IMG/VR virus record: IMGVR_UViG_3300028743_000008
Span: 1 to 52,965 of that record
Source of the DNA: a virus
Reading direction: 5' to 3' (one strand)
Length of the DNA: 52,965 nt
The notes under the pieces are model-generated. The model did no database searches, was not told where the DNA came from, and saw nothing but the letters and a program-made list of their open reading frames with translations. Of the stretch, positions 1 through 52,965 are shown piece after piece. The stretch's first letter is position 1; the number at the start of each line of letters is the position of its first letter. A program made the translations under genes and the position numbers.

Positions 1-148
1 ATGACCATTTCCCTACCGAAAAACACGGCTGGGGGTAATGACCATTTCCCTACCGAAAAACACGGCTGGGGGTAATGACCATTTCCCTACCGAAAAACAC
101 GGCTGGGGGTAATGACCATTTCCCTACCGAAAAACACGGCTGGGGGTA
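1..148. repeat. Tandem array of 37-bp direct repeats, four full units (left end)
   Basis: Four identical 37-bp units lie at 1-37, 38-74, 75-111 and 112-148, with no spacers. Each begins ATGACCATTTCCC, passes through CCGAAAAACACGG (a short CCG/CGG inverted repeat) and ends GGGGGTA. A period of 37 is not a multiple of three, so the array is not a coding repeat. The same unit returns at 52877-52965, so the two window ends are probably contiguous. The copy number shown may be a minimum, because assemblies often collapse or break in such arrays. Its role (replication, packaging or binding site) is unknown. Confidence 0.95.
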
Positions 149-155
149 ACTACCT

Positions 156-1118
156 TCACCGTAAAAGTTCATCCTCTCGGTCGTCCAGGAACTTTTTGAG
201 TTTGGCCTGGGCCTCGGCTAGGTCCGTTTTTCGTTGGGCCGCTAGAGTCTGGGCTTTGGTTAAGGCGTCCGCCGCTTTATTATACTCCTTTTTAGCAAAG
301 GATACTTTTTCTACGGGCGTTAACTCAAGTTGCGCAACGTGTGTTGCATGCCTAACCGAATAGGTTTCTCGGACGCGTTCACCTATCGCATCAAGTGGAC
401 CGTCTTCGATTTGTAAGTCTGGTGCACAGATCACTTTACACTTGTATGTCTTAGCGGCGTTTGGGTCGTTACGGTCCAACTCTATGCGATAGAGCAACTT
501 CTTAACGCGCCTATCTGATATAATAGTGACTATACGTCCAGACATTAGGCCGTCCAGGGTAAGAAACTTAGCACGTCGGCCAACGTTTTGCATAACGACC
601 TCAACCTCCTTAGCGATAGTAGCGTCGTCCCAAACGAGGGCCGCAACCTCAGCGCGTACTCTACGCTTAGGTTCTTTTACGGGGGCTAATTCGGCCGTTA
701 CTTCTAATAGCTCAGAATCGTACACCTTCATAATCCTTCGTGTTTCGTCGCCTTCGTCCGTAATCTTAATGGCATACAGAATTCTGTTATTAGCACCGAT
801 TACGACGTCTACGATTACGCCCTTATGCCACGTGGCTTCATTAAAAGGAACGACGTTACACATGTGACCTATATTAGGCCTTAGGTCGTCCACAATGTCG
901 TTAACCTCGTCGTCTGACAACTTAGTATCTACGACCGCGGGGGCGTCGTTTTCTGATATTACACAAGGGGCGCGAAAGTTTCCCCCTTCGTCTAATTCGT
1001 GTGTCTGGGCCCGTGCATCTAAGACGGCCCTAATTTTGGGTTGCTCCTTTTCTGTAGCAACCTCAAATAATGCCTCAAGCTTTCTAGAGCTCAAGGCATT
1101 ATAATCTTTATTTGTCAT
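156..1118 (-). CDS. Hypothetical protein with two SH3-like repeat segments and a C-terminal coiled coil
   Basis: This 320-residue protein is not one I recognise. Two similar beta-rich segments can be seen, around residues 85-145 (WHKGVIVDVV ... ILYAIKI) and 180-240 (SGRIVTII ... LLYRIEL); both read like small beta-barrels of the SH3 or KOW kind, which is inference. The last 55 residues are rich in Lys, Ala and Glu with heptad spacing and should form a coiled coil. It is the largest leftward gene and the last before the 37-bp repeat array, so it may be read from the 3.8-kb promoter. It has no signal peptide or membrane segment, so it is probably cytoplasmic. Confidence 0.8.
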   Translation of the reverse strand: MTNKDYNALSSRKLEALFEVATEKEQPKIRAVLDARAQTHELDEGGNFRAPCVISENDAPAVVDTKLSDDEVNDIVDDLRPNIGHMCNVVPFNEATWHKGVIVDVVIGANNRILYAIKITDEGDETRRIMKVYDSELLEVTAELAPVKEPKRRVRAEVAALVWDDATIAKEVEVVMQNVGRRAKFLTLDGLMSGRIVTIISDRRVKKLLYRIELDRNDPNAAKTYKCKVICAPDLQIEDGPLDAIGERVRETYSVRHATHVAQLELTPVEKVSFAKKEYNKAADALTKAQTLAAQRKTDLAEAQAKLKKFLDDREDELLR

Positions 1119-1125
1119 TCTATAA

Positions 1126-1326
1126 TTAATTTAAGTAAATAATCAATAGGAAGATAAGGCCCGTAATCCAATAGAGTAGGGACTTAGTTACGGGCAACGC
1201 CTTAATGGGAAAAGGGCTGAGTACCAAAGCACACAGTATTATTCCGCCGTGTACGCCTATAATAAACAGTACCAATTTAAGCAGCTTGAGTACTATTTCG
1301 TTCTTTGCTAATTCAATTGCTAACAT
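1126..1326 (-). CDS. Small membrane protein, two predicted transmembrane helices
   Basis: This is a 66-residue hydrophobic protein. A short amphipathic N-terminus is followed by helices at about residues 13-36 (LLKLVLFIIGVHGGIILCALVL) and 46-64 (SLLYWITGLIFLLIIYL). Its start overlaps the end of the upstream gene by 7 nt, so translation may be coupled. Small inner-membrane proteins are common in phage early clusters, often for host modulation or superinfection exclusion, but nothing here shows which. The family is not recognised. Confidence 0.7.
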   Translation of the reverse strand: MLAIELAKNEIVLKLLKLVLFIIGVHGGIILCALVLSPFPIKALPVTKSLLYWITGLIFLLIIYLN

Positions 1327-1535
1327 GCTAGTTTTGTGTTAAGTGAATAAAACTGTATAGATAGTTCCGTCTTCATACGAAGATGGCAACCAAAGCCAAA
1401 GTCATGAGCCAAACGCCTAAGCCTCTGGGCGTCCGTTAAAGTGGATACGCCGCTTCCTGTAGCCCACAGATAATAAAAGCTATTGCCTCTACTATCTTTC
1501 GCGTCTTCTAATGCGATTACAAAATCTTCGTCCAT
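1320..1535 (-). CDS. Hypothetical protein, 71 residues
   Basis: A small soluble protein of unknown function. The N-terminus is acidic and the middle contains a segment TDAQRLRRLAHDFGF that should be helical. It lies 4 nt after the upstream leftward gene (1540-1761) and overlaps the membrane protein gene downstream by 7 nt, in line with one polycistronic message. No catalytic motif, signal peptide or membrane segment is visible. Confidence 0.7.
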   Translation of the reverse strand: MDEDFVIALEDAKDSRGNSFYYLWATGSGVSTLTDAQRLRRLAHDFGFGCHLRMKTELSIQFYSLNTKLAC

Positions 1536-1539
1536 AGTC

Positions 1540-1761
1540 TCAAGTATTAAGTTTCAACCTATCTTTTACACGGGCCTCCATGTCTGGGTCGCGAAAGATA
1601 AGACTTGCGACTACCATGTTCACAGCACTAGAGTATTGTATGCTTCTTAAGCATGTACCCACTTGTTTATTTGCTTTACAAGTGATGTATCCGTCGCATT
1701 GAAAGCACAGTGTACGTCTAGTAAATTTGCGTGCTATTTTTTGACTTTCTGGTATTTTCAT
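1540..1761 (-). CDS. Hypothetical Cys-containing protein, 73 residues
   Basis: The frame is open further upstream, but I place the start at 1761: that ATG overlaps the TGA of the upstream gene as ATGA and has the local leader CATACGATT just before it. The product MKIPESQKIARKF... is basic and has four Cys (LCFQCDGYITC and later TC), possibly a small metal-binding or nucleic-acid-binding protein. The family is not recognised. It is coupled to the 1758-2168 gene. Confidence 0.7.
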   Translation of the reverse strand: MKIPESQKIARKFTRRTLCFQCDGYITCKANKQVGTCLRSIQYSSAVNMVVASLIFRDPDMEARVKDRLKLNT

Positions 1762-2168
1762 AATCGTATGATTTGTTTGTTTTCTACGTCGTAAATTGCT
1801 AATTGCTTCCATATCACAGCCTCACTTAATGCGTGTGCTTTGTCACTTTCGTTTACAGATAGGTCAAAGAATACTTTGCCCGTGCTTTGATCATACCAGG
1901 AGCCGAGGTATAAAGGTTGACCAAAATAAGTTGTGCCTAATACGTCTACGTGTGACTTCACCCAGGCCGCGACGGCGTGTACATCTACTTTCGAAAGCGT
2001 CTCATACTCAAGTGTATGCTTCTTACCGCCTAAGGATACCATGTACCCCGTTACAGGTTGTTCTAAGTCTAAGTTATAAGAGCCGCCGTACTTTTGTTCT
2101 GACAATGAAATGGAAGCTATTAATGTAGCTGCTATTTCGTGACTCTTTTCAGTGTCTATAAAGTTCAT
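1758..2168 (-). CDS. Conserved phage hypothetical protein, 136 residues
   Basis: The protein has the pattern TGYMVSLGGKKH, a helix DVHAVAAWVKSHV, then a strand-turn-strand YLGSWYDQSTGKVFFDLSV and a final helix with AIYDVENK. To my memory this resembles a short protein found in many unrelated phages, always of unknown function. The segment order suggests a compact alpha/beta fold. Its stop overlaps the next start as ATGA. It lies 2 nt after the methyltransferase gene, so the two are probably co-translated. Confidence 0.75.
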   Translation of the reverse strand: MNFIDTEKSHEIAATLIASISLSEQKYGGSYNLDLEQPVTGYMVSLGGKKHTLEYETLSKVDVHAVAAWVKSHVDVLGTTYFGQPLYLGSWYDQSTGKVFFDLSVNESDKAHALSEAVIWKQLAIYDVENKQIIRL

Positions 2169-2170
2169 AA

Positions 2171-2968
2171 TTATTTAGAATTATATATGTTATGTATTAA
2201 TGATATATCGCTTTCGAATAGTTCTGTAACTGCTATGTCGCTACAGGCATAGGCCGCGAAGTTACCAGCATGGTAAATACCTGTTACGTGTTTGAAATGC
2301 TTTTGTAATAAGCCTTCAAACTCTTTTATGTCGTAGCAGTATTCGCCCATGTCGACCAACACGTTTTGTTTCTTCTTTGCTATTTCGTCTTGAGTAAAAT
2401 ATTTGGACTTCCATAAATCGTCTTTTAAATTTTCATTCCTTTGCCACAGTTCCGTATCCTTATTGCTAAACTTTTCACAGAATATGCAAACGCCCGTATC
2501 TTCTACAGACGCTTTCAACTCAAGTATTTCAGGTTCACGAGTCTTTGTAAAGAACTGAAAGCCCAATAGCTCAAGCGCAATATCAAAGGTTATTACCTTT
2601 GTATCTATTTGATTTATTTGTTGGCCGCTTTCGTCCGTCCAGGAAGACATAAAGCCCCCTAAGTTATTGAACAGCCTAGGATACTTCATTTGCGGCGAAA
2701 TTTGTTTAGCAAGACTTATCATTTTAGGGCTACCATCTACATTAATATAGGAACCCTTAAAGCCATTGTCAAATAGAGTTTTGCCAAACAGGCCCGTAGA
2801 GCCGCATACATCTAGTATAGTTGCTTCGTAAAAGTGTTTGCGTATATTTGCCTGTAGTTCGGAAATAAAGGCCCCATACAAAGGTATGCTTTGGCGTACA
2901 TGTGTATCGAACTCACTAGCCATCTTATTAAAGAAAGCTTGTTTTATGGGTGTATTCTTAGTCTTCAT
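2171..2968 (-). CDS. Class I SAM-dependent methyltransferase, CmoA-like
   Basis: This 265-residue protein has a Rossmann methyltransferase fold. The N-terminus FDTHVRQSIPLY, motif I ILDVCGSTGLFG (about residues 52-63) and INVDGSPKMISLAK after it match the layout of CmoA (carboxy-S-adenosylmethionine synthase for tRNA wobble uridine). The second half also follows CmoA: a CIFCEKFSNKD strand, a helix with EIAKKK, and a C-terminal NFAAYAC. The GCSxG motif of CmoA is CGSTG here. The substrate could be tRNA, phage DNA or a small molecule; the sequence does not decide. It is translationally coupled (ATGA) to the small gene before it. Confidence 0.85.
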   Translation of the reverse strand: MKTKNTPIKQAFFNKMASEFDTHVRQSIPLYGAFISELQANIRKHFYEATILDVCGSTGLFGKTLFDNGFKGSYINVDGSPKMISLAKQISPQMKYPRLFNNLGGFMSSWTDESGQQINQIDTKVITFDIALELLGFQFFTKTREPEILELKASVEDTGVCIFCEKFSNKDTELWQRNENLKDDLWKSKYFTQDEIAKKKQNVLVDMGEYCYDIKEFEGLLQKHFKHVTGIYHAGNFAAYACSDIAVTELFESDISLIHNIYNSK

Positions 2969-3120
2969 GGTTGCGTCTTTTTTAAATAGTATAATGTATA
3001 TGTTCCGCCGTCGTTTGCGACCAGCAAAGAATTAGTAGAATCATATCTACCTTTACAAAAGGTGATCATGTTATAAACATTATCAAAGTCCTTACTACAT
3101 GAAAAATCTTCTTTCTTCAT
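2965..3120 (-). CDS. Small hypothetical protein, 51 residues
   Basis: This short gene reads MKKEDFSCSKDFDNVYNM... and ends ...YYLKKTQP. Its TGA overlaps the methyltransferase ATG (2968) as ATGA, and its start at 3120 follows a leader ending ACGGTT like others in the cluster. It fills an otherwise unexplained 160-nt gap and has a strand-turn-strand C-terminus (LLVANDGGTYTLYYL). The function is unknown; the coupling suggests equimolar expression with the methyltransferase. Confidence 0.75.
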   Translation of the reverse strand: MKKEDFSCSKDFDNVYNMITFCKGRYDSTNSLLVANDGGTYTLYYLKKTQP

Positions 3121-3132
3121 AACCGTATGCGT

Positions 3133-3447
3133 TTAGTATCCTAGATATTGTAATATTGTGCAATTGGGTAAGCGTTCGCCGCTTGAATCGGTTACTTCAA
3201 ATTCGCCGTATTTGCCGCAAGTAAGCGTATCAAAAAGTTCAGGGTGGTTTGCTACATTATATACGCGTAAAAATGTAATAGGTTCGTCCGCTTTGCCGAA
3301 GGCGTATACCTGTAATCCGTGTTGCTCTAATAGCCCTTTTGTGGACCAAAGACTCTTTGCTATTCCTTCTTTTGTCAAAGGAGTTAGAAGGCCGCTATAA
3401 CTTTCGAACAGTATTTGCTTCTTTAATGTTTCTCTTATCGTCTCCAT
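3133..3447 (-). CDS. Hypothetical protein, 104 residues
   Basis: A soluble protein with no motif I recognise. It has an N-terminal helix (METIRETLKKQILFE), then LTKEGIAKSLWSTKGLLEQHGLQVYAF, and a C-terminus of beta strands ending CTILQYLGY. It is separated from the 3459-3770 gene by 11 nt and from the 51-residue gene downstream by 12 nt. Both spacers carry the A-rich leader typical of this cluster. Probably cytoplasmic. Confidence 0.75.
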   Translation of the reverse strand: METIRETLKKQILFESYSGLLTPLTKEGIAKSLWSTKGLLEQHGLQVYAFGKADEPITFLRVYNVANHPELFDTLTCGKYGEFEVTDSSGERLPNCTILQYLGY

Positions 3448-3458
3448 ATCTATAGATA

Positions 3459-3770
3459 TTAATTATGAAGGCCCCACGTGTTATGCTCAATAAGAAGGGC
3501 ATTAAAAGTAATGTCGTTATTATAATCGTCTTGCGACATATCAAATAAACTCTCAGCGTCTTCGCACTCGTATAAGTACCAATCAAAAAAGCCTTGTATG
3601 GTATCGAATAACTTTACGTACCCGTTACCATCAAGGTAGGCAACACCCGTAAAGGGCATTCCGTTTGCGTCGACGCCCGTAGTTTCTGCTTTTAGAAACT
3701 CCATTTGTTCACCCTGTTTTTGCCCGTAAACCGTTTCGGTTATCGTTGCAAGTCTGCTAATGATCTTCAT
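3459..3770 (-). CDS. Hypothetical acidic protein, first gene after the 3.8-kb promoter
   Basis: This 103-residue protein is acidic, with DWYLYECEDAESLFDMSQDD near the middle, and has no recognisable catalytic motif. The start at 3770 is preceded by a TTAATACATACAGATT leader of the kind shared by several genes of this region. The promoter -7 box lies at 3797-3804, which gives a 5-prime leader of roughly 20 nt, so this is the promoter-proximal gene of the sub-operon running down to 156. High early expression is expected. Small acidic early phage proteins are sometimes host-enzyme inhibitors or DNA mimics; that is a guess here. Confidence 0.75.
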   Translation of the reverse strand: MKIISRLATITETVYGQKQGEQMEFLKAETTGVDANGMPFTGVAYLDGNGYVKLFDTIQGFFDWYLYECEDAESLFDMSQDDYNNDITFNALLIEHNTWGLHN

Positions 3771-3785
3771 AATCTGTATGTATTA

Positions 3786-3829
3786 ATTTGTAAGTACAAA
3801 GATAACATGTTGTCCTTATACTTACAAAT
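3786..3829 (-). promoter_or_regulatory. Bacteroides-type leftward promoter inside a perfect 11-bp palindrome
   Basis: On the minus strand, TTTG (3825-3828) and TATCTTTG (3797-3804) are 20 nt apart, a full match to the Bacteroides -33/-7 consensus. An 11-bp perfect inverted repeat, ATTTGTAAGTA (3786-3796) and TACTTACAAAT (3819-3829), brackets the promoter: one arm covers the -33 box and the other the expected transcription start. This is the geometry of an operator. A near copy of the upstream arm lies at the 7.1-kb promoter. Confidence 0.85.
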
Positions 3830-3847
3830 GTTTAGCGTTAAATTATG

Positions 3848-4390
3848 CTAAGGCTTGAATAATTCTTTTAGCGCGTCTAATTTCAAAGCGGGTAACTGCT
3901 TTTCTTGCACCGTTATGAAGGGCAACGCCTCTGGGAACTCGGCTGTAACTCTTTCGAGTGTAGATAGAGCGCGAAGATTTTCGGTTAGTTCCTCGATTAA
4001 TTCCGCTTTACAATATCTTTTACCCTTTGGCCCGTCTAGCCTATTAGTTAGGTCCCACGCTAAATTGTAGTCGTTTAGTGATACCTCGTAGGAGCCGCTT
4101 TTGTAGGGGACACTTTTGTCTAAGTTAAGTTTAATACTTCGCCCTGGGCCGTGTATTAAGCCCCTAGGCGTTTCCGACGGCGGCACTACGTATAAGTGTT
4201 TCATACTGTTTTGACTAAAATAGGAGGGGTAAGCCACAAAGCAATTGCGTACATTTGCGGGGATGTACTTTTCGCTGATTCTGTAACCTAAGGCATGCAA
4301 GTTATCTTCTAAGACTTTTATACCTTCGTCCCAGATTTTGGATGCCATTTTCTCGGCTGTTTCCGTTGCCAACGCTTTTGTAATTTTCAT
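3848..4390 (-). CDS. Hypothetical protein, 180 residues
   Basis: A soluble, basic protein of unknown function. It has an N-terminal helix (ETAEKMASKIWDEGIKVLEDNL), a central beta-rich part with SYFSQNSMKHLYVVPPSETPRG, and a C-terminal Leu/Glu-rich helix pair ending LKELFKP. It is coupled by ATGA to the lipoprotein gene before it and is the last gene ahead of the 3.8-kb promoter region. No metal-binding cluster, signal peptide or membrane segment is visible. Confidence 0.75.
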   Translation of the reverse strand: MKITKALATETAEKMASKIWDEGIKVLEDNLHALGYRISEKYIPANVRNCFVAYPSYFSQNSMKHLYVVPPSETPRGLIHGPGRSIKLNLDKSVPYKSGSYEVSLNDYNLAWDLTNRLDGPKGKRYCKAELIEELTENLRALSTLERVTAEFPEALPFITVQEKQLPALKLDALKELFKP

Positions 4391-4656
4391 AATGCGTAAT
4401 AATTTTTATCTGAGTACATAAATGTGTAAATTGGGTGTGCCCTTTGAACTTCATATACGCTTATTGCAGGCACTTTGAATAAGTCATAAGAGTAAGTAAT
4501 TGATACCTCTGTGTCTAGGGTATAGTCATACATTTGCACGCTCTGAGTCAATGCGTCAAAGCTATCTAAACGAAGGTCATGCTTTTCGAGTTGAGGCTCG
4601 GCTTGACATGCGACTAAAAGAATAGACATAACGATTACAGTTGCTAAATGTTTCAT
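4387..4656 (-). CDS. Predicted phage-encoded lipoprotein
   Basis: The 89-residue product starts with a clear type II signal peptide: MKH, a hydrophobic stretch, and the lipobox LVAC with the acylated Cys at residue 17, followed by QAEPQLEKHD. The mature part is about 73 residues with several short strands (YTLDTEVSITYSYDLF) and Tyr-rich ends. It should be anchored in the host inner or outer membrane. Small phage lipoproteins made early commonly block superinfection by masking receptors (for example Llp of T5), but that role is inference. It overlaps both neighbours by ATGA. Confidence 0.85.
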   Translation of the reverse strand: MKHLATVIVMSILLVACQAEPQLEKHDLRLDSFDALTQSVQMYDYTLDTEVSITYSYDLFKVPAISVYEVQRAHPIYTFMYSDKNYYAL

Positions 4657-5111
4657 TTTATTTTGCTAATGCTGAGTACAGCGATTAAAGAATCTTCACC
4701 CTTAAGGTCCGTAGGCCTATTACATATAGCCATAAATCTAGTATTTGACGGGCCCTGGTTATTAGATACTAAATAGGCTTGCTTTGTTAGTAGCTGTAGG
4801 CAATGTTCCGTTTCTTCGCTAGATATGTGCATCATATAAAGTAAATCTTTTAGCTTCATATCTAGGCGGTTAACGGGGAACATCCGAAAGTTAACTAAGT
4901 CTTTCATGTCTTCGACGTCTACGCAATTCAAACAATTTGTGCACCTTTTACAGTCTATACAACCAAAGCAGTCTACACAATTTTCACACCTTACTAGGTC
5001 CGCGCTAGCCTGTAGAAAGTTAGTAAAGCTGTAGGCCTCAGCATTCCAACGGTTGCCGTACCTATCGACCCAATAACCCTTTTTATAATATACTGATTCG
5101 TGTTCGTTCAT
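4653..5111 (-). CDS. Protein with eight Cys at three-residue period (CxxC ladder)
   Basis: A 152-residue protein with cysteines at residues 42, 45, 48, 51, 54, 57, 60 and 63, an exact period of three over 22 residues, with small polar residues between (ENC VDC FGC IDC). Such a ladder could bind metal, or form one edge of a beta-helix. The N-terminus (YYKKGYWVDRYGNRWNAEAYSF) reads like a small beta sheet and may fold with the ladder. The C-terminal half (about 85-152) looks like a winged helix (LLYMMHISSEETEHCLQLLTKQAYLVSNN), so DNA binding is possible. No function is known to me. Confidence 0.8.
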   Translation of the reverse strand: MNEHESVYYKKGYWVDRYGNRWNAEAYSFTNFLQASADLVRCENCVDCFGCIDCKRCTNCLNCVDVEDMKDLVNFRMFPVNRLDMKLKDLLYMMHISSEETEHCLQLLTKQAYLVSNNQGPSNTRFMAICNRPTDLKGEDSLIAVLSISKIK

Positions 5112-5608
5112 GGCATATCCTCCACTTTTACGTTATCATACCCCGCGGCCTTAAGATCCGCTTTGATATACTTAGTGAAACGACCTTTTTTAGTGTACTT
5201 ATGTAAATAAAACACGTTCGCCGTTGTATGACACCCCTCAAGAATAGAATAGCAGTCGTATTTCTCTGTGAGGTGCGAATAGTTATTTAGCAACACAATA
5301 AGAGTATCCCTTATGCCCTCGGTTCTAATTGCAATACGTACCGGTGCATTTTTGATCTTTTCGCCCTTCTCTACTAACTCCTTTGCCTGAATAGCATTTT
5401 GATCTTCTACGTAACGAGTCTCACAGGCCAACGCCCTTTGAAAGTCGTTTAGGAAGGTCAAGCAACTATTTTTTGTACCTGTGTGGATTACTTCGCCGTG
5501 AAGTTTGACATGTGAATAACCATTGTATTCTTGAGTCTCAAATGCAAAGTCCGTTGTTTGCTTTGCTTGTGCGCAAGTTGCGTCTAGTAATTTTTTTGTC
5601 CCTAACAT
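5108..5608 (-). CDS. Hypothetical protein, 166 residues
   Basis: A soluble alpha/beta protein not recognised by family. The N-terminal third carries beta strands (FAFETQEYNGYSHVKLHGEVIHTG) and a helix (SCLTFLNDFQRAL). The C-terminal third includes the strand and loop YDCYSILEGCHTTANVFYLHKYTKKGRFTKYI and ends with KAAGYDNVKVEDMP. It overlaps the Cys-ladder gene by ATGA. The leader AATAAATAAAGATATACAATT precedes its start. Confidence 0.75.
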   Translation of the reverse strand: MLGTKKLLDATCAQAKQTTDFAFETQEYNGYSHVKLHGEVIHTGTKNSCLTFLNDFQRALACETRYVEDQNAIQAKELVEKGEKIKNAPVRIAIRTEGIRDTLIVLLNNYSHLTEKYDCYSILEGCHTTANVFYLHKYTKKGRFTKYIKADLKAAGYDNVKVEDMP

Positions 5609-5620
5609 AATTGTATATCT

Positions 5621-5779
5621 TTATTTATTAATATTCTGTGCAAGTTTGATCTGAAAGGCTATGAACTTTTCAAAGTCTGAATAGTTTAGGTTCAAATACG
5701 CTTTGTTTATCACTCTATACCTCGTTTCGTGCGTCTTAGCTCTTTTGTAAGATGCCTTATAACTGTTTAATGTTGCCAT
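5621..5779 (-). CDS. Small basic protein, paralogue of the 6098-6268 product
   Basis: The frame is open to 5812, but I choose the ATG at 5779 because it is preceded by the same TTAATAAATAAGATT leader as its paralogue and does not overlap the upstream gene. The 52-residue product MATLNSYKASYKRAK... aligns with the 56-residue product of 6098-6268: both share TL-x-x-YK-x-A near the start, then R--I-N/R-AYL-L, S-x-F--FIA and KL. The protein is basic and helical and could bind nucleic acid or a host protein. The function is unknown. Confidence 0.75.
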   Translation of the reverse strand: MATLNSYKASYKRAKTHETRYRVINKAYLNLNYSDFEKFIAFQIKLAQNINK

Positions 5780-5783
5780 AATC

Positions 5784-6110
5784 TTATTTATTAAGTGTTT
5801 CGTCTTTGTCAATCGTAATACCCCTTTTTGCGCATCTGTTTAACAGCATGCCTTTACGCATATAATACGGTGTGATTTGTTGCCAAAAACAAAGGTCGCC
5901 CGTGTTTACTCTTTCTATTACTGAGTAGCCCATTGTCTCGTGCTCAACTAAACGCGTATGTATACGTTTTGTCTCTGCTAACCTTTTAAGCTCGTAGGCC
6001 TCAGCACCTTCTATTATTTCGTTTGCTATTCTATTATCCCAGGTCTGTTTTCTACCTTCTTTGGGCATGTTAAGTGCTACGTTCCGTTTTGCTTTATTTA
6101 ATGTCTCCAT
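5784..6110 (-). CDS. Hypothetical protein, 108 residues
   Basis: A basic soluble protein with N-terminal helices (QTWDNRIANEIIEGAEAYELKRLAETKRI) and a C-terminus that contains CFWQQITPYYMRKGMLLNRCAKRGITI. No family is recognised. It sits between the two members of the small paralogous pair and overlaps the 3-prime end of the upstream member by 13 nt. It is part of the sub-operon starting at the 7.1-kb promoter. Confidence 0.75.
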   Translation of the reverse strand: METLNKAKRNVALNMPKEGRKQTWDNRIANEIIEGAEAYELKRLAETKRIHTRLVEHETMGYSVIERVNTGDLCFWQQITPYYMRKGMLLNRCAKRGITIDKDETLNK

Positions 6111-6268
6111 AGTCGTATTATTAGTTTGGTTTTATAGGCAATAAATTCTCTAAATTCTGAATCAGAAAGATATAAGTATGCACGGTTTCTAATCTTTATA
6201 GTTCGCCTGATATTGTTGCGTATTAGAGCTATTCTGAATGCCTGTTTGTAATTATCCAATGTTTTCAT
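6098..6268 (-). CDS. Small basic protein, paralogue of the 5621-5779 product
   Basis: This 56-residue gene reads MKTLDNYKQAFRIALIRNN and ends KLIIRLWRH. Its leader TTAATAAATAAAGATT before the ATG at 6268 is nearly the same as that of the 5621-5779 gene, and the two proteins align over about 50 residues (TL..YK, R.I.....AYL.L..S.F..FIA...KL). The start codon, leader and paralogy together make it a real gene. It ends 13 nt inside the next gene. The product is strongly basic, probably helical, with no membrane segment. Confidence 0.8.
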   Translation of the reverse strand: MKTLDNYKQAFRIALIRNNIRRTIKIRNRAYLYLSDSEFREFIAYKTKLIIRLWRH

Positions 6269-6273
6269 AATCT

Positions 6274-6792
6274 TTATTTATTAAGTCCCTGTAATGCGTA
6301 ATACTCGTTCTGTATCTTATGTAGGCCGTTGTCCCACGCTTCGTTGTCTGCTAACTCGGTCCTGGGATTAACGTATAGAACTATGCCTAATAACGAGTAA
6401 TCTAAGAGTAGTATATCGTCCGTACCGTTCAGGCACTTCTTTACGTACGTATCGAGTTCGTCGGGTGTGAGTACTCGGCCCGTACCTAATATGGGTGTGA
6501 CATGTACCGTTACTTCTTTGCCTTTCTGTAGTATGGTGTAGGATACACTGAACACAGTTGCGTAACCGTTACCCGCGTTTGACCAACCCTTTGAGGTTAG
6601 TTGCTTAGCGTCGATACAGGGGCGTTCGGTCAACTTAACGTTGCCTAATTGCCAATAGTTCACCATGCTAGAGGTGATGCGTGCCAACTTACTTTGTCTG
6701 ATAAGTCCATTGATAGCGTAACCAATAATGGATGCAAGGAATAGCGCACATAATGCAAGTGCAATTCTTTTGATAAGTTCTTTCGTCTTCAT
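6274..6792 (-). CDS. Membrane-anchored protein with a single N-terminal helix
   Basis: A 172-residue protein with a cytoplasmic KTKELIKR stub, one hydrophobic helix at about residues 9-31 (IALALCALFLASIIGYAINGLI), then a soluble domain of about 140 residues with alternating strands (ATVFSVSYTILQKGKEVTVHVTPIL). The soluble part is probably periplasmic. The start at 6792 has the TTAATACATAAAGATT leader. A role at the cell envelope, such as exclusion of other phages, is possible but not shown. The family is not recognised. Confidence 0.75.
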   Translation of the reverse strand: MKTKELIKRIALALCALFLASIIGYAINGLIRQSKLARITSSMVNYWQLGNVKLTERPCIDAKQLTSKGWSNAGNGYATVFSVSYTILQKGKEVTVHVTPILGTGRVLTPDELDTYVKKCLNGTDDILLLDYSLLGIVLYVNPRTELADNEAWDNGLHKIQNEYYALQGLNK

Positions 6793-6823
6793 AATCTTTA
6801 TGTATTAATTGTTTATATGGGGA

Positions 6824-7021
6824 CTAACCGCGTACGCCGCCGTTATATATTCTCTTTAGTTTTCCATAGCCATACTTTCTGTAGTTAGCTGTGTCTGCTT
6901 TGAACGCTTGATAAGCTTCTGTGATGTTAGACGCGCAATAATTAATCTTTGTGCGACGACCCATTGAATCTATTATTTCATAATAGTTCTTTTGCTCTGA
7001 TGTTACTGTAGATGTTATCAT
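6824..7021 (-). CDS. Small basic protein, first gene of the leftward cluster
   Basis: The 65-residue product begins MITSTVTSEQKNYYEIIDSMGRRTKINY and ends with a basic tail (YRKYGYGKLKRIYNGGVRG). The pattern of a short sheet, a helix (NITEAYQAFKADTANY) and a basic tail resembles small conserved phage proteins of unknown role. It is promoter-proximal to the 7.1-kb promoter, with a leader of about 70-75 nt that ends in the common TTAATACATAAAGA motif, so it should be among the earliest and most abundant transcripts. Confidence 0.75.
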   Translation of the reverse strand: MITSTVTSEQKNYYEIIDSMGRRTKINYCASNITEAYQAFKADTANYRKYGYGKLKRIYNGGVRG

Positions 7022-7052
7022 ATTCTTTATGTATTAATTGTTTATACTAAGG

Positions 7053-7068
7053 TATGGCATGTGCCATA
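7053..7068. promoter_or_regulatory. Short palindrome in the leader of the leftward message
   Basis: TATGGCA (7053-7059) and TGCCATA (7062-7068) form a perfect 7-bp inverted repeat around a TG centre. It lies about 30 nt downstream of the predicted start of the leftward transcript and could be an operator or an RNA hairpin. Short palindromes of this size can arise by chance. Confidence 0.4.
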
Positions 7069-7100
7069 GTCAAATGTCTTATTGAACTCTTTCAATACAA

Positions 7101-7132
7101 CAAAGATAATAGGTTTATCTTATACTTACAAA
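7101..7132 (-). promoter_or_regulatory. Bacteroides-type promoter of the leftward cluster
   Basis: On the minus strand, TTTG (7129-7132) is followed after exactly 20 nt by TATCTTTG (7101-7108), a full match to the Bacteroides -33/-7 consensus. The -33 box is inside TATACTTACAAA (7121-7132). Its perfect inverted copy, TTTGTAAGTATA, lies at 7182-7193, upstream of the promoter. The same TTTGTAAGTATAAG block appears at the 3.8-kb promoter. The predicted transcript covers the gene at 6824-7021 and those beyond. Confidence 0.85.
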
Positions 7133-7193
7133 TGTTTATCGTTAAAAGATTGATATGTTTGTGTTAAATAGACTTACTAAGTTTGTAAGTATA
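7121..7193. promoter_or_regulatory. Paired 12-bp inverted repeat, putative operator
   Basis: TATACTTACAAA (7121-7132) and TTTGTAAGTATA (7182-7193) are perfect inverted copies, 49 nt apart. The left arm covers the -33 box of the leftward promoter; the right arm is upstream of it. A related palindrome brackets the 3.8-kb promoter. Recurrence of the same half-site at two promoters suggests binding by one regulator, possibly phage encoded. Confidence 0.7.
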
Positions 7194-7400
7194 GTGCAAA
7201 CTGAGTTCTGGTTTATGTTCGCCTTTTGGATTGTGCCTGTTTGCCATTAAACTGCGCATTTGTGCTAATAGTGTGCAGTGCAGAGTATGACAAGATGGCA
7301 TGTAGGTAGGGGGTAAATGGTTCCGTTTGAAGCAAGTGGGCACACGTAACTATCTGGCTATCAGTTCATTACCCCTTACCCATTGAACCTTTACTTTAAC

Positions 7401-7463
7401 TGACATTTTGTCATGTTGCCATAGTACTGTCATTATGTCATATATCTATCTGTCATTTTGTCA
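7401..7463. repeat. Three direct repeats of CTGTCATTTTGTCA type
   Basis: TGACATTTTGTCA (7401-7413), TGTCATTATGTCA (7428-7440) and TGTCATTTTGTCA (7451-7463) start 27 and 23 nt apart, each preceded by C. The first is also a perfect palindrome (TGACA/TGTCA). Repeats of this size and spacing resemble iterons or operator sites. The binding protein is unknown. Confidence 0.65.
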
Positions 7464-7952
7464 GGTACCTTATTTGGCTCATAGATGCATCACAATGCTA
7501 TACAGTACCCAGATGAATAACTTGTATACCTTTGAGCCTAAACGTTTATAACTCGTACCCAAAAAACCGCGTAGGCTATAAATGTCTGATGGCCTACTCT
7601 GCACAGTGAAAAACTGCATGGTGAAAAATCGGCCCCCCTTTTGGCATTCGGCTAAGGGCCCTACTCTATATTATAATACCCTGTCGCATCCTCGAACATT
7701 TCTAAAATCCTCCTACGAGGCCCCTTAGCTCCTTAGGCCTTCCAGGTAATCCTCCCAAAAAATATAATTGAGTCAAAGGGCCCCCTCATATCAATGTAGC
7801 CCCTGTGCCCAACCCCTTAAAAAATTATTTTGCATCTATCGAAAGAGTATTATACATAAAAAGTGCATATTAATAAGCAAATAAATTGTAACCGCTTGAG
7901 GGTTCAGTTAATTACGTCAATTCTGTTTACATTTATTAGTAAAGGAAACAAA

Positions 7953-8260
7953 GTAAACAATAATAAACAAAGCTTTGTTTACGCTAGCGGCTCTGATAAT
8001 GAGAGAGTTAGACCCCTGTAAACAAAGTAAACAATAAATTAGCAAGAAACACTGATGGAGATATAGATATGCCTCTGAGCAAATGTTAATAAATACAGTG
8101 CCGAAAACAGCGCTAGAGGTTTATAGGAATTATTGTTTACTTTGTTTACGCATAAAATAGGTTGTTTACCCAACAGTCACTTAAAGATATGACACACAAT
8201 GGGTTACACACGATTTGCACCCGATTTTATGCGTAAACAATAAATCGTCTTTGTTTACGC
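7953..8260. repeat. Cluster of GTAAACAA palindromes, candidate origin or operator hub
   Basis: GTAAACAA or its complement occurs many times. Notable items: TAAACAAAGCTTTGTTTA, an 18-bp perfect palindrome (7964-7981); a 20-bp sequence starting GTAAACAAAG (8018-8037) with its perfect inverted copy at 8130-8149; TTGTTTACGCATAAAAT (8142-8158) and its perfect inverted copy at 8224-8240; and GCGTAAACAA (8231-8240) facing TTGTTTACGC (8251-8260). Several arms are shared between pairs, so alternative hairpins are possible. There is no gene in this stretch. Confidence 0.85.
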
Positions 8261-8330
8261 CTTTTTGGTCAACCGTTAAATATTTTACACTATATTAACC
8301 CGCCTTAACTGATTTTCCTTAGCGATTTTG

Positions 8331-8354
8331 TTGCGCGCTAAATTGCGCACTAAA
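8331..8354. repeat. Two tandem 12-bp units TTGCGCRCTAAA
   Basis: TTGCGCGCTAAA (8331-8342) is directly followed by TTGCGCACTAAA (8343-8354), differing at one base. They lie in the AT-rich stretch between the GTAAACAA cluster and the late promoter. They could be binding sites; the evidence is only the repeat itself. Confidence 0.5.
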
Positions 8355-8518
8355 TTACGAGCTTATTTTTCCCCCGATTTTGTTAACAATAAATGACAAT
8401 TTTCTTTTTCACGCTATCAAAAGTTTGTCTGATTCTTTGTTTCTTTGTTTCGATTCCTTTATTCATGGGCTTTTTGGCAAATTTATTGTTTATTTCGTAT
8501 ATTTTCTTGCCTTTTCTC

Positions 8519-8548
8519 TTGTTTCTCCTAAAATAATGCCTATATTTG
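8519..8548 (+). promoter_or_regulatory. Bacteroides-type promoter for the late region
   Basis: TTG (8519-8521) and TATATTTG (8541-8548) are 19 nt apart, close to the Bacteroides consensus. The expected start is near 8552. The first gene begins at 8577 after AAAGGAGT, one of the few clear Shine-Dalgarno sites in this window. It should drive the terminase gene and those following. Confidence 0.75.
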
Positions 8549-8576
8549 CCCACATAATATATAAAGGAGTAGACTT

Positions 8577-9293
8577 ATGGCAGACAATATACTAGATAAC
8601 GATATAATGAACCTCTTGCCGCCCCGCGGTGTCTCGCAGGACATGGAGCTCTCTTTGGAGCGAGATCGGCAGCTTAAGAAAGGCAGAGATCGGGAGAAGT
8701 CTCGTATTAACGCCTCTGAGATGGTACGCCTTAAGCTCCGTGAGAAAGAACGGATCAGACAGGAGGAGGTTAAGCAGTCCAGAAGGGATACTGTCAACGA
8801 CAGAGAGGCCGCTGAGCTCGAGAGACGCAAGGAGACGCTACGTACGATAGAGACTATCGACGCCAATCAGCCCGTTGTAGTCCTTCCTAAGGAGGCTGCC
8901 GCTCTGCAAGGTACCTCAAGACCGGATGTCGTTAAGCTGCTCACAGCGCTTAACATCAACCTGAACTTACAGCTCACTAAGAACGACGTAAAGAACTTAA
9001 TCGCATGTCTCATGACGTGTAACGCCACTCAGCTAGATGCCGTCTTCTCTAACGCTAAAACCCCGGTCGTTATTAAGGGCCTGATCAAACGCATCATCGA
9101 CGATGCACGCGTCGGTAATATAGAGACGACCGAGAGGCTATGGGATCGCATATTCGGTAAGGCTGACATGGTACTTGATGTGCCACAGGGCTCAAGCCTC
9201 ATCGAGAAGGGGATATTACCTAATACTCCGGTGTCACGCGAGACCTATGTATTGATACGCGAGACGATCATGGGCCGAGACGACGTTAAGTAA
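8577..9293 (+). CDS. terS: Small terminase subunit (putative)
   Basis: This 238-residue protein should recognise phage DNA for packaging. The N-terminal 100 residues are highly charged (Arg, Lys, Glu) and should form long helices or a coiled coil. The C-terminal part has LLTALNINLNLQLTKNDVKNL and then TPVVIKGLIKRIIDDARVGNIETTERLWDRIFGKADMV, which is the IIKDA-x-G-x(5)-E-x-LLDR-x-FGK pattern seen in small terminases. It is upstream of the large terminase with three small genes between. AAAGGAGT lies 8 nt before its ATG, and the late promoter is just upstream. Confidence 0.75.
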   Translation: MADNILDNDIMNLLPPRGVSQDMELSLERDRQLKKGRDREKSRINASEMVRLKLREKERIRQEEVKQSRRDTVNDREAAELERRKETLRTIETIDANQPVVVLPKEAAALQGTSRPDVVKLLTALNINLNLQLTKNDVKNLIACLMTCNATQLDAVFSNAKTPVVIKGLIKRIIDDARVGNIETTERLWDRIFGKADMVLDVPQGSSLIEKGILPNTPVSRETYVLIRETIMGRDDVK

Positions 9294-9351
9294 ACTATTG
9301 ATAATCAGTTTGGCCCGGCAGATTCCGGGAGATTTATAAATTCATAAAGTT

Positions 9352-9666
9352 ATGTTCATATTAAGAATCATTGAAGAGGTCAGAGACAACGAGAGTTTGC
9401 CTTTTGATCAAGTTATTGAGAACTTCGAGTTAGGTGCGTCCTACAGTAAACTAAAGAACGGTCATACTAAAGAGTTCGACCGGATCATGGCCGAGAACTA
9501 TCCGGAGACTAACCCGAGCGAAGTAGATGCTCTTGTCATAGGTGATAACGGTATGGAGTTCTTCATCCAACCTAATACTCCACTTCGTGAGTACTCTTAC
9601 TTTATTATGTCCGAGAGTGGTAAGACTTTGGAGCGCATAACTGCGACGATACCTCCTACAGTATAA
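9352..9666 (+). CDS. Hypothetical protein, 104 residues
   Basis: A soluble acidic protein with no family I recognise. It has an N-terminal helix (DNESLPFDQVIENFELGASYSKLKNGH), then alternating strands (DALVIGDNGMEFFIQPN and YSYFIMSESGKTLERITATI). It sits 58 nt after the small terminase gene; the spacer holds a CCCGG/CCGGG inverted repeat that may be a weak hairpin. The intact frame and context among packaging genes support it as real. Confidence 0.7.
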   Translation: MFILRIIEEVRDNESLPFDQVIENFELGASYSKLKNGHTKEFDRIMAENYPETNPSEVDALVIGDNGMEFFIQPNTPLREYSYFIMSESGKTLERITATIPPTV

Positions 9667-9733
9667 GTATAACCGGATGGCTACCCCGGGTCGTGTTTCA
9701 TGGCCCCCGGCGGTTCTCCTAATACATAAGATC

Positions 9734-9814
9734 ATGAGACTAGATAATTTTTTAGGGCTGTACTTCTTAATAGTCGTGATAGCCGTTATTGTTATATTGC
9801 TCATCGGAGCTTAA
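9734..9814 (+). CDS. 26-residue single-span membrane miniprotein
   Basis: The frame MRLDNFLGLYFLIVVIAVIV then ILLIGA is one uninterrupted hydrophobic helix after a short polar N-terminus. Its ATG is preceded by TAATACATAAGATC, identical to the leader before the next gene's start at 9826. The duplicated leader supports real translation. Phage membrane miniproteins of this size can act in lysis timing or modulate a host membrane complex; no specific role can be assigned. Confidence 0.55.
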   Translation: MRLDNFLGLYFLIVVIAVIVILLIGA

Positions 9815-9825
9815 TACATAAGATC

Positions 9826-10143
9826 GTGGAACCAATAGCCAAAGAAGATTTACACCTAGCAGAGGCCCCCCGTAGAGCCTTCTGCCAAATGATTAATGCC
9901 CGGTTGAGCGAGATTGCTGAGATCAAGGCTAATTATAAGAACATCTGGGGGACACTCCGTGAAGGTGATCGAGTTAGTATCCGGGTGAGCCCCGGGGAGA
10001 AGAGGGTAGACTGCGTAGTTAGCGATGTCGGTCTGGATAACGCCCTTCGCTTCCATTACGTATTTAGGCTCGTTAAGCAAGACGGTACTATTTCTCGTCG
10101 TGAGGTTCATACTTATTCGGATAGTATAATAGAGAAGATATGA
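9826..10143 (+). CDS. Hypothetical protein, 105 residues, GTG start
   Basis: The first in-frame start is GTG at 9826, right after TAATACATAAGATC, a leader also found before the 9734 gene; this supports the GTG. The protein has an N-terminal helix (APRRAFCQMINARLSEIAEIKANYKNI) and a beta-rich C-terminus (DRVSIRVSPGEKRVDCVVSDVGL ... FHYVFRLVKQDGTISRREVHTY). No family is recognised. Its TGA overlaps the next ATG (ATGA). Confidence 0.75.
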   Translation: MEPIAKEDLHLAEAPRRAFCQMINARLSEIAEIKANYKNIWGTLREGDRVSIRVSPGEKRVDCVVSDVGLDNALRFHYVFRLVKQDGTISRREVHTYSDSIIEKI

Positions 10144-10634
10144 AACGGGTATATCAAAGAATAGTAGATAAGGGTCATGGAGATTGCATGCAAGCCTCCG
10201 TGGCCTCCCTTTTTGAGGATGAATATGAGAATGTTCCTAACTTTATTGAGCATGAAAATTGGTTTGATCTTTTTGAGACCTACATAAAGTCAAAAGGGTA
10301 TGAGTTTGATGGGATGCTGCATAACATGGCATGGAATATTTTATCTAATCCCACCAGAGAATGCTTTGAATATATCGAGTTCGTAGATTCACAGATTATA
10401 TCAAAGTTAAATATTGATGCGGAGCCCGGCGTAGAGGGACTATTCTTATGCTCTGTCCTATCGCCGAAGTACTTTACGTGGGAGCACATGGGAACTCACA
10501 TGGTAATTTGCGACAGAGAATTTAATATTGTTCATGACCCTAATAAGGAGTATCGGGATATTGAAGCCTATCCCCTATCATCTATCCTTGGATACCACGG
10601 TATTATCAATATCACGACATTCAAAAAGATATGA
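10140..10634 (+). CDS. Peptidase C39-like / papain-like cysteine peptidase fold protein
   Basis: This 164-residue protein has the GDCMQASVASLFE motif (Cys at residue 16) that opens papain-like and C39-like folds, then GTHMVICDREFNIVHDPN, with a candidate catalytic His at 120 and Asp at 133. Similar short proteins occur in many phages and bacteria; they keep Cys and His but are rarely characterised. It could process a virion protein, since it lies between the terminase genes. It could also be a non-catalytic fold. It is coupled to both neighbours (ATGA overlaps). Confidence 0.75.
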   Translation: MKRVYQRIVDKGHGDCMQASVASLFEDEYENVPNFIEHENWFDLFETYIKSKGYEFDGMLHNMAWNILSNPTRECFEYIEFVDSQIISKLNIDAEPGVEGLFLCSVLSPKYFTWEHMGTHMVICDREFNIVHDPNKEYRDIEAYPLSSILGYHGIINITTFKKI

Positions 10635-12181
10635 GAGAAACTTTACAGGATATACAGGACCGAGCAAGACCCGCGTTAACCGACGGCCTATCAGCAAAGG
10701 AGATGATGAAGATCGAGATGTTATCGTCTTTCGAGTCCTTTACTCGTGTCATGTTCAAGGCTCAGTATGGTAGACGGTTTATAGTGAACCGTCACCACCG
10801 GGCTATGTTCAAGGCGCTACAGGACGTTGTCGACGGTAAGTGCACCCGACTCATTATTAATATGCCACCGCGTTATTCTAAAACGGAGGTGGCTATTAAG
10901 AACTTTACCGACTACGGTTACGCTCTGAACCCTAAGTGTAAGTTTCTTCATCTATCGTATTCTGACCTTTTGGTAACGGATAACTCCAACACTATTAGGG
11001 AGGGCATGAAGTTGCCTATTTACCGTGAACTCTTTCCCGACTCAGCCCTTGAGCATGACAAAGGATCGGCCACTCGATGGAAGACCGCTAAAGGCGGAGA
11101 GTTCTATGCTGTATCTACACAGGGTCAGGTTACCGGATTTGGTGCAGGTAACTTAGAGGAGGACGATACGAAGACTCTTAGTGAGGCAGAGCTATCTTAT
11201 GACAAGTATGTAAACGAACTACTAGGGTTTGCAGGAGCTACTCAGGGCGTCTTCCAGGGCGCCATACTGATAGATGATCCTATCAAGCCCGAGGATGCCG
11301 CATCCGATCTGGTCAGAGAACGGATCAACTTACGTTTCGAGACCACTATCCGTAACCGTGTGAACTCAAGGAAGACGCCTATTATCATTATCATGCAACG
11401 CCTGGATGATCATGACCTGTGTGGCTACCTTAAAGAGATCGAGCCGGATAAATGGACGGTCCTATCGCTCCCGGCCATCTACACAGATGAGAACGGTGAG
11501 GAAAAAGCTCTTTGGGAGATGAAGCATACGCTATCGGAGCTAAAGGACTTACGACGCATTGACGAGTATAACTTTGACACTCAGTACATGCAGGACCCCA
11601 CGCCTAAGAAGGGCCTTATGTATCAGGAGGGCTTTGGTACGTATAAACCCGAGCAGTTGCCTAGGTTGTCTACTCGGTCCTGGAACTATACGGATACGGC
11701 CGATACGGGTAAGGATAACCTATGCTCTATTTGTTTCATAGATACGCCCGAGTATGCTTATGTTACGGACATATTATTCACAGATGCTTCTATGGAGGTC
11801 ACGGAGCCTCAGCAGGCTCAGATGTTCTCTAAGAACAAGACTACGCTCAGTGAGATCGAGTCTAATAACGGTGGCCGGGGATACGCGCGAGCGGTGAAGA
11901 AGCTTCTCAGGGTAGCCCACATATTCCGTTGTATAATCCGTACGTTCACCCAGACGCAAAATAAGCAGTCCCGTATATTTAGTAACTCAGCCGGAGTGAT
12001 GAACGATATACTATTCCCCGAAGATTGGGCAACCCGTTGGCCGGAGTTCTACAGGGCTATTATGAAGTACAAGAAGAAGCAAGGTAATCAGCCTGATGAT
12101 GCGCCAGATGCTTTGACCGGAGTGTATGAGATGCACATATCTAAGGTGTTTAGGCGAGGGGGCGTAAGAAGAACGAATTAA
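10631..12181 (+). CDS. terL: Large terminase subunit (packaging ATPase-nuclease)
   Basis: This 516-residue protein is the motor that cuts and pumps DNA into the prohead. The N-terminal ATPase has a Walker A-type site INMPPRYSKTE (about residues 76-86, the PPR-x-x-KT/S variant) and Walker B AILIDDPIKPED (211-222). The C-terminal RNase H-like nuclease starts with NYTDTADTGKDN (about 355-366), and further acidic residues follow, including the C-terminal DDAPDALTG segment. The length is normal. Its start overlaps the peptidase-like gene by ATGA. Confidence 0.93.
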   Translation: MRETLQDIQDRARPALTDGLSAKEMMKIEMLSSFESFTRVMFKAQYGRRFIVNRHHRAMFKALQDVVDGKCTRLIINMPPRYSKTEVAIKNFTDYGYALNPKCKFLHLSYSDLLVTDNSNTIREGMKLPIYRELFPDSALEHDKGSATRWKTAKGGEFYAVSTQGQVTGFGAGNLEEDDTKTLSEAELSYDKYVNELLGFAGATQGVFQGAILIDDPIKPEDAASDLVRERINLRFETTIRNRVNSRKTPIIIIMQRLDDHDLCGYLKEIEPDKWTVLSLPAIYTDENGEEKALWEMKHTLSELKDLRRIDEYNFDTQYMQDPTPKKGLMYQEGFGTYKPEQLPRLSTRSWNYTDTADTGKDNLCSICFIDTPEYAYVTDILFTDASMEVTEPQQAQMFSKNKTTLSEIESNNGGRGYARAVKKLLRVAHIFRCIIRTFTQTQNKQSRIFSNSAGVMNDILFPEDWATRWPEFYRAIMKYKKKQGNQPDDAPDALTGVYEMHISKVFRRGGVRRTN

Positions 12182-12230
12182 ATAAAGTTAAATATTCTTC
12201 TGAGTAGTATTTTCGGTCGAGAATAAACAC

Positions 12231-12238
12231 TATCTTTG
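12231..12238 (+). promoter_or_regulatory. Probable promoter -7 box before the 12272 gene
   Basis: TATCTTTG (12231-12238) matches TAnnTTTG. The -33 region near 12207-12213 is weak (TATTTTC, no TTTG). The expected start is near 12242 and the gene begins at 12272. A dedicated promoter would suit a highly expressed virion protein. Confidence 0.5.
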
Positions 12239-12271
12239 GTTCCGTAAAGTATAATTTAAAATTAAGAGATT

Positions 12272-12916
12272 ATGGGTCTAATGTGTGGGTGCCCCTTAGG
12301 AGCACATCTCGACGACTTACCTATTCCCGCTTGCGAGGAGTCCATAGGACAAATCCAGAAAGTAATAATCCAAAGGATTTTTAAAACGGGAACTACAAAG
12401 AATAGCATTGCCACACCTGGCGTGCTAGCCTCTTGGACTCCGCTTCTTTCAGCCGCAGACGGTTCGAAAGTAATTGTGAGTCCTTATATAATGGGGCCTA
12501 CGTCCGAAGCGGGCGCCGCCAAAACTTTTGGTGGAGGTAACAATACCCTTGGAGGTATCGAAATGATTGTGGGTCGCGACCCGAGTACATTCACTTGTAA
12601 CATGTATAATCAGAAACAATCTGTGATTGCCATTTTGAAAAAGTACATGTGTGAAAACGTAGGTGTATTCCTGATTGACGACGCAGGCCGTATTGGCGGA
12701 TTAGCTGACGACTTAACCACTCCTACCAAATACTTCCCGATTCCAATCGGTAAGTTCTTCGTCGGTGATAAAAAAGCTGGCGGATTTGAGGAACCGGACG
12801 CTAACGTAATGAGTTGGGATTTCTATCCTAATTGGTCTGACAAGTTTACGCTTGTTACTCCAACAGACTTCAACCCGTTGACGGACTTGGCTAACGCTAC
12901 ATCCGTAGGCGCTTAA
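12272..12916 (+). CDS. Putative virion structural protein (tail tube or head decoration candidate)
   Basis: A 214-residue protein, rich in beta strands and Gly, starting MGLMCGCPLG. It has segments IGQIQKVIIQRIF, ASWTPLLSAADGSKVIVSPYI and later VMSWDFYPNWSDKFTLVTPTDFNPLTDL. The size, composition and a private promoter fit an abundant structural protein. No other gene looks like a major tail tube protein, so this is the best candidate, though it lies between the large terminase and the portal rather than after the capsid. Identification is by elimination. Confidence 0.65.
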   Translation: MGLMCGCPLGAHLDDLPIPACEESIGQIQKVIIQRIFKTGTTKNSIATPGVLASWTPLLSAADGSKVIVSPYIMGPTSEAGAAKTFGGGNNTLGGIEMIVGRDPSTFTCNMYNQKQSVIAILKKYMCENVGVFLIDDAGRIGGLADDLTTPTKYFPIPIGKFFVGDKKAGGFEEPDANVMSWDFYPNWSDKFTLVTPTDFNPLTDLANATSVGA

Positions 12917-12930
12917 AAACAAAAAGGACT

Positions 12931-13191
12931 ATGATTGATAAGATAACACTTTTCAGCGAAAGTCTGGATGAGTCTAGGGACTTCGATGCGTCACACGCGT
13001 CGAGGCTCCTTTCTCTTGATAATGGCGGGGGATGGTCCCTACCAAAAAACTCCCCTTATACATTTGTGAATGGCAGCTTTAGAACTAGTTCAAATCAAAG
13101 AAATACTGCAAAAGCCCCAGAAGAGTCAGTCAATAAGGACAGCGATTCTTCAACAGGCTCGAGTGAGGTTTCACACGGAGACGAACTATGA
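12931..13191 (+). CDS. Small hypothetical protein overlapping the portal start
   Basis: An 86-residue frame, MIDKITLFSESLDESRDFDAS, with AAAAGGAC before the ATG and 14 nt after the previous stop. The N-terminal half is well structured in composition, while the last 40 residues are Ser/Asn/Lys-rich and overlap the portal gene by 122 nt. The position and start signals make it probably real, but the disordered C-terminus may simply reflect the overlap. The function is unknown. Confidence 0.55.
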   Translation: MIDKITLFSESLDESRDFDASHASRLLSLDNGGGWSLPKNSPYTFVNGSFRTSSNQRNTAKAPEESVNKDSDSSTGSSEVSHGDEL

Positions 13192-14881
13192 TAGTTCATC
13201 TGTAACAATACCGACAACCATCTTTTTGAATTGGGTGAAGGCTTTGTTACCGAAGGACAAATATAACGTCTTCTTGCATTTATTCAAATTTCCCCTACAG
13301 ACTCCTAGTATTATAGAGAATGTGTACAGGGAGTTAGGGCGCGTATTCGAGTCCCGGAACTCTGCGTTTGCTTATCAGTTCAGTCAGACTGAGTATGATG
13401 AGGATTGGAGAGACTATAGGCAGAATAAGCTCAATGAACCTAATGTATGGAAGACCGTAGGCTGGCAGCACCTTAAGACCGCCCCAAACAGCATACTGAT
13501 CGTGGATATTCCTCCGGTTCAGTCTACGTTGAGGCCGGAGCCTTATTTCTATTGGCTAAATATAGAGGATGTAATTGATTACGATGTTCAGTGTGATGGA
13601 ACCACTTTGAATTGGATCGCGTTTAGGCAGCCGGGTAATGTGGTTGCTGTTTTTGACGATACCTTTTATAGAACCTTTCAATTAGCCCCCGGCAGTAACG
13701 GGATCATGGAGATTCAGAGTCAATTGACCGAATCAGCCCATGAGTTAGGTTATTGCCCGGCCAGATTCTTTTGGTCCACTCCTATTAACGAGTGCGAAAA
13801 GGATATTAAGAAAAACCCTATATTCAAGGAATTGTCTACGCTCGATTGGCTTTTGTATTTCTCTATTTCTAAACAGCATTTGGACTTATATGCTCCCTAT
13901 CCTATTGTCAGCACTTACGCGTCTGAATGTCATTACGAGAACACGGAAACGGGCTCCTTCTGTGATGGCGGATTTCTCCGTAACGAGAATGGGGATTACA
14001 TAGTTCATAGGGATAATACCCTTGAACCATGCCCCTTATGCAGTCATAAGAGGCTGGTAGGACCGGGATCGACCCTTGAAGTGCCTATACCTTCTCAGAC
14101 TGAGGGTATTGCGGATTTAGGTAATCCGGTTCATATTACGACTATTGATGCCGACTCCTTAAAGTATAACGTATCTGAGGTTGAAAGATTAGAGGATAGA
14201 GTTATTCTGTCTCTCGTTGGCACGGGAGGTGCTTCGGCAGTTAGTCAGAAGGAAGCTATAAACGAAACACAGGTGGCCGCTAACTTCGAGTCTAAGACTT
14301 CTGTATTAATGTCCTTGAAGTCCAACTTCGAGGCTGCGCAGAAGTTTGTAGAAGACACGATCTGTCGTCTTCGTTACGGGAGTGACTTTATTTCCTCAGC
14401 GGTTAGTTGGGGAACAGAGTTCTATGTATTCACTATAGGAGAACTTTATAGTAAATTCGGGGAGGCTAAGACTAATGGAGCCTCATCTTCTGAGTTAAGC
14501 GCTATCGCCAATCAGATACTTGAGGTCGAGTATAAGGATAATCCTCTGGTGTTAAGAAGGATGCAGATTCTCAAGCAACTTGAGCCCTATCCGCACTTAA
14601 CTCTGGATGAAATGTTAAATCTATCTAAATTAGGTATACTTAATCAGATGGATGCAGTATTAAAAATAAATTTTGCTACTTTTGTCGATAGGTTCGAACG
14701 CGAGAACATAAACATTCTTGAGTTCGGAAGAGATATAAAGTTTAGCGATAAAATAGATAAAATTAAAACAGTATTGTATGAGTACGCCAAAGAAAAACAA
14801 CAGCAAGAGCAAATCGGAGCTCCTAGCCCTCAAACAGGAGCTGGAAGCGAGCAAAGCCCGGCTGCTTCAAATCAAGAGTGA
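13070..14881 (+). CDS. Portal protein
   Basis: This 603-residue protein should form the dodecameric ring at the capsid vertex through which DNA passes. Bacteroidetes-phage portal features are visible: N-terminal LVQIKEILQKPQ, RVRFHTETNY, LLPKDKYNVFLHLFKFPLQT, and a helix-rich stem AVSQKEAINETQVAANFESK. CHYENTETGSFCDGGF and EPCPLCSHKRL (about residues 284-330) form two CxxC-like pairs, perhaps a zinc site. The C-terminus is Gln/Pro/Ser-rich and disordered; it overlaps the next gene by 104 nt in another frame. Confidence 0.85.
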   Translation: MAALELVQIKEILQKPQKSQSIRTAILQQARVRFHTETNYDSSSVTIPTTIFLNWVKALLPKDKYNVFLHLFKFPLQTPSIIENVYRELGRVFESRNSAFAYQFSQTEYDEDWRDYRQNKLNEPNVWKTVGWQHLKTAPNSILIVDIPPVQSTLRPEPYFYWLNIEDVIDYDVQCDGTTLNWIAFRQPGNVVAVFDDTFYRTFQLAPGSNGIMEIQSQLTESAHELGYCPARFFWSTPINECEKDIKKNPIFKELSTLDWLLYFSISKQHLDLYAPYPIVSTYASECHYENTETGSFCDGGFLRNENGDYIVHRDNTLEPCPLCSHKRLVGPGSTLEVPIPSQTEGIADLGNPVHITTIDADSLKYNVSEVERLEDRVILSLVGTGGASAVSQKEAINETQVAANFESKTSVLMSLKSNFEAAQKFVEDTICRLRYGSDFISSAVSWGTEFYVFTIGELYSKFGEAKTNGASSSELSAIANQILEVEYKDNPLVLRRMQILKQLEPYPHLTLDEMLNLSKLGILNQMDAVLKINFATFVDRFERENINILEFGRDIKFSDKIDKIKTVLYEYAKEKQQQEQIGAPSPQTGAGSEQSPAASNQE

Positions 14882-15329
14882 GAGTCCTGACGGCTTAAGT
14901 GATGAGCAACAGGAACAGTTAACGGATGTAGTATCAAACTTAGCTGACGTTGAGGATGAAATCGAGGGGCTTCCTAAAGAAGTAAAAGCCGTCGATACAG
15001 TCGCAAAAGAAGCTCTGGTACAAGTTACCGCAGATAAGATTGAGATTGCCCGATTGAAAGCCGCGCTTGAAGAAGCAAAGGCTCATCCTGTAGAGGCTCA
15101 AATCAGTAAAGCCGAGGAAGACTTTAAGTTAGAGACCGGATGCGAACAGTTTGTTCATGCCCTTATTTTTAGAGGGACAGGACGCTTTAACCGGAACACA
15201 GGGAAGGCCATAAGAGAGCCTTACGTGCAAAGATTTACCAGAGGCGAATGGGACTTGTTTCAGAAACATGCCAAAAGCTTAGGTTACGTTATCGACAAAG
15301 TATTACACAACCCTTTTGAAACCAAATAA
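14778..15329 (+). CDS. Hypothetical coiled-coil protein between portal and scaffold
   Basis: A 183-residue protein. The first 115 residues are charged and helical (LLALKQELEASKARLLQI, then EEQ and KEV-rich segments), typical of a coiled coil. The C-terminal 60 form a compact domain (FKLETGCEQFVHALIFRGTG ... EWDLFQKHAKSLGYVIDKV). No internal Met is available, so the ATG 104 nt inside the portal gene is the only plausible start. It may assist head assembly; this is inferred from position only. Confidence 0.75.
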   Translation: MSTPKKNNSKSKSELLALKQELEASKARLLQIKSESPDGLSDEQQEQLTDVVSNLADVEDEIEGLPKEVKAVDTVAKEALVQVTADKIEIARLKAALEEAKAHPVEAQISKAEEDFKLETGCEQFVHALIFRGTGRFNRNTGKAIREPYVQRFTRGEWDLFQKHAKSLGYVIDKVLHNPFETK

Positions 15330-15332
15330 GAG

Positions 15333-16280
15333 ATGTTAACCGAAGAGATTATAAGTGGGATACCCGTATTAAAGGATTTAACTCCCGAACAAAAAGCAGC
15401 AATCGTCGAAACTAGTAAAAACGACGAGACTTCTGTAATTGCTAAAACTATCGGGGGCCTACACGGGCAGTACGATACCGACGTATTAACTACGTCGGGA
15501 ATAGCAAAAAAAGAAGGTGAAAAATCCTACGACTATACTAAAAGGGTAATCGAAGCCCTGAAAGTCAAAGCCGAGGGAACAAAGGAAATTAACAGTCAAC
15601 TCGAAGCTCTGAAAGCCGAAAAGTTAGACTTGGAAAATAAGATCAAAGCGGGTTCGCAAGACGAGACATTGAAGCAACAGTTAAACGACGCTACTGCCCA
15701 GGTGAAACAGATGCAAGCCGCGCTTACTGAGAAAGAAACTACTTTAGCTCAACAGAAGACAGAGTTTGACTCTAAGTTGAAAGACTTTAAGTTTGATGCT
15801 GAGTTCGGTAAAGCGGTTTCCGGTATCAAATTTAAACCGGGCATGGACGACAAAGAGATAAGAGAAGCTCTTTTAGAAAATGCAAAGGCTCAGGTTAAGG
15901 CAATGGGGACTCCCGAGTTCATTAATAAAAATGGCGAGGATGTTCTTGTTATCCGGGATAAAGACGGAAACGTCTTGTATAACCCACAAAATAACCTAAA
16001 GGAGTATACCCTATCGGAACTTCTTACTACTAAAACAGCTTTGGCTAAGGCTATTGATGCCGGTAGAGAAGGAGCAGGTGCTGGAACAGGGGCCAATCCT
16101 CAGGGGAAGGGAGCCGGAAGTCTTATCAACATAGCCTCAGCTAAGACTCAGGTCGAAGCTGATGAGATGATAAGCAAGTATTTGGGTGAGCAGGGCATAT
16201 CTAGTATTGATCCGGCTTATTCAGCTAAATCCTTAGAGATTAGACAAGAGAACAAGGTAGGTGAACTACCAATTAAGTAA
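15333..16280 (+). CDS. Capsid scaffold protein (GP20-like)
   Basis: A 315-residue protein with long Glu/Lys/Gln-rich coiled coils at about residues 85-160 (INSQLEALKAEKLDLENKI and following), then a middle domain FGKAVSGIKFKPGMDDKEI, and a Gly-rich linker GREGAGAGTGANPQGKGAG. The order, with this gene directly before the major capsid gene, and the coiled-coil composition match phage scaffold proteins, which guide capsid assembly and then leave. No protease motif is seen. It starts 3 nt after the upstream stop. Confidence 0.8.
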   Translation: MLTEEIISGIPVLKDLTPEQKAAIVETSKNDETSVIAKTIGGLHGQYDTDVLTTSGIAKKEGEKSYDYTKRVIEALKVKAEGTKEINSQLEALKAEKLDLENKIKAGSQDETLKQQLNDATAQVKQMQAALTEKETTLAQQKTEFDSKLKDFKFDAEFGKAVSGIKFKPGMDDKEIREALLENAKAQVKAMGTPEFINKNGEDVLVIRDKDGNVLYNPQNNLKEYTLSELLTTKTALAKAIDAGREGAGAGTGANPQGKGAGSLINIASAKTQVEADEMISKYLGEQGISSIDPAYSAKSLEIRQENKVGELPIK

Positions 16281-16334
16281 GATAAATCTGCCTCCTCACG
16301 AAGAGTAATGGGAGGGGCCTAAAAATTAAAAGTT

Positions 16335-17447
16335 ATGAGTTTAATATTAACTAGAATCCAGAACTTCCGCGAGAAGAGTAATCTGGATAAAAATGAAAGC
16401 AGGCCTTCCCGTTACGGAGCGTTTGATGCGTTCGCGCTTCAAAATCAGATGCCTAACAGCATTCTGACAGACGCGCTAAAGGCAACCGCGCAAAGATCAA
16501 TGGGAACGATCCTTGAGACTCCTGTAGTAGACTACGATGGCGCAGTTACTATCGGGAACGCTAGAACCTTGGAGATTGCGGACAGTGAGAATACTTCTCA
16601 CATGGTACAATTCACCTTTGCCACTTTGGCTTGGGGATTTACTATGGTTCCGGTACTTTATCAGAACAACGAGTACAACGCACAAGAGGATTTCAACAAG
16701 AAGTTCTTGAAGTATTTGTACAAATTGGCTGCTACTCTTGATACCTCAGCTCTTGCCGCTTTGGCAGCCGCTAAGACTCAAGTCATTAATAACGGTCTGC
16801 TTTATGACAAAACAGGAGCCATTATCAATGCTAAATGGACTGAACGTGAAAACGTCTTAGGCGATTTAGGTGTAATCATGGAGGCTAATGACTTCTACGA
16901 TCCCCTTGATATTGTTTCCGACGCTGGTATCGAAAGTATTGTGAAGAACTTGACAAAAGAGGGCACTTACAACGACATCAACAAAACCATTGAGTATGCG
17001 GATAAGAGATTCCACTACACCAATCGCTTTGGTGCTGACGCTACTAAGTATGCTCAAGGATACGCGATCGCACAGGGCTCTTTGGGCTTATTGTTCCGCT
17101 TCGAACGTGAGGCAGTTGCCAAAACTAAGATGGCTGACGGAACCGAGTGGGACGTTACCAATCTTCCATTGCTGAACATTCCTGTAGGAACCTATTATTA
17201 CGAAGACAAGGGTAACTATTCTGCTATTGCGGGCGCCGCTTCTGCTGATATGGACCGTGTGCGTAAAGAACATTATGGCTTTGCCGTTGATGTTTGTTTC
17301 GTAACTCCGTACAACAGCGACATCACTACAAGACCTAATCCTATTTTGGCCTTCAACGTGAGCAACGTTAACGCAAGTTATGCTAAACCTGTGGTTGTTG
17401 TTAACTCTACTACAAATCCTGTTAACACTAAAGAGGTAGCAGCTTAA
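16335..17447 (+). CDS. Major capsid protein
   Basis: A 370-residue protein of the size and position expected for the HK97-fold shell protein. It follows the scaffold gene, precedes a hairpin terminator and has no membrane or enzymatic motif. Features include an N-terminal arm ILTRIQNFREKSNLDKNE, a central helix-rich spine (EDFNKKFLKYLYKLAATLDT, SALAALAAAKTQVI), PLDIVSDAGIESIVKNL and VDVCFVTPYN. The N-terminus appears to be uncleaved; no protease gene is present. The leader is GGGAGGGGCCTAAAAATTAAAAGTT. Confidence 0.88.
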   Translation: MSLILTRIQNFREKSNLDKNESRPSRYGAFDAFALQNQMPNSILTDALKATAQRSMGTILETPVVDYDGAVTIGNARTLEIADSENTSHMVQFTFATLAWGFTMVPVLYQNNEYNAQEDFNKKFLKYLYKLAATLDTSALAALAAAKTQVINNGLLYDKTGAIINAKWTERENVLGDLGVIMEANDFYDPLDIVSDAGIESIVKNLTKEGTYNDINKTIEYADKRFHYTNRFGADATKYAQGYAIAQGSLGLLFRFEREAVAKTKMADGTEWDVTNLPLLNIPVGTYYYEDKGNYSAIAGAASADMDRVRKEHYGFAVDVCFVTPYNSDITTRPNPILAFNVSNVNASYAKPVVVVNSTTNPVNTKEVAA

Positions 17448-17482
17448 AAGGAACTTAGGAACTTTGGTTTCATCATAGATGA

Positions 17483-17530
17483 GGAGTTATGGCTTATGAC
17501 GGTTGTGTCGGCCGTAACTCCTTTGATTTT
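17483..17530 (+). terminator. Rho-independent-type terminator after the capsid gene
   Basis: GGAGTTATGG (17483-17492) pairs with CCGTAACTCC (17512-17521) in a 10-bp stem with one G-U pair. The loop contains an inner GAC/GTC pair, and TTTGATTTTTG follows. It would reduce read-through from the capsid gene into the connector genes and so raise the capsid level relative to them. Confidence 0.75.
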
Positions 17531-17553
17531 TGTAGCCAATAACAAAAGCAAAA

Positions 17554-18852
17554 ATGATAAGAACTACAGATTTAATAGAGTCTTTTTCTGGGCTCATAGG
17601 ATGGCAACCCGATTATTCGATTCCCATTTCTCCGGTCCTTTCAAGCGAAGTTTCGGCTAGCAGCTCGGGCTTGTATTTTAATGGTGTGCATCCTTTGCTC
17701 ACCCTAAAAAATCTATCAAGTATTGCTCCTAATTTCAGTAGCATTTCTGTGGATTTATATAGCGCTGAAAAAGCCTATGTCGCTAAAGCTATTGTCTCGA
17801 AGGACTCTAATATCTATAAGGCCACTGAAAATGTTCTAGTTGGAGAGATACCGGGGGTGAGTAGTAAGTGGATGCCCACTAGTTTATTCTCCGAATGGCT
17901 TCAAGGAAAAACGGAAGGTAGTATTCGAAAGATGATATTTGCTTATTATAACGACAAGCTCGCTAGTAAGACACATAAAACCATCTTAGAGAATAAAGCT
18001 CTATTCGATAGTACGGGCAGACTCGTGGATACTATTGTCAATAACAATAATATCGTGGGGCTTGAGATCAATCAAGTTCGATCTAAGAGTGTTACTCTCA
18101 AAGTAAACTCTATCACTTTGCAGACTGACGGGACGGGTACTATTACGTTAAGTATATACCATTCTTCGAAGTATGATCCGGTGAAAGTACTGACCTTGGA
18201 AAAGACGCAACGAGGCGTTCAGGCGTTTCCGCAGACGGATTTATATCTTCCCTATGAGGCAGACGGTATTACTGCGGGGGGCAGCTACTATATGACTTAT
18301 AAGCAGTCGGAATTGGCGGGGGATAATCAGAAAGCTATTAATAAGGCTTTTGATTGGACTAACGGACCTTGTACTACTTGTTCTCGAAGAGATTATGTTT
18401 CCTGGGCACAGTGGTCTAAGTTTCTTGAGATAACCCCCTTCTATGCCGCTGAGACCTATCAAACGGGAACTGATCTTTGGGATGTCGAGAAGAACATCAT
18501 GTCTTTGGATAAGAACTACGGTTTGAATCTCGACATAACACTTCAATGCGATATAACCAATATGCTTATCAAGCAGAAAGACCTATTTATTGATGCCCTA
18601 TCTAAACAGGTGGCCATTGATATGCTTCGTGAGTTTGCATACAATGCAAATGTTAGGATCAACGCTAATTCTATTAACGTAGGAAAGACAGAGATTTTAT
18701 ATGAACTTGATGGGGATTCGACTTCGATGAAGAAGTCCGGTCTGAATTATCAATTGAATGAGGCTCTCAAGTCGGTTAAGATAGAGACAGAAGGATTAGA
18801 CAGAATATGTCTGCCTTGTAGAAACAATGGAATAACGTATCATTCGATATGA
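17554..18852 (+). CDS. Putative virion structural protein (head-tail connector region)
   Basis: A 432-residue protein downstream of the capsid gene. It is rich in Ser, Asn and beta strands, with WAQWSKFLEITPFYAAETYQTG and a CTTC pair at TNGPCTTCSRRD (about residues 272-283). The position suggests a neck or adaptor protein or a minor capsid component. Similar large unknown proteins occur after the capsid gene in Bacteroidetes phages. No clear family is recognised. It overlaps the next gene by ATGA. Confidence 0.7.
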   Translation: MIRTTDLIESFSGLIGWQPDYSIPISPVLSSEVSASSSGLYFNGVHPLLTLKNLSSIAPNFSSISVDLYSAEKAYVAKAIVSKDSNIYKATENVLVGEIPGVSSKWMPTSLFSEWLQGKTEGSIRKMIFAYYNDKLASKTHKTILENKALFDSTGRLVDTIVNNNNIVGLEINQVRSKSVTLKVNSITLQTDGTGTITLSIYHSSKYDPVKVLTLEKTQRGVQAFPQTDLYLPYEADGITAGGSYYMTYKQSELAGDNQKAINKAFDWTNGPCTTCSRRDYVSWAQWSKFLEITPFYAAETYQTGTDLWDVEKNIMSLDKNYGLNLDITLQCDITNMLIKQKDLFIDALSKQVAIDMLREFAYNANVRINANSINVGKTEILYELDGDSTSMKKSGLNYQLNEALKSVKIETEGLDRICLPCRNNGITYHSI

Positions 18853-19319
18853 GCAACGGGTTAGACGAACTGATAGTCAATATGATAGCCTATCGGGATC
18901 AGATAGAGGATTTTGTCGCAGAAGAGATCAAAGAGGATGAAGCTTTGATATGTGATATGAACTCGCAAGAGCAGCTATATGATAAGGGCGTAAATGCGGA
19001 TGGTCAGGACATATTTGGCTACGCCCCTTATCGCCCTGAGACTATAAGTAGAAAGGCCTCTGAGGGGCAGCCTACTGACAGGGTTACCCTAAAAGATACG
19101 GGGGCCTTTTATCGGTCTTTCTATATAATCTTTGGGGTCGATAGCTTCTATATTACTGCGTCTGACCCTCTTACTCAAACTTTGTCGACAAAATATAGTG
19201 ATAATTCAGAAAAAGATAATATCTTTGGACTCACTAACGAGAATATGTTAATCCTAAGTAGAGAATACGTTCTTCCCTATCTCCTAAATAGATTGAGGGA
19301 ACGCTTTAATTTAAGATAG
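18849..19319 (+). CDS. Putative head-tail connector / neck protein
   Basis: A 156-residue protein with the segment QLYDKGVNADGQDIFGYAPY and DRVTLKDTGAFYRSFYI. This combination, with a helix-rich C-terminal end (YVLPYLLNRLRERFNL), is the pattern of virion proteins of the gp10/neck type, which join head and tail. It is coupled to the previous gene by ATGA and the next gene begins 1 nt after its stop. Family assignment is by pattern and position only. Confidence 0.65.
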   Translation: MSNGLDELIVNMIAYRDQIEDFVAEEIKEDEALICDMNSQEQLYDKGVNADGQDIFGYAPYRPETISRKASEGQPTDRVTLKDTGAFYRSFYIIFGVDSFYITASDPLTQTLSTKYSDNSEKDNIFGLTNENMLILSREYVLPYLLNRLRERFNLR

Positions 19320-19320
19320 T

Positions 19321-19917
19321 ATGAATGAGGTAACCATTACTAATCCGGTATTGATCGACGGTCTCCTTTACGAGATTAACGATAACCTAAAGAAGCGTTT
19401 GATCTGGTTGAATGCGGCGTTTGGAAAGGCGTATAAACTGCAAACCAGAATCAATTGGAATACTTTTGATGTGCCCCATAAATTACAGGAGACGAACTAT
19501 ACCTACCCGGCGGTTCATATTGCCGGAGAAGAATATATGTCGGTCTTACCTAATGACAACATAGGTAATTTCTCTTTCTTCCACATATATGACCCTCAGA
19601 CTGTGGCCACTGTTTCTGCCATGCAGAACCTTTCCCTTACGGGGGCCTTGGTATTTTGGATTAAGTATGACACGATATATGAAGATGGGGAACTAAATAC
19701 CGAGGTATTAAAGAAAGAAATTCTTAATGCACTTACAAGCATGCCCCTGCGAAAGGGGGGAATTAAAGTGACTTCGGTTTCGGAGCGCCTAGAAAGTGTA
19801 TATAAGGAATATAACTTTGAAAAATATAGTCAGGCTACTTTGGATAAGAAATATTTGATGTTTCCTTATTGTGGGCTGCGCTTTGAACTGACATTAAAAA
19901 CCAGAGAATTATGTTGA
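19321..19917 (+). CDS. Putative tail terminator protein
   Basis: A 198-residue protein with an N-terminal helix (NPVLIDGLLYEINDNLKKRLIWLN) and strands SFFHIYDP and LTGALVFWIKYDTIYE, in the alpha/beta order of tail terminator proteins (which cap the tail and stop tube growth). It follows the neck protein gene and comes before the tail chaperone and tape measure genes, as expected for this role. Homology is not certain. Confidence 0.6.
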   Translation: MNEVTITNPVLIDGLLYEINDNLKKRLIWLNAAFGKAYKLQTRINWNTFDVPHKLQETNYTYPAVHIAGEEYMSVLPNDNIGNFSFFHIYDPQTVATVSAMQNLSLTGALVFWIKYDTIYEDGELNTEVLKKEILNALTSMPLRKGGIKVTSVSERLESVYKEYNFEKYSQATLDKKYLMFPYCGLRFELTLKTRELC

Positions 19918-20168
19918 ATATATTAGAAGGAGTAATCGTTACGGCTTTGACTAGTTCCTTTTTGATATTGCTAATAGCAAAGACAGGAATCAGAAACAAG
20001 GTCATTGAGAAAGCGCCCAGATTAATATCCGAGTTATTTTCATGCGACTTCTGTTTGTCCTTTTGGACTTCCCTAATGGCCTCGATAGTATTGTTCTATC
20101 CGACCGGGCTTTATGGGATTATTCTGTGTGCGATATGTTCAACACCTATATGCCGAATACTATTATGA
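19911..20168 (+). CDS. Small membrane protein with CxxC, DUF1360-like
   Basis: An 85-residue protein with hydrophobic segments at about residues 4-24 (ILEGVIVTALTSSFLILLIA) and 50-80 (FWTSLMASIVLFY and GLYGIILCAICS). Between them, ELFSCDFCLSFWTS carries the CxxCxxxW signature of the DUF1360 family. A membrane protein inside the tail assembly block is unexpected. It overlaps the tail terminator gene by 7 nt, and its TGA overlaps the ATG of the next gene at 20165. Confidence 0.7.
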   Translation: MLNILEGVIVTALTSSFLILLIAKTGIRNKVIEKAPRLISELFSCDFCLSFWTSLMASIVLFYPTGLYGIILCAICSTPICRILL

Positions 20169-20929
20169 AGAATTTAACGCTAGGTACGAAAATAATAACC
20201 GTTTACGATAGCATTGATGAGATGCCGATTGCAAACTTTCAGAAGTACAATAAGTATCTCCTGATTGATTCGGGCATAGGCTCGGATGTGGATAGCTTGA
20301 ATGACCACATCCAACGGATAGCCAAATTGATAAATGCAGGTAATAAGGAGTTTGCAATAAAAGAGTTACAGAACATGAGGCAAAATATAGCTATGATAAA
20401 TAGCGAAATATCACCTCAGTATTTGGCCTTCACCGCATTAATACATAGTATCGACGGAAAAAAGAACGAGGACCTCTCCGATGATCATCTTAAGGAGGTA
20501 CTTAAGGAAATAAACAAGGTTAGTCACAGTAGTTTATTGAGTTTTCTCAGTAGATTTAAAAAAAAAATAGACCTAGAGCTAGCAACTTACTTTAAAGAGT
20601 TTGATGACAACCCTATGGAAAAGGAGGCTTATGATAAGATCAAAGAGAGAACGCTTCTTGTATTGGACGGCATAAAAACTGAAAAAGATAATACCGAAAA
20701 GATAGATAAGATCGACGAGTATCTCTTTGGTCTTTATAGGCCAAATACCTTCGTAGGACGAAACTCTATAGAGGTCAAATATGATAAGAACTTCGAGGCT
20801 TCAAGGTGTACGATAAGTCAGAGATTCAACGGGATGAGTACGGAGGATATGACAGTCTTACAATTTTTCAATGCCATCGAATTAATTAAAAGGCAGATTG
20901 ACGAGGAACGTAAGTCCCTGAAAAAATAA
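20165..20929 (+). CDS. Putative tail assembly chaperone
   Basis: The frame is open to 20042, but the best start is the ATG at 20165, which overlaps the previous TGA as ATGA and gives a 254-residue protein beginning MKNLTLGTKIITVYDS. It is charged and helical, with LQNMRQNIAMINSEISPQYLAF, KKIDLELATYFKEF and a C-terminal FFNAIELIKRQIDEERK. It lies directly before the tape measure gene, the usual slot for tail assembly chaperones. No slippery frameshift site was identified. Confidence 0.7.
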   Translation: MKNLTLGTKIITVYDSIDEMPIANFQKYNKYLLIDSGIGSDVDSLNDHIQRIAKLINAGNKEFAIKELQNMRQNIAMINSEISPQYLAFTALIHSIDGKKNEDLSDDHLKEVLKEINKVSHSSLLSFLSRFKKKIDLELATYFKEFDDNPMEKEAYDKIKERTLLVLDGIKTEKDNTEKIDKIDEYLFGLYRPNTFVGRNSIEVKYDKNFEASRCTISQRFNGMSTEDMTVLQFFNAIELIKRQIDEERKSLKK

Positions 20930-20934
20930 ATATA

Positions 20935-23900
20935 ATGGACCCTGTAAAATATTCAGACCTGATTCAACCGGACGACTCCCTAACTGAGTTCATCCGCCTG
21001 GCTGGGGAAGTAAAGACTTCTTTGGTAGACTTACAAAGCACGGTTAAAAGGAGTGCCGAGGAAACAGCTACGTCGCTAAAGAAGACTAGTGGAGCAACCG
21101 CGGAGGGGCGCCAGGAGATTAAGAAGTCTACTGACGAAGCGTCTCGTTTGTCTAGGGCTCAAAAGGAATTGGCCTTAGCCACTTCCGACGTAGGTGCTAA
21201 GATACAGGAGCTTAAGGTTCTTACGGCTCAGGCAAACTCTGAGAACAGAACGATGGCGCAGTATGTAAATACTACGTCTACTTCGTATGCCAATATGAAG
21301 GCGGAGCTAAAAGCCGCTAAAGACGAGTTAGCGGGGATGTCCGCTCAGCAAGTTATCAGTTCGACCCAGGCCTCTCAGTTAATAGCCAGGGTTCTACAAC
21401 TGCAAAGTGGGATAAAAGACTTCGACGAGATGTTACGTCAACAAGTGGTGACGCAAAAAGAGGCTAATCAGACTAGTAGTGAAGCCACGTCGCTTAATGC
21501 GGCCAGAACCTCCGAGTTAGCTAAGCAGATCGCCCTTGAAGAAAGGCTAGCCTATGCTAAATCCGACGAGAATAGGCAGTCTATGCTTCTCAACGCTCAG
21601 ATAAGGGAGGCAACACAGGTCTCTAAGTTGGAGGCTACGATCAACTCCGAAAAAGAGGGATCGTATAATAGCCTTAGCGCACAATACAGTTTGAATAAGA
21701 TACGTCTTAATGCGATGTCCGATGAGGAACGTAAGAACGTAGCAACAGGTGGCCAACTTGAGAAGCAGACACTTGCGATAAGGGAGTCTATGATTAAGAT
21801 GCAGGAGGCTACGGGAATGCACACATTATCCGTCGGCAACTATGGCAAAGCTTGGGACGGCCTCGGGATGTCCGTCAATCAGATAGTCAGGGAACTACCT
21901 TCCGCTGCCATTTCTATGAATACCTTTTTCTTGGCGATCTCTAATAACGTCCCCATCATGGTGGACGAGATTCAGAGATTACGTATGCAGAATAAAGCGG
22001 CTATTGCAGAGGGAAAGCCGACGTCAAGTGTTGTAGGAGGGATCGCGAGTTCTTTGTTTAGTATGAACACTATGCTTATCCTTGTACTTACTGCTTTCAG
22101 TATGTATGGTAAACAGATAGTAGACTTTGTAGGTAGTCTTGCTGCCGGGGATTTGGGTATACTAACTATGCGAAAGGAGTTGGCCAATCTTCAAGACGAG
22201 TTAGCTAATGATACCTCTTACGGATCGCAAGTTACAAAGATAAAAAGTTTATCAGCCGAATGGAAAGCCCTAGCGGGAGACGCTAAGGGACAAAAACAAT
22301 GGATATATGATAATCAGAGTGAGTTTAAGAACTTGAATGTCTCTGTGCTCAACGTAAATGAGGCTTATAATGTATTCGTTAAAAATACAGCGGCGGTCAT
22401 AGAGTCCCTGGCACTGAGGGCTAAAGCTACCGCGGCCATGAACTTGGCTTCTAAATCGTACGAGAGTGCAATGATCAAGAAAAACGAGGAGGATTTAGAA
22501 AAAATAAACGGAAAGCCCTGGTACAAAAAGGCTCTTTCCTTCGCTATATCCTCCACACGAAATGCTTTCGGAAGCAAACACGGATCGTATGCGGAAGCGG
22601 ATAAGACTGTCGCCAATCTTTTTGGGGGAACTAGCAAAGAACTAGAGTCTGAGGGAGATAAGTACATAAAGCTATTTCAGAAGTATACGGATCAAGCCGA
22701 CAATATCCTTAGTGGCGCCGGGATAGATACGAGTCACAGAACTCCGAAAAAGGCGAAAGCCCCTAAGAAGTTAACGGACGAAACTATACCGATTATGCAG
22801 ACTTCCGCCTCCGTGCAGAAGAAGTACGAGGAGAGTATCACCGCTTTGGAGAGAGACGAGTTCGTTAAGCGTCGCCAGGAAGCAATGAATACCTATAATT
22901 CGGAGACCAGAGAGCTAGGCATAACTTACGAAAAGAATAAGAAGATACTTAATGATGGAGGTAAGCACTATAAGAAGCTAAGTAAAGAACAGATTGCCAC
23001 GCTTAATGCCACGCAGAATACGATCGTTGAGACAGTTAAGAATAAGCAATTACTTGTTACTAAGAACCTTGAGGACATCGAAAAAGATCGCCAGGTATCT
23101 TTGCTACAGATTGATGAACAAACGACTAATTTACAACTTGAGACCACTAAAAAGGGATCGGAGCAAGAGCTTAAGTTAAAGCAGAAACTGTTGAATATAG
23201 AGATGCAGATCGCTATTATTCAGAATAGTAAGAAAGCGCCGGATCAGCAATTATACGAGGGCGATATTATATCTAGCTATCAGCAAAAGGGAAATGAACT
23301 TACGGGCAGTACTAAGTTAGACGCTTTTTCCGAGCAGCAGACTGTAGACGCTAACGTCTTCAATGAGGTTCAGCGTAACGAGTACCAGGTGAATAAGTTC
23401 AAGTTAGCTCAGGAAAAAGCCCTTTGGGAGGAGAAACTTGAGTTGGCGAAGAATGGTCAGCTTAAGATGTCCGATGCCGAAAAGGACGCCGCGGTAGCTG
23501 CTATTAAAGATATAGATAAGGAGTCAAAGAAACTCGATAAGAATAGTAGCATACTTGACAAATTAGGTTTTACTACGGATCAGCAGTCCACACTTAAAAC
23601 GGTGGCTAAGGAAACGTTAACACAGCTAAGTAACATACTTCAATCTGATACGGAGCTCGCTCAAGTAGAGGTAGATACCGCTTCGAAAAAGACGCAAGCC
23701 GCTCAATCTACTTATGACGCTGAGGTTACGGCCCGGGCTAACGGGTACGCCAACAACGTGGCCACAGCTAAGAAGCAACTCGAGACGGATAAGAAGAACC
23801 AGAAAGAGAAAGAGAAACTGTTAGTGGAGTCTCAGAATAGGCAAGAGGCCCTGAACACTATTACGCAAACGTCTTCTTTGATTACGGCTTCGGCTGAATT

Positions 23901-24429
23901 ATGGAAGGCCTTTGCTACGATTCCTATCCTTGGCCCGGCTTTGGCCATTGCGGCTATAGGAACCATGTGGACGAGTTTTGCGGTAGCCAAAGTCAAAGCA
24001 AGGCAAGTTACCAAAGCTCAGGCAAACGCGAGCACTTCATACGGGGAGGGAGGTCTTGAGTTCCTTGAGGGCGGATCGCACAGTTCGGGAAACGACATAC
24101 CAATAGGTCGTAACCGTAAAGGTATGCGCAAAGCAGAAGGGGGAGAGGCTTTGGCCGTTATCAATAAACGAAACACTAACAAGTACAGAAAAGTACTTCC
24201 GGATGTTATTAAAGCTTTTAACAGGGGTGTGTTCGAAGAGAAATACGGAAATATTTTTGATAAGTCCGGGCAAAATATTAATCTGGTAGTTAATAGCAGA
24301 ACGGATGTATCAAGAATAGAAAACTCGCTAGTAGAAATAAAGAAACAGAACGCCTCTAAGATTTATACGCTTCCCGACGGAACGGTAATAGAGATCAGGG
24401 GCAATGTGAAAAGAATAATAAGAGGATAA
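20935..24429 (+). CDS. Tape measure protein
   Basis: At 1164 residues it is one of the longest genes, between tail chaperone and distal tail genes, and should set tail length. Long Glu/Lys/Gln/Ala coiled coils occupy about residues 25-290 and 580-960. Hydrophobic stretches occur near 365-400 (SSLFSMNTMLILVLTAFSMY) and 985-1020 (FATIPILGPALAIAAIGTMW). A Gly-rich C-terminal segment, GEGGLEFLEGGSHSSGNDIP, is typical of tape measures. Using about 0.15 nm per residue, the tail would be near 170 nm; this is a rough estimate. Confidence 0.9.
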   Translation: MDPVKYSDLIQPDDSLTEFIRLAGEVKTSLVDLQSTVKRSAEETATSLKKTSGATAEGRQEIKKSTDEASRLSRAQKELALATSDVGAKIQELKVLTAQANSENRTMAQYVNTTSTSYANMKAELKAAKDELAGMSAQQVISSTQASQLIARVLQLQSGIKDFDEMLRQQVVTQKEANQTSSEATSLNAARTSELAKQIALEERLAYAKSDENRQSMLLNAQIREATQVSKLEATINSEKEGSYNSLSAQYSLNKIRLNAMSDEERKNVATGGQLEKQTLAIRESMIKMQEATGMHTLSVGNYGKAWDGLGMSVNQIVRELPSAAISMNTFFLAISNNVPIMVDEIQRLRMQNKAAIAEGKPTSSVVGGIASSLFSMNTMLILVLTAFSMYGKQIVDFVGSLAAGDLGILTMRKELANLQDELANDTSYGSQVTKIKSLSAEWKALAGDAKGQKQWIYDNQSEFKNLNVSVLNVNEAYNVFVKNTAAVIESLALRAKATAAMNLASKSYESAMIKKNEEDLEKINGKPWYKKALSFAISSTRNAFGSKHGSYAEADKTVANLFGGTSKELESEGDKYIKLFQKYTDQADNILSGAGIDTSHRTPKKAKAPKKLTDETIPIMQTSASVQKKYEESITALERDEFVKRRQEAMNTYNSETRELGITYEKNKKILNDGGKHYKKLSKEQIATLNATQNTIVETVKNKQLLVTKNLEDIEKDRQVSLLQIDEQTTNLQLETTKKGSEQELKLKQKLLNIEMQIAIIQNSKKAPDQQLYEGDIISSYQQKGNELTGSTKLDAFSEQQTVDANVFNEVQRNEYQVNKFKLAQEKALWEEKLELAKNGQLKMSDAEKDAAVAAIKDIDKESKKLDKNSSILDKLGFTTDQQSTLKTVAKETLTQLSNILQSDTELAQVEVDTASKKTQAAQSTYDAEVTARANGYANNVATAKKQLETDKKNQKEKEKLLVESQNRQEALNTITQTSSLITASAELWKAFATIPILGPALAIAAIGTMWTSFAVAKVKARQVTKAQANASTSYGEGGLEFLEGGSHSSGNDIPIGRNRKGMRKAEGGEALAVINKRNTNKYRKVLPDVIKAFNRGVFEEKYGNIFDKSGQNINLVVNSRTDVSRIENSLVEIKKQNASKIYTLPDGTVIEIRGNVKRIIRG

Positions 24430-24434
24430 GGATA

Positions 24435-26693
24435 ATGAAGATACCTAAATATCAATTCTATATAAGGGAGTACACCGATGTAAATGATACGGTTTATACG
24501 GATACTCTTGTTTCGCCTGTATACAACGCCATGAATAAGAAAGTGACACGAGAGAGTAGCCAGATGTTTTTTAGGTCTACCATAAGTGGCACTATTAAAT
24601 TGGAGGGCCTGGACTTCACGGTAATGAGGAATACTAGTATTAATCATGACCTCGAGTTCAGGATATACAAGTTGAATGAAGATTCAAACGTCTATGAGGA
24701 ATATTATGTAGGTATATTCAATAAGACCGATTGTACTTTTGACTACGATAAAAAGCAATGTACTCTGGGTTTTGATACGCATGACAATTATACTAATATT
24801 CTCCTTGAGTATAGTAATTCCTATGATCTAATTAAACTAGGATGCGCGACCTCTAAGCTTACCCTACACAAGCGCCCTATTATACAATTCTACGAGTCCG
24901 GCGGTTCTGTGTTATCTAATTTCTGTGGGGGCTACTATTGGGAAACGGACGTAGCCACTTCGGAGGATGATGTTGATACCCTCGAGAATACTTACTTCTT
25001 TGCCCCTCGAAAGTCCCTTGCCGAAATAACGGTAAAGGGAGCAACGGAGCCAAAGGTCAACGGGGTATACGGAACTCTATACACCTATTTTACATATTTT
25101 GGTTCGGACCGTCTGCATACTAACGATGATTCGTATTATATGAAATGGGGATGGAGCACAGCTACGTCTAGTGTCACTCTACAGATTGTATTCAATCCAA
25201 CACCAGACACTTCTACCTTTGAAACTGTATTGTATGCAGGCACCTTCGTGAATACGGATGATCTATGGGATAATGATTTAACTTTGACTAACCCGAATAA
25301 CACTTCGGACAAGGTTACGGTAACCAATTTCCTTCAACACACTATGTATGCGCGCTTGATATTTAGTGATAACGTGACGGGAAGTACCGTTCATGATGTA
25401 CCGTCAAACGACATTATAGACACTAATTTAAACTACCCGAAGTGTTCACCTTTTACAGGTGGCGATTTCTATTGTTCTCCTTTCACGGAGGACATAAATA
25501 GGGGCTACGGGGCAAACGATCTAGGGGATTATTTCTCTCCAAATAAGCTTTTGACGATTTATCCTAAGATAGAGAGGCCTATACCATTATGTCAGGGGGG
25601 ATGGGGAAATGCTTCATTATGGTTTAACTATGGTACGGACTACATGACTACCGATCTAGCTTACCGAAAGACATATACGATGAAGGATGCCTTTTTTATT
25701 GCGGACGTAATTAAAGCATACTTGAAAAAGATAGCGCCGGACATAACGCACGAGGCTACTACTACGTATAGTCAGTTTCTCTATGGGGATACCGACCCCC
25801 TGGCCCTGGATAAGTTCTACCTGTTCATTACTCAAAAGACTAATATACTTGAAGGGGAATACGATCAGGCGGCTCAGAAAGCGCCCTTTACCTTTGAGAG
25901 TTTAATGGAGATGCTTCGCGATTGCTTTCGTTGCTATTGGTTTATCGACGATGATAAACGATTTCGTGTCGAGCATATAAGTTGGTTCATGAATGGCGGA
26001 AGCTACACAAACGATATTAAATCAATATCCATTGATACGACGGCTCTCAAGGATGCCTTTAACGGAAAGACTTTCTCCTTCATGCAGAATACGGCAACAT
26101 ATAGTAAAGACAATCTTTATAGGCGCGTAGAGTTTTCCTGGGGTGATAAAGCTGCCGAACCTTTCTTAGGCATATACATAAAGATGTTATCTAAGTATCT
26201 GAGTACTATTTCGGGGGTTAATTCGCTAAGTATATCGGATTTCACGCCGGACGTGGACTACATGTTATCTAGTCCCTCCTCATTCTCTTCTGACGGGTTT
26301 GCTCTACTGTGCCCGATAAAAAATACTGATGGGACCTTTGAGGTCCCAATCTCTGAGATCAGCTTGACTGATAGTAATGTGAATATCACGTACAAAGCTT
26401 ATGTTCAGAACGTATATGCCACCTGGGCTCACTTACTTAACTATTACCTGTACGATATGCCAGGGGATCAAGCCGAGTTCACTAACTCAGACGACACCAT
26501 AGTGCTTAGCAATACTTTGACCATAAAAGGCTTGAAGAAGTTTATGTCTCAGGATATTACGTTCAAGTCTGACATTGATCCTGACGTGAATAGCTACATT
26601 AAAACGGGGTTAGGTAACGGGCAGATAGATAGTCTTGACATTAATCTCACGACTCGAAACATAAAGGCTACATTGCTATTTGCTCCAACATAA
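24435..26693 (+). CDS. Distal tail / baseplate hub protein (putative)
   Basis: A 752-residue protein starting 5 nt after the tape measure stop. The N-terminal part (YQFYIREYTDVNDTVYT, then FDYDKKQCTLGFDTHD) reads like beta-barrel domains of distal tail proteins. Further on there are many Tyr/Asp-rich strands and a helix SLMEMLRDCFRCYWFIDDDKRFRVEHIS, as seen in tail hub proteins. It probably joins the tail tube to the fibres. The identification is by position and composition. Confidence 0.65.
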   Translation: MKIPKYQFYIREYTDVNDTVYTDTLVSPVYNAMNKKVTRESSQMFFRSTISGTIKLEGLDFTVMRNTSINHDLEFRIYKLNEDSNVYEEYYVGIFNKTDCTFDYDKKQCTLGFDTHDNYTNILLEYSNSYDLIKLGCATSKLTLHKRPIIQFYESGGSVLSNFCGGYYWETDVATSEDDVDTLENTYFFAPRKSLAEITVKGATEPKVNGVYGTLYTYFTYFGSDRLHTNDDSYYMKWGWSTATSSVTLQIVFNPTPDTSTFETVLYAGTFVNTDDLWDNDLTLTNPNNTSDKVTVTNFLQHTMYARLIFSDNVTGSTVHDVPSNDIIDTNLNYPKCSPFTGGDFYCSPFTEDINRGYGANDLGDYFSPNKLLTIYPKIERPIPLCQGGWGNASLWFNYGTDYMTTDLAYRKTYTMKDAFFIADVIKAYLKKIAPDITHEATTTYSQFLYGDTDPLALDKFYLFITQKTNILEGEYDQAAQKAPFTFESLMEMLRDCFRCYWFIDDDKRFRVEHISWFMNGGSYTNDIKSISIDTTALKDAFNGKTFSFMQNTATYSKDNLYRRVEFSWGDKAAEPFLGIYIKMLSKYLSTISGVNSLSISDFTPDVDYMLSSPSSFSSDGFALLCPIKNTDGTFEVPISEISLTDSNVNITYKAYVQNVYATWAHLLNYYLYDMPGDQAEFTNSDDTIVLSNTLTIKGLKKFMSQDITFKSDIDPDVNSYIKTGLGNGQIDSLDINLTTRNIKATLLFAPT

Positions 26694-26745
26694 AAATAAA
26701 ATGCTAAATTAGATTAAAATTATTTTCTTGGTAGGATAAATTGTC

Positions 26746-26753
26746 TATATTTG
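26746..26753 (+). promoter_or_regulatory. Probable promoter directly at the start of the tail fibre genes
   Basis: TATATTTG (26746-26753) matches TAnnTTTG and is followed by only 4 nt before the ATG at 26758. In Bacteroides promoters transcription starts just after this box, so the message could be leaderless. The -33 region is weak (TATTTTC near 26721-26727). It sits in the 64-nt gap after the 752-residue tail gene. Confidence 0.5.
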
Positions 26754-26757
26754 TGGC

Positions 26758-27543
26758 ATGATCTTATACGAGAATAATATATCGCCCTTAGCTTTTGTTG
26801 AATCCCTTGATCAGCAAAGTCAGAATAGGGATTACGCTTACGGGCAAATTGTACCTCTGTGTATGCCCGTAAACTATATTATACCCTTTCAGGTCTGCGT
26901 TTCTTCTACGATAACGGCTATAAGTAAGGTTTATCTCTGTAACGTTAACGACCTAACCGAGACGGATATTACGAGTAAGCTTACTTCGCTTTCTGTTATT
27001 ACCGAAGACGGGTATAACATAATAAAGTATAATCCGAGAGACACTTTGCTTGTAGATTCTCTTCCAGAGGGAGAATACTACTTAAGGATTGAGTCGTCTA
27101 ACGGACTTATGCTTTATTCCGAGATTATAGCCCTTACTTCTTCCTATATCGACTATACCCGTATAGAGTATTCTAATACAGTTGATCTTAAACCTAATTT
27201 TGGTATTATAAGTTTTTCCGACGGCTTCAAGTTTGTGGTATTTATAAACACTCAGTTGGGTCGGCCGGATTATACTTTTGAGGAGGAATCAGTTACTCGA
27301 CTAGGGTATACCTATGAGGAAGTTAAGACGAGTAAGAAGAAATACAATTTCAACTTTACGGCCCTTGAATACCTATGTGATGCACTAAGAGTAATATCCC
27401 TTTGTGATACTAGAAAAGTGAGTGATAAGTACGGAGATCATTATCCGAATACTTTCTCGACAACTATGTCATGGTTAGATCAAGGATATTTGGCCGAGGT
27501 AAAGGCTTCTTTCGAAGCTGATAATATAATAGCTAATATATAA
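26758..27543 (+). CDS. Short tail protein paralogous to the N-terminus of the tail fibre
   Basis: The 261-residue product aligns with the first ~265 residues of the next protein: MIL-x-x-NNISP at the start, then NRDYAYGQI against NKDYAYGEI, YIIPFQV against YILPFQV, and later ALEYLCDALRVISLCD against APEYLCDALRIVRLCD and WLDQGYLAEV in both. It therefore equals the probable tail-attachment domain without the distal fibre. The two may form a mixed ring, or this one may be a spare or adaptor. The gap to the fibre gene is 4 nt. Confidence 0.75.
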   Translation: MILYENNISPLAFVESLDQQSQNRDYAYGQIVPLCMPVNYIIPFQVCVSSTITAISKVYLCNVNDLTETDITSKLTSLSVITEDGYNIIKYNPRDTLLVDSLPEGEYYLRIESSNGLMLYSEIIALTSSYIDYTRIEYSNTVDLKPNFGIISFSDGFKFVVFINTQLGRPDYTFEEESVTRLGYTYEEVKTSKKKYNFNFTALEYLCDALRVISLCDTRKVSDKYGDHYPNTFSTTMSWLDQGYLAEVKASFEADNIIANI

Positions 27544-27547
27544 CAAT

Positions 27548-30500
27548 ATGATTTTAGTAAGCAATAATATATCACCCATACCTTTTTATGAGGACCTATC
27601 CTTTCAGGAGCACAATAAAGATTATGCCTACGGAGAGATATTTAGGTTAGTAATGCCCTCTAATTATATTCTCCCTTTTCAAGTTGTTATTGACCCTCTT
27701 ATAACAACGGTTTCTAAGATCGAGATCATTAACTTTGAGACAAATGATATTCAGGATATTACAGCTTTAATGACTGCTAGGGGGCTAACAGTTAAACAGA
27801 TGGGCGATTATAACATATTGAAATATGTGGGCGCCGATTTTGCGGGATCATTTGAAGTGGGAACTTATTATCTGAAAGTAACATTTACCCAGGGGAGTGT
27901 TCTGTACTCCGATCTGATAAATCTAGTGGATTCGGTAGATCAGTATATAAAGATAACTTACTATAACTCATTCAGTATAGGCTTTACACAGGGAACGATA
28001 GATTTCACAGAGAACTTTAAGTTCGTCGTATATCTCGATTCCCAGGTAGGAAAGCCCGAATATGATTTCGAGGAGGCTTCTCAGGCTCGAGGCGGATATA
28101 CCTTTATCGAGAGTCAGAGTAGCGTAAAGAAGCACAAGTTCATTTGCGTTGCTCCCGAGTATTTATGCGACGCCCTAAGAATAGTCAGACTTTGCGATAA
28201 TAAGGAAGTATACAGTAGGGGATTGACTTACTCCCCGACGCTCTTTAATATAGAAGTGAAATGGCTGGATCAAGGATACTTAGCCGAGGTAGACGCCGAT
28301 TTCACAACGGATACAAACATATCATCCATAGCTGGATTTTATGGGATGGCTAGCGGCTCGGATGAGCAAGGCGGCGGGGGGACAGGCGGCGACATAACTA
28401 TAGTAAAAACGACGGACTTAACTACGGCTTTAACTAATGACAATGTCTTTTCTTCTCTCAGGTCTTTGCAAGAAATCGCGAATAAATCGGTGTCTAGGTT
28501 AAACGATGATACCGTCAATGGAAATATATCCTTTGCTAAAGACATATATGTCTCGGGAAAGGCTACAGCTAGTGAGATTGATGCACCGGAGGTAAAGGGG
28601 ATGAACGGAACGTTTGCTAATTTGCTTAAGGCTGCGGCATGTACGATCGTTGGATTAGCTACGCTAGGGAGCGTCGAAGCCACTAATCTTCATTCCATAT
28701 CGGGAACGGTAGATAGTTTATACGGAAATACGGGAACTTTCCTAGGCGCTCTTTCTTCTGCGGGAATAGAGAGTTCTAAGGGCGGTTTATTCTACGGACA
28801 GTATTCTCCTTTCCCCTCGGGGTTAGGGACTTACGTGGCCGATTATGTATCACCAACATACGGGGCTCGTGTATTAGCCTATGATGGAGTCAACTACCAG
28901 AAATTATCTCTAGGACGATTAATAGGGTCCAATTTTCAGTTGAACCTAAATGCCGATGGGACGTCCAATTTTGGTGACGATTTAACGGTTTCAGGTTCAT
29001 TAACTGTGCAAGGTATAGAGAGTTCCGAGGGCGGGATATTCTACGGACAGTATCCTTCATTTCCTTTAGGTAAGGGTACTTATGTGGCTAACTATGTTTC
29101 ATCTCAGTATGGCGCACGCGTGTTGGCCTATAATGGCGCAGCCTATCAGGACCTGGCTCTTGGAGCTATGCCCACGACTAACGTCTTTTCGGAGGTGCTA
29201 AGAGCAAACGGAAATATTAATTTTGGGTACGGTATAGGAACTAGTAATTATACTAGCCAATTAACCGGTTGGAATCTAGGGGCGGACGGAAAGTTAGATG
29301 TTCGAAAAATATATTCTGACGAGATAAGCACTCAGGCGTTTACTGCACAAGTAAGTCAGGCTTTAGCAGGTTCTGATTTTCTCACAAAATCGGTAAGCAA
29401 ACTATCTTACAATTTTGTGATTCCGAGTTCTGTAGGCGGATCGTCTCAATTAATCGTAGACGATTTAGAGGGATTCCCTGCAACTCAATGTTTTGCGAAT
29501 GGCGACTATATTAGATTGCGCCCTATCAATAAGAGTGCTGGGCTAGTCATAGGCAATGCATACGGAACGATAGTGCTTGATACAACATACGGAACTAATG
29601 GCTTTCTAAACGGTACACAGGCGTATACTTTTACTGTGACTTCGCTAAGTAACGCATCAGGAATTACAGTATTCAAGGGCTCAGAAGTTTTAGATTACGG
29701 CATTTCGGGGAGTGGCTTGATCAAAAGGACTACATTAGATAGCGCGGGTAGTCCCTATATGGATATTGACACTTGGGTTACTGATCCGTCCATTTCTACC
29801 AATTATACAGTACATGCGCGATTGGGCAATCTTAGCGGTATTGCTAACTGTAGTGGATATGGATTATATTCTAACAAAGCATTCTTGACGGAAAGTATTC
29901 TTGTAGGTGATCTTACAAAGGCGGGTAACTACATGGAATACGCAGGCAACGCCCTGAATATACATGCAAATCTATATGTGACAGGTGGCAACGCAGCTAC
30001 TAATGATTCGGTTAATACCGCTATAAATAATGTTCAAATAGGTGGAACTAATTTATTTTCAGGGACAAAAGATTTAGGCGGATTAGGTACTCATGGTACG
30101 TATACAAATAATGATTATCTTGGATTCACCTCGGTAAGCTATAATGATTGGACTAGTTATTTTGATATATGCTATCAAAATGCAGCTATTAATTTTAACA
30201 TAAATCAGTATTATACCCTTTCTTTTTATGCTAAATCTACAGTGGAAGGTGACACAATACTCTCTTATTTCTACCCAAATTTAAATGATCAGATTGGTGA
30301 CGGGCATACACCAACAAACTTAACTACAGAATGGAAAAGGTATTCAATAACGTGGTATAGGCAGTACAGCGATGCTGTTGCTGTAATTGTTGCCCGTATG
30401 TACCCGGGGCATGGTAGTGGCACTGTTTCTGTATGCGGAGTGAAATTAGAGGAAGGAACAAAGGCAACTTCATGGTCACTTGCCCCATCAGAAACGCCAA

Positions 30501-32155
30501 CTGAAACAGCTATCAAAGCAGCGTTTTCATTGTCTGGTGATAATATTTCTTTATTTGGAAAAACAATAAACATAAGCGGGGCAGCTGTATTCAGTTCGTT
30601 GGCTACAAATGATTCTGTAAGTACCGCAATTTCCAATATTCAGGTAGGTGGAACGAACTTATTGAGTTATACTTCGGACTTGTCTACGTGGGTAAAAGAT
30701 AATTCAGAATATGGTGTAATTGGAACGGTAGAAAAACAAGAAGATGGAAGTGTTTTAATTACTGATAATACGTCTAATACTAGATTGATTTATTATGGTA
30801 CAGGTCCGGCAAACTCAGTTCCGGCTTATCCAAACACGAAGTACACTGTTTCTATAAAGTTTAAAAAACAAAGTGGTACACCAACATTTAGATGGCAATT
30901 ACAAGAATATCAAAATGATACTCATATTTCAACAACATGGACACAAGATCTTGCTGGTCATGTAAAGGATATAGATGGGTGGCAAACTGTATATGCAACT
31001 ATAGAAACATCATCTATTACAACTGGACTTGTTCTACTATTCCAGGACGGAGAAGATTATACGCCATACGTACATAGTTTTTACTTAAAAGAGCCAAAGC
31101 TAGAGATCGGAATTAAGGCTACTGATTGGTCACCCTCTCCTGATGATTTCGCTATTAGTATAGGTTATTCATCTTACGCTGATATGGTAGCAAAGGCAGC
31201 AGCTAATCAAACAATTATTAATGGAGGATATATAAGGACATCTCTAATAGAAGCCGGAGCAATAGTAGCTGACAAAATAGCCGCAGGTGCAATCACAGCA
31301 GATAAGATAGCTGCACAGGTTATTACAACCGCGAAATTAAGCGCGGATTTGTTCGATGGCAACTATATTAATGCGAACTACATTAATGCGGCTACCATAC
31401 TTACAAATGCACTTACCGCGGGAACTATTGTTGCGGGAAACGCCACTATCACAAACCTTACTGTAGATAGCGGAAAATTTACTAATGCTACAGTAACAGG
31501 AAATATAACTGCAACAACAGGTAAAATAGGGGCTTTTACACTTAATGCAGATGGAACTTTAAAATCTTCTTATTATCAAACTACTATGACGCTTTTAGCC
31601 TCAGGAATGGAGATGGAAAGTGTATCATCCCCGCAGAGGGTAAAACTATGGGAAACTTGTTTGAATGTAGAATCTGATTATCAGTTAATTGGACCAGCTT
31701 ATATTTCTTGCACGCAGACAGATTACCCAAATAAAGGGAATGTTGCTCTTATGTTAGAGGCTGCCGGTTCAACTAGCGGGGATTCAGATTCAACGGGATA
31801 TGGCGGTAATCATGCAATATTTATACAACACGGGTATATAAGTGGATTTAACCTACATATCAGAAGAATAACGGCAAGCCAAACGCTAAGTAAATATGAT
31901 AATATTATTATATGCAAAAATACTTCTGATATAAATGTAACTCTGCCTTCCGTTGCTGGGGATGGGCATTTATATAAGATTAAGAATGCGGGTACTGCTA
32001 GTATATATGTACTTACTCAAAGTGGCGCAGTCATTAATAGCGGAAAGACTAATAGAATAACATCCTGGGGGAGCATCCCCGACGGTAGAATTATGGAATT
32101 TTGGTATGACAAAGTAAATCTTGTTTGGGAAGCAGGATATTCACAATGGGATTAA
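27548..32155 (+). CDS. Tail fibre / receptor-binding protein
   Basis: A 1535-residue modular fibre. Residues 1-265 are the attachment domain shared with the previous gene. A Gly-rich linker (GSDEQGGGGTGGD) follows. Two copies of an approximately 80-residue module (IESSKGG/IESSEGG-x-FYGQY) lie near 405 and 486. Two copies of a beta-sandwich module begin ATNDSVNTAI (about 816) and ATNDSVSTAI (about 1018) and end K-LE-G-KAT-WSxxP, a carbohydrate-binding-like pattern. Then come trimer-type repeats (ADKIAAGAITADKIAA, NYINANYINAATI) and a beta C-terminus. It should bind host surface glycans. Confidence 0.85.
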   Translation: MILVSNNISPIPFYEDLSFQEHNKDYAYGEIFRLVMPSNYILPFQVVIDPLITTVSKIEIINFETNDIQDITALMTARGLTVKQMGDYNILKYVGADFAGSFEVGTYYLKVTFTQGSVLYSDLINLVDSVDQYIKITYYNSFSIGFTQGTIDFTENFKFVVYLDSQVGKPEYDFEEASQARGGYTFIESQSSVKKHKFICVAPEYLCDALRIVRLCDNKEVYSRGLTYSPTLFNIEVKWLDQGYLAEVDADFTTDTNISSIAGFYGMASGSDEQGGGGTGGDITIVKTTDLTTALTNDNVFSSLRSLQEIANKSVSRLNDDTVNGNISFAKDIYVSGKATASEIDAPEVKGMNGTFANLLKAAACTIVGLATLGSVEATNLHSISGTVDSLYGNTGTFLGALSSAGIESSKGGLFYGQYSPFPSGLGTYVADYVSPTYGARVLAYDGVNYQKLSLGRLIGSNFQLNLNADGTSNFGDDLTVSGSLTVQGIESSEGGIFYGQYPSFPLGKGTYVANYVSSQYGARVLAYNGAAYQDLALGAMPTTNVFSEVLRANGNINFGYGIGTSNYTSQLTGWNLGADGKLDVRKIYSDEISTQAFTAQVSQALAGSDFLTKSVSKLSYNFVIPSSVGGSSQLIVDDLEGFPATQCFANGDYIRLRPINKSAGLVIGNAYGTIVLDTTYGTNGFLNGTQAYTFTVTSLSNASGITVFKGSEVLDYGISGSGLIKRTTLDSAGSPYMDIDTWVTDPSISTNYTVHARLGNLSGIANCSGYGLYSNKAFLTESILVGDLTKAGNYMEYAGNALNIHANLYVTGGNAATNDSVNTAINNVQIGGTNLFSGTKDLGGLGTHGTYTNNDYLGFTSVSYNDWTSYFDICYQNAAINFNINQYYTLSFYAKSTVEGDTILSYFYPNLNDQIGDGHTPTNLTTEWKRYSITWYRQYSDAVAVIVARMYPGHGSGTVSVCGVKLEEGTKATSWSLAPSETPTETAIKAAFSLSGDNISLFGKTINISGAAVFSSLATNDSVSTAISNIQVGGTNLLSYTSDLSTWVKDNSEYGVIGTVEKQEDGSVLITDNTSNTRLIYYGTGPANSVPAYPNTKYTVSIKFKKQSGTPTFRWQLQEYQNDTHISTTWTQDLAGHVKDIDGWQTVYATIETSSITTGLVLLFQDGEDYTPYVHSFYLKEPKLEIGIKATDWSPSPDDFAISIGYSSYADMVAKAAANQTIINGGYIRTSLIEAGAIVADKIAAGAITADKIAAQVITTAKLSADLFDGNYINANYINAATILTNALTAGTIVAGNATITNLTVDSGKFTNATVTGNITATTGKIGAFTLNADGTLKSSYYQTTMTLLASGMEMESVSSPQRVKLWETCLNVESDYQLIGPAYISCTQTDYPNKGNVALMLEAAGSTSGDSDSTGYGGNHAIFIQHGYISGFNLHIRRITASQTLSKYDNIIICKNTSDINVTLPSVAGDGHLYKIKNAGTASIYVLTQSGAVINSGKTNRITSWGSIPDGRIMEFWYDKVNLVWEAGYSQWD

Positions 32156-32175
32156 TAATTTAAAAATAAGATAAA

Positions 32176-32613
32176 ATGAAAGTAAAAGTAAAATTTACAG
32201 CCAAAGAGGAAGAAGCCGTTATTAAAGACGGCAAAGAAGTAAAGGAAGTAAAGGTCTATAAAGACGCCATACAATTGTACGACTTTAATAAGAAGCCTAT
32301 GGCGGCTAAAGACTTTGGTAAAAACATGGCCAATAATTTGATCGTGGAAAAAGTCCCGGTCGAGTGTCAAGACGATCCCGTTGGGTGGGGTCATTTCATA
32401 GACGCTCTATACTACAGCGCGGGTAAGGAGTTTGAGGCCGAGGACAAGTATCTTCGCATCCTTAAGGACTATTCGGTTAAGCACTTCTCGAGCCTGATAG
32501 TCTATGCCCTATGGGAGCTTATTGATACGGCTATCGCTAATGCCGTTGCTGACGAAGCCGTTGCTAGTGCCGCAAAAGCGAAGGAAGGTTTAAAACAATA
32601 TAATAAAAAGTAA
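32176..32613 (+). CDS. Hypothetical protein, 145 residues
   Basis: A soluble protein starting with strands MKVKVKFTAKEEEAVI and VYKDAIQLYDFNKKPMAAKDF, then a helical part DDPVGWGHFIDALYYSAGKEFEAE, a hydrophobic helix SLIVYALWELIDTAIAN and an Ala/Lys-rich tail. It sits just downstream of the fibre gene, so a fibre chaperone or small structural role is possible, but the family is not recognised. Confidence 0.7.
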   Translation: MKVKVKFTAKEEEAVIKDGKEVKEVKVYKDAIQLYDFNKKPMAAKDFGKNMANNLIVEKVPVECQDDPVGWGHFIDALYYSAGKEFEAEDKYLRILKDYSVKHFSSLIVYALWELIDTAIANAVADEAVASAAKAKEGLKQYNKK

Positions 32614-32617
32614 GATC

Positions 32618-32905
32618 ATGGATTACAAGGAAACGTCCAAAACAACTGCAATCGAATTTTCCGCTACGATCGGAGACTTCCTTTACAAAGGCTCATACAA
32701 GTATGATGCCGAAGGAGCCATTACTAATTTTAATGGGGGTATATATAAAGACACTGTGTTTGCTGGCAATTTCAGCATGGATAACTCAGGGGCCTTGAAT
32801 TTAACGGGGGTGCTTGTTCGCGCCGACGGAGTGCTTCACGCAACTAATGCAGGCGCGGTCATTGACTACGTTGTAGGGGTAGTAAAAGATGCAATATCAA
32901 AATGA
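32618..32905 (+). CDS. Hypothetical protein, 95 residues
   Basis: An almost wholly beta-stranded protein (IGDFLYKGSYKYDAEGAITNF, VFAGNFSMDNSGALNLTGVLV) with a C-terminal helix (AGAVIDYVVGVVKDAIS). The regular hairpins suggest a small beta-sandwich or barrel. It lies 4 nt after the previous gene and could be a minor tail or decoration component. No family is recognised. Confidence 0.7.
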   Translation: MDYKETSKTTAIEFSATIGDFLYKGSYKYDAEGAITNFNGGIYKDTVFAGNFSMDNSGALNLTGVLVRADGVLHATNAGAVIDYVVGVVKDAISK

Positions 32906-32936
32906 TATGTTTAATTCGTTTAAAAGAAAGAAGAAA

Positions 32937-33236
32937 ATGTTTGTAGAAAGCAAAAGAATCTCAACGGTTAAAGGAACCGCTTTGGGAACAGCCTCTTACA
33001 TGTATGAAATCTCATACACGGAAGAAGACAAAGAGGCTAAAGACCTTGTTATGAAAGTGAGTAAACCCGTCGAAGGCGGGAGTACACCCTTGGAAATAGG
33101 AACCGTCCAGAATGTTGATGGCGTTCTTGAAATTAACCTGACTGAGGACGATCATTTGGTTCAGGTGGTACAGGACTACAAGGCTATAGTTGAAGATATT
33201 GGAGGAATCCATACAGGCGGAGCCGCTGGGAAATGA
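32937..33236 (+). CDS. Hypothetical protein, about 99 residues
   Basis: The frame opens at 32889, but ATGs also occur at 32907 and 32937. I prefer 32937, which follows GAAAGAAGAAA and gives MFVESKRISTVKGTALGTAS. The product is beta-rich with acidic middle (SYTEEDKEAKDLVMKVS) and a C-terminal strand DDHLVQVVQDYKAIVED and Gly-rich tail. The function is unknown; its stop overlaps the next ATG. Confidence 0.65.
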   Translation: MFVESKRISTVKGTALGTASYMYEISYTEEDKEAKDLVMKVSKPVEGGSTPLEIGTVQNVDGVLEINLTEDDHLVQVVQDYKAIVEDIGGIHTGGAAGK

Positions 33237-33628
33237 AGAAAGAGTATACTATATATCTGATTCGATTATTGAAGTATTATCCGATAGTCTATAGCGTAGA
33301 AGTGTTAGTACTTCTATCCTTATATTGCTTTGGGATCGACGTATCCAATTGGATTTACTGCGCAACCGGAGCTTGTTTATATAGTATACTCATCTGTTTT
33401 GTATCTTCGTTTGTATTTCAATTTTGTGCATGGTATAGAGTGCTTTGCTTCTCGTCAACGGCGTATATTATTTTTGAATGGATAAATGTAAATATTATAA
33501 AAATAAATAATTACCTTTACATCTCTCAAGTAATAATAATATTCGGAATGCTTTCAGCACTAATTATATTTGTACATGGAAAAAGAACTAATAAAAGACA
33601 TTATAAGGGCTCTAAAAAGACTGATTAA
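33233..33628 (+). CDS. Four-helix membrane protein at the start of the lysis region
   Basis: The 131-residue product is hydrophobic, with predicted helices near residues 14-31, 36-60, 62-82 and 93-116, and short basic ends. Its gene is coupled to the previous one by ATGA and overlaps the next frame by 53 nt. Position, five genes ahead of the spanin-like gene, suggests a holin or antiholin, but it is larger than typical holins. The family is not recognised. Confidence 0.65.
   Translation: MKKEYTIYLIRLLKYYPIVYSVEVLVLLSLYCFGIDVSNWIYCATGACLYSILICFVSSFVFQFCAWYRVLCFSSTAYIIFEWINVNIIKINNYLYISQVIIIFGMLSALIIFVHGKRTNKRHYKGSKKTD
33565..33572 (+). promoter_or_regulatory. Possible promoter -7 box inside the membrane protein gene
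   Basis: TATATTTG (33565-33572) matches TAnnTTTG and is 3 nt before the ATG at 33576, the same arrangement as at 26746. No TTTG lies at the -33 distance. It could give a separate message for the lysis genes, but one such 6-base match by chance is likely in this AT-rich stretch. Confidence 0.3.
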
Positions 33629-33836
33629 GAAACTCGAAAGCGGGGATTGCGATAGCCTTACACCCGAACAACTAAAAGAGCTTAATGCTGGGTTTAAGAA
33701 AATACTTAACGTGGAAAGGGGGATAGATTATGACTTTACAACAAATGATAGCGATATTTGGGACGCCTGGCGTTCTTTACTTCGTTCTATATTATCGTTT
33801 GGTCAAAAGGGGCCTAAGGATAAGAGTAAAGAATGA
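33576..33836 (+). CDS. Small hypothetical protein in the lysis region
   Basis: The 86-residue product MEKELIKDIIRALKRLIKKLE is helical and amphipathic at the N-terminus, contains LTPEQLKELNAGFKKIL, and ends with SDIWDAWRSLLRSILSF and a Lys-rich tail. The frame extends to an upstream TTG, but ATG 33576 is better. It overlaps the previous gene by 53 nt and the next one by 107 nt. The function is unknown; regulation of lysis is a guess from position. Confidence 0.6.
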   Translation: MEKELIKDIIRALKRLIKKLESGDCDSLTPEQLKELNAGFKKILNVERGIDYDFTTNDSDIWDAWRSLLRSILSFGQKGPKDKSKE

Positions 33837-34107
33837 AGAGATCGAGGCTATAACAAAGGTCACCCATACCCTCGAGCTTGAGATTGAGCGAAAGGACAGG
33901 GAGAATATAGCGATTAGAGAAAGATTGACCGCAGTAGAAACGGAGCAAACAAGCCTTAAGAGAGGGCAGGCAATACTTGAGACCCGAGACATGAATAATG
34001 TAATTGCCTTGGCTGCCGTTTCCCAATGTGACCACCCTGAAAAAGAATGCCCTATTTGTAATAAGATGGGGGAGTTAAGAAAACGATATGATAACAAGGA
34101 TAAATAA
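33730..34107 (+). CDS. Single-span membrane protein with coiled coil, holin-associated candidate
   Basis: The 125-residue product has an N-terminal hydrophobic segment (MTLQQMIAIFGTPGVLYFVLYY), a charged coiled coil (TKVTHTLELEIERKDRENIAI), and a C-terminal CDHPEKECPICNK, with three Cys and one His that could bind a metal. It overlaps the previous frame by 107 nt in another frame and lies 7 nt before the endolysin gene. An antiholin or holin role is possible; no family match. Confidence 0.6.
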   Translation: MTLQQMIAIFGTPGVLYFVLYYRLVKRGLRIRVKNEEIEAITKVTHTLELEIERKDRENIAIRERLTAVETEQTSLKRGQAILETRDMNNVIALAAVSQCDHPEKECPICNKMGELRKRYDNKDK

Positions 34108-34114
34108 AAAGTAG

Positions 34115-34681
34115 ATGAACAAAGACATTATTAATTCGGCAAAGAAGCAGGCTACATTAAGACCCGCCTCTTTACTTACCATCGTCGACGTGGAGACAGG
34201 CGGCGAAGGTTTTGACCCGGCAACGGGCAAACCTATCATAAGGTTCGAAAAAACCTGGTTCAGAAAATATCAGCCCGAAGCCGACCCAAACGGTAAGTGG
34301 AACAATACTAAAGTGGGCACTCAACCGGGGGCATGGATAGCTTTTAATGACGCCTTCGCCATTAACCCGAGGGCCGCTATGATGGCCACTTCGATAGGAG
34401 TTGGTCAAATTATGGGATTTAATTACGCCCTTCTTGGATATAAGACCGTAGACGATATGTGGAACGATGCAAAGAAGGACTTGGATATGCAGCTTAATCA
34501 AATGATCCGTTTTATAACGGCCAACAGGAGATTAAAGACAGCCGTAGACAACTTAGATTGGACTACAGTGGCCACTATTTACAACGGAGCCGGATTCCGG
34601 GAGCTCGCTAAGAAACTAAAGAGAACGCCTTATGACATTTCGCTAAGGCAGGCGTATATGAAATACGAAAAATTACTGTAA
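34115..34681 (+). CDS. Endolysin, N-acetylmuramidase (DUF3380-type)
   Basis: The 188-residue enzyme should cleave the peptidoglycan glycan backbone for host lysis. The N-acetylmuramidase pattern is visible: LLTIVDVETGG with the likely catalytic Glu at residue 27, then IIRFEKTWF, AMMATSIGVGQIMG (about 88-101), a helix DLDMQLNQMIRFI and TTVATIYNGAG. No signal peptide is present, so a holin should release it. Holin-like and spanin-like genes follow. Confidence 0.9.
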   Translation: MNKDIINSAKKQATLRPASLLTIVDVETGGEGFDPATGKPIIRFEKTWFRKYQPEADPNGKWNNTKVGTQPGAWIAFNDAFAINPRAAMMATSIGVGQIMGFNYALLGYKTVDDMWNDAKKDLDMQLNQMIRFITANRRLKTAVDNLDWTTVATIYNGAGFRELAKKLKRTPYDISLRQAYMKYEKLL

Positions 34682-34682
34682 T

Positions 34683-34916
34683 ATGAAAAAGTTATACGAG
34701 GCCCTTGTGGCCAAATGGAAGGCCGAAACACCTATTTTATATAAATGGGTCATTAAGATTTCGGCTACGATTGCGGGCCTTACCGTTGCGGTTAATGAGG
34801 CCCTGGACTTAAATGGAGCAGTTAAACCTGATTGGTTCGTATCCTCCTACTTTTATATCATAGGGATCACTGCGGGAATCGCATTTTTATCTAAATTCAC
34901 CGAAAAAAAGCAATGA
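34683..34916 (+). CDS. Holin-like protein
   Basis: The 77-residue product has a basic N-terminus, a hydrophobic stretch WVIKISATIAGLTVAVNEAL (about 21-40), a short loop with charged residues and a second helix FYIIGITAGIAFLSKF (about 56-71). Two membrane helices and a charged tail (TEKKQ) match a class II holin. It begins 1 nt after the endolysin stop, so it is tightly coupled. This is the best holin candidate. Confidence 0.75.
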   Translation: MKKLYEALVAKWKAETPILYKWVIKISATIAGLTVAVNEALDLNGAVKPDWFVSSYFYIIGITAGIAFLSKFTEKKQ

Positions 34917-35569
34917 GTATGATGACATGGAAAAATATCAAAGCGCTTCTTCTGATAGTTGGAGCGCTGTTAATTATCTTTCTTTTGTACTTTAGCATAA
35001 ATACTTACAAAGAGAAAAACCGATTACAGAAGAATCAATCGGCCCTCTTAGTCGGTATGCAGAGGTACAAGATATTGGATAGTTTGAATGCCGCTAAAGT
35101 AGGGGTATTGACTCTTTCTATTGGGGAGATAAAGGCTAATAAAAAGGAGGACCTAAAAGACATTACGAAACTAGGTATTAGTAACAATGATCTAGTTGCC
35201 TACTCAAAGGCCGAGTTACAGCAATCCTATAATATTAATTCTAAGTTACGTGATTCACTAATTCGGGTAAAGGCAAACGTTAAGGGCTCTCTGATCCACG
35301 ATACGACTACGCAGTACATAGACACTTGTAAAACGTTTAATTATAAGTCTAAATGGTTTGACGCTCAGGGTCTGATATGTAAAGATAATATATCCCTTCG
35401 AGCGCAATCACGAGACTCCCTTGTATCAGTGGAGCATACGATCCCAAAAAAGATATGGTTTATACGACTCCCGAAATGTATATTTGGTTATAAATCATTA
35501 CAATATGACATCTATTCGAAAAACCCTAATACATCAATTATGGGCATCGAATACGTGAAAACAAAATAA
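34913..35569 (+). CDS. Spanin-like membrane-anchored protein
   Basis: The 218-residue product has one N-terminal helix (ALLLIVGALLIIFLLYFSI, about residues 11-29), then a long charged helical region (NTYKEKNRLQKNQ, KAELQQSYNINSKLRDSLI) and a C-terminal domain with KTFNYKSKWFDAQGLIC. Position directly after the holin gene and the inner-membrane anchored periplasmic coil fit an i-spanin (Rz-like) that fuses or disrupts the outer membrane. Such proteins are common in Bacteroides phages. No separate o-spanin lipoprotein was found here. Confidence 0.65.
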   Translation: MSMMTWKNIKALLLIVGALLIIFLLYFSINTYKEKNRLQKNQSALLVGMQRYKILDSLNAAKVGVLTLSIGEIKANKKEDLKDITKLGISNNDLVAYSKAELQQSYNINSKLRDSLIRVKANVKGSLIHDTTTQYIDTCKTFNYKSKWFDAQGLICKDNISLRAQSRDSLVSVEHTIPKKIWFIRLPKCIFGYKSLQYDIYSKNPNTSIMGIEYVKTK

Positions 35570-35588
35570 GATTAGGCAGAAGTAAAGT

Positions 35589-35620
35589 AATATGGCCCGG
35601 GGAATCCTTCGGGCCATATT
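35589..35620 (+). terminator. Strong hairpin after the lysis region
   Basis: AATATGGCCCG (35589-35599) pairs with CGGGCCATATT (35610-35620), an 11-bp perfect stem with a 10-nt loop, 19 nt after the last lysis gene. No T-run follows, so it may be a processing or rho-assisted structure instead of an intrinsic terminator. It separates the late and replication regions. Confidence 0.7.
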
Positions 35621-35701
35621 GATTATCAGCCACTTAGTATACCTTAACAAAAATAAATTCTTATTTAACACAAAATATTTTTTTCTCTCGGATAAAGCAA
35701 T

Positions 35702-35709
35702 TATTTTTG
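35702..35709 (+). promoter_or_regulatory. Probable promoter before the XRE-like regulator
   Basis: TATTTTTG (35702-35709) fits TAnnTTTG. The -33 region is a T-run rather than TTTG. The expected start is about 30 nt upstream of the gene at 35743. Its location after the lysis-region hairpin (35589-35620) makes it a likely start of the replication operon. Confidence 0.5.
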
Positions 35710-35742
35710 TAACCGTAATCAAGAAACAAAAATAACAATATA

Positions 35743-36135
35743 ATGAAAAAGAGAAAGTATTTTAATATCGAGCAACTCATAAAGACTTATGCGATCGACA
35801 CGGACGATATAGCAAAGGTTCTTTTTCCTAGGGTGAAATACCCTAAGCAGGCCTTTGCTCGTATTGTATCCGGAGAAGCTGAGCTAGAGTATTCCCAATT
35901 AGAAAAGCTAGCGGATTATGTAGGATTATCCTTATCCGATATGTTCGAGGATCAGTGGAAAGGCTATTTCAAAGACGGCATCCTTAGAATAAAGAAAGGG
36001 GAAGTCGAGGCTAAGTTCAACTGTGGGGGTAATTTTGTCTCTCTATATAAAAACGGAGAGTTCATTGAACACTATGTGGTAAACACGGCCCTATTATCTA
36101 TGAAGGAATTACTAAAAAAGATAGAATCTTTATAA
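35743..36135 (+). CDS. XRE-like helix-turn-helix regulator (putative)
   Basis: The 130-residue product resembles a small repressor. LIKTYAIDTDDIAKVLFPR, YPKQAFARIVSGEAELEYSQLEKLADYVGLSLSDMF has the order of the five helices of an XRE-type HTH domain (about residues 10-66), with the recognition helix near PKQAFARIVSG. The second half is a short beta-rich domain (ILRIKKGEVEAKF). It begins the replication region and has its own promoter. Targets might include the GTAAACAA or TACTTACAAAT sites, but nothing shows this. Confidence 0.75.
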   Translation: MKKRKYFNIEQLIKTYAIDTDDIAKVLFPRVKYPKQAFARIVSGEAELEYSQLEKLADYVGLSLSDMFEDQWKGYFKDGILRIKKGEVEAKFNCGGNFVSLYKNGEFIEHYVVNTALLSMKELLKKIESL

Positions 36136-36153
36136 ATAAATATTTTAATAATT

Positions 36154-36639
36154 ATGGAACCAATCAAAATTGAAGTTGAGATTAGTCTTAACTTAGGGAG
36201 CAACGCTGCCCAATTAGCGGAAGCCTTAATAGGCAAGTTTACAGGCAAAGGCATCTCTGCTACCGACCCAGAGATTGCGGGAAGTATTAACGCAACGACT
36301 GCCGTTAGCAATGCTCCTGAACCGTCAAAGGGTAGAACAAAGCGCTTAGCGCCACCCGTAGCCCCACCTCTCACTAAACCAGAGTCACCTAAGCCACAAG
36401 CTCCACAAGCTCCACAAGCTCCACAAGCTCCACAAGCCCCGAAGGATGAAGCGCAAGCGCCCGGACTCGATGCAGGATTCATTAATCTCGATCAATTGCG
36501 CGAAAAGATGAAGCCCTCCGTTTCGGTTCACCGTGAAGAGATCAGAAAGAAGCTGAATGATCTGGGTGCCGCTTCTGTATCGAAGTTGGCCGTCGAAAAA
36601 TATCCTGACTTCTACTCCTTTTTACAAGGCTTGGCATGA
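36154..36639 (+). CDS. Hypothetical protein with (Gln-Ala-Pro) repeat linker
   Basis: The 161-residue product has an N-terminal helix with strand (EVEISLNLGSNAAQLAEAL), a Pro-rich linker that contains about five Gln-Ala-Pro units (residues 80-96; CAAGCTCCA-type 9-nt repeats at about 36396-36438), and a C-terminal helical domain VSVHREEIRKKLNDLGAASV with SKLAVEKYPDFYSFLQ. A similar C-terminal domain is found next to recombination genes in other phages. It is coupled to the nuclease gene by ATGA, so it may be a recombination cofactor. Confidence 0.75.
   Translation: MEPIKIEVEISLNLGSNAAQLAEALIGKFTGKGISATDPEIAGSINATTAVSNAPEPSKGRTKRLAPPVAPPLTKPESPKPQAPQAPQAPQAPQAPKDEAQAPGLDAGFINLDQLREKMKPSVSVHREEIRKKLNDLGAASVSKLAVEKYPDFYSFLQGLA
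36396..36438 (+). repeat. In-frame 9-nt tandem repeat (Gln-Ala-Pro units)
   Basis: CACAAGCTC-type 9-nt units repeat about five times between 36396 and 36438, keeping the reading frame and encoding QAP repeats. Being in frame, copy changes would lengthen the linker without breaking the gene. This supports slippage-prone linker variation. Confidence 0.8.
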
Positions 36640-37892
36640 CCAAAAGGAAGACGAAAATAACGGATAGTGTAGGAGTTCAGCAGGACCACAGTACCCGGCA
36701 GCATGCGATCTTAGCCGCTTCCTCAAGTAGCCGTTGGCTGAACTGCACTCCATCCGCTAGACTCGAGGCTGAAATGCCCGAGGGGGAAACCTCTAAGTAT
36801 GCCGAAGAAGGAACTTTAGCTCACGAACTGAATGAGTTGTTTGTACGAAATGACTTGCTGCATAACATATCGGCAGCCGACTTTAGCGCAAGTTTGGACC
36901 ATTTAATCAGTAACGATTTGTTTAAGGAGGAAATGAACGATTGCGCTTCAATTTACCTTACTTACCTTACTGAAAATCTAAATGAGGCTAAGATGCGGTC
37001 GAAATTTGCCCTCCTTTTGGTAGAGCAGAAACTAGACTTAACCGAGTACGTTCCCGAGTCCTTTGGAACCTCCGATGCCCTGATATTATCCGATGATCTA
37101 ATGGAGGTTATTGATTACAAGCATGGCAAGGGGATACCCGTCTACGCAAAGGATAATAATCAAATGATGCTCTATGCTCTGGGTGCTTTATTGGCCAATG
37201 AATTGGTATATGACATCCATCGAATACGAATGACCATCATTCAACCCAGACTTGATAATATCAGTTCCTGGGAGATTACGAAAGAGGATTTGATGAAATG
37301 GGCTAATGAAACGCTCAAGGACAGAGCGCAAATGGCCTTTAAAGGAGTCGGCATACAAGTATCCGGCGCATGGTGTAGATTTTGTAAGGTGAGAAACCGT
37401 TGTAAAGTTCTCGCAGATGAGCAGTTGCAGCTCACAAAGTATGAGTTCTCCCGGCCGGACCTTTTGACAGACGATGAGATTGCGGACATACTTAAGAGAG
37501 TTCCGATGCTACAAACTTGGGCTACGAGCATATTTGATTATGCCCTTGCAATGGCGGAGGACGCCGACAAAGAATGGCCTGGATTTAAGTTAGTGAATAA
37601 ACGATCTCGAAGGGTACTAACGAATGAAGAAGCCGCCATACAGCATATTCAGCAGATCAGACCGGATTTAACGGCGCAGGATTTATACAATCTTAAGCTT
37701 AAGTCCCTCACCGATCTCGAGAAGGTATTAGGCGGTAAGCCAACCTTCAATAAGGAAATGGCCCCTTACATTATTCAATCCGAACCGGGGCATACCCTAG
37801 TAAGTATTGACGACTCAAGACCCTCCGTCGGTTCTGGGTTGGAGCAAGCAAGACGGGATTTTACGGAACCAATAGACGCAGAAATATTATGA
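36636..37892 (+). CDS. DUF2800 family nuclease (Cas4-like PD-(D/E)XK)
   Basis: The 418-residue product matches DUF2800, a phage exonuclease-like family with a PD-(D/E)XK core. Visible marks: LAASSSSRWLNCTPSARLEAEMPE at the start, AEEGTLAHELNE, the core LMEVIDYKHGKGIPVYAKDNNQM (about residues 155-177, with Asp and Lys of the motif), and a Cys pair GAWCRFCKVRNRCK (about 246-258), suggesting an iron-sulphur or zinc site. It should process DNA ends for recombination with the DUF2815 binding protein. The length is normal. Confidence 0.88.
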   Translation: MTKRKTKITDSVGVQQDHSTRQHAILAASSSSRWLNCTPSARLEAEMPEGETSKYAEEGTLAHELNELFVRNDLLHNISAADFSASLDHLISNDLFKEEMNDCASIYLTYLTENLNEAKMRSKFALLLVEQKLDLTEYVPESFGTSDALILSDDLMEVIDYKHGKGIPVYAKDNNQMMLYALGALLANELVYDIHRIRMTIIQPRLDNISSWEITKEDLMKWANETLKDRAQMAFKGVGIQVSGAWCRFCKVRNRCKVLADEQLQLTKYEFSRPDLLTDDEIADILKRVPMLQTWATSIFDYALAMAEDADKEWPGFKLVNKRSRRVLTNEEAAIQHIQQIRPDLTAQDLYNLKLKSLTDLEKVLGGKPTFNKEMAPYIIQSEPGHTLVSIDDSRPSVGSGLEQARRDFTEPIDAEIL

Positions 37893-38125
37893 AGAACGGA
37901 AAAGGATTAAGAGAGACGATGGGGAAACCTAAGTTAAAGGATTTTAGCTTTACAGCATTTTTTCATCCAGAGAAGGCCGGGCCAGAGTGTTTCAGAGATT
38001 TCACGGGGCACTTACATTATACCCAGAGAGCCAAAGCTATGAGACCAACCATTTTGGTCTATGACTCGAAAAGCAAACGGCCCGCCAGAAAGCATGCCGG
38101 AGGTTACGTTCCCCAGGCCAGATAA
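37889..38125 (+). CDS. Small basic hypothetical protein
   Basis: The 78-residue product is basic, with LKDFSFTAFFHPEKAGPECF and a C-terminus KRPARKHAGGYVP. The ATG at 37889 overlaps the nuclease stop (ATGA); a second ATG at 37919 gives MGKPKLKDF. It lies between the nuclease gene and the single-strand binding gene, so a DNA-binding role is possible by context only. Confidence 0.65.
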   Translation: MKNGKGLRETMGKPKLKDFSFTAFFHPEKAGPECFRDFTGHLHYTQRAKAMRPTILVYDSKSKRPARKHAGGYVPQAR

Positions 38126-38159
38126 TAATTAAGTAATAACATTTTAATAAAGAAGAATC

Positions 38160-38723
38160 ATGGAAAGTTTCAACAGTACAAAAGTAGTAACAGGATTAGT
38201 ACGTATGTCTTATCCTAATGTTTTCAAAGCAACCGCGATGGAAGAAGGGCAAGACCCCAAATTCTCTATCTCTTTGATCATCCCTAAGAGTGATACGAGA
38301 ACCATCGAAAAGATCAAAAAAGCAATTGAACTTGCGATGGAGCAAGGTAAGGGATTACTTGAAAAGAATGGTAAACGCCTTCCTAAGATCAAGTATCCAC
38401 TAAAAGACGGAGACGAGGAAAAGCCGGACGACGAGGCTTATAAGAACTCATATTATCTTTCTGCAAGAAGCCAAAGACGACCTGACATTGTGGACGAGAG
38501 CGGGCAGCCGATCATGCAGGAGTCAGAGTTTTATGCGGGTTGTTATGGACGTGCCTCAGTGAACTTCTACGCATACAACTACAATAAGGTTTCTCCGGGT
38601 GTAGGATGCGGATTAGGAAATCTCCAAAAGCTGAAAGATGGTGAACCTTTAGCAGGGGGCTCATCCGCTGAGGAAGATTTCGCCGAGCCTTTTGAAGGCG
38701 GTGACGATGATTTACTAGATTAA
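38160..38723 (+). CDS. DUF2815 single-stranded DNA-binding protein
   Basis: The 187-residue product fits DUF2815, which replaces SSB in many phage recombination cassettes. It starts with STKVVTGLVRMSYPNVFKAT, then PKFSISLIIPKSDTRTIEKIK, and contains YAGCYGRASVNFYAYNYN; it ends with an acidic tail (EEDFAEPFEGGDDDLLD) as seen in SSB-like proteins. An inverted repeat with a GGCCC stem follows. Its role would be to coat DNA during replication and recombination. Confidence 0.88.
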   Translation: MESFNSTKVVTGLVRMSYPNVFKATAMEEGQDPKFSISLIIPKSDTRTIEKIKKAIELAMEQGKGLLEKNGKRLPKIKYPLKDGDEEKPDDEAYKNSYYLSARSQRRPDIVDESGQPIMQESEFYAGCYGRASVNFYAYNYNKVSPGVGCGLGNLQKLKDGEPLAGGSSAEEDFAEPFEGGDDDLLD

Positions 38724-38729
38724 TGTTTT

Positions 38730-38761
38730 ATGGCCCAGGTTTTCTAATTTTCCTGGGCCAT
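38730..38761 (+). terminator. Hairpin after the DUF2815 gene
   Basis: ATGGCCCAGG (38730-38739) pairs with CCTGGGCCAT (38752-38761), a 10-bp perfect stem with a 12-nt loop. The stem starts like that of the hairpin at 35589 (ATGGCCC). No T-run follows. It would attenuate transcription before the polymerase gene. Confidence 0.65.
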
Positions 38762-38777
38762 TAACTCTTAAACAGAT

Positions 38778-40778
38778 ATGTATAAAGACCTTTTTATTGA
38801 TGTTGAAACCTTCTCGTCCGTAGACTTAGGCGACTGTGGAATGCACAAGTATGTCGAATCGAAAGACTTTCAGATACTTATTATAGGCTATGCCTTTGAC
38901 GACGAACCTGTAATAACTATTGATTTGTCCCGAGGGGACAAAATGCCCGAAGAATTTACGGATGCCCTGTACAACCCGGACATAAGAAAGAATGCGTTTA
39001 ATGCCGCCTTTGAGCGAAATTGCTTCCGTCGTATTGGAATGGATATACCCATATACGATTGGTTTTGCACGATGGTAATGTCCGCTTACTGCGGCCTTCC
39101 GCTAAAGTTGGATACCGTATCTAGGATTCTTAACATAAAGGATAAGAAGCTCGCTACGGGTAAGGCCCTCATCAAGTATTTCTCATGTCCCTGTAAGCCA
39201 ACAAAAGTAAATGGAATGCGTACTAGAAATTACGCAAGCGATGATCCAGAAAAATGGGAAATGTATAAAGAGTACAATGTTTACGATGTTCTGTCTGAAA
39301 GAGAGATTCACAGACGTTTGGAAAAGTATTACACTATAACTCCTTTTGAAAGAAGTCTTTACATCCTTGACCAGACTATAAATGATCGGGGAATCTTAAT
39401 TGATAAGACCCTGGCTAAAGGAGCCGTTCTTGCGGATCAGGGATACACGGAAAGATTGCTCGAAGAAAGTAGGAGATTGTCAGGACTAGACAATCCTAAC
39501 TCTGTAGCTCAGTTAAAAACCTTCGTTCAGAACGAGCTAAACAGAGCGAAAGACATAAACGATCCTAATATCGTTCTCGGCTCGTTGGATAAGGAACAAG
39601 TGAAAGAGTTGCTCAAGAAACCGGAGGTTAAAGCTAATTCTCGATTAAATACCGTTTTAAGTAACCGTTTGGGCCTGGGAAAAAGCAGTATCAAAAAGTA
39701 TTATACGATGCTTAATGCGGCCTGCGAAGATGGTAGAGGGAGAGGATTCTTTCAATTCTACGGAGCTAATAGAACAGGGCGTTGGGCAGGAAGACTTCTT
39801 CAATTACAAAACCTAGCAAAAAACCATTTACCCGATCTCGAATATTTTAGAAGTTTGATTCGATCGGGTGATTGGGAAACGTTAGAACTATTCTACGGAG
39901 ATGTCGCTGATATTTTGTCTCAACTTGTGAGAACGGGATTAGTTGCTCCCGAGGGAATGGTCTTTTCCATAGCCGATTTCTCTGCAATTGAGGCCCGGGT
40001 CATATCATGGCTGGCTAACGAAGAATGGCGTTTGGAAGTGTTCAAAGGCGACGGTCGAATATACGAGGCTACAGGCGCCCGTATCTTTGGCGTGCCAATC
40101 GAACTAGTAACCAAAGGCTCGGAGTATCGGGCAAAGGCTAAGATTGCCGAGTTGGCCCTGGGCTATGAAGGCGCTTTAGGCGCAATGAAAAGAATGGGCG
40201 GAGAAAAGATGGGACTATCCGATGCTGAAATGATGGGCGTTGTACATAAGTGGCGAAAGGCCAATCCGAGAGTAGTCGCTCTTTGGCGAGAGTTAGAGTC
40301 CGCCGCTCACGATTCGGTCAAGTATAATCGAAAGAATATAGTTACTTGTAGAAACATTGAGTTTGATTGCGACGGCGAATATATGACAATAAAATTACCT
40401 TCGGGGAGAAGACTATTTTATAAGGGCCCTCGAATCGCGCCAAAAGGTACTAGAGAATCTCTTTTCTATTGGGGCATGAGTATGGAAACTCACCAATGGG
40501 GTGAAGTAGAAACTTATGGGGGCAAGCTTACTGAGAACATAGTCCAGGCTATTGCAAGGGACCTTATCGGGTATTCGATGCTTCAATTAGAGGAACACAA
40601 CTATCCCATTACCATGCACGTACATGATGAGGCTATTGCCGAAGTACCGAAGGACGGAAATGAGGATAAATACCTTGAGAATATGATAATTCTAATGAGG
40701 AGATCGCCCGAATGGGCTAGAGACCTTCCCTTGAATGCCGACGGCTTCATCACGCCTTTCTATAGAAAGGATGATTAA
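38778..40778 (+). CDS. Family A DNA polymerase
   Basis: The 666-residue protein replicates phage DNA. The N-terminal exonuclease-like domain begins DLFIDVETFSSVDLGDCGMH, the phage-type DEDD Exo I motif. Polymerase motif A is FSIADFSAIEARVISW (about residues 395-410), motif B-like RAKAKIAELALGYEGALGAM (about 449-468), and motif C VHDEAIAEV (about 614-622). There is no 5-prime nuclease domain, as in many phage enzymes. It follows the GGCCC hairpin and precedes the primase-helicase gene. Confidence 0.93.
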   Translation: MYKDLFIDVETFSSVDLGDCGMHKYVESKDFQILIIGYAFDDEPVITIDLSRGDKMPEEFTDALYNPDIRKNAFNAAFERNCFRRIGMDIPIYDWFCTMVMSAYCGLPLKLDTVSRILNIKDKKLATGKALIKYFSCPCKPTKVNGMRTRNYASDDPEKWEMYKEYNVYDVLSEREIHRRLEKYYTITPFERSLYILDQTINDRGILIDKTLAKGAVLADQGYTERLLEESRRLSGLDNPNSVAQLKTFVQNELNRAKDINDPNIVLGSLDKEQVKELLKKPEVKANSRLNTVLSNRLGLGKSSIKKYYTMLNAACEDGRGRGFFQFYGANRTGRWAGRLLQLQNLAKNHLPDLEYFRSLIRSGDWETLELFYGDVADILSQLVRTGLVAPEGMVFSIADFSAIEARVISWLANEEWRLEVFKGDGRIYEATGARIFGVPIELVTKGSEYRAKAKIAELALGYEGALGAMKRMGGEKMGLSDAEMMGVVHKWRKANPRVVALWRELESAAHDSVKYNRKNIVTCRNIEFDCDGEYMTIKLPSGRRLFYKGPRIAPKGTRESLFYWGMSMETHQWGEVETYGGKLTENIVQAIARDLIGYSMLQLEEHNYPITMHVHDEAIAEVPKDGNEDKYLENMIILMRRSPEWARDLPLNADGFITPFYRKDD

Positions 40779-40795
40779 ATAATAAATATTATACT

Positions 40796-40803
40796 TATAT
40801 TTG
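40796..40803 (+). promoter_or_regulatory. Probable promoter before the primase-helicase gene
   Basis: TATATTTG (40796-40803) matches TAnnTTTG, 29 nt before the ATG at 40833. No clear TTTG lies at -33. It is located in the 54-nt gap between the polymerase and primase-helicase genes. Confidence 0.5.
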
Positions 40804-40832
40804 TCCCCCGATGGAACTAAAAACAAAATCAA

Positions 40833-43217
40833 ATGATTGACGGATTAATAAATATAGCTACGGGTCTGAGTGCCAGCAGCAAAATATGGCGGAACAAAGC
40901 TGTGAAATGGTCTTCCCTAGTAGACAAATTAATGAGGGAGACTAAGACTACCGAAACATATAGCCAATTCATGTCGGCGTCAAAGGCTGATCAAAGTAGG
41001 GCTAAGGATTTAGGCGGTTTCGTCGGAGGATTTCTGGCCAACGGTAACAGATCGAAAAAATCGGTGCTGTATAGACAAGTGGTAACACTTGATGCCGATT
41101 TCTCCTACGCCGATTTCTGGTGGGACTTTACGAATCTGTTTGACTGCGCCGCGGTTATTCACTCGACTCACAAATCTTGTCCCGAGAAGCCTAGGCATCG
41201 TCTTATACTCCCCCTGTCTCGCGAAGTAACCCCCGAGGAATATCAAGCTATCTCCCGAAAAATAGCGGGGGATTTGAATATCAATATCTTTGACCCTACG
41301 ACTTTTGAACCCGAGAGACTTATGTTTTGGCCCTCTGTTTCGTCGGATATGGACTTATATACAGAGGTACAAGACGGACCTTGGCTTGATGCTGATAGTA
41401 TTCTGAAAACCTATACGGATTGGCACGATATGTCGGAATGGCCTATTAATGAGGGACACGATAAGGTTATACGAAATGATATTCAGAAACAGGAAGACCC
41501 GGAGGAAAAGAAGGGCGTTGTTGGAACTTTCTGTAGGGCATATAATATAAATGAAGCTATTGAGAAGTTTTTACCCGACGTCTACGAAGAGGCAGGCCCG
41601 GAGAGATACACCTATCTTAAGGGATCGACAGCCGCCGGACTTATTACCTACGACGACAAGTTCGCTTATTCGCACCACAGTACTGATCCCGCGGGGAATC
41701 AATTATGTAATGCTTTTGATCTGGTACGTATACACAAGTTCGGTCATTTGGATACGGGTAATGAAAAGAACGAGCAAGGCCGTAGGAGTTACAAAGCGAT
41801 GGAAGAGTTTGCTACGAAAGACCCGGCCACAAAGAAGAAAATAGCCTCCGAGAGATTGGCCGAAGCCCGCTTCGACTTTGCCGAAGGAATCGAGGACGTT
41901 GAGGTAACAGAAGAAGATACCACCTGGATGGAACAGCTAGATGCTAATACTAAAGGTGAATACGAAAACACGGCTAATAACATAGGACTTATTATCGCGA
42001 ACGATAAACGCCTAAAGGACGCCTTTATGTTGAACTCCTTTGATTGTAAGAGATATGTTCTTAAGTCCTTGCCCTGGCGAAAGATAGATTCACCAGAGAC
42101 CTTAAGGGATGTCGATTTAGCGGGGATGAGAAATTATATCGAGTGTATATACGGAATCGTTTCATCCTCTAAGATTGACGACTCCTGGGCACTTGAGTTC
42201 GAGAAGAAAAGTGTACATCCAATAAAGGAGTATCTTTCAGGGCTTGAGTGGGATGGCGTAGCCAGAATAAATACCCTTTTGGTAGATTACTTCGGTGCTG
42301 AGGATAACGCTTATACTCGTGCGGCTATTAGAAAACCCTTATGTGGGGCAGTGGCCAGAATCTTTAATCCCGGAACTAAGTTTGATCTGGTACTTACTTT
42401 AATCGGTGACCAGGGAACTTATAAAAGTACATTTGTTAAAAAACTCGGAAGACAATGGTTTTCTGATACTTTCATTACGGTCCAGGGGACACAGGCCTTT
42501 GAGCAACTTCGTGGGGCCTGGATTATAGAGATCGCCGAGCTCTCCGGTCTTAAGAAAGCAGAGGTAGAAACTACTAAGCAGTTCATATCGAAATGTGAGG
42601 ATATGTATCGACCCGCTTACGGCCACATTACCGAGACTTTTAAGAGGCAATGCGTCTTCTTTGGTACAACTAATAACAAGGACTTCTTACGTGACCCAAC
42701 GGGGAACAGACGCTTCATGCCTATCGACGTTCGGAACGAGTCTATCAAGAAGTCCGTAGTAGAGGACATGACTCCCGAGGAAGTTGACCAGATATGGGCT
42801 GAGGCAGTACAGATGTACAAAGCCGGGGAAAGATTATACCTCACGGGTGAAGAAGAGATTATCGCTCGTAAAGAACAGCACATGCACGCTGAGTCCGACG
42901 AAAGAAAGGGATTAATAGAGCATTACCTTGATACCCTTCTTCCAGAAGATTGGGACTCATTAGACCTAATTGAGAGACAATTATTCCTTGACGATCCCAT
43001 AGCAAAACTTGGCTCGGTAGAGAGAACAAGAGTGTGCGTTCCCGAGATATGGTGTGAATGCCTAGGCAAAGATAAAACCGACATGTCCCGCTATAACACG
43101 AGAGATATTAACGAGATACTTAAGTCGCTAGGCGATTGGGAATCGGTGATGTCGACTAAGAACTTTCCGCTCTACGGGAAACAGAAGTATTATATTAGAA
43201 AAGACAGTTTATTATGA
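40833..43217 (+). CDS. Primase-helicase with VapE-type ATPase
   Basis: The 794-residue protein has a primase-like N-terminal domain: VVTLDADFSYADFWWDF (about residues 86-102), STHKSCPEKPRHRLILPL (about 111-130) and DPTTFEPERLMFWPS, matching the AEP-type region of phage primase-helicases. The C-terminal VapE/superfamily 3-like ATPase has the P-loop LIGDQGTYKST (about 523-533), Walker B-type GAWIIEIAELSG (about 559-570) and FFGTTNNKDFLRDPTGNRRF. It should prime and unwind DNA for the family A polymerase. Confidence 0.92.
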   Translation: MIDGLINIATGLSASSKIWRNKAVKWSSLVDKLMRETKTTETYSQFMSASKADQSRAKDLGGFVGGFLANGNRSKKSVLYRQVVTLDADFSYADFWWDFTNLFDCAAVIHSTHKSCPEKPRHRLILPLSREVTPEEYQAISRKIAGDLNINIFDPTTFEPERLMFWPSVSSDMDLYTEVQDGPWLDADSILKTYTDWHDMSEWPINEGHDKVIRNDIQKQEDPEEKKGVVGTFCRAYNINEAIEKFLPDVYEEAGPERYTYLKGSTAAGLITYDDKFAYSHHSTDPAGNQLCNAFDLVRIHKFGHLDTGNEKNEQGRRSYKAMEEFATKDPATKKKIASERLAEARFDFAEGIEDVEVTEEDTTWMEQLDANTKGEYENTANNIGLIIANDKRLKDAFMLNSFDCKRYVLKSLPWRKIDSPETLRDVDLAGMRNYIECIYGIVSSSKIDDSWALEFEKKSVHPIKEYLSGLEWDGVARINTLLVDYFGAEDNAYTRAAIRKPLCGAVARIFNPGTKFDLVLTLIGDQGTYKSTFVKKLGRQWFSDTFITVQGTQAFEQLRGAWIIEIAELSGLKKAEVETTKQFISKCEDMYRPAYGHITETFKRQCVFFGTTNNKDFLRDPTGNRRFMPIDVRNESIKKSVVEDMTPEEVDQIWAEAVQMYKAGERLYLTGEEEIIARKEQHMHAESDERKGLIEHYLDTLLPEDWDSLDLIERQLFLDDPIAKLGSVERTRVCVPEIWCECLGKDKTDMSRYNTRDINEILKSLGDWESVMSTKNFPLYGKQKYYIRKDSLL

Positions 43218-43405
43218 ATGAGAAAAGGATACGAGTATTAGGTGCCATTCTTGCATACGAGGACGGTAGACGCATATACGACAGATTAGGTATATCCATT
43301 AAGGAGGTCGAAAAAGATGCGCTCAGACGAAAATTAGAAAGGACTTACCTTTGCAAAAGAGCTCATTTAGTTTACTTGGAACATAATGATGAAGACAATG
43401 GATAA
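43214..43405 (+). CDS. Small hypothetical protein between helicase and nuclease
   Basis: The 63-residue product MNEKRIRVLGAILAYEDGRR is basic and probably helical, with LGISIKEVEKDALRRKLERTYLCKR. Its start overlaps the helicase stop (ATGA) and its end overlaps the VRR-NUC gene by 20 nt, so all three are probably co-translated. The family is not recognised. Confidence 0.7.
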   Translation: MNEKRIRVLGAILAYEDGRRIYDRLGISIKEVEKDALRRKLERTYLCKRAHLVYLEHNDEDNG

Positions 43406-43697
43406 GACAAGCGAAAAATATATAGAGAGACATTTAGTTGAGGACATGAAGATTAGATGTCATGGCATGTGCTTAAAGCTATCGGCGGAATATGTATCGG
43501 GCCTTCCCGATCGGGTTTGCCTATTTCCTAAAGGACAACTTGCCTTTGTGGAGCTTAAGACTACGGGAAAAAAGCCTCGAAGATTGCAGGAAGTTATACA
43601 TCAACGCCTTCGGGAATTAGGCTTCCGGGTAGAGGTAATTGACTCTGTAGAAGGAGTCGACAAACTGATGGACGAATTTTCTGATATACCTTTTTAA
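43386..43697 (+). CDS. VRR-NUC domain nuclease
   Basis: The 103-residue product is a minimal VRR-NUC enzyme, a PD-(D/E)XK structure-specific nuclease. Marks: SEKYIERHLVEDMKIR (helix), GMCLKLSAEYVSGLPDRVCLF (GLPDR with the active Asp), GQLAFVELKTTGKKP (ELK) and RLQEVIHQRLRELGFRVEV. In phages it is usually beside the SNF2-like helicase, as here. A second ATG lies one codon further, so the exact start is uncertain. It may resolve recombination structures. Confidence 0.9.
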   Translation: MMKTMDKTSEKYIERHLVEDMKIRCHGMCLKLSAEYVSGLPDRVCLFPKGQLAFVELKTTGKKPRRLQEVIHQRLRELGFRVEVIDSVEGVDKLMDEFSDIPF

Positions 43698-43699
43698 TC

Positions 43700-45085
43700 A
43701 TGAAGGAATCAGATTTACATGCTTATCAGAAAAAAGGAGTAGAGCATATCATAAACAATCCTTACTGTGGCTTGTTTCTTGATATGGGTCTGGGTAAGAC
43801 AGTTACTACTCTTACGGCTATCGAGAAGCTGATGTATGACTACCTTGAGGTAGAGTCCGTGCTTATAGTAGCACCAAAACGCGTGGTTCAGACTGTTTGG
43901 GCAGAGGAATGCTCAAATTGGGATCATTTGAACCATCTCAGTGTTGTGAAGATCGTAGGATCGGAGAGACAGAGAATCGCGGCTTACATGATAAAAGCTG
44001 ATATACACATCATATCGAGGGACAATTTAACCTGGCTCTGTGCCTATTGCGGATCGGTTCTTCCTTACGACATGATCGTTATTGATGAGCTAAGTTCCTT
44101 TAAATCACATAAATCACAGCGCTTCAAAGCGATGAGACTGATAAGGTCTTCGGCTAAAAGACTAGTGGGACTTACGGGTACTCCGGCGCCCAATGGCTTA
44201 ATTGATCTCTGGCCTCAGGTTTATCTAATGGATAAGGGCGAGCGCCTCGAAAAAACGATCACTAAATACCGAGAAAGGTACTTCACGCCGGGACAAACTA
44301 AAGGGCATATCGTGTACAACTATAGGCTCAATAAGGAGTCGGACGAAATGATTCACGAGAAGATCGAGGATATATGTATTAGCATGAAGTCGGAGGACTA
44401 TTTGGATATGCCGGAAAGAACGGATAACTATATTAAACTCGAGATGCCGGAGGCACTTAGGCATCAATACTTAGACTTCGAAAAGAATAAAGTTCTTGAG
44501 TTAGTTAGTGGCGTAGGCCCGGATAATGAGATCACCGTTCTCAATGCCGCAGCGCTATCTAATAAATTGCTACAGTTTGCCAACGGGGCGGTGTATGACG
44601 AGAACGGAGGCGTTCATGCGGTGCACGACATAAAGCTCGAGGCTCTGGAAGAAATAATAGAAGACGCTAACGGTAAGTCGGTTCTTGTCGCCTGGACCTT
44701 TAGACATGATCGCGACAGGATCATGGAGTATCTTAAAAAGTACAAACCGAGAGAACTTAAGACCGAGGTAGATATTAAGGAGTGGAACGAAGGTAAGATA
44801 CAGGTCCTATTAGCTCACCCGGCTTCCGCGGGGCACGGCCTTAATCTACAGTTCGGAGGTAGTATGATAGTTTGGTACGGTCAAACGTACAGTCTTGAGC
44901 TCTATCAGCAGTTTAATGGTAGGCTCTTTAGACAGGGGCAAAAGTTGCCTGTAGTAATCAATCACTTGTTGCTTAAGGGCACTCATGATGAGGACGTTAT
45001 AAAGTCCTTGCAGTCTAAGGACCGAGTGCAAGACGGACTCATGAACAGCATAAAAGCAAAAATCGACAAGTACATCAAGCGTTAA
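43700..45085 (+). CDS. SNF2-family DNA helicase (phage type)
   Basis: The 461-residue product has superfamily 2 motifs: HAYQKKGVEHI (Q-motif-like), DMGLGKTVTTLTA (motif I, about residues 28-40), VLIVAPKRVV (Ia), VIDELSSFK (II, about 127-135; DELS form usual in this phage group), LTGTPAPNG (III) and YQQFNGRLFRQGQ (VI, about 402-414). It should remodel or unwind DNA in recombination. It is 2 nt after the VRR-NUC stop. Confidence 0.92.
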   Translation: MKESDLHAYQKKGVEHIINNPYCGLFLDMGLGKTVTTLTAIEKLMYDYLEVESVLIVAPKRVVQTVWAEECSNWDHLNHLSVVKIVGSERQRIAAYMIKADIHIISRDNLTWLCAYCGSVLPYDMIVIDELSSFKSHKSQRFKAMRLIRSSAKRLVGLTGTPAPNGLIDLWPQVYLMDKGERLEKTITKYRERYFTPGQTKGHIVYNYRLNKESDEMIHEKIEDICISMKSEDYLDMPERTDNYIKLEMPEALRHQYLDFEKNKVLELVSGVGPDNEITVLNAAALSNKLLQFANGAVYDENGGVHAVHDIKLEALEEIIEDANGKSVLVAWTFRHDRDRIMEYLKKYKPRELKTEVDIKEWNEGKIQVLLAHPASAGHGLNLQFGGSMIVWYGQTYSLELYQQFNGRLFRQGQKLPVVINHLLLKGTHDEDVIKSLQSKDRVQDGLMNSIKAKIDKYIKR

Positions 45086-45120
45086 TTAAAGTTAAGGATT
45101 TAAGAATAAATGCCGATAAA

Positions 45121-45152
45121 TTTGCGGGAACCGAAACAACGTATTATATTTG
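45121..45152 (+). promoter_or_regulatory. Consensus Bacteroides-type promoter
   Basis: TTTG (45121-45124), exactly 20 nt, then TATATTTG (45145-45152): a full match. The expected start is near 45156, about 28 nt before the ATG at 45185. It likely drives the downstream half of the replication region, including small genes up to the MazG-like gene. Confidence 0.85.
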
Positions 45153-45184
45153 TTGCAGTAATAAATTAATAAACATAGAAAATC

Positions 45185-45487
45185 ATGGTAGTAGAATTAA
45201 ACATCGAAAAAGATCAGGACCTAAGGGCCTATGTAAAGAACTTAGTCAAGGGGCAAGTAACCTCCCTTCTCAGATCAGAAATAAGGGACATAATCAGAGA
45301 CGCCCTATCCAACATGTCTCCGGTATCAAACAGAGACGCTCTTGAGAAAATGTGTCAGGCGACCATGAAGGATACGATTCATAAAGAACTATTTGAAAGT
45401 GCCCGTTATGGGGATTATTCTCCCGCGCAAATAGCTTTGAACGAAGCTATTAAGGAAGCGTTAAAAGAACTCATCCTAAAAAAGTAA
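45185..45487 (+). CDS. Hypothetical helical protein, 100 residues
   Basis: The 100-residue product is mostly helical (DQDLRAYVKNLVKGQVTSLL, EIRDIIRDALSNM, then a C-terminal NEAIKEALKELILKK). It has no membrane segment, and the only Cys is in LEKMCQAT. It is the first gene after the consensus promoter at 45121-45152, so its expression should be high. The family is not recognised. Confidence 0.75.
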   Translation: MVVELNIEKDQDLRAYVKNLVKGQVTSLLRSEIRDIIRDALSNMSPVSNRDALEKMCQATMKDTIHKELFESARYGDYSPAQIALNEAIKEALKELILKK

Positions 45488-45491
45488 GAAC

Positions 45492-45884
45492 ATGGTGGAA
45501 GTAGACATTCAAACGGGGGGTCACAAGTGGGTAAAGCAAAACACGGTGACCATAATCAAAGGAAAAAAGAGCTATGATCTCCCTAAGTGTGAGGTCTGTG
45601 GGGCCGTAGGAAAACGAATTAGGTTAGATACAGTTACATTAACTGAAAAAGAGTTCGAGAGACATGCAATCTGCAAAGGTTTCGTAGCAAGAAAGAAAAT
45701 GGCTATTACTTTATGTCACGCCCAGGGCGAAGAGTTTGAGTCAATGACTCCCGGAAGCGAGCACAATATTATTGATCCGCCGCAAGGTGGTACTCGGGTA
45801 AGGGGCGAATGGACTATGGGAAAGACCGAACCCGTTCTTATCCTATTTGATGAGTTCAGATACACCGACGAAAAGCCTTTATAA
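45492..45884 (+). CDS. Hypothetical protein with possible zinc-binding Cys
   Basis: The 130-residue product has CEVCGAVGKRIRL (CxxC, about residues 33-36) and HAICKG (about 58-61) after it, suggesting a zinc knuckle, then a second half ending TEPVLILFDEFRYTDEK. It lies 4 nt after the previous stop. No family is recognised; an anti-repressor or nucleic acid protein are both possible. Confidence 0.7.
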   Translation: MVEVDIQTGGHKWVKQNTVTIIKGKKSYDLPKCEVCGAVGKRIRLDTVTLTEKEFERHAICKGFVARKKMAITLCHAQGEEFESMTPGSEHNIIDPPQGGTRVRGEWTMGKTEPVLILFDEFRYTDEKPL

Positions 45885-45887
45885 ACT

Positions 45888-46409
45888 ATGGACTACTTTA
45901 AAATATTCAGTGATTACACAAGGCTAAAGCTTTCCGGGGACACCCTTTGGCGAAGCAATATGGTTAAGGCCGTTGCGGGCCATGTGTCTAGCGCTACCGT
46001 AGATAATTATCTCAGGCTGGCGTTACAAGCCGGGTATATAAAGAAACTGTCCCACGGCAAATATCAGCTAATCAAGCCCCTCTCGAAGGATATGACACGT
46101 AGCACACTTCGCTTCGAAGCAAGAAACGGCAAGCCGCAAGTTAATTATTACGGCAAGGTGATCGAGTTCTTAAAGAGTAAAAGACTAGGTGAAGCGTTCA
46201 CCTTTGCAGAACTCAGCCATTTGGAGCCCGTGCCTAAGAGCACAATACGACACTACATAAGCCTTCTTAATACAAGAGGCTATATTATTAAACTGTACAA
46301 TACGACCTATCGAGTCGAGAAACTAATAACGGATAAACGCTTCGGAGTTCGTAAGATCAGAAGCAAAGAAGTAATATATAAACATAATAAAAGAGTAGAT
46401 CATGAATAA
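45888..46409 (+). CDS. Protein with two winged-helix-like domains
   Basis: The 173-residue product appears to be a duplicated winged helix. First copy about residues 19-65 (NMVKAVAGHVSSATVDNYLRLALQAGYIKKLSHGKYQL), second copy about 88-145 (KVIEFLKSKRLGEAFTFAEL, SHLEPVPKSTIRHYISLLNTRGYI, then TTYRVEK). Both fit a helix-turn-helix with a wing. Strongly basic, so DNA binding is likely. It may act as a regulator or origin-binding protein. Confidence 0.75.
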   Translation: MDYFKIFSDYTRLKLSGDTLWRSNMVKAVAGHVSSATVDNYLRLALQAGYIKKLSHGKYQLIKPLSKDMTRSTLRFEARNGKPQVNYYGKVIEFLKSKRLGEAFTFAELSHLEPVPKSTIRHYISLLNTRGYIIKLYNTTYRVEKLITDKRFGVRKIRSKEVIYKHNKRVDHE

Positions 46410-46788
46410 AGAAGAATTACTAAAGAAGGAAGTTGGCGGAAGTCATTATAACACTCTGGGCATGCAGCCCGTGGAGTTATGCTCTGAGGCGGGATTTGAT
46501 TTCTTTCAAGGGAGCGTATTAAAGTATGTAACTCGCCACAAAACTAAGAACGGAGCAGAGGATATTAAGAAGGCGATTCACTTCGCCGAGTTCGGAGATT
46601 CGATGTCCTATAATAGCGCCGATGGCGGCCTTTCAAACGGGGATTACCAATTTCTAGCGGGAGAATACACCCGAGCTAATCGGATGGGACCTCTTGAATC
46701 TACAGTAGTGCGCAATCTTTATGAGCGCGAATTTCCTGCCATTAAATGCCTCCTGGAACAAATACTTAAAAGAGATTATCATGAGTAA
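46402..46788 (+). CDS. DUF3310 protein
   Basis: The 128-residue product has the DUF3310 signature GGSHYNTLGMQPVELC and VLKYVTRHKTKNGAEDIKKA, frequent in phages and possibly a nucleotide-binding or kinase-related small protein, function not established. The C-terminal half is lineage-specific. Overlaps its predecessor by 8 nt and the next gene by 8 nt. Confidence 0.85.
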   Translation: MNKEELLKKEVGGSHYNTLGMQPVELCSEAGFDFFQGSVLKYVTRHKTKNGAEDIKKAIHFAEFGDSMSYNSADGGLSNGDYQFLAGEYTRANRMGPLESTVVRNLYEREFPAIKCLLEQILKRDYHE

Positions 46789-47023
46789 GAAAGTAAACTC
46801 CGTTTTAATCGTAGGCCCTCAGGACTCATGTAAAACGGCCATAGCAAATAGCCTGGGTGAAACTTTTGGCCTGGAAATATACGATGAGGTTGTAAGCCCT
46901 GAGGAACTCGAAGCCCACGAGGCTACTAAGGATACAGGCATTTTTGTCTTACAGTTAGATCACTGTATCTTTTTGGATACCGGGTATTTTGACTTAGTTA
47001 TTAAAACCAATAAACTTAAATGA
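46781..47023 (+). CDS. Small protein with degenerate P-loop
   Basis: The frame opens at 46721, but the ATG at 46781 is better: it overlaps the previous stop and gives MSKKVNSVLIVGPQDSCKTA. The 80-residue product has a Walker A-like site GPQDSCKT, with Cys in place of the usual Gly before Lys-Thr. No Walker B partner is clear beyond TGIFVLQLD. It is too short for a complete ATPase and may be a truncated P-loop domain. Confidence 0.65.
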   Translation: MSKKVNSVLIVGPQDSCKTAIANSLGETFGLEIYDEVVSPEELEAHEATKDTGIFVLQLDHCIFLDTGYFDLVIKTNKLK

Positions 47024-47024
47024 T

Positions 47025-48374
47025 ATGAACTCAAAAGATAAAGAACTAGTGGCAGAGATTAAGGCCGAAATTAGGGAAACGCAGATGTACAGTAACGTGT
47101 ACGATGCTCTACGAGGAAAATACTATGGCTACATGCGTCTGGAATTTAGCAACGGTAGAAGGGACTTAAGCGCCTACCTAGACGAGATTAAAACAAAGAA
47201 AGAAGACATATTACAGAAGATGGCTGAGTTACAGAAGAAGGCCGAGTTAAAGGACGTAGCCAAAGATATTGACAAATCCCTTCTCGCACACTATCTATTT
47301 GATCACGGTATGACAGAGATTGTGATACGAGAGGGCCAGGGAAGAATAACTCCGGGGGAAAGCCTATCAAATACTAAAATAGCTCCGAACTATTCAAACT
47401 TAGTGCAATTGGTATGTCCTAATATGGCTTTATTTCTTACGAAGGAAGGAGCGCCTTTGAACGCAAGACTCGCCGAGATTTGTAAGGGCATCGCTACTAT
47501 TATTAGTAAACATTCGCATTCCAAAGCCTGGGAACTCGAGGCGTATTTGCTCAAGGAATTGGAGTGCTACGCTTCTCCCGAGAGAATAAAGCGTCTAAGG
47601 GCTGGATTAGAAACCCTTAAGGATGAATATAGGTCAAAAAAGGATATAGATTTTCGTGAGTTTCACGAGAAAGAGTTTGATATGATAATAGATGCGTTGT
47701 CTTATGATGAATTAGAGGGCTCGATCATTGTGTACCAGGACCTTCGAGATTTTGTGGGAGCGAGCATATTGCTGATGCTTACCCCGATTGGGACGCCCAA
47801 AAATAAAGAGTGCGAGATTATATGCAAGCAATTAGCCGCGTTAAGGGATATGCCCATAGGCAAAAGGTATAACGCTAGTTACGGCTATCTTATGATGTTC
47901 TTACGTGCGAACAGATCGAAAGCACTAGCGGATAAAATCGCAGGTACGATACGGGGCATGGACGGCGAATCTGATTTTGAACGAGGGATCAAAGGCGATG
48001 TGCATTCAAGGGCTCTAGGGCTTATCATAGAGGCTATAGTTAATAGCACAAAAGATTCTAATGCGAAAAGCGAGGGGTCCTTATGGGATGATCTGATGCG
48101 TTATGTTAGCGGCATGATTACCACAAGCGAAGTAAACGACAGGATAGCCCAGGAAGTAACGGGGATATACGATCCTCTAAGGTCCGAGAAAACAATGACC
48201 TGGTATGAGGTAAAGGCCAAATTGATTGAGTTGAAAAAAGCTAATTCCCCTGACCCCGAAAAGCGGGAGGAAGAAGACGCACGAACTGCCGCTTCTAAGA
48301 AGTCCCTAGTCGATCCCGAAGAATTAAGAAAAGCAATTGATACATTCAAAAAGGTCTTGGGGGGATTACTATGA
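47025..48374 (+). CDS. Hypothetical helical protein, 449 residues
   Basis: A large soluble, mostly helical protein. It has a coiled coil near residues 48-80 (YLDEIKTKKEDILQKMAELQ), LAHYLFDHGMTEIVIREGQGRI (about 87-108), several Leu-rich helices and an acidic to basic C-terminus. No catalytic motif is evident. It is the largest unassigned gene in the rightward part, in a run of tightly packed genes starting 1 nt after the P-loop gene. The role is unknown. Confidence 0.75.
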   Translation: MNSKDKELVAEIKAEIRETQMYSNVYDALRGKYYGYMRLEFSNGRRDLSAYLDEIKTKKEDILQKMAELQKKAELKDVAKDIDKSLLAHYLFDHGMTEIVIREGQGRITPGESLSNTKIAPNYSNLVQLVCPNMALFLTKEGAPLNARLAEICKGIATIISKHSHSKAWELEAYLLKELECYASPERIKRLRAGLETLKDEYRSKKDIDFREFHEKEFDMIIDALSYDELEGSIIVYQDLRDFVGASILLMLTPIGTPKNKECEIICKQLAALRDMPIGKRYNASYGYLMMFLRANRSKALADKIAGTIRGMDGESDFERGIKGDVHSRALGLIIEAIVNSTKDSNAKSEGSLWDDLMRYVSGMITTSEVNDRIAQEVTGIYDPLRSEKTMTWYEVKAKLIELKKANSPDPEKREEEDARTAASKKSLVDPEELRKAIDTFKKVLGGLL

Positions 48375-48589
48375 CAATATTAATTAAAATACTTGCGGCC
48401 TTTATGGATGTAGTAAGTGACAGAGGGCTAGAGATGTTCTTGATCTTTATCGCGGCCGCCTTCTTTACTATGTTAATTGACATACAAAAAGATAAATGGT
48501 ACACTAGGATACCGGCCAAATGGTTTCTATTCATAGGCGTACTAATGTTGATCCTAAAAATGGTCTCGTGGATATATCACATAGTATAA
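48371..48589 (+). CDS. Small membrane protein, two helices
   Basis: The 72-residue product has helices near residues 19-35 (GLEMFLIFIAAAFFTML) and 50-70 (WFLFIGVLMLILKMVSWIY) and a short charged loop. Its ATG overlaps the previous stop as ATGA. It lies just before the exported lysozyme-like gene, so it may be a second holin or an accessory envelope protein. Confidence 0.7.
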   Translation: MTILIKILAAFMDVVSDRGLEMFLIFIAAAFFTMLIDIQKDKWYTRIPAKWFLFIGVLMLILKMVSWIYHIV

Positions 48590-48600
48590 GGAGAATATGT

Positions 48601-49116
48601 GTGGGCCTTGTTTTCCTAACGTTGGCCCCTACGGTTCACGCCTCAGACAAATGGTCGGAGCTAATAAGTGCCCTGGAATTTGTCGAAAGCGGGAACAGGA
48701 TCAACGCTATAGGAAAGCGTAACGATACGGGAGTTCTTCAATTAACACCCGTATATGTCAGGGAGGTGAACAGGATATTAGAGAAGAAGGTATACAAACT
48801 ATCCGATAGGCTGTCCGAGAGAAAGTCTATAGAGATGTTCAATATCTACCAGGCGAAGCATAATGCCTGCCGTAATATCCTCAGAGCCATAAGACTTCAT
48901 AATCCGAAGGCCCCAATGCAATACAGACTTAAGATATTAAAAGCAATAGAAAACAATGAAAAAAGTATGGCACTATCTAGGGTATTTATACTACCCCGTG
49001 TTTATTACCTTTGTTGCACTTCATATAATAGCTCGCTTTGTTCTAGCGATCACCTATTTTGGAATGCTGGAAGCCCGAAAGGGGAAAGATGTTTTAAAAC
49101 ATATTTGGTAAGATGA
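48601..49116 (+). CDS. Exported lysozyme-like / transglycosylase-like protein (GTG start)
   Basis: The frame is open from 48520, but the GTG at 48601 is preferred: AAGGAG lies upstream with correct spacing and the product then begins with a signal peptide, MGLVFLTLAPTVHA, cut before SDKW. Next comes LISALEFVESGNRINAIGKR with a likely catalytic Glu at residue 29, and TGVLQLTPVYV, as in lytic transglycosylase domains. About the last 54 codons (48955 onward) also carry a second gene in another frame and look poor as protein, so the functional protein may end earlier. Confidence 0.7.
   Translation: MGLVFLTLAPTVHASDKWSELISALEFVESGNRINAIGKRNDTGVLQLTPVYVREVNRILEKKVYKLSDRLSERKSIEMFNIYQAKHNACRNILRAIRLHNPKAPMQYRLKILKAIENNEKSMALSRVFILPRVYYLCCTSYNSSLCSSDHLFWNAGSPKGERCFKTYLVR
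48956..49111 (+). CDS. 51-residue membrane protein nested in the 3-prime end of the lysozyme-like gene
   Basis: In another frame, an ATG at 48956 gives MKKVWHYLGYLYYPVFITFV and on to ARKGKDVLKHIW, a clean one-helix membrane protein with a basic end. It lies wholly within the lysozyme-like frame, which there encodes a Cys/Ser-rich sequence less protein-like. Its stop is 1 nt before the next ATG at 49113. Whether both frames are used, or a frameshift joins them, cannot be decided from sequence. Confidence 0.6.
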   Translation: MKKVWHYLGYLYYPVFITFVALHIIARFVLAITYFGMLEARKGKDVLKHIW

Positions 49117-49943
49117 TAAGAGACGCAGAAACTATCCGAAAGATACAAGAGAGGGAAATGATGGAAGGCAGCCTCACTCCCGAGGAGACGATGGCCGATA
49201 AGGCCTGGGGAACTCAGATCGCTTTTGATAAGGATGAGAACGGCAACGTTATAAAGGACGAAAAAGGCAAGAGTCATTTTCGCTTGATAGCCGCTACGCA
49301 TAGTCAACTCGTAGAGAAGATGGCTAGGCGAAATAAGGCGGGCGTTGAGGCTAACAGATTAAAGGCGAGGGAGCGAGAGATAAGAAGAATAGAGATTCAG
49401 AGGGAGGCTATTAACAGTAAGCTTATTGACATTAACGATGCCATTCCCGTAGAGCATATCCGACTTCTTATAAAGCTGCTTACCCAGGATCAAGCGGACG
49501 CGATGCAGAAGAACGCTGACTACATTAATGTCAGGCTAAAGCGTTTGCTATGTCCCCTTATTCCCCGGTCGCTTAAGAGGTCAATGATTCTCTATCCTAA
49601 GTCTGTGGTCAAACATCCGGGTTTCATTTATCAAGCAAGTAAAGAGTATGGGCAAGGCCGAATATTTTCGGCTACCCCGGACATCGTTTACTACTTTGAG
49701 CAGGGAACGGAGATGAAAATATTAAGAGACACTTATACTAATCAGCTTTTCTCTATTGACAAAGCCGTGGTACAGTACTGTCTCAATAAGGAAAGATTAT
49801 CAGAACGGGAAATACGGTACGCGATCCAATTAAAAACGCTTAAAACGTACTTCACCCTCGTGAAGAAAAACCCGGTCTGGTATGACATATTAGTTCAAGA
49901 ATTAATACGAAGAAGAAATGAAGCAAATAAGTGCACTCCTTGA
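49113..49943 (+). CDS. Hypothetical helical protein, 276 residues
   Basis: A soluble protein, basic and mainly helical, with a long coil (KARRNKAG-like Arg/Lys-rich segment near residues 70-105: ANRLKAREREIRRIEIQREA), DINDAIPVEHIRLLIKLLTQ and, near the C-terminus, IQLKTLKTYFTLVKKNPVWYDILVQELIRRR. It is the unassigned core of this operon part. Its start overlaps the lysozyme-like stop by ATGA and its end overlaps the next gene by 26 nt. The function is unknown. Confidence 0.75.
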   Translation: MIRDAETIRKIQEREMMEGSLTPEETMADKAWGTQIAFDKDENGNVIKDEKGKSHFRLIAATHSQLVEKMARRNKAGVEANRLKAREREIRRIEIQREAINSKLIDINDAIPVEHIRLLIKLLTQDQADAMQKNADYINVRLKRLLCPLIPRSLKRSMILYPKSVVKHPGFIYQASKEYGQGRIFSATPDIVYYFEQGTEMKILRDTYTNQLFSIDKAVVQYCLNKERLSEREIRYAIQLKTLKTYFTLVKKNPVWYDILVQELIRRRNEANKCTP

Positions 49944-50220
49944 GGGTAAAAGAGAGTATCAAAGGCGCAAGGGCTATGATGCGGATCATGACGATGCCCA
50001 CGTCAATGGAGAGATAGTGATGAGCGTTGCTAAAAGATACTTAGACAATTATAATGAGCGGGTTAACCTCGGTCTCTTAAACACGGAAATCCACATAGAC
50101 CATGCGATTGACGACCTAGCTAACGCCGGTGCCTGTATCATGGCTGAGATGGAGCGTTTGCAAAGAATACAGTTGCGACTGAGAGAACTAGAAAAGGTAG
50201 TAAATATAACGGATAAATGA
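49918..50220 (+). CDS. Conserved phage protein with EHDD-H-like pattern
   Basis: The 100-residue product contains GYDADHDDAHVNGEIVMSVA (about residues 19-38), a pattern close to the EHDD-x-H-x-x-GEL motif of a widespread phage protein group of unknown role, then a helical C-terminus with LQRIQLRLRELEKVV. The acidic residues and His may bind a metal. The start overlaps the previous gene by 26 nt. Confidence 0.75.
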   Translation: MKQISALLEGKREYQRRKGYDADHDDAHVNGEIVMSVAKRYLDNYNERVNLGLLNTEIHIDHAIDDLANAGACIMAEMERLQRIQLRLRELEKVVNITDK

Positions 50221-50221
50221 C

Positions 50222-50503
50222 ATGACAGATAAACAGTTAGCAAAGGGTAATATACTCAAGTCAAATATTGAGTTTTACGAAGGGGCCTTAAAAGACTTTG
50301 ACACTTTTCCGGGGGAGATCGAAATAAGTCTTGACGATCGCGCCGATAGAGCGCACAAGCCAATTATTAAATTGACCCGAGACTCGGACTCTTTAACTCG
50401 AATGAATATTCAGGCTAAGGAGTACAGCACTATTCGAAGCCTCATACGCACGGAGATAGCGGCTGTGATAAATAAACTACAGTTAGAATTAGATAATTTA
50501 TAA
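50222..50503 (+). CDS. Hypothetical protein, 93 residues
   Basis: The 93-residue product is acidic and helical, with KGNILKSNIEFYEGALKDF, a middle loop SLDDRADRAHKP and a long C-terminal helix YSTIRSLIRTEIAAVINKL. It starts 1 nt after the previous stop. No family is recognised. Confidence 0.7.
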   Translation: MTDKQLAKGNILKSNIEFYEGALKDFDTFPGEIEISLDDRADRAHKPIIKLTRDSDSLTRMNIQAKEYSTIRSLIRTEIAAVINKLQLELDNL

Positions 50504-50508
50504 ACATT

Positions 50509-51126
50509 ATGAACGATACTAAAGACGAAAACTTCATAGGTAACCAAACCGCAAAAAAGGGTAGGGGAATGACCCCGCAGTTTATAGACCTGAACGGTCG
50601 AAGAGACAAGGCCTACGAGAATGCTAAGAATCACGGCTTTCACGAGGGCGGTCAATCTGAGGAAACGTATAAAGCCCTTGTCATAAGCGAATTATGCGAA
50701 GCAATGGAAGCCCATAGACATGGAAAGTGGGCAAAGGCGACGGAGTTTGATCAGCGTCTACACGACGCCAGGGAAATCGCCGAAAAAGATAAGGACCTTC
50801 TCTTTGAGGGCCTTATCAAAGATTCGGTAGAGGATGAATTAGCAGACACTGTCATCCGTATACTTGATGTGGCGGGAAAAAGAAACGAAGCCATCGTATT
50901 ACGTCGCGACATGATAGCCGAGGACAAAAGGCACGTATATAATCATACTGTACCCGAATTATTATACGGCTGCATGTGCCGAGTAGTTCAGTCCTGGGCT
51001 TTGAGGGATCAATTAGAATGGATATGGGCTATTTGCGAAGTTATAGGACCCGACATACTTCACTTTGTTACACTAAAAATGGACTACAATAGCGGTAGGC
51101 CCTATCATCATGGAAAAGCATACTAA
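50509..51126 (+). CDS. MazG-like nucleotide pyrophosphohydrolase
   Basis: The 205-residue product has the all-alpha NTP pyrophosphohydrolase pattern: LVISELCEAMEAHRHGKW with Glu at 61, 64 and 67, and VEDELADTVIRILDVAG with Glu 110 and Asp 113 as the second metal site. Phage MazG-like enzymes may remove nucleotide alarmones or odd nucleotides to keep the infected cell in growth mode. The C-terminal helix segment (LLYGCMCRVVQSWALRDQLE) is additional. It overlaps the next gene by 17 nt. Confidence 0.85.
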   Translation: MNDTKDENFIGNQTAKKGRGMTPQFIDLNGRRDKAYENAKNHGFHEGGQSEETYKALVISELCEAMEAHRHGKWAKATEFDQRLHDAREIAEKDKDLLFEGLIKDSVEDELADTVIRILDVAGKRNEAIVLRRDMIAEDKRHVYNHTVPELLYGCMCRVVQSWALRDQLEWIWAICEVIGPDILHFVTLKMDYNSGRPYHHGKAY

Positions 51127-51544
51127 TAAAACGCCGGAGGTCCTAGGAATAGGCCCCGGCGATCTATCAGAGATCGCCCCTACAGAGGATAAAAAACATA
51201 TAAGGGCTAGAGTAATAGACGTTGATAAGATCGTCTGGGGATTCAAAAAACCTAGTGGCCGTTTCTTTGTGTTTGATCCTTCCTGGCACGGTCGTGTTTG
51301 GCTACTCCCCGGGGAGTTCGAGCTAGCGGACTCTGAGGAATCTCTTGAACGGTACAAGGTTATTGACCAGGACGAAAGTAATGCGGTGGATATAGAAAGT
51401 ATGTTAAACAACATGTTTGTTGATGGCTGGGAACTTATTCAAACGGTTCCTATGTGGCACACTTTTTTGCCCTCTAGCACACAGACAAAAGGGACAGATG
51501 CCTTTTGCTGTCAATGTAGATACATATTTAAAAGAAGAGCATAA
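51110..51544 (+). CDS. Hypothetical protein, 144 residues
   Basis: A mixed alpha/beta protein with VIDVDKIVWGFKKPSGRFFV, WHGRVWLLPGEFEL and a C-terminal FCCQCRYIFKRRA with three Cys. A segment NNMFVDGWELIQTVPMWHTFLP resembles the short DGWEL-x-x-V module often seen in small phage proteins. It overlaps the MazG-like gene by 17 nt. The function is unknown. Confidence 0.7.
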   Translation: MEKHTNKTPEVLGIGPGDLSEIAPTEDKKHIRARVIDVDKIVWGFKKPSGRFFVFDPSWHGRVWLLPGEFELADSEESLERYKVIDQDESNAVDIESMLNNMFVDGWELIQTVPMWHTFLPSSTQTKGTDAFCCQCRYIFKRRA

Positions 51545-51548
51545 CGTA

Positions 51549-51698
51549 TTGAAAAGATATAAAAATCCTATTGACACGCATAAGTCAATAGGGGAGTTAA
51601 GTAATGGAGTTCCATCGCGCTGCTTTGGTAAAAAGGTTATTATAAGAAGGCAATGGATGAGTAAGCCGCGAATACGCGGACAAATACCTTACGGTTAG
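51549..51698 (+). CDS. Possible small protein, TTG start, 49 residues
   Basis: The frame reads MLKRYKNPIDTHKSIGELSN and ends KPRIRGQIPYG, strongly basic. The TTG at 51549 follows AAGAAGAGC, but the region also has two hairpins (51567-51592, 51666-51679), so it could instead be untranslated RNA. Evidence for translation is weak. Confidence 0.35.
   Translation: MKRYKNPIDTHKSIGELSNGVPSRCFGKKVIIRRQWMSKPRIRGQIPYG
51567..51592 (+). other. Perfect 9-bp hairpin in the 3-prime region of the rightward message
   Basis: CCTATTGAC (51567-51575) and GTCAATAGG (51584-51592) form a perfect 9-bp stem with an 8-nt loop. A second hairpin CCGCG-AATA-CGCGG lies at 51666-51679. Together with the terminator at 51704 they give a compact folded 3-prime region. 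Confidence 0.6.
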
Positions 51699-51703
51699 CT
51701 ATA

Positions 51704-51739
51704 GAAAAAGGAGATAATTTGTAGATTACCTCCTTTTTC
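51704..51739. terminator. Bidirectional terminator between converging operons
   Basis: GAAAAAGGAG (51704-51713) pairs with CTCCTTTTTC (51730-51739); a further ATAAT/ATTAC part extends the stem with one mismatch. TTTTGTTCTTATT follows on the plus strand. It lies between the last rightward gene and the last leftward gene (51755), so it should stop both messages. Confidence 0.85.
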
Positions 51740-51754
51740 TTTTGTTCTTATTAA

Positions 51755-52201
51755 TCACTTAGGATTATACGTCATGTTTGCTATAGGATACCTACTGATG
51801 CCGTTGCATATTGTCGCTTTATCTTCGGCGTCGTATTCAACCGTCCCGTGCCCCAGATAGGTATACTCTTTTAATCGGGTATTGTAGAAAGCATAATCGG
51901 CCTTTTTGTCAGGAAGCATTTTAACTCTGATCTCTATATCTCCACTAAAGTTCTCTGAATAGTCATATCTATCGAGGCCCTTTATTGGGCCGCCACTGTT
52001 TCGGGCCTCGGGTTTAGAGGCCTCTACGGGTTCGATTGTCATTATCACCCGATCCGAGCCATCAATCAGTTCTCCGGTTATTTTATACCCGGCCCCAAAC
52101 TCTTTTTTAAGCGCCTCTGCTTCTTCTAAGTTGGCGTCGTCCAAAGGTTCTTCGCCCTCGGTCAAATAATAATAGGCATCACTTGATACTTCTCTTTTCA
52201 T
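51755..52201 (-). CDS. Hypothetical acidic protein, 148 residues
   Basis: A soluble acidic protein of unknown function: an N-terminal helix LTEGEEPLDDANLEEAEALKK, a strand DRVIMTIEPVEAS, and a C-terminal beta part (IEIRVKMLPDKKADYAFYNTRL, TYLGHGTVEYDAEDKATIC). It is the last gene of the leftward message, which crosses the repeat junction. It overlaps the HExxH gene by 23 nt. Confidence 0.7.
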   Translation of the reverse strand: MKREVSSDAYYYLTEGEEPLDDANLEEAEALKKEFGAGYKITGELIDGSDRVIMTIEPVEASKPEARNSGGPIKGLDRYDYSENFSGDIEIRVKMLPDKKADYAFYNTRLKEYTYLGHGTVEYDAEDKATICNGISRYPIANMTYNPK

Positions 52202-52601
52202 CTTTAGCCCTCCTTTTTTCTTTATTTATTGCTAATTCTGTACATTTAATGGCCCACCCCTGCATATATGTGAAGGGCTCCAAATTATTTATGTCGTAGT
52301 GCACGTCTACGTCGTTGAGTATACCGCCGATGGCGTGTAGGCATTCGTGACCAATATCATCTCCGTCAGAGTCCGGCCTGATAGCTATAAGGGAACCTTT
52401 TCGGTGAGTTCTTTTATGAACTACGGTGTACCAGGTTCCGACGTCGCCGTCTTCAAAGCCACTTACACCTAACCCGTTATGGGTTTTGTACTCATAAAAC
52501 TCTTCGTTTACTCGGCCAAAGTCCTTATCAAGAACAACTACAAATAGCCATCTCGGATAGATCACGGGATAGAAACTATATACCTTTAATCTCTTTTTCA
52601 T
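52179..52601 (-). CDS. HExxH-motif protein, putative zinc metallopeptidase-like
   Basis: The 140-residue product contains DDIGHECLHAIGGIL with His 85, Glu 86 and His 89 (HExxH), followed by NNLEPFTYMQGWAIKCTELA, where Glu 108 could be the third ligand. The same layout occurs in small phage proteins annotated only as hypothetical. N-terminal beta strands (RWLFVVVLDKDFG) precede it. A peptidase acting on a host or phage protein is plausible but unproven. It is coupled to its neighbours by ATGA and a 23-nt overlap. Confidence 0.75.
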   Translation of the reverse strand: MKKRLKVYSFYPVIYPRWLFVVVLDKDFGRVNEEFYEYKTHNGLGVSGFEDGDVGTWYTVVHKRTHRKGSLIAIRPDSDGDDIGHECLHAIGGILNDVDVHYDINNLEPFTYMQGWAIKCTELAINKEKRRAKDEKRSIK

Positions 52602-52855
52602 GGCACTATTTCTTTTAGCTCTACTTCCGTGGGCTCCCTATCCTCCCACTTTACGTTGGGAAGCAATTGCGCAGGCAATTCTACTTTTGAGTAGCACCGG
52701 CCAACCCGAGGATATATGTAGTCGGGTTGCTCTTCTTTACAACGTATCCAATAACTTTTATCGTAGTAATAGCTGGGGTGCTTTGTGGGCTTTGCGCCCG
52801 CATACAAATACAGCCTTCCGCTTTTATCTCTGGCTACGTACAATTTCTCATTCAT
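52598..52855 (-). CDS. Small hypothetical protein, 85 residues
   Basis: The 85-residue product begins MNEKLYVARDKSGRLYLYAG and has many Tyr and Lys residues (YYYDKSYWIRCKEEQPDYIY), probably a small beta-rich protein. It lies on the leftward side just downstream (in transcription) of the repeat array and overlaps the HExxH gene by ATGA. Its leader AAAAGGAT before the ATG is Shine-Dalgarno-like. The family is not recognised. Confidence 0.7.
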   Translation of the reverse strand: MNEKLYVARDKSGRLYLYAGAKPTKHPSYYYDKSYWIRCKEEQPDYIYPRVGRCYSKVELPAQLLPNVKWEDREPTEVELKEIVP

Positions 52856-52876
52856 ATCCTTTTATATTAATTACTA

Positions 52877-52965
52877 TACCGAAAAACACGGCTGGGGGTA
52901 ATGACCATTTCCCTACCGAAAAACACGGCTGGGGGTAATGACCATTTCCCTACCGAAAAACGCGG
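52877..52965. repeat. 37-bp repeat array, right end (partial, full and partial units)
   Basis: A partial unit (52877-52900), one full unit (52901-52937) and 28 nt of a third (52938-52965) match the left-end array. The last unit differs at one base: CGCGG where others have CACGG. The window stops inside this unit. The array therefore continues into the left end if the sequence is circular. Confidence 0.95.

Follow-up and report, generated by a model that had tools for sequence, protein, structure and literature searches.

Matched sequence copies on two leftward promoters of a phage related to Bacteroides fragilis phages as putative paired operators

Introduction

What acts on a phage promoter whose -33 box and start site lie inside a single palindrome, and would the same factor act on a second promoter that carries part of the same sequence? 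These questions are raised by the record of a gut-type Bacteroidales phage of 52,965 bp (IMGVR_UViG_3300028743_000008; this whole stretch of DNA is called the window), in which an original prediction placed an operator around a promoter at 3.8 kb and a near copy at 7.1 kb, and proposed that one regulator controls both. Little is known about gene regulation in Bacteroidales phages. The primary sigma factor of Bacteroides (sigma-ABfr) has the promoter consensus TTTG at -33 and TAnnTTTG at -7 (PMC10620806, PMC7366714). The analyses presented here concern the two leftward promoters (PL2 at 3.8 kb and PL1 at 7.1 kb), the sequence copies on them, their counterparts in a set of 80 related IMG/VR records, and the candidate regulators encoded in the window.

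Results

The terminase of the window is 65% identical to those of the Bacteroides fragilis phages BF503P1 and BF486P2, and the record carries genes for head, portal, lysis, exonuclease, DNA polymerase, helicase-primase, and nucleotide metabolism. Neither an integrase nor a divergent repressor/Cro pair beside the operators was found among the ORFs scanned, a scan that covered all but the tail genes and a few small ORFs. The leftward block begins after PL1 and encodes mostly small proteins without family match; searches with the leftward proteins and with the leftward DNA in phages gave no close relative of this block, and none was found for terL in GTDB genomes. Both ends of the window (1-150 and 52880-52965) lie in one 37-bp tandem repeat, ATGACCATTTCCCTACCGAAAAACACGGCTGGGGGTA, and the record was probably cut inside this repeat array and is near complete. 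Since the ends share this repeat, the leftward block probably runs across them to a near-perfect hairpin, AGAAAAAGGAGATAAT/ATTACCTCCTTTTTCT, at 51703-51740, which lies between convergent gene blocks and is probably a two-way terminator. A leader, AATTAATACAT, is repeated just before leftward start codons (3779-3786, 6786-6810, and 7029-7046), with a similar sequence, AATAATACATATAA, in the related record L030, and is possibly a translation-start leader.

Inspection of the two promoters (Table 1) confirmed that PL2 consists of TTTG-N20-TATCTTTG flanked by an 11-bp inverted repeat at the -33 box and the start site, as originally predicted. On the minus strand, PL2 reads TTTG-TAAGTATAAGGACAACATGT-TATCTTTG (3828-3797) and PL1 reads TTTG-TAAGTATAAGATAAACCTAT-TATCTTTG (7132-7101), both with a spacer of 20, so that the two have the -33 TTTG, the -7 TAnnTTTG, and the spacer near 20 of sigma-ABfr promoters. 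Sites of the form TTTG-N18-22-TAnnTTTG number seven in the window, against 1.0 expected by chance.

Table 1. Promoter elements, sequence copies, and candidate genes in the window.
Feature	Position	Strand	Description	Basis
Near-palindrome	3786..3829	.	44 bp, from -33 box to start site of PL2	
S1	3787..3800	+	Putative operator copy at PL2 start site, TTTGTAAGTACAAA, perfect 6-2-6 palindrome	
S2	3815..3828	-	Putative operator copy over PL2 -33 box, TTTGTAAGTATAAG	
PL2 -7 box	3797..3804	-	TATCTTTG	Sequence
PL2 -33 box	3825..3828	-	TTTG, within S2	Sequence
PL2 upstream element	3837..3841	-	TTAAC, 32 nt from -7 box; family-wide promoter class	
First gene after PL2	3459..3770	-	ORF of 103 aa, no family match	
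S3	7119..7132	-	Putative operator copy over PL1 -33 box, TTTGTAAGTATAAG	
S4	7182..7195	+	Putative operator copy, inverted, about 50 bp upstream of PL1 -33 box, TTTGTAAGTATAGT	
PL1 -7 box	7101..7108	-	TATCTTTG	Sequence
PL1 -33 box	7129..7132	-	TTTG, within S3	Sequence
PL1 upstream element	7141..7145	-	TTAAC, 32 nt from -7 box	
First gene after PL1	6824..7021	-	ORF of 65 aa, no family match	
Third class promoter	35665..35709	+	TTAAC-N32-TATTTTTG, directly before 35743 gene; no operator copy	
35743	35743..36135	+	Protein of 130 aa, with a helix-turn-helix predicted to be of Cro/CI type (beta domain after a five-helix domain); conserved among relatives	
45888	45888..46409	+	Protein of 173 aa, winged-helix-like	Low-confidence model

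The upstream TTAAC element proved to be a mark of the whole phage group. Of the 1133 TAnnTTTG sites in the window and its relatives, 35 are preceded by TTAAC at a distance of exactly 32 nt, compared with about two at most other distances, with further peaks at 42 and 54. The promoters of this class (39 distinct, in about 15 related phages) yield the consensus TTAaca..ttTTAACataAAaaATTTTt.taT.Tcaaaaat.aT.tgTA.tTTTGCA, and 36 of the 39 have an ORF within 150 nt downstream, as compared to 571 of 1127 other -7 matches. Three class promoters occur in the window (0.125 expected), namely the two leftward ones and that of the 35743 gene; operator copies are present only at the leftward two, where TTTG replaces the usual TTTT at -33, S2 and S3 standing at the position that is TTTT in 29 of the 39 class members. 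A second TTAAC/T about 10 bp further upstream is common but not universal (25 of the 39) and is absent from PL2 and PL1; the roughly 10-bp phasing of the upstream elements would suit two alpha-subunit (UP-type) contacts. The identity between PL1 and PL2 extends from TTTAACGnTAAACATTTGTAAGTATAAG to TTATCTTTGT, which is the whole class promoter. The sequence that was predicted to be common to both promoters is real, but its TTTAAC part belongs to the family-wide promoter class and lies outside the operator.

Exact copies of TTTGTAAGTAYA number four on both strands of the 53-kb window, against 0.05 expected, and all four are located in the two promoter regions, with one over each -33 box and one inverted second copy per promoter region (S1 to S4). 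When two mismatches were allowed, TACTTACAAAT occurred 25 times against 28.6 expected, which is not above chance, and thus only near-exact copies count. Read as 14-mers, the copies are dyads that resemble Cro/CI-type operators (dyads of about 14 bp over promoter elements) to different degrees: S1 is perfect (TTTGTA-AG-TACAAA), S2 and S3 have four of six pairs, and S4 is poor, with three of six. The centres of S1 and S2 are 28 bp apart, while those of S3 and S4 are 63 bp apart, about six helical turns. Because the second copies are inverted and placed differently at each promoter, duplication of a whole promoter fails to explain them. These sequences had been described as half-sites; the paired, shared copies stand, but each copy is itself a dyad and may be a whole operator, that is, a full dimer site for the putative regulator. 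Given that S2 to S4 are imperfect dyads, an asymmetric site is equally possible.

The 3.8-kb repeat matches exactly over its 11-bp arms (3786-3796 and 3819-3829) and continues without a gap to arms of 22 nt, in which 19 of 22 positions pair. The resulting 44-bp palindrome ranks second among the inverted repeats of the window and first among those at 102 promoter-like sites of the window and its relatives. Its score was reached, at any position, in 1 of 30 whole-window shuffles, and 60 shuffles confined to the promoter region never reached it. At 7.1 kb, the repetition of the sequence over the -33 box and its inverted 12-bp partner were also as predicted: the pair 7121-7132 and 7182-7193 is exact and encloses a loop of 49 nt. 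Taken by itself, this pair is unremarkable on the scale of the window (0.73 of such score per shuffle); what sets it apart is that its 12-mer is the one found in the other promoter region. Promoters as such showed no general enrichment of inverted repeats, the 102 sites of the window and its relatives giving 7.25 compared to 6.8 in shuffles. Unlike an intrinsic terminator, the 44-bp hairpin is followed by no T run on either strand.

Conservation of the half-sites in related phages had been set as a test of the original prediction, and for the exact sequence this test failed. The window operator sequence is absent from the promoters of the relatives examined, and the exact composite promoter pattern was found in a single IMG/VR contig (152 kb), against five for a control with the wrong spacing (N14 for N12). 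Several relatives nevertheless appear to carry motifs of their own on leftward promoters. In L035, TTTCAACTGTCAAAA is closely common to three or four leftward promoters, with variants at others; in L028/L029, ATGTCGAA lies over the spacer in two leftward promoters, both of which have a second copy downstream at the same distance of 45 bp; L023 has AGTAAATGTTTACT on a leftward promoter together with an inverted 8-mer at the start; L082 and L047 have TGATA-CAACn-TATCA on leftward promoters; and L055 contains a 230-bp stretch (6940-7170) of TTATAAGT/ACTTATAA units at spacings near 26-31 bp, with leftward promoter matches inside. A lineage-specific repeat or dyad over the -33/spacer region or the start site is suggested by these cases. 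As the motifs were picked by eye from tables, without a joint null, and the inverted-repeat test was negative, this cross-relative pattern is a lead and not a result. Two candidates were dropped: an 11-bp inverted repeat of a similar kind in L067 is flanked by two rightward genes, and the minus-strand 'promoter' there drives no gene; TTTGCAATGTGAT at start sites of L006, L025, and L028 was judged to be one form of the consensus that start regions commonly show (TTTTGCA...aAa).

Other repeats were observed in the window and its relatives. Arrays of the GTAAACAATAA/TTATTGTTTAC type occur in the window (7900-8260), in L055 (7980-8770), in L033, L035, L054, and L028, and before the 35743 homologue in L095-L097; L055 has 17 copies of TAAACAATAA, and the window has a 23-bp inverted repeat at 8142-8240. 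These repeats occupy the gap that precedes the packaging genes or that precedes the predicted Cro/CI-like gene, and a replication origin or packaging site is a possible function. Long tandem arrays lie around the leftward block of L023 (4400-5150 and 8920-9120), with CAGCCATAA/CAGCCAGAA units, GGGTCGGCCAATTTCCACTGTGG, and GGAAATTTGCCCAAGAGGGC. In L020, six intergenic copies of TTCTCTCGGG (191, 3752, 3972, 5668, 6866, and 6969) share one orientation, with 0.001 expected, and the sequence is also found in L021.

The products of 35743 and 45888, named in the original prediction, are reasonable candidates for the binder of the operators. The related records, many of which are fragments, contain a homologue of 35743 in 13 of 27 cases, and the homologue in BF503P1 has 38% identity. 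In Pfam the protein matches HTH_26 at an E-value of 0.0022, with a score under the Pfam cut-off; HTH_26 was also matched, weakly, by 7 of 15 homologues. The structural model (mean pLDDT 80) shows a five-helix domain followed by strands, and the Foldseek matches were moderate, with a best E-value of 0.014 and with CylR2, DdrO, and TP901-1 CI at about 0.04-0.3, mixed with unrelated proteins. In the alignment, helix 34-42 of this protein varies among phages, which is suggestive of what changing operators would need. There is no sign of self-regulation, since an operator copy is absent at the 35743 promoter. For 45888, no match was found among 27 relatives in a search without a positive control; query P0003 gave no matches in the relatives, without a positive control. 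The single-sequence model of 45888 (pLDDT 60) is too poor for use.

Discussion

The four matched sites are best explained by one regulator at both leftward promoters, and this part of the original prediction is retained although the exact sequence is not conserved. Paired operators for a phage-encoded repressor have a slightly better than even chance of being the correct reading, with 35743 as the likeliest binder and 45888 as the second. According to this reading, the host primary sigma factor would read PL1 and PL2 through the TTAAC element, the AT-rich stretch, the -33 region, and the TAnnTTTG -7 box, and a phage-encoded DNA-binding protein would recognise the two TTTGTAAGTAYA copies at each promoter, each copy serving as a dimer site (TTTGTA-nn-TAYAAA). 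The first copy would cover the -33 box, and the second would cover the start site at 3.8 kb or sit upstream at 7.1 kb. Operators that repress transcription usually lie over the -33 region or the start site, and sites in these positions suggest repression here. Binding would block RNA polymerase, aided by pairing or looping between the copies, so that the leftward block would be expressed early and then shut off once the regulator had been made. The regulator would be the conserved 35743 protein, predicted to be Cro/CI-like, whose own gene lies under a promoter of the same class without an operator copy, or else the 45888 product. Between the two, 35743 is favoured, at somewhat less than an even chance, over 45888, at about one chance in four, and the rest lies elsewhere. 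The operator is specific to the window whereas 35743 is conserved, which is a mismatch; the distribution of 45888 fits better, but 45888 has little support as a regulator.

The same sites could be operators bound by a host regulator or by a small product of the leftward block, which is doubtful but holds the largest share among the alternatives. Most leftward proteins are without family match, so that a small unrecognised DNA-binding protein is possible, and many phages use host factors; a host factor is less expected, however, for near-exact sites that occur only at two promoters of the window phage and are absent from the promoters of its relatives. Besides another binder of this kind, the rival taken most seriously is that the 44-bp palindrome acts in RNA, where read-through from PL1 would fold a hairpin upstream of the start codon of 3459-3770 as a processing, stability, or translation signal. 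The minus-strand RNA forms 17 contiguous pairs (-16.5 kcal/mol, z -5.9, compared to -12.5 for the plus strand), and it is on exactly this strand that G-U pairing resolves two of the three mismatches of the DNA; about 15 nt separate the end of the hairpin from the start codon. Transcripts initiated at PL2 would nevertheless be without the hairpin, and neither S4, which lies upstream of PL1, nor the recurrence of the 12-mer at a second promoter is explained by it, and this role is judged unlikely.

That there is no specific operator, with PL1 and PL2 being copies of one promoter whose likeness stems from duplication or class constraint, and with inverted partners that arose by chance, is improbable. 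Such an origin would account for an identity that covers the entire class promoter, and near-identity among the class promoters of a single phage is common (L030 and L028). Against it stand the exact S1 and S4 within 65 bp of the promoters, where about 0.0004 copies of TTTGTAAGTAYA are expected per 130-nt stretch on both strands, and a palindrome that beats all 60 regional shuffles. An invertible promoter of the Bacteroides type, with the palindrome arms as recombination sites that flip the promoter, is extremely unlikely. The inverted repeats do flank the promoter, which, to judge by the sequence, would be reversed if the 22 bp between the arms were inverted. Invertible promoters, however, are enclosed by repeats with enough DNA between them for synapsis, and a distance of 22 bp is too short for the arms to synapse normally; the -33 box lies inside an arm, at 7.1 kb the -7 box lies outside the arms, and the ORF scan, which was not exhaustive, turned up no recombinase.

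If the repressor reading is right, it would provide a defined operator with two native promoters for testing it and two candidates for its regulator, as well as a natural repressor/operator pair for Bacteroides genetics and a group-wide promoter signature for locating transcription units in related uncultivated phages. A broader version, which is doubtful, would extend to the whole group: a conserved strong promoter class would carry fast-changing, lineage-specific operators at a fixed site over the -33/spacer region, often with a second copy at the start, and a conserved Cro/CI-like reader would follow them through a co-varying recognition helix, in phages that are apparently non-lysogenic. 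If true, this would be an immunity-like, co-evolving shut-off of early genes in phages without lysogeny.

Strong Bacteroides phage promoters reportedly carry a GTTAA...GTTAA...TAnnTTTG motif, attributed to Whitaker et al. 2017. The present class appears to share with that motif a TTAAC at a fixed distance upstream of TAnnTTTG that is often doubled about 10 bp up, whereas PL1 and PL2 lack the second TTAAC and have the extra operator copies; the promoter class may be known already in outline, with the operators on top of it being new. Compared to sigma-ABfr promoters, from which PL1 and PL2 do not depart in boxes or spacer, most class members of the phage group have TTTT at -33 and the fixed TTAAC upstream. 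In engineered promoters of B. thetaiotaomicron, repression was good for designs that combined an operator in the -33 to -7 interval with another close to the start, while most single-operator designs repressed poorly (PMC9259675). Those promoters are of the LacI type, and here one copy lies over -33 and the second copy at 7.1 kb lies upstream, but the pairing on one promoter of a core operator with another close to the start is the same. From the Cro/CI-type systems of lambda, 434, and TP901-1, the window phage differs in that the ORFs scanned yielded no lysogeny genes, the candidate gene is distant and non-divergent, and binding is putative; in common with them, it has short dyads, more than one per promoter, that overlap promoter elements, and it encodes a candidate Cro/CI-like protein.
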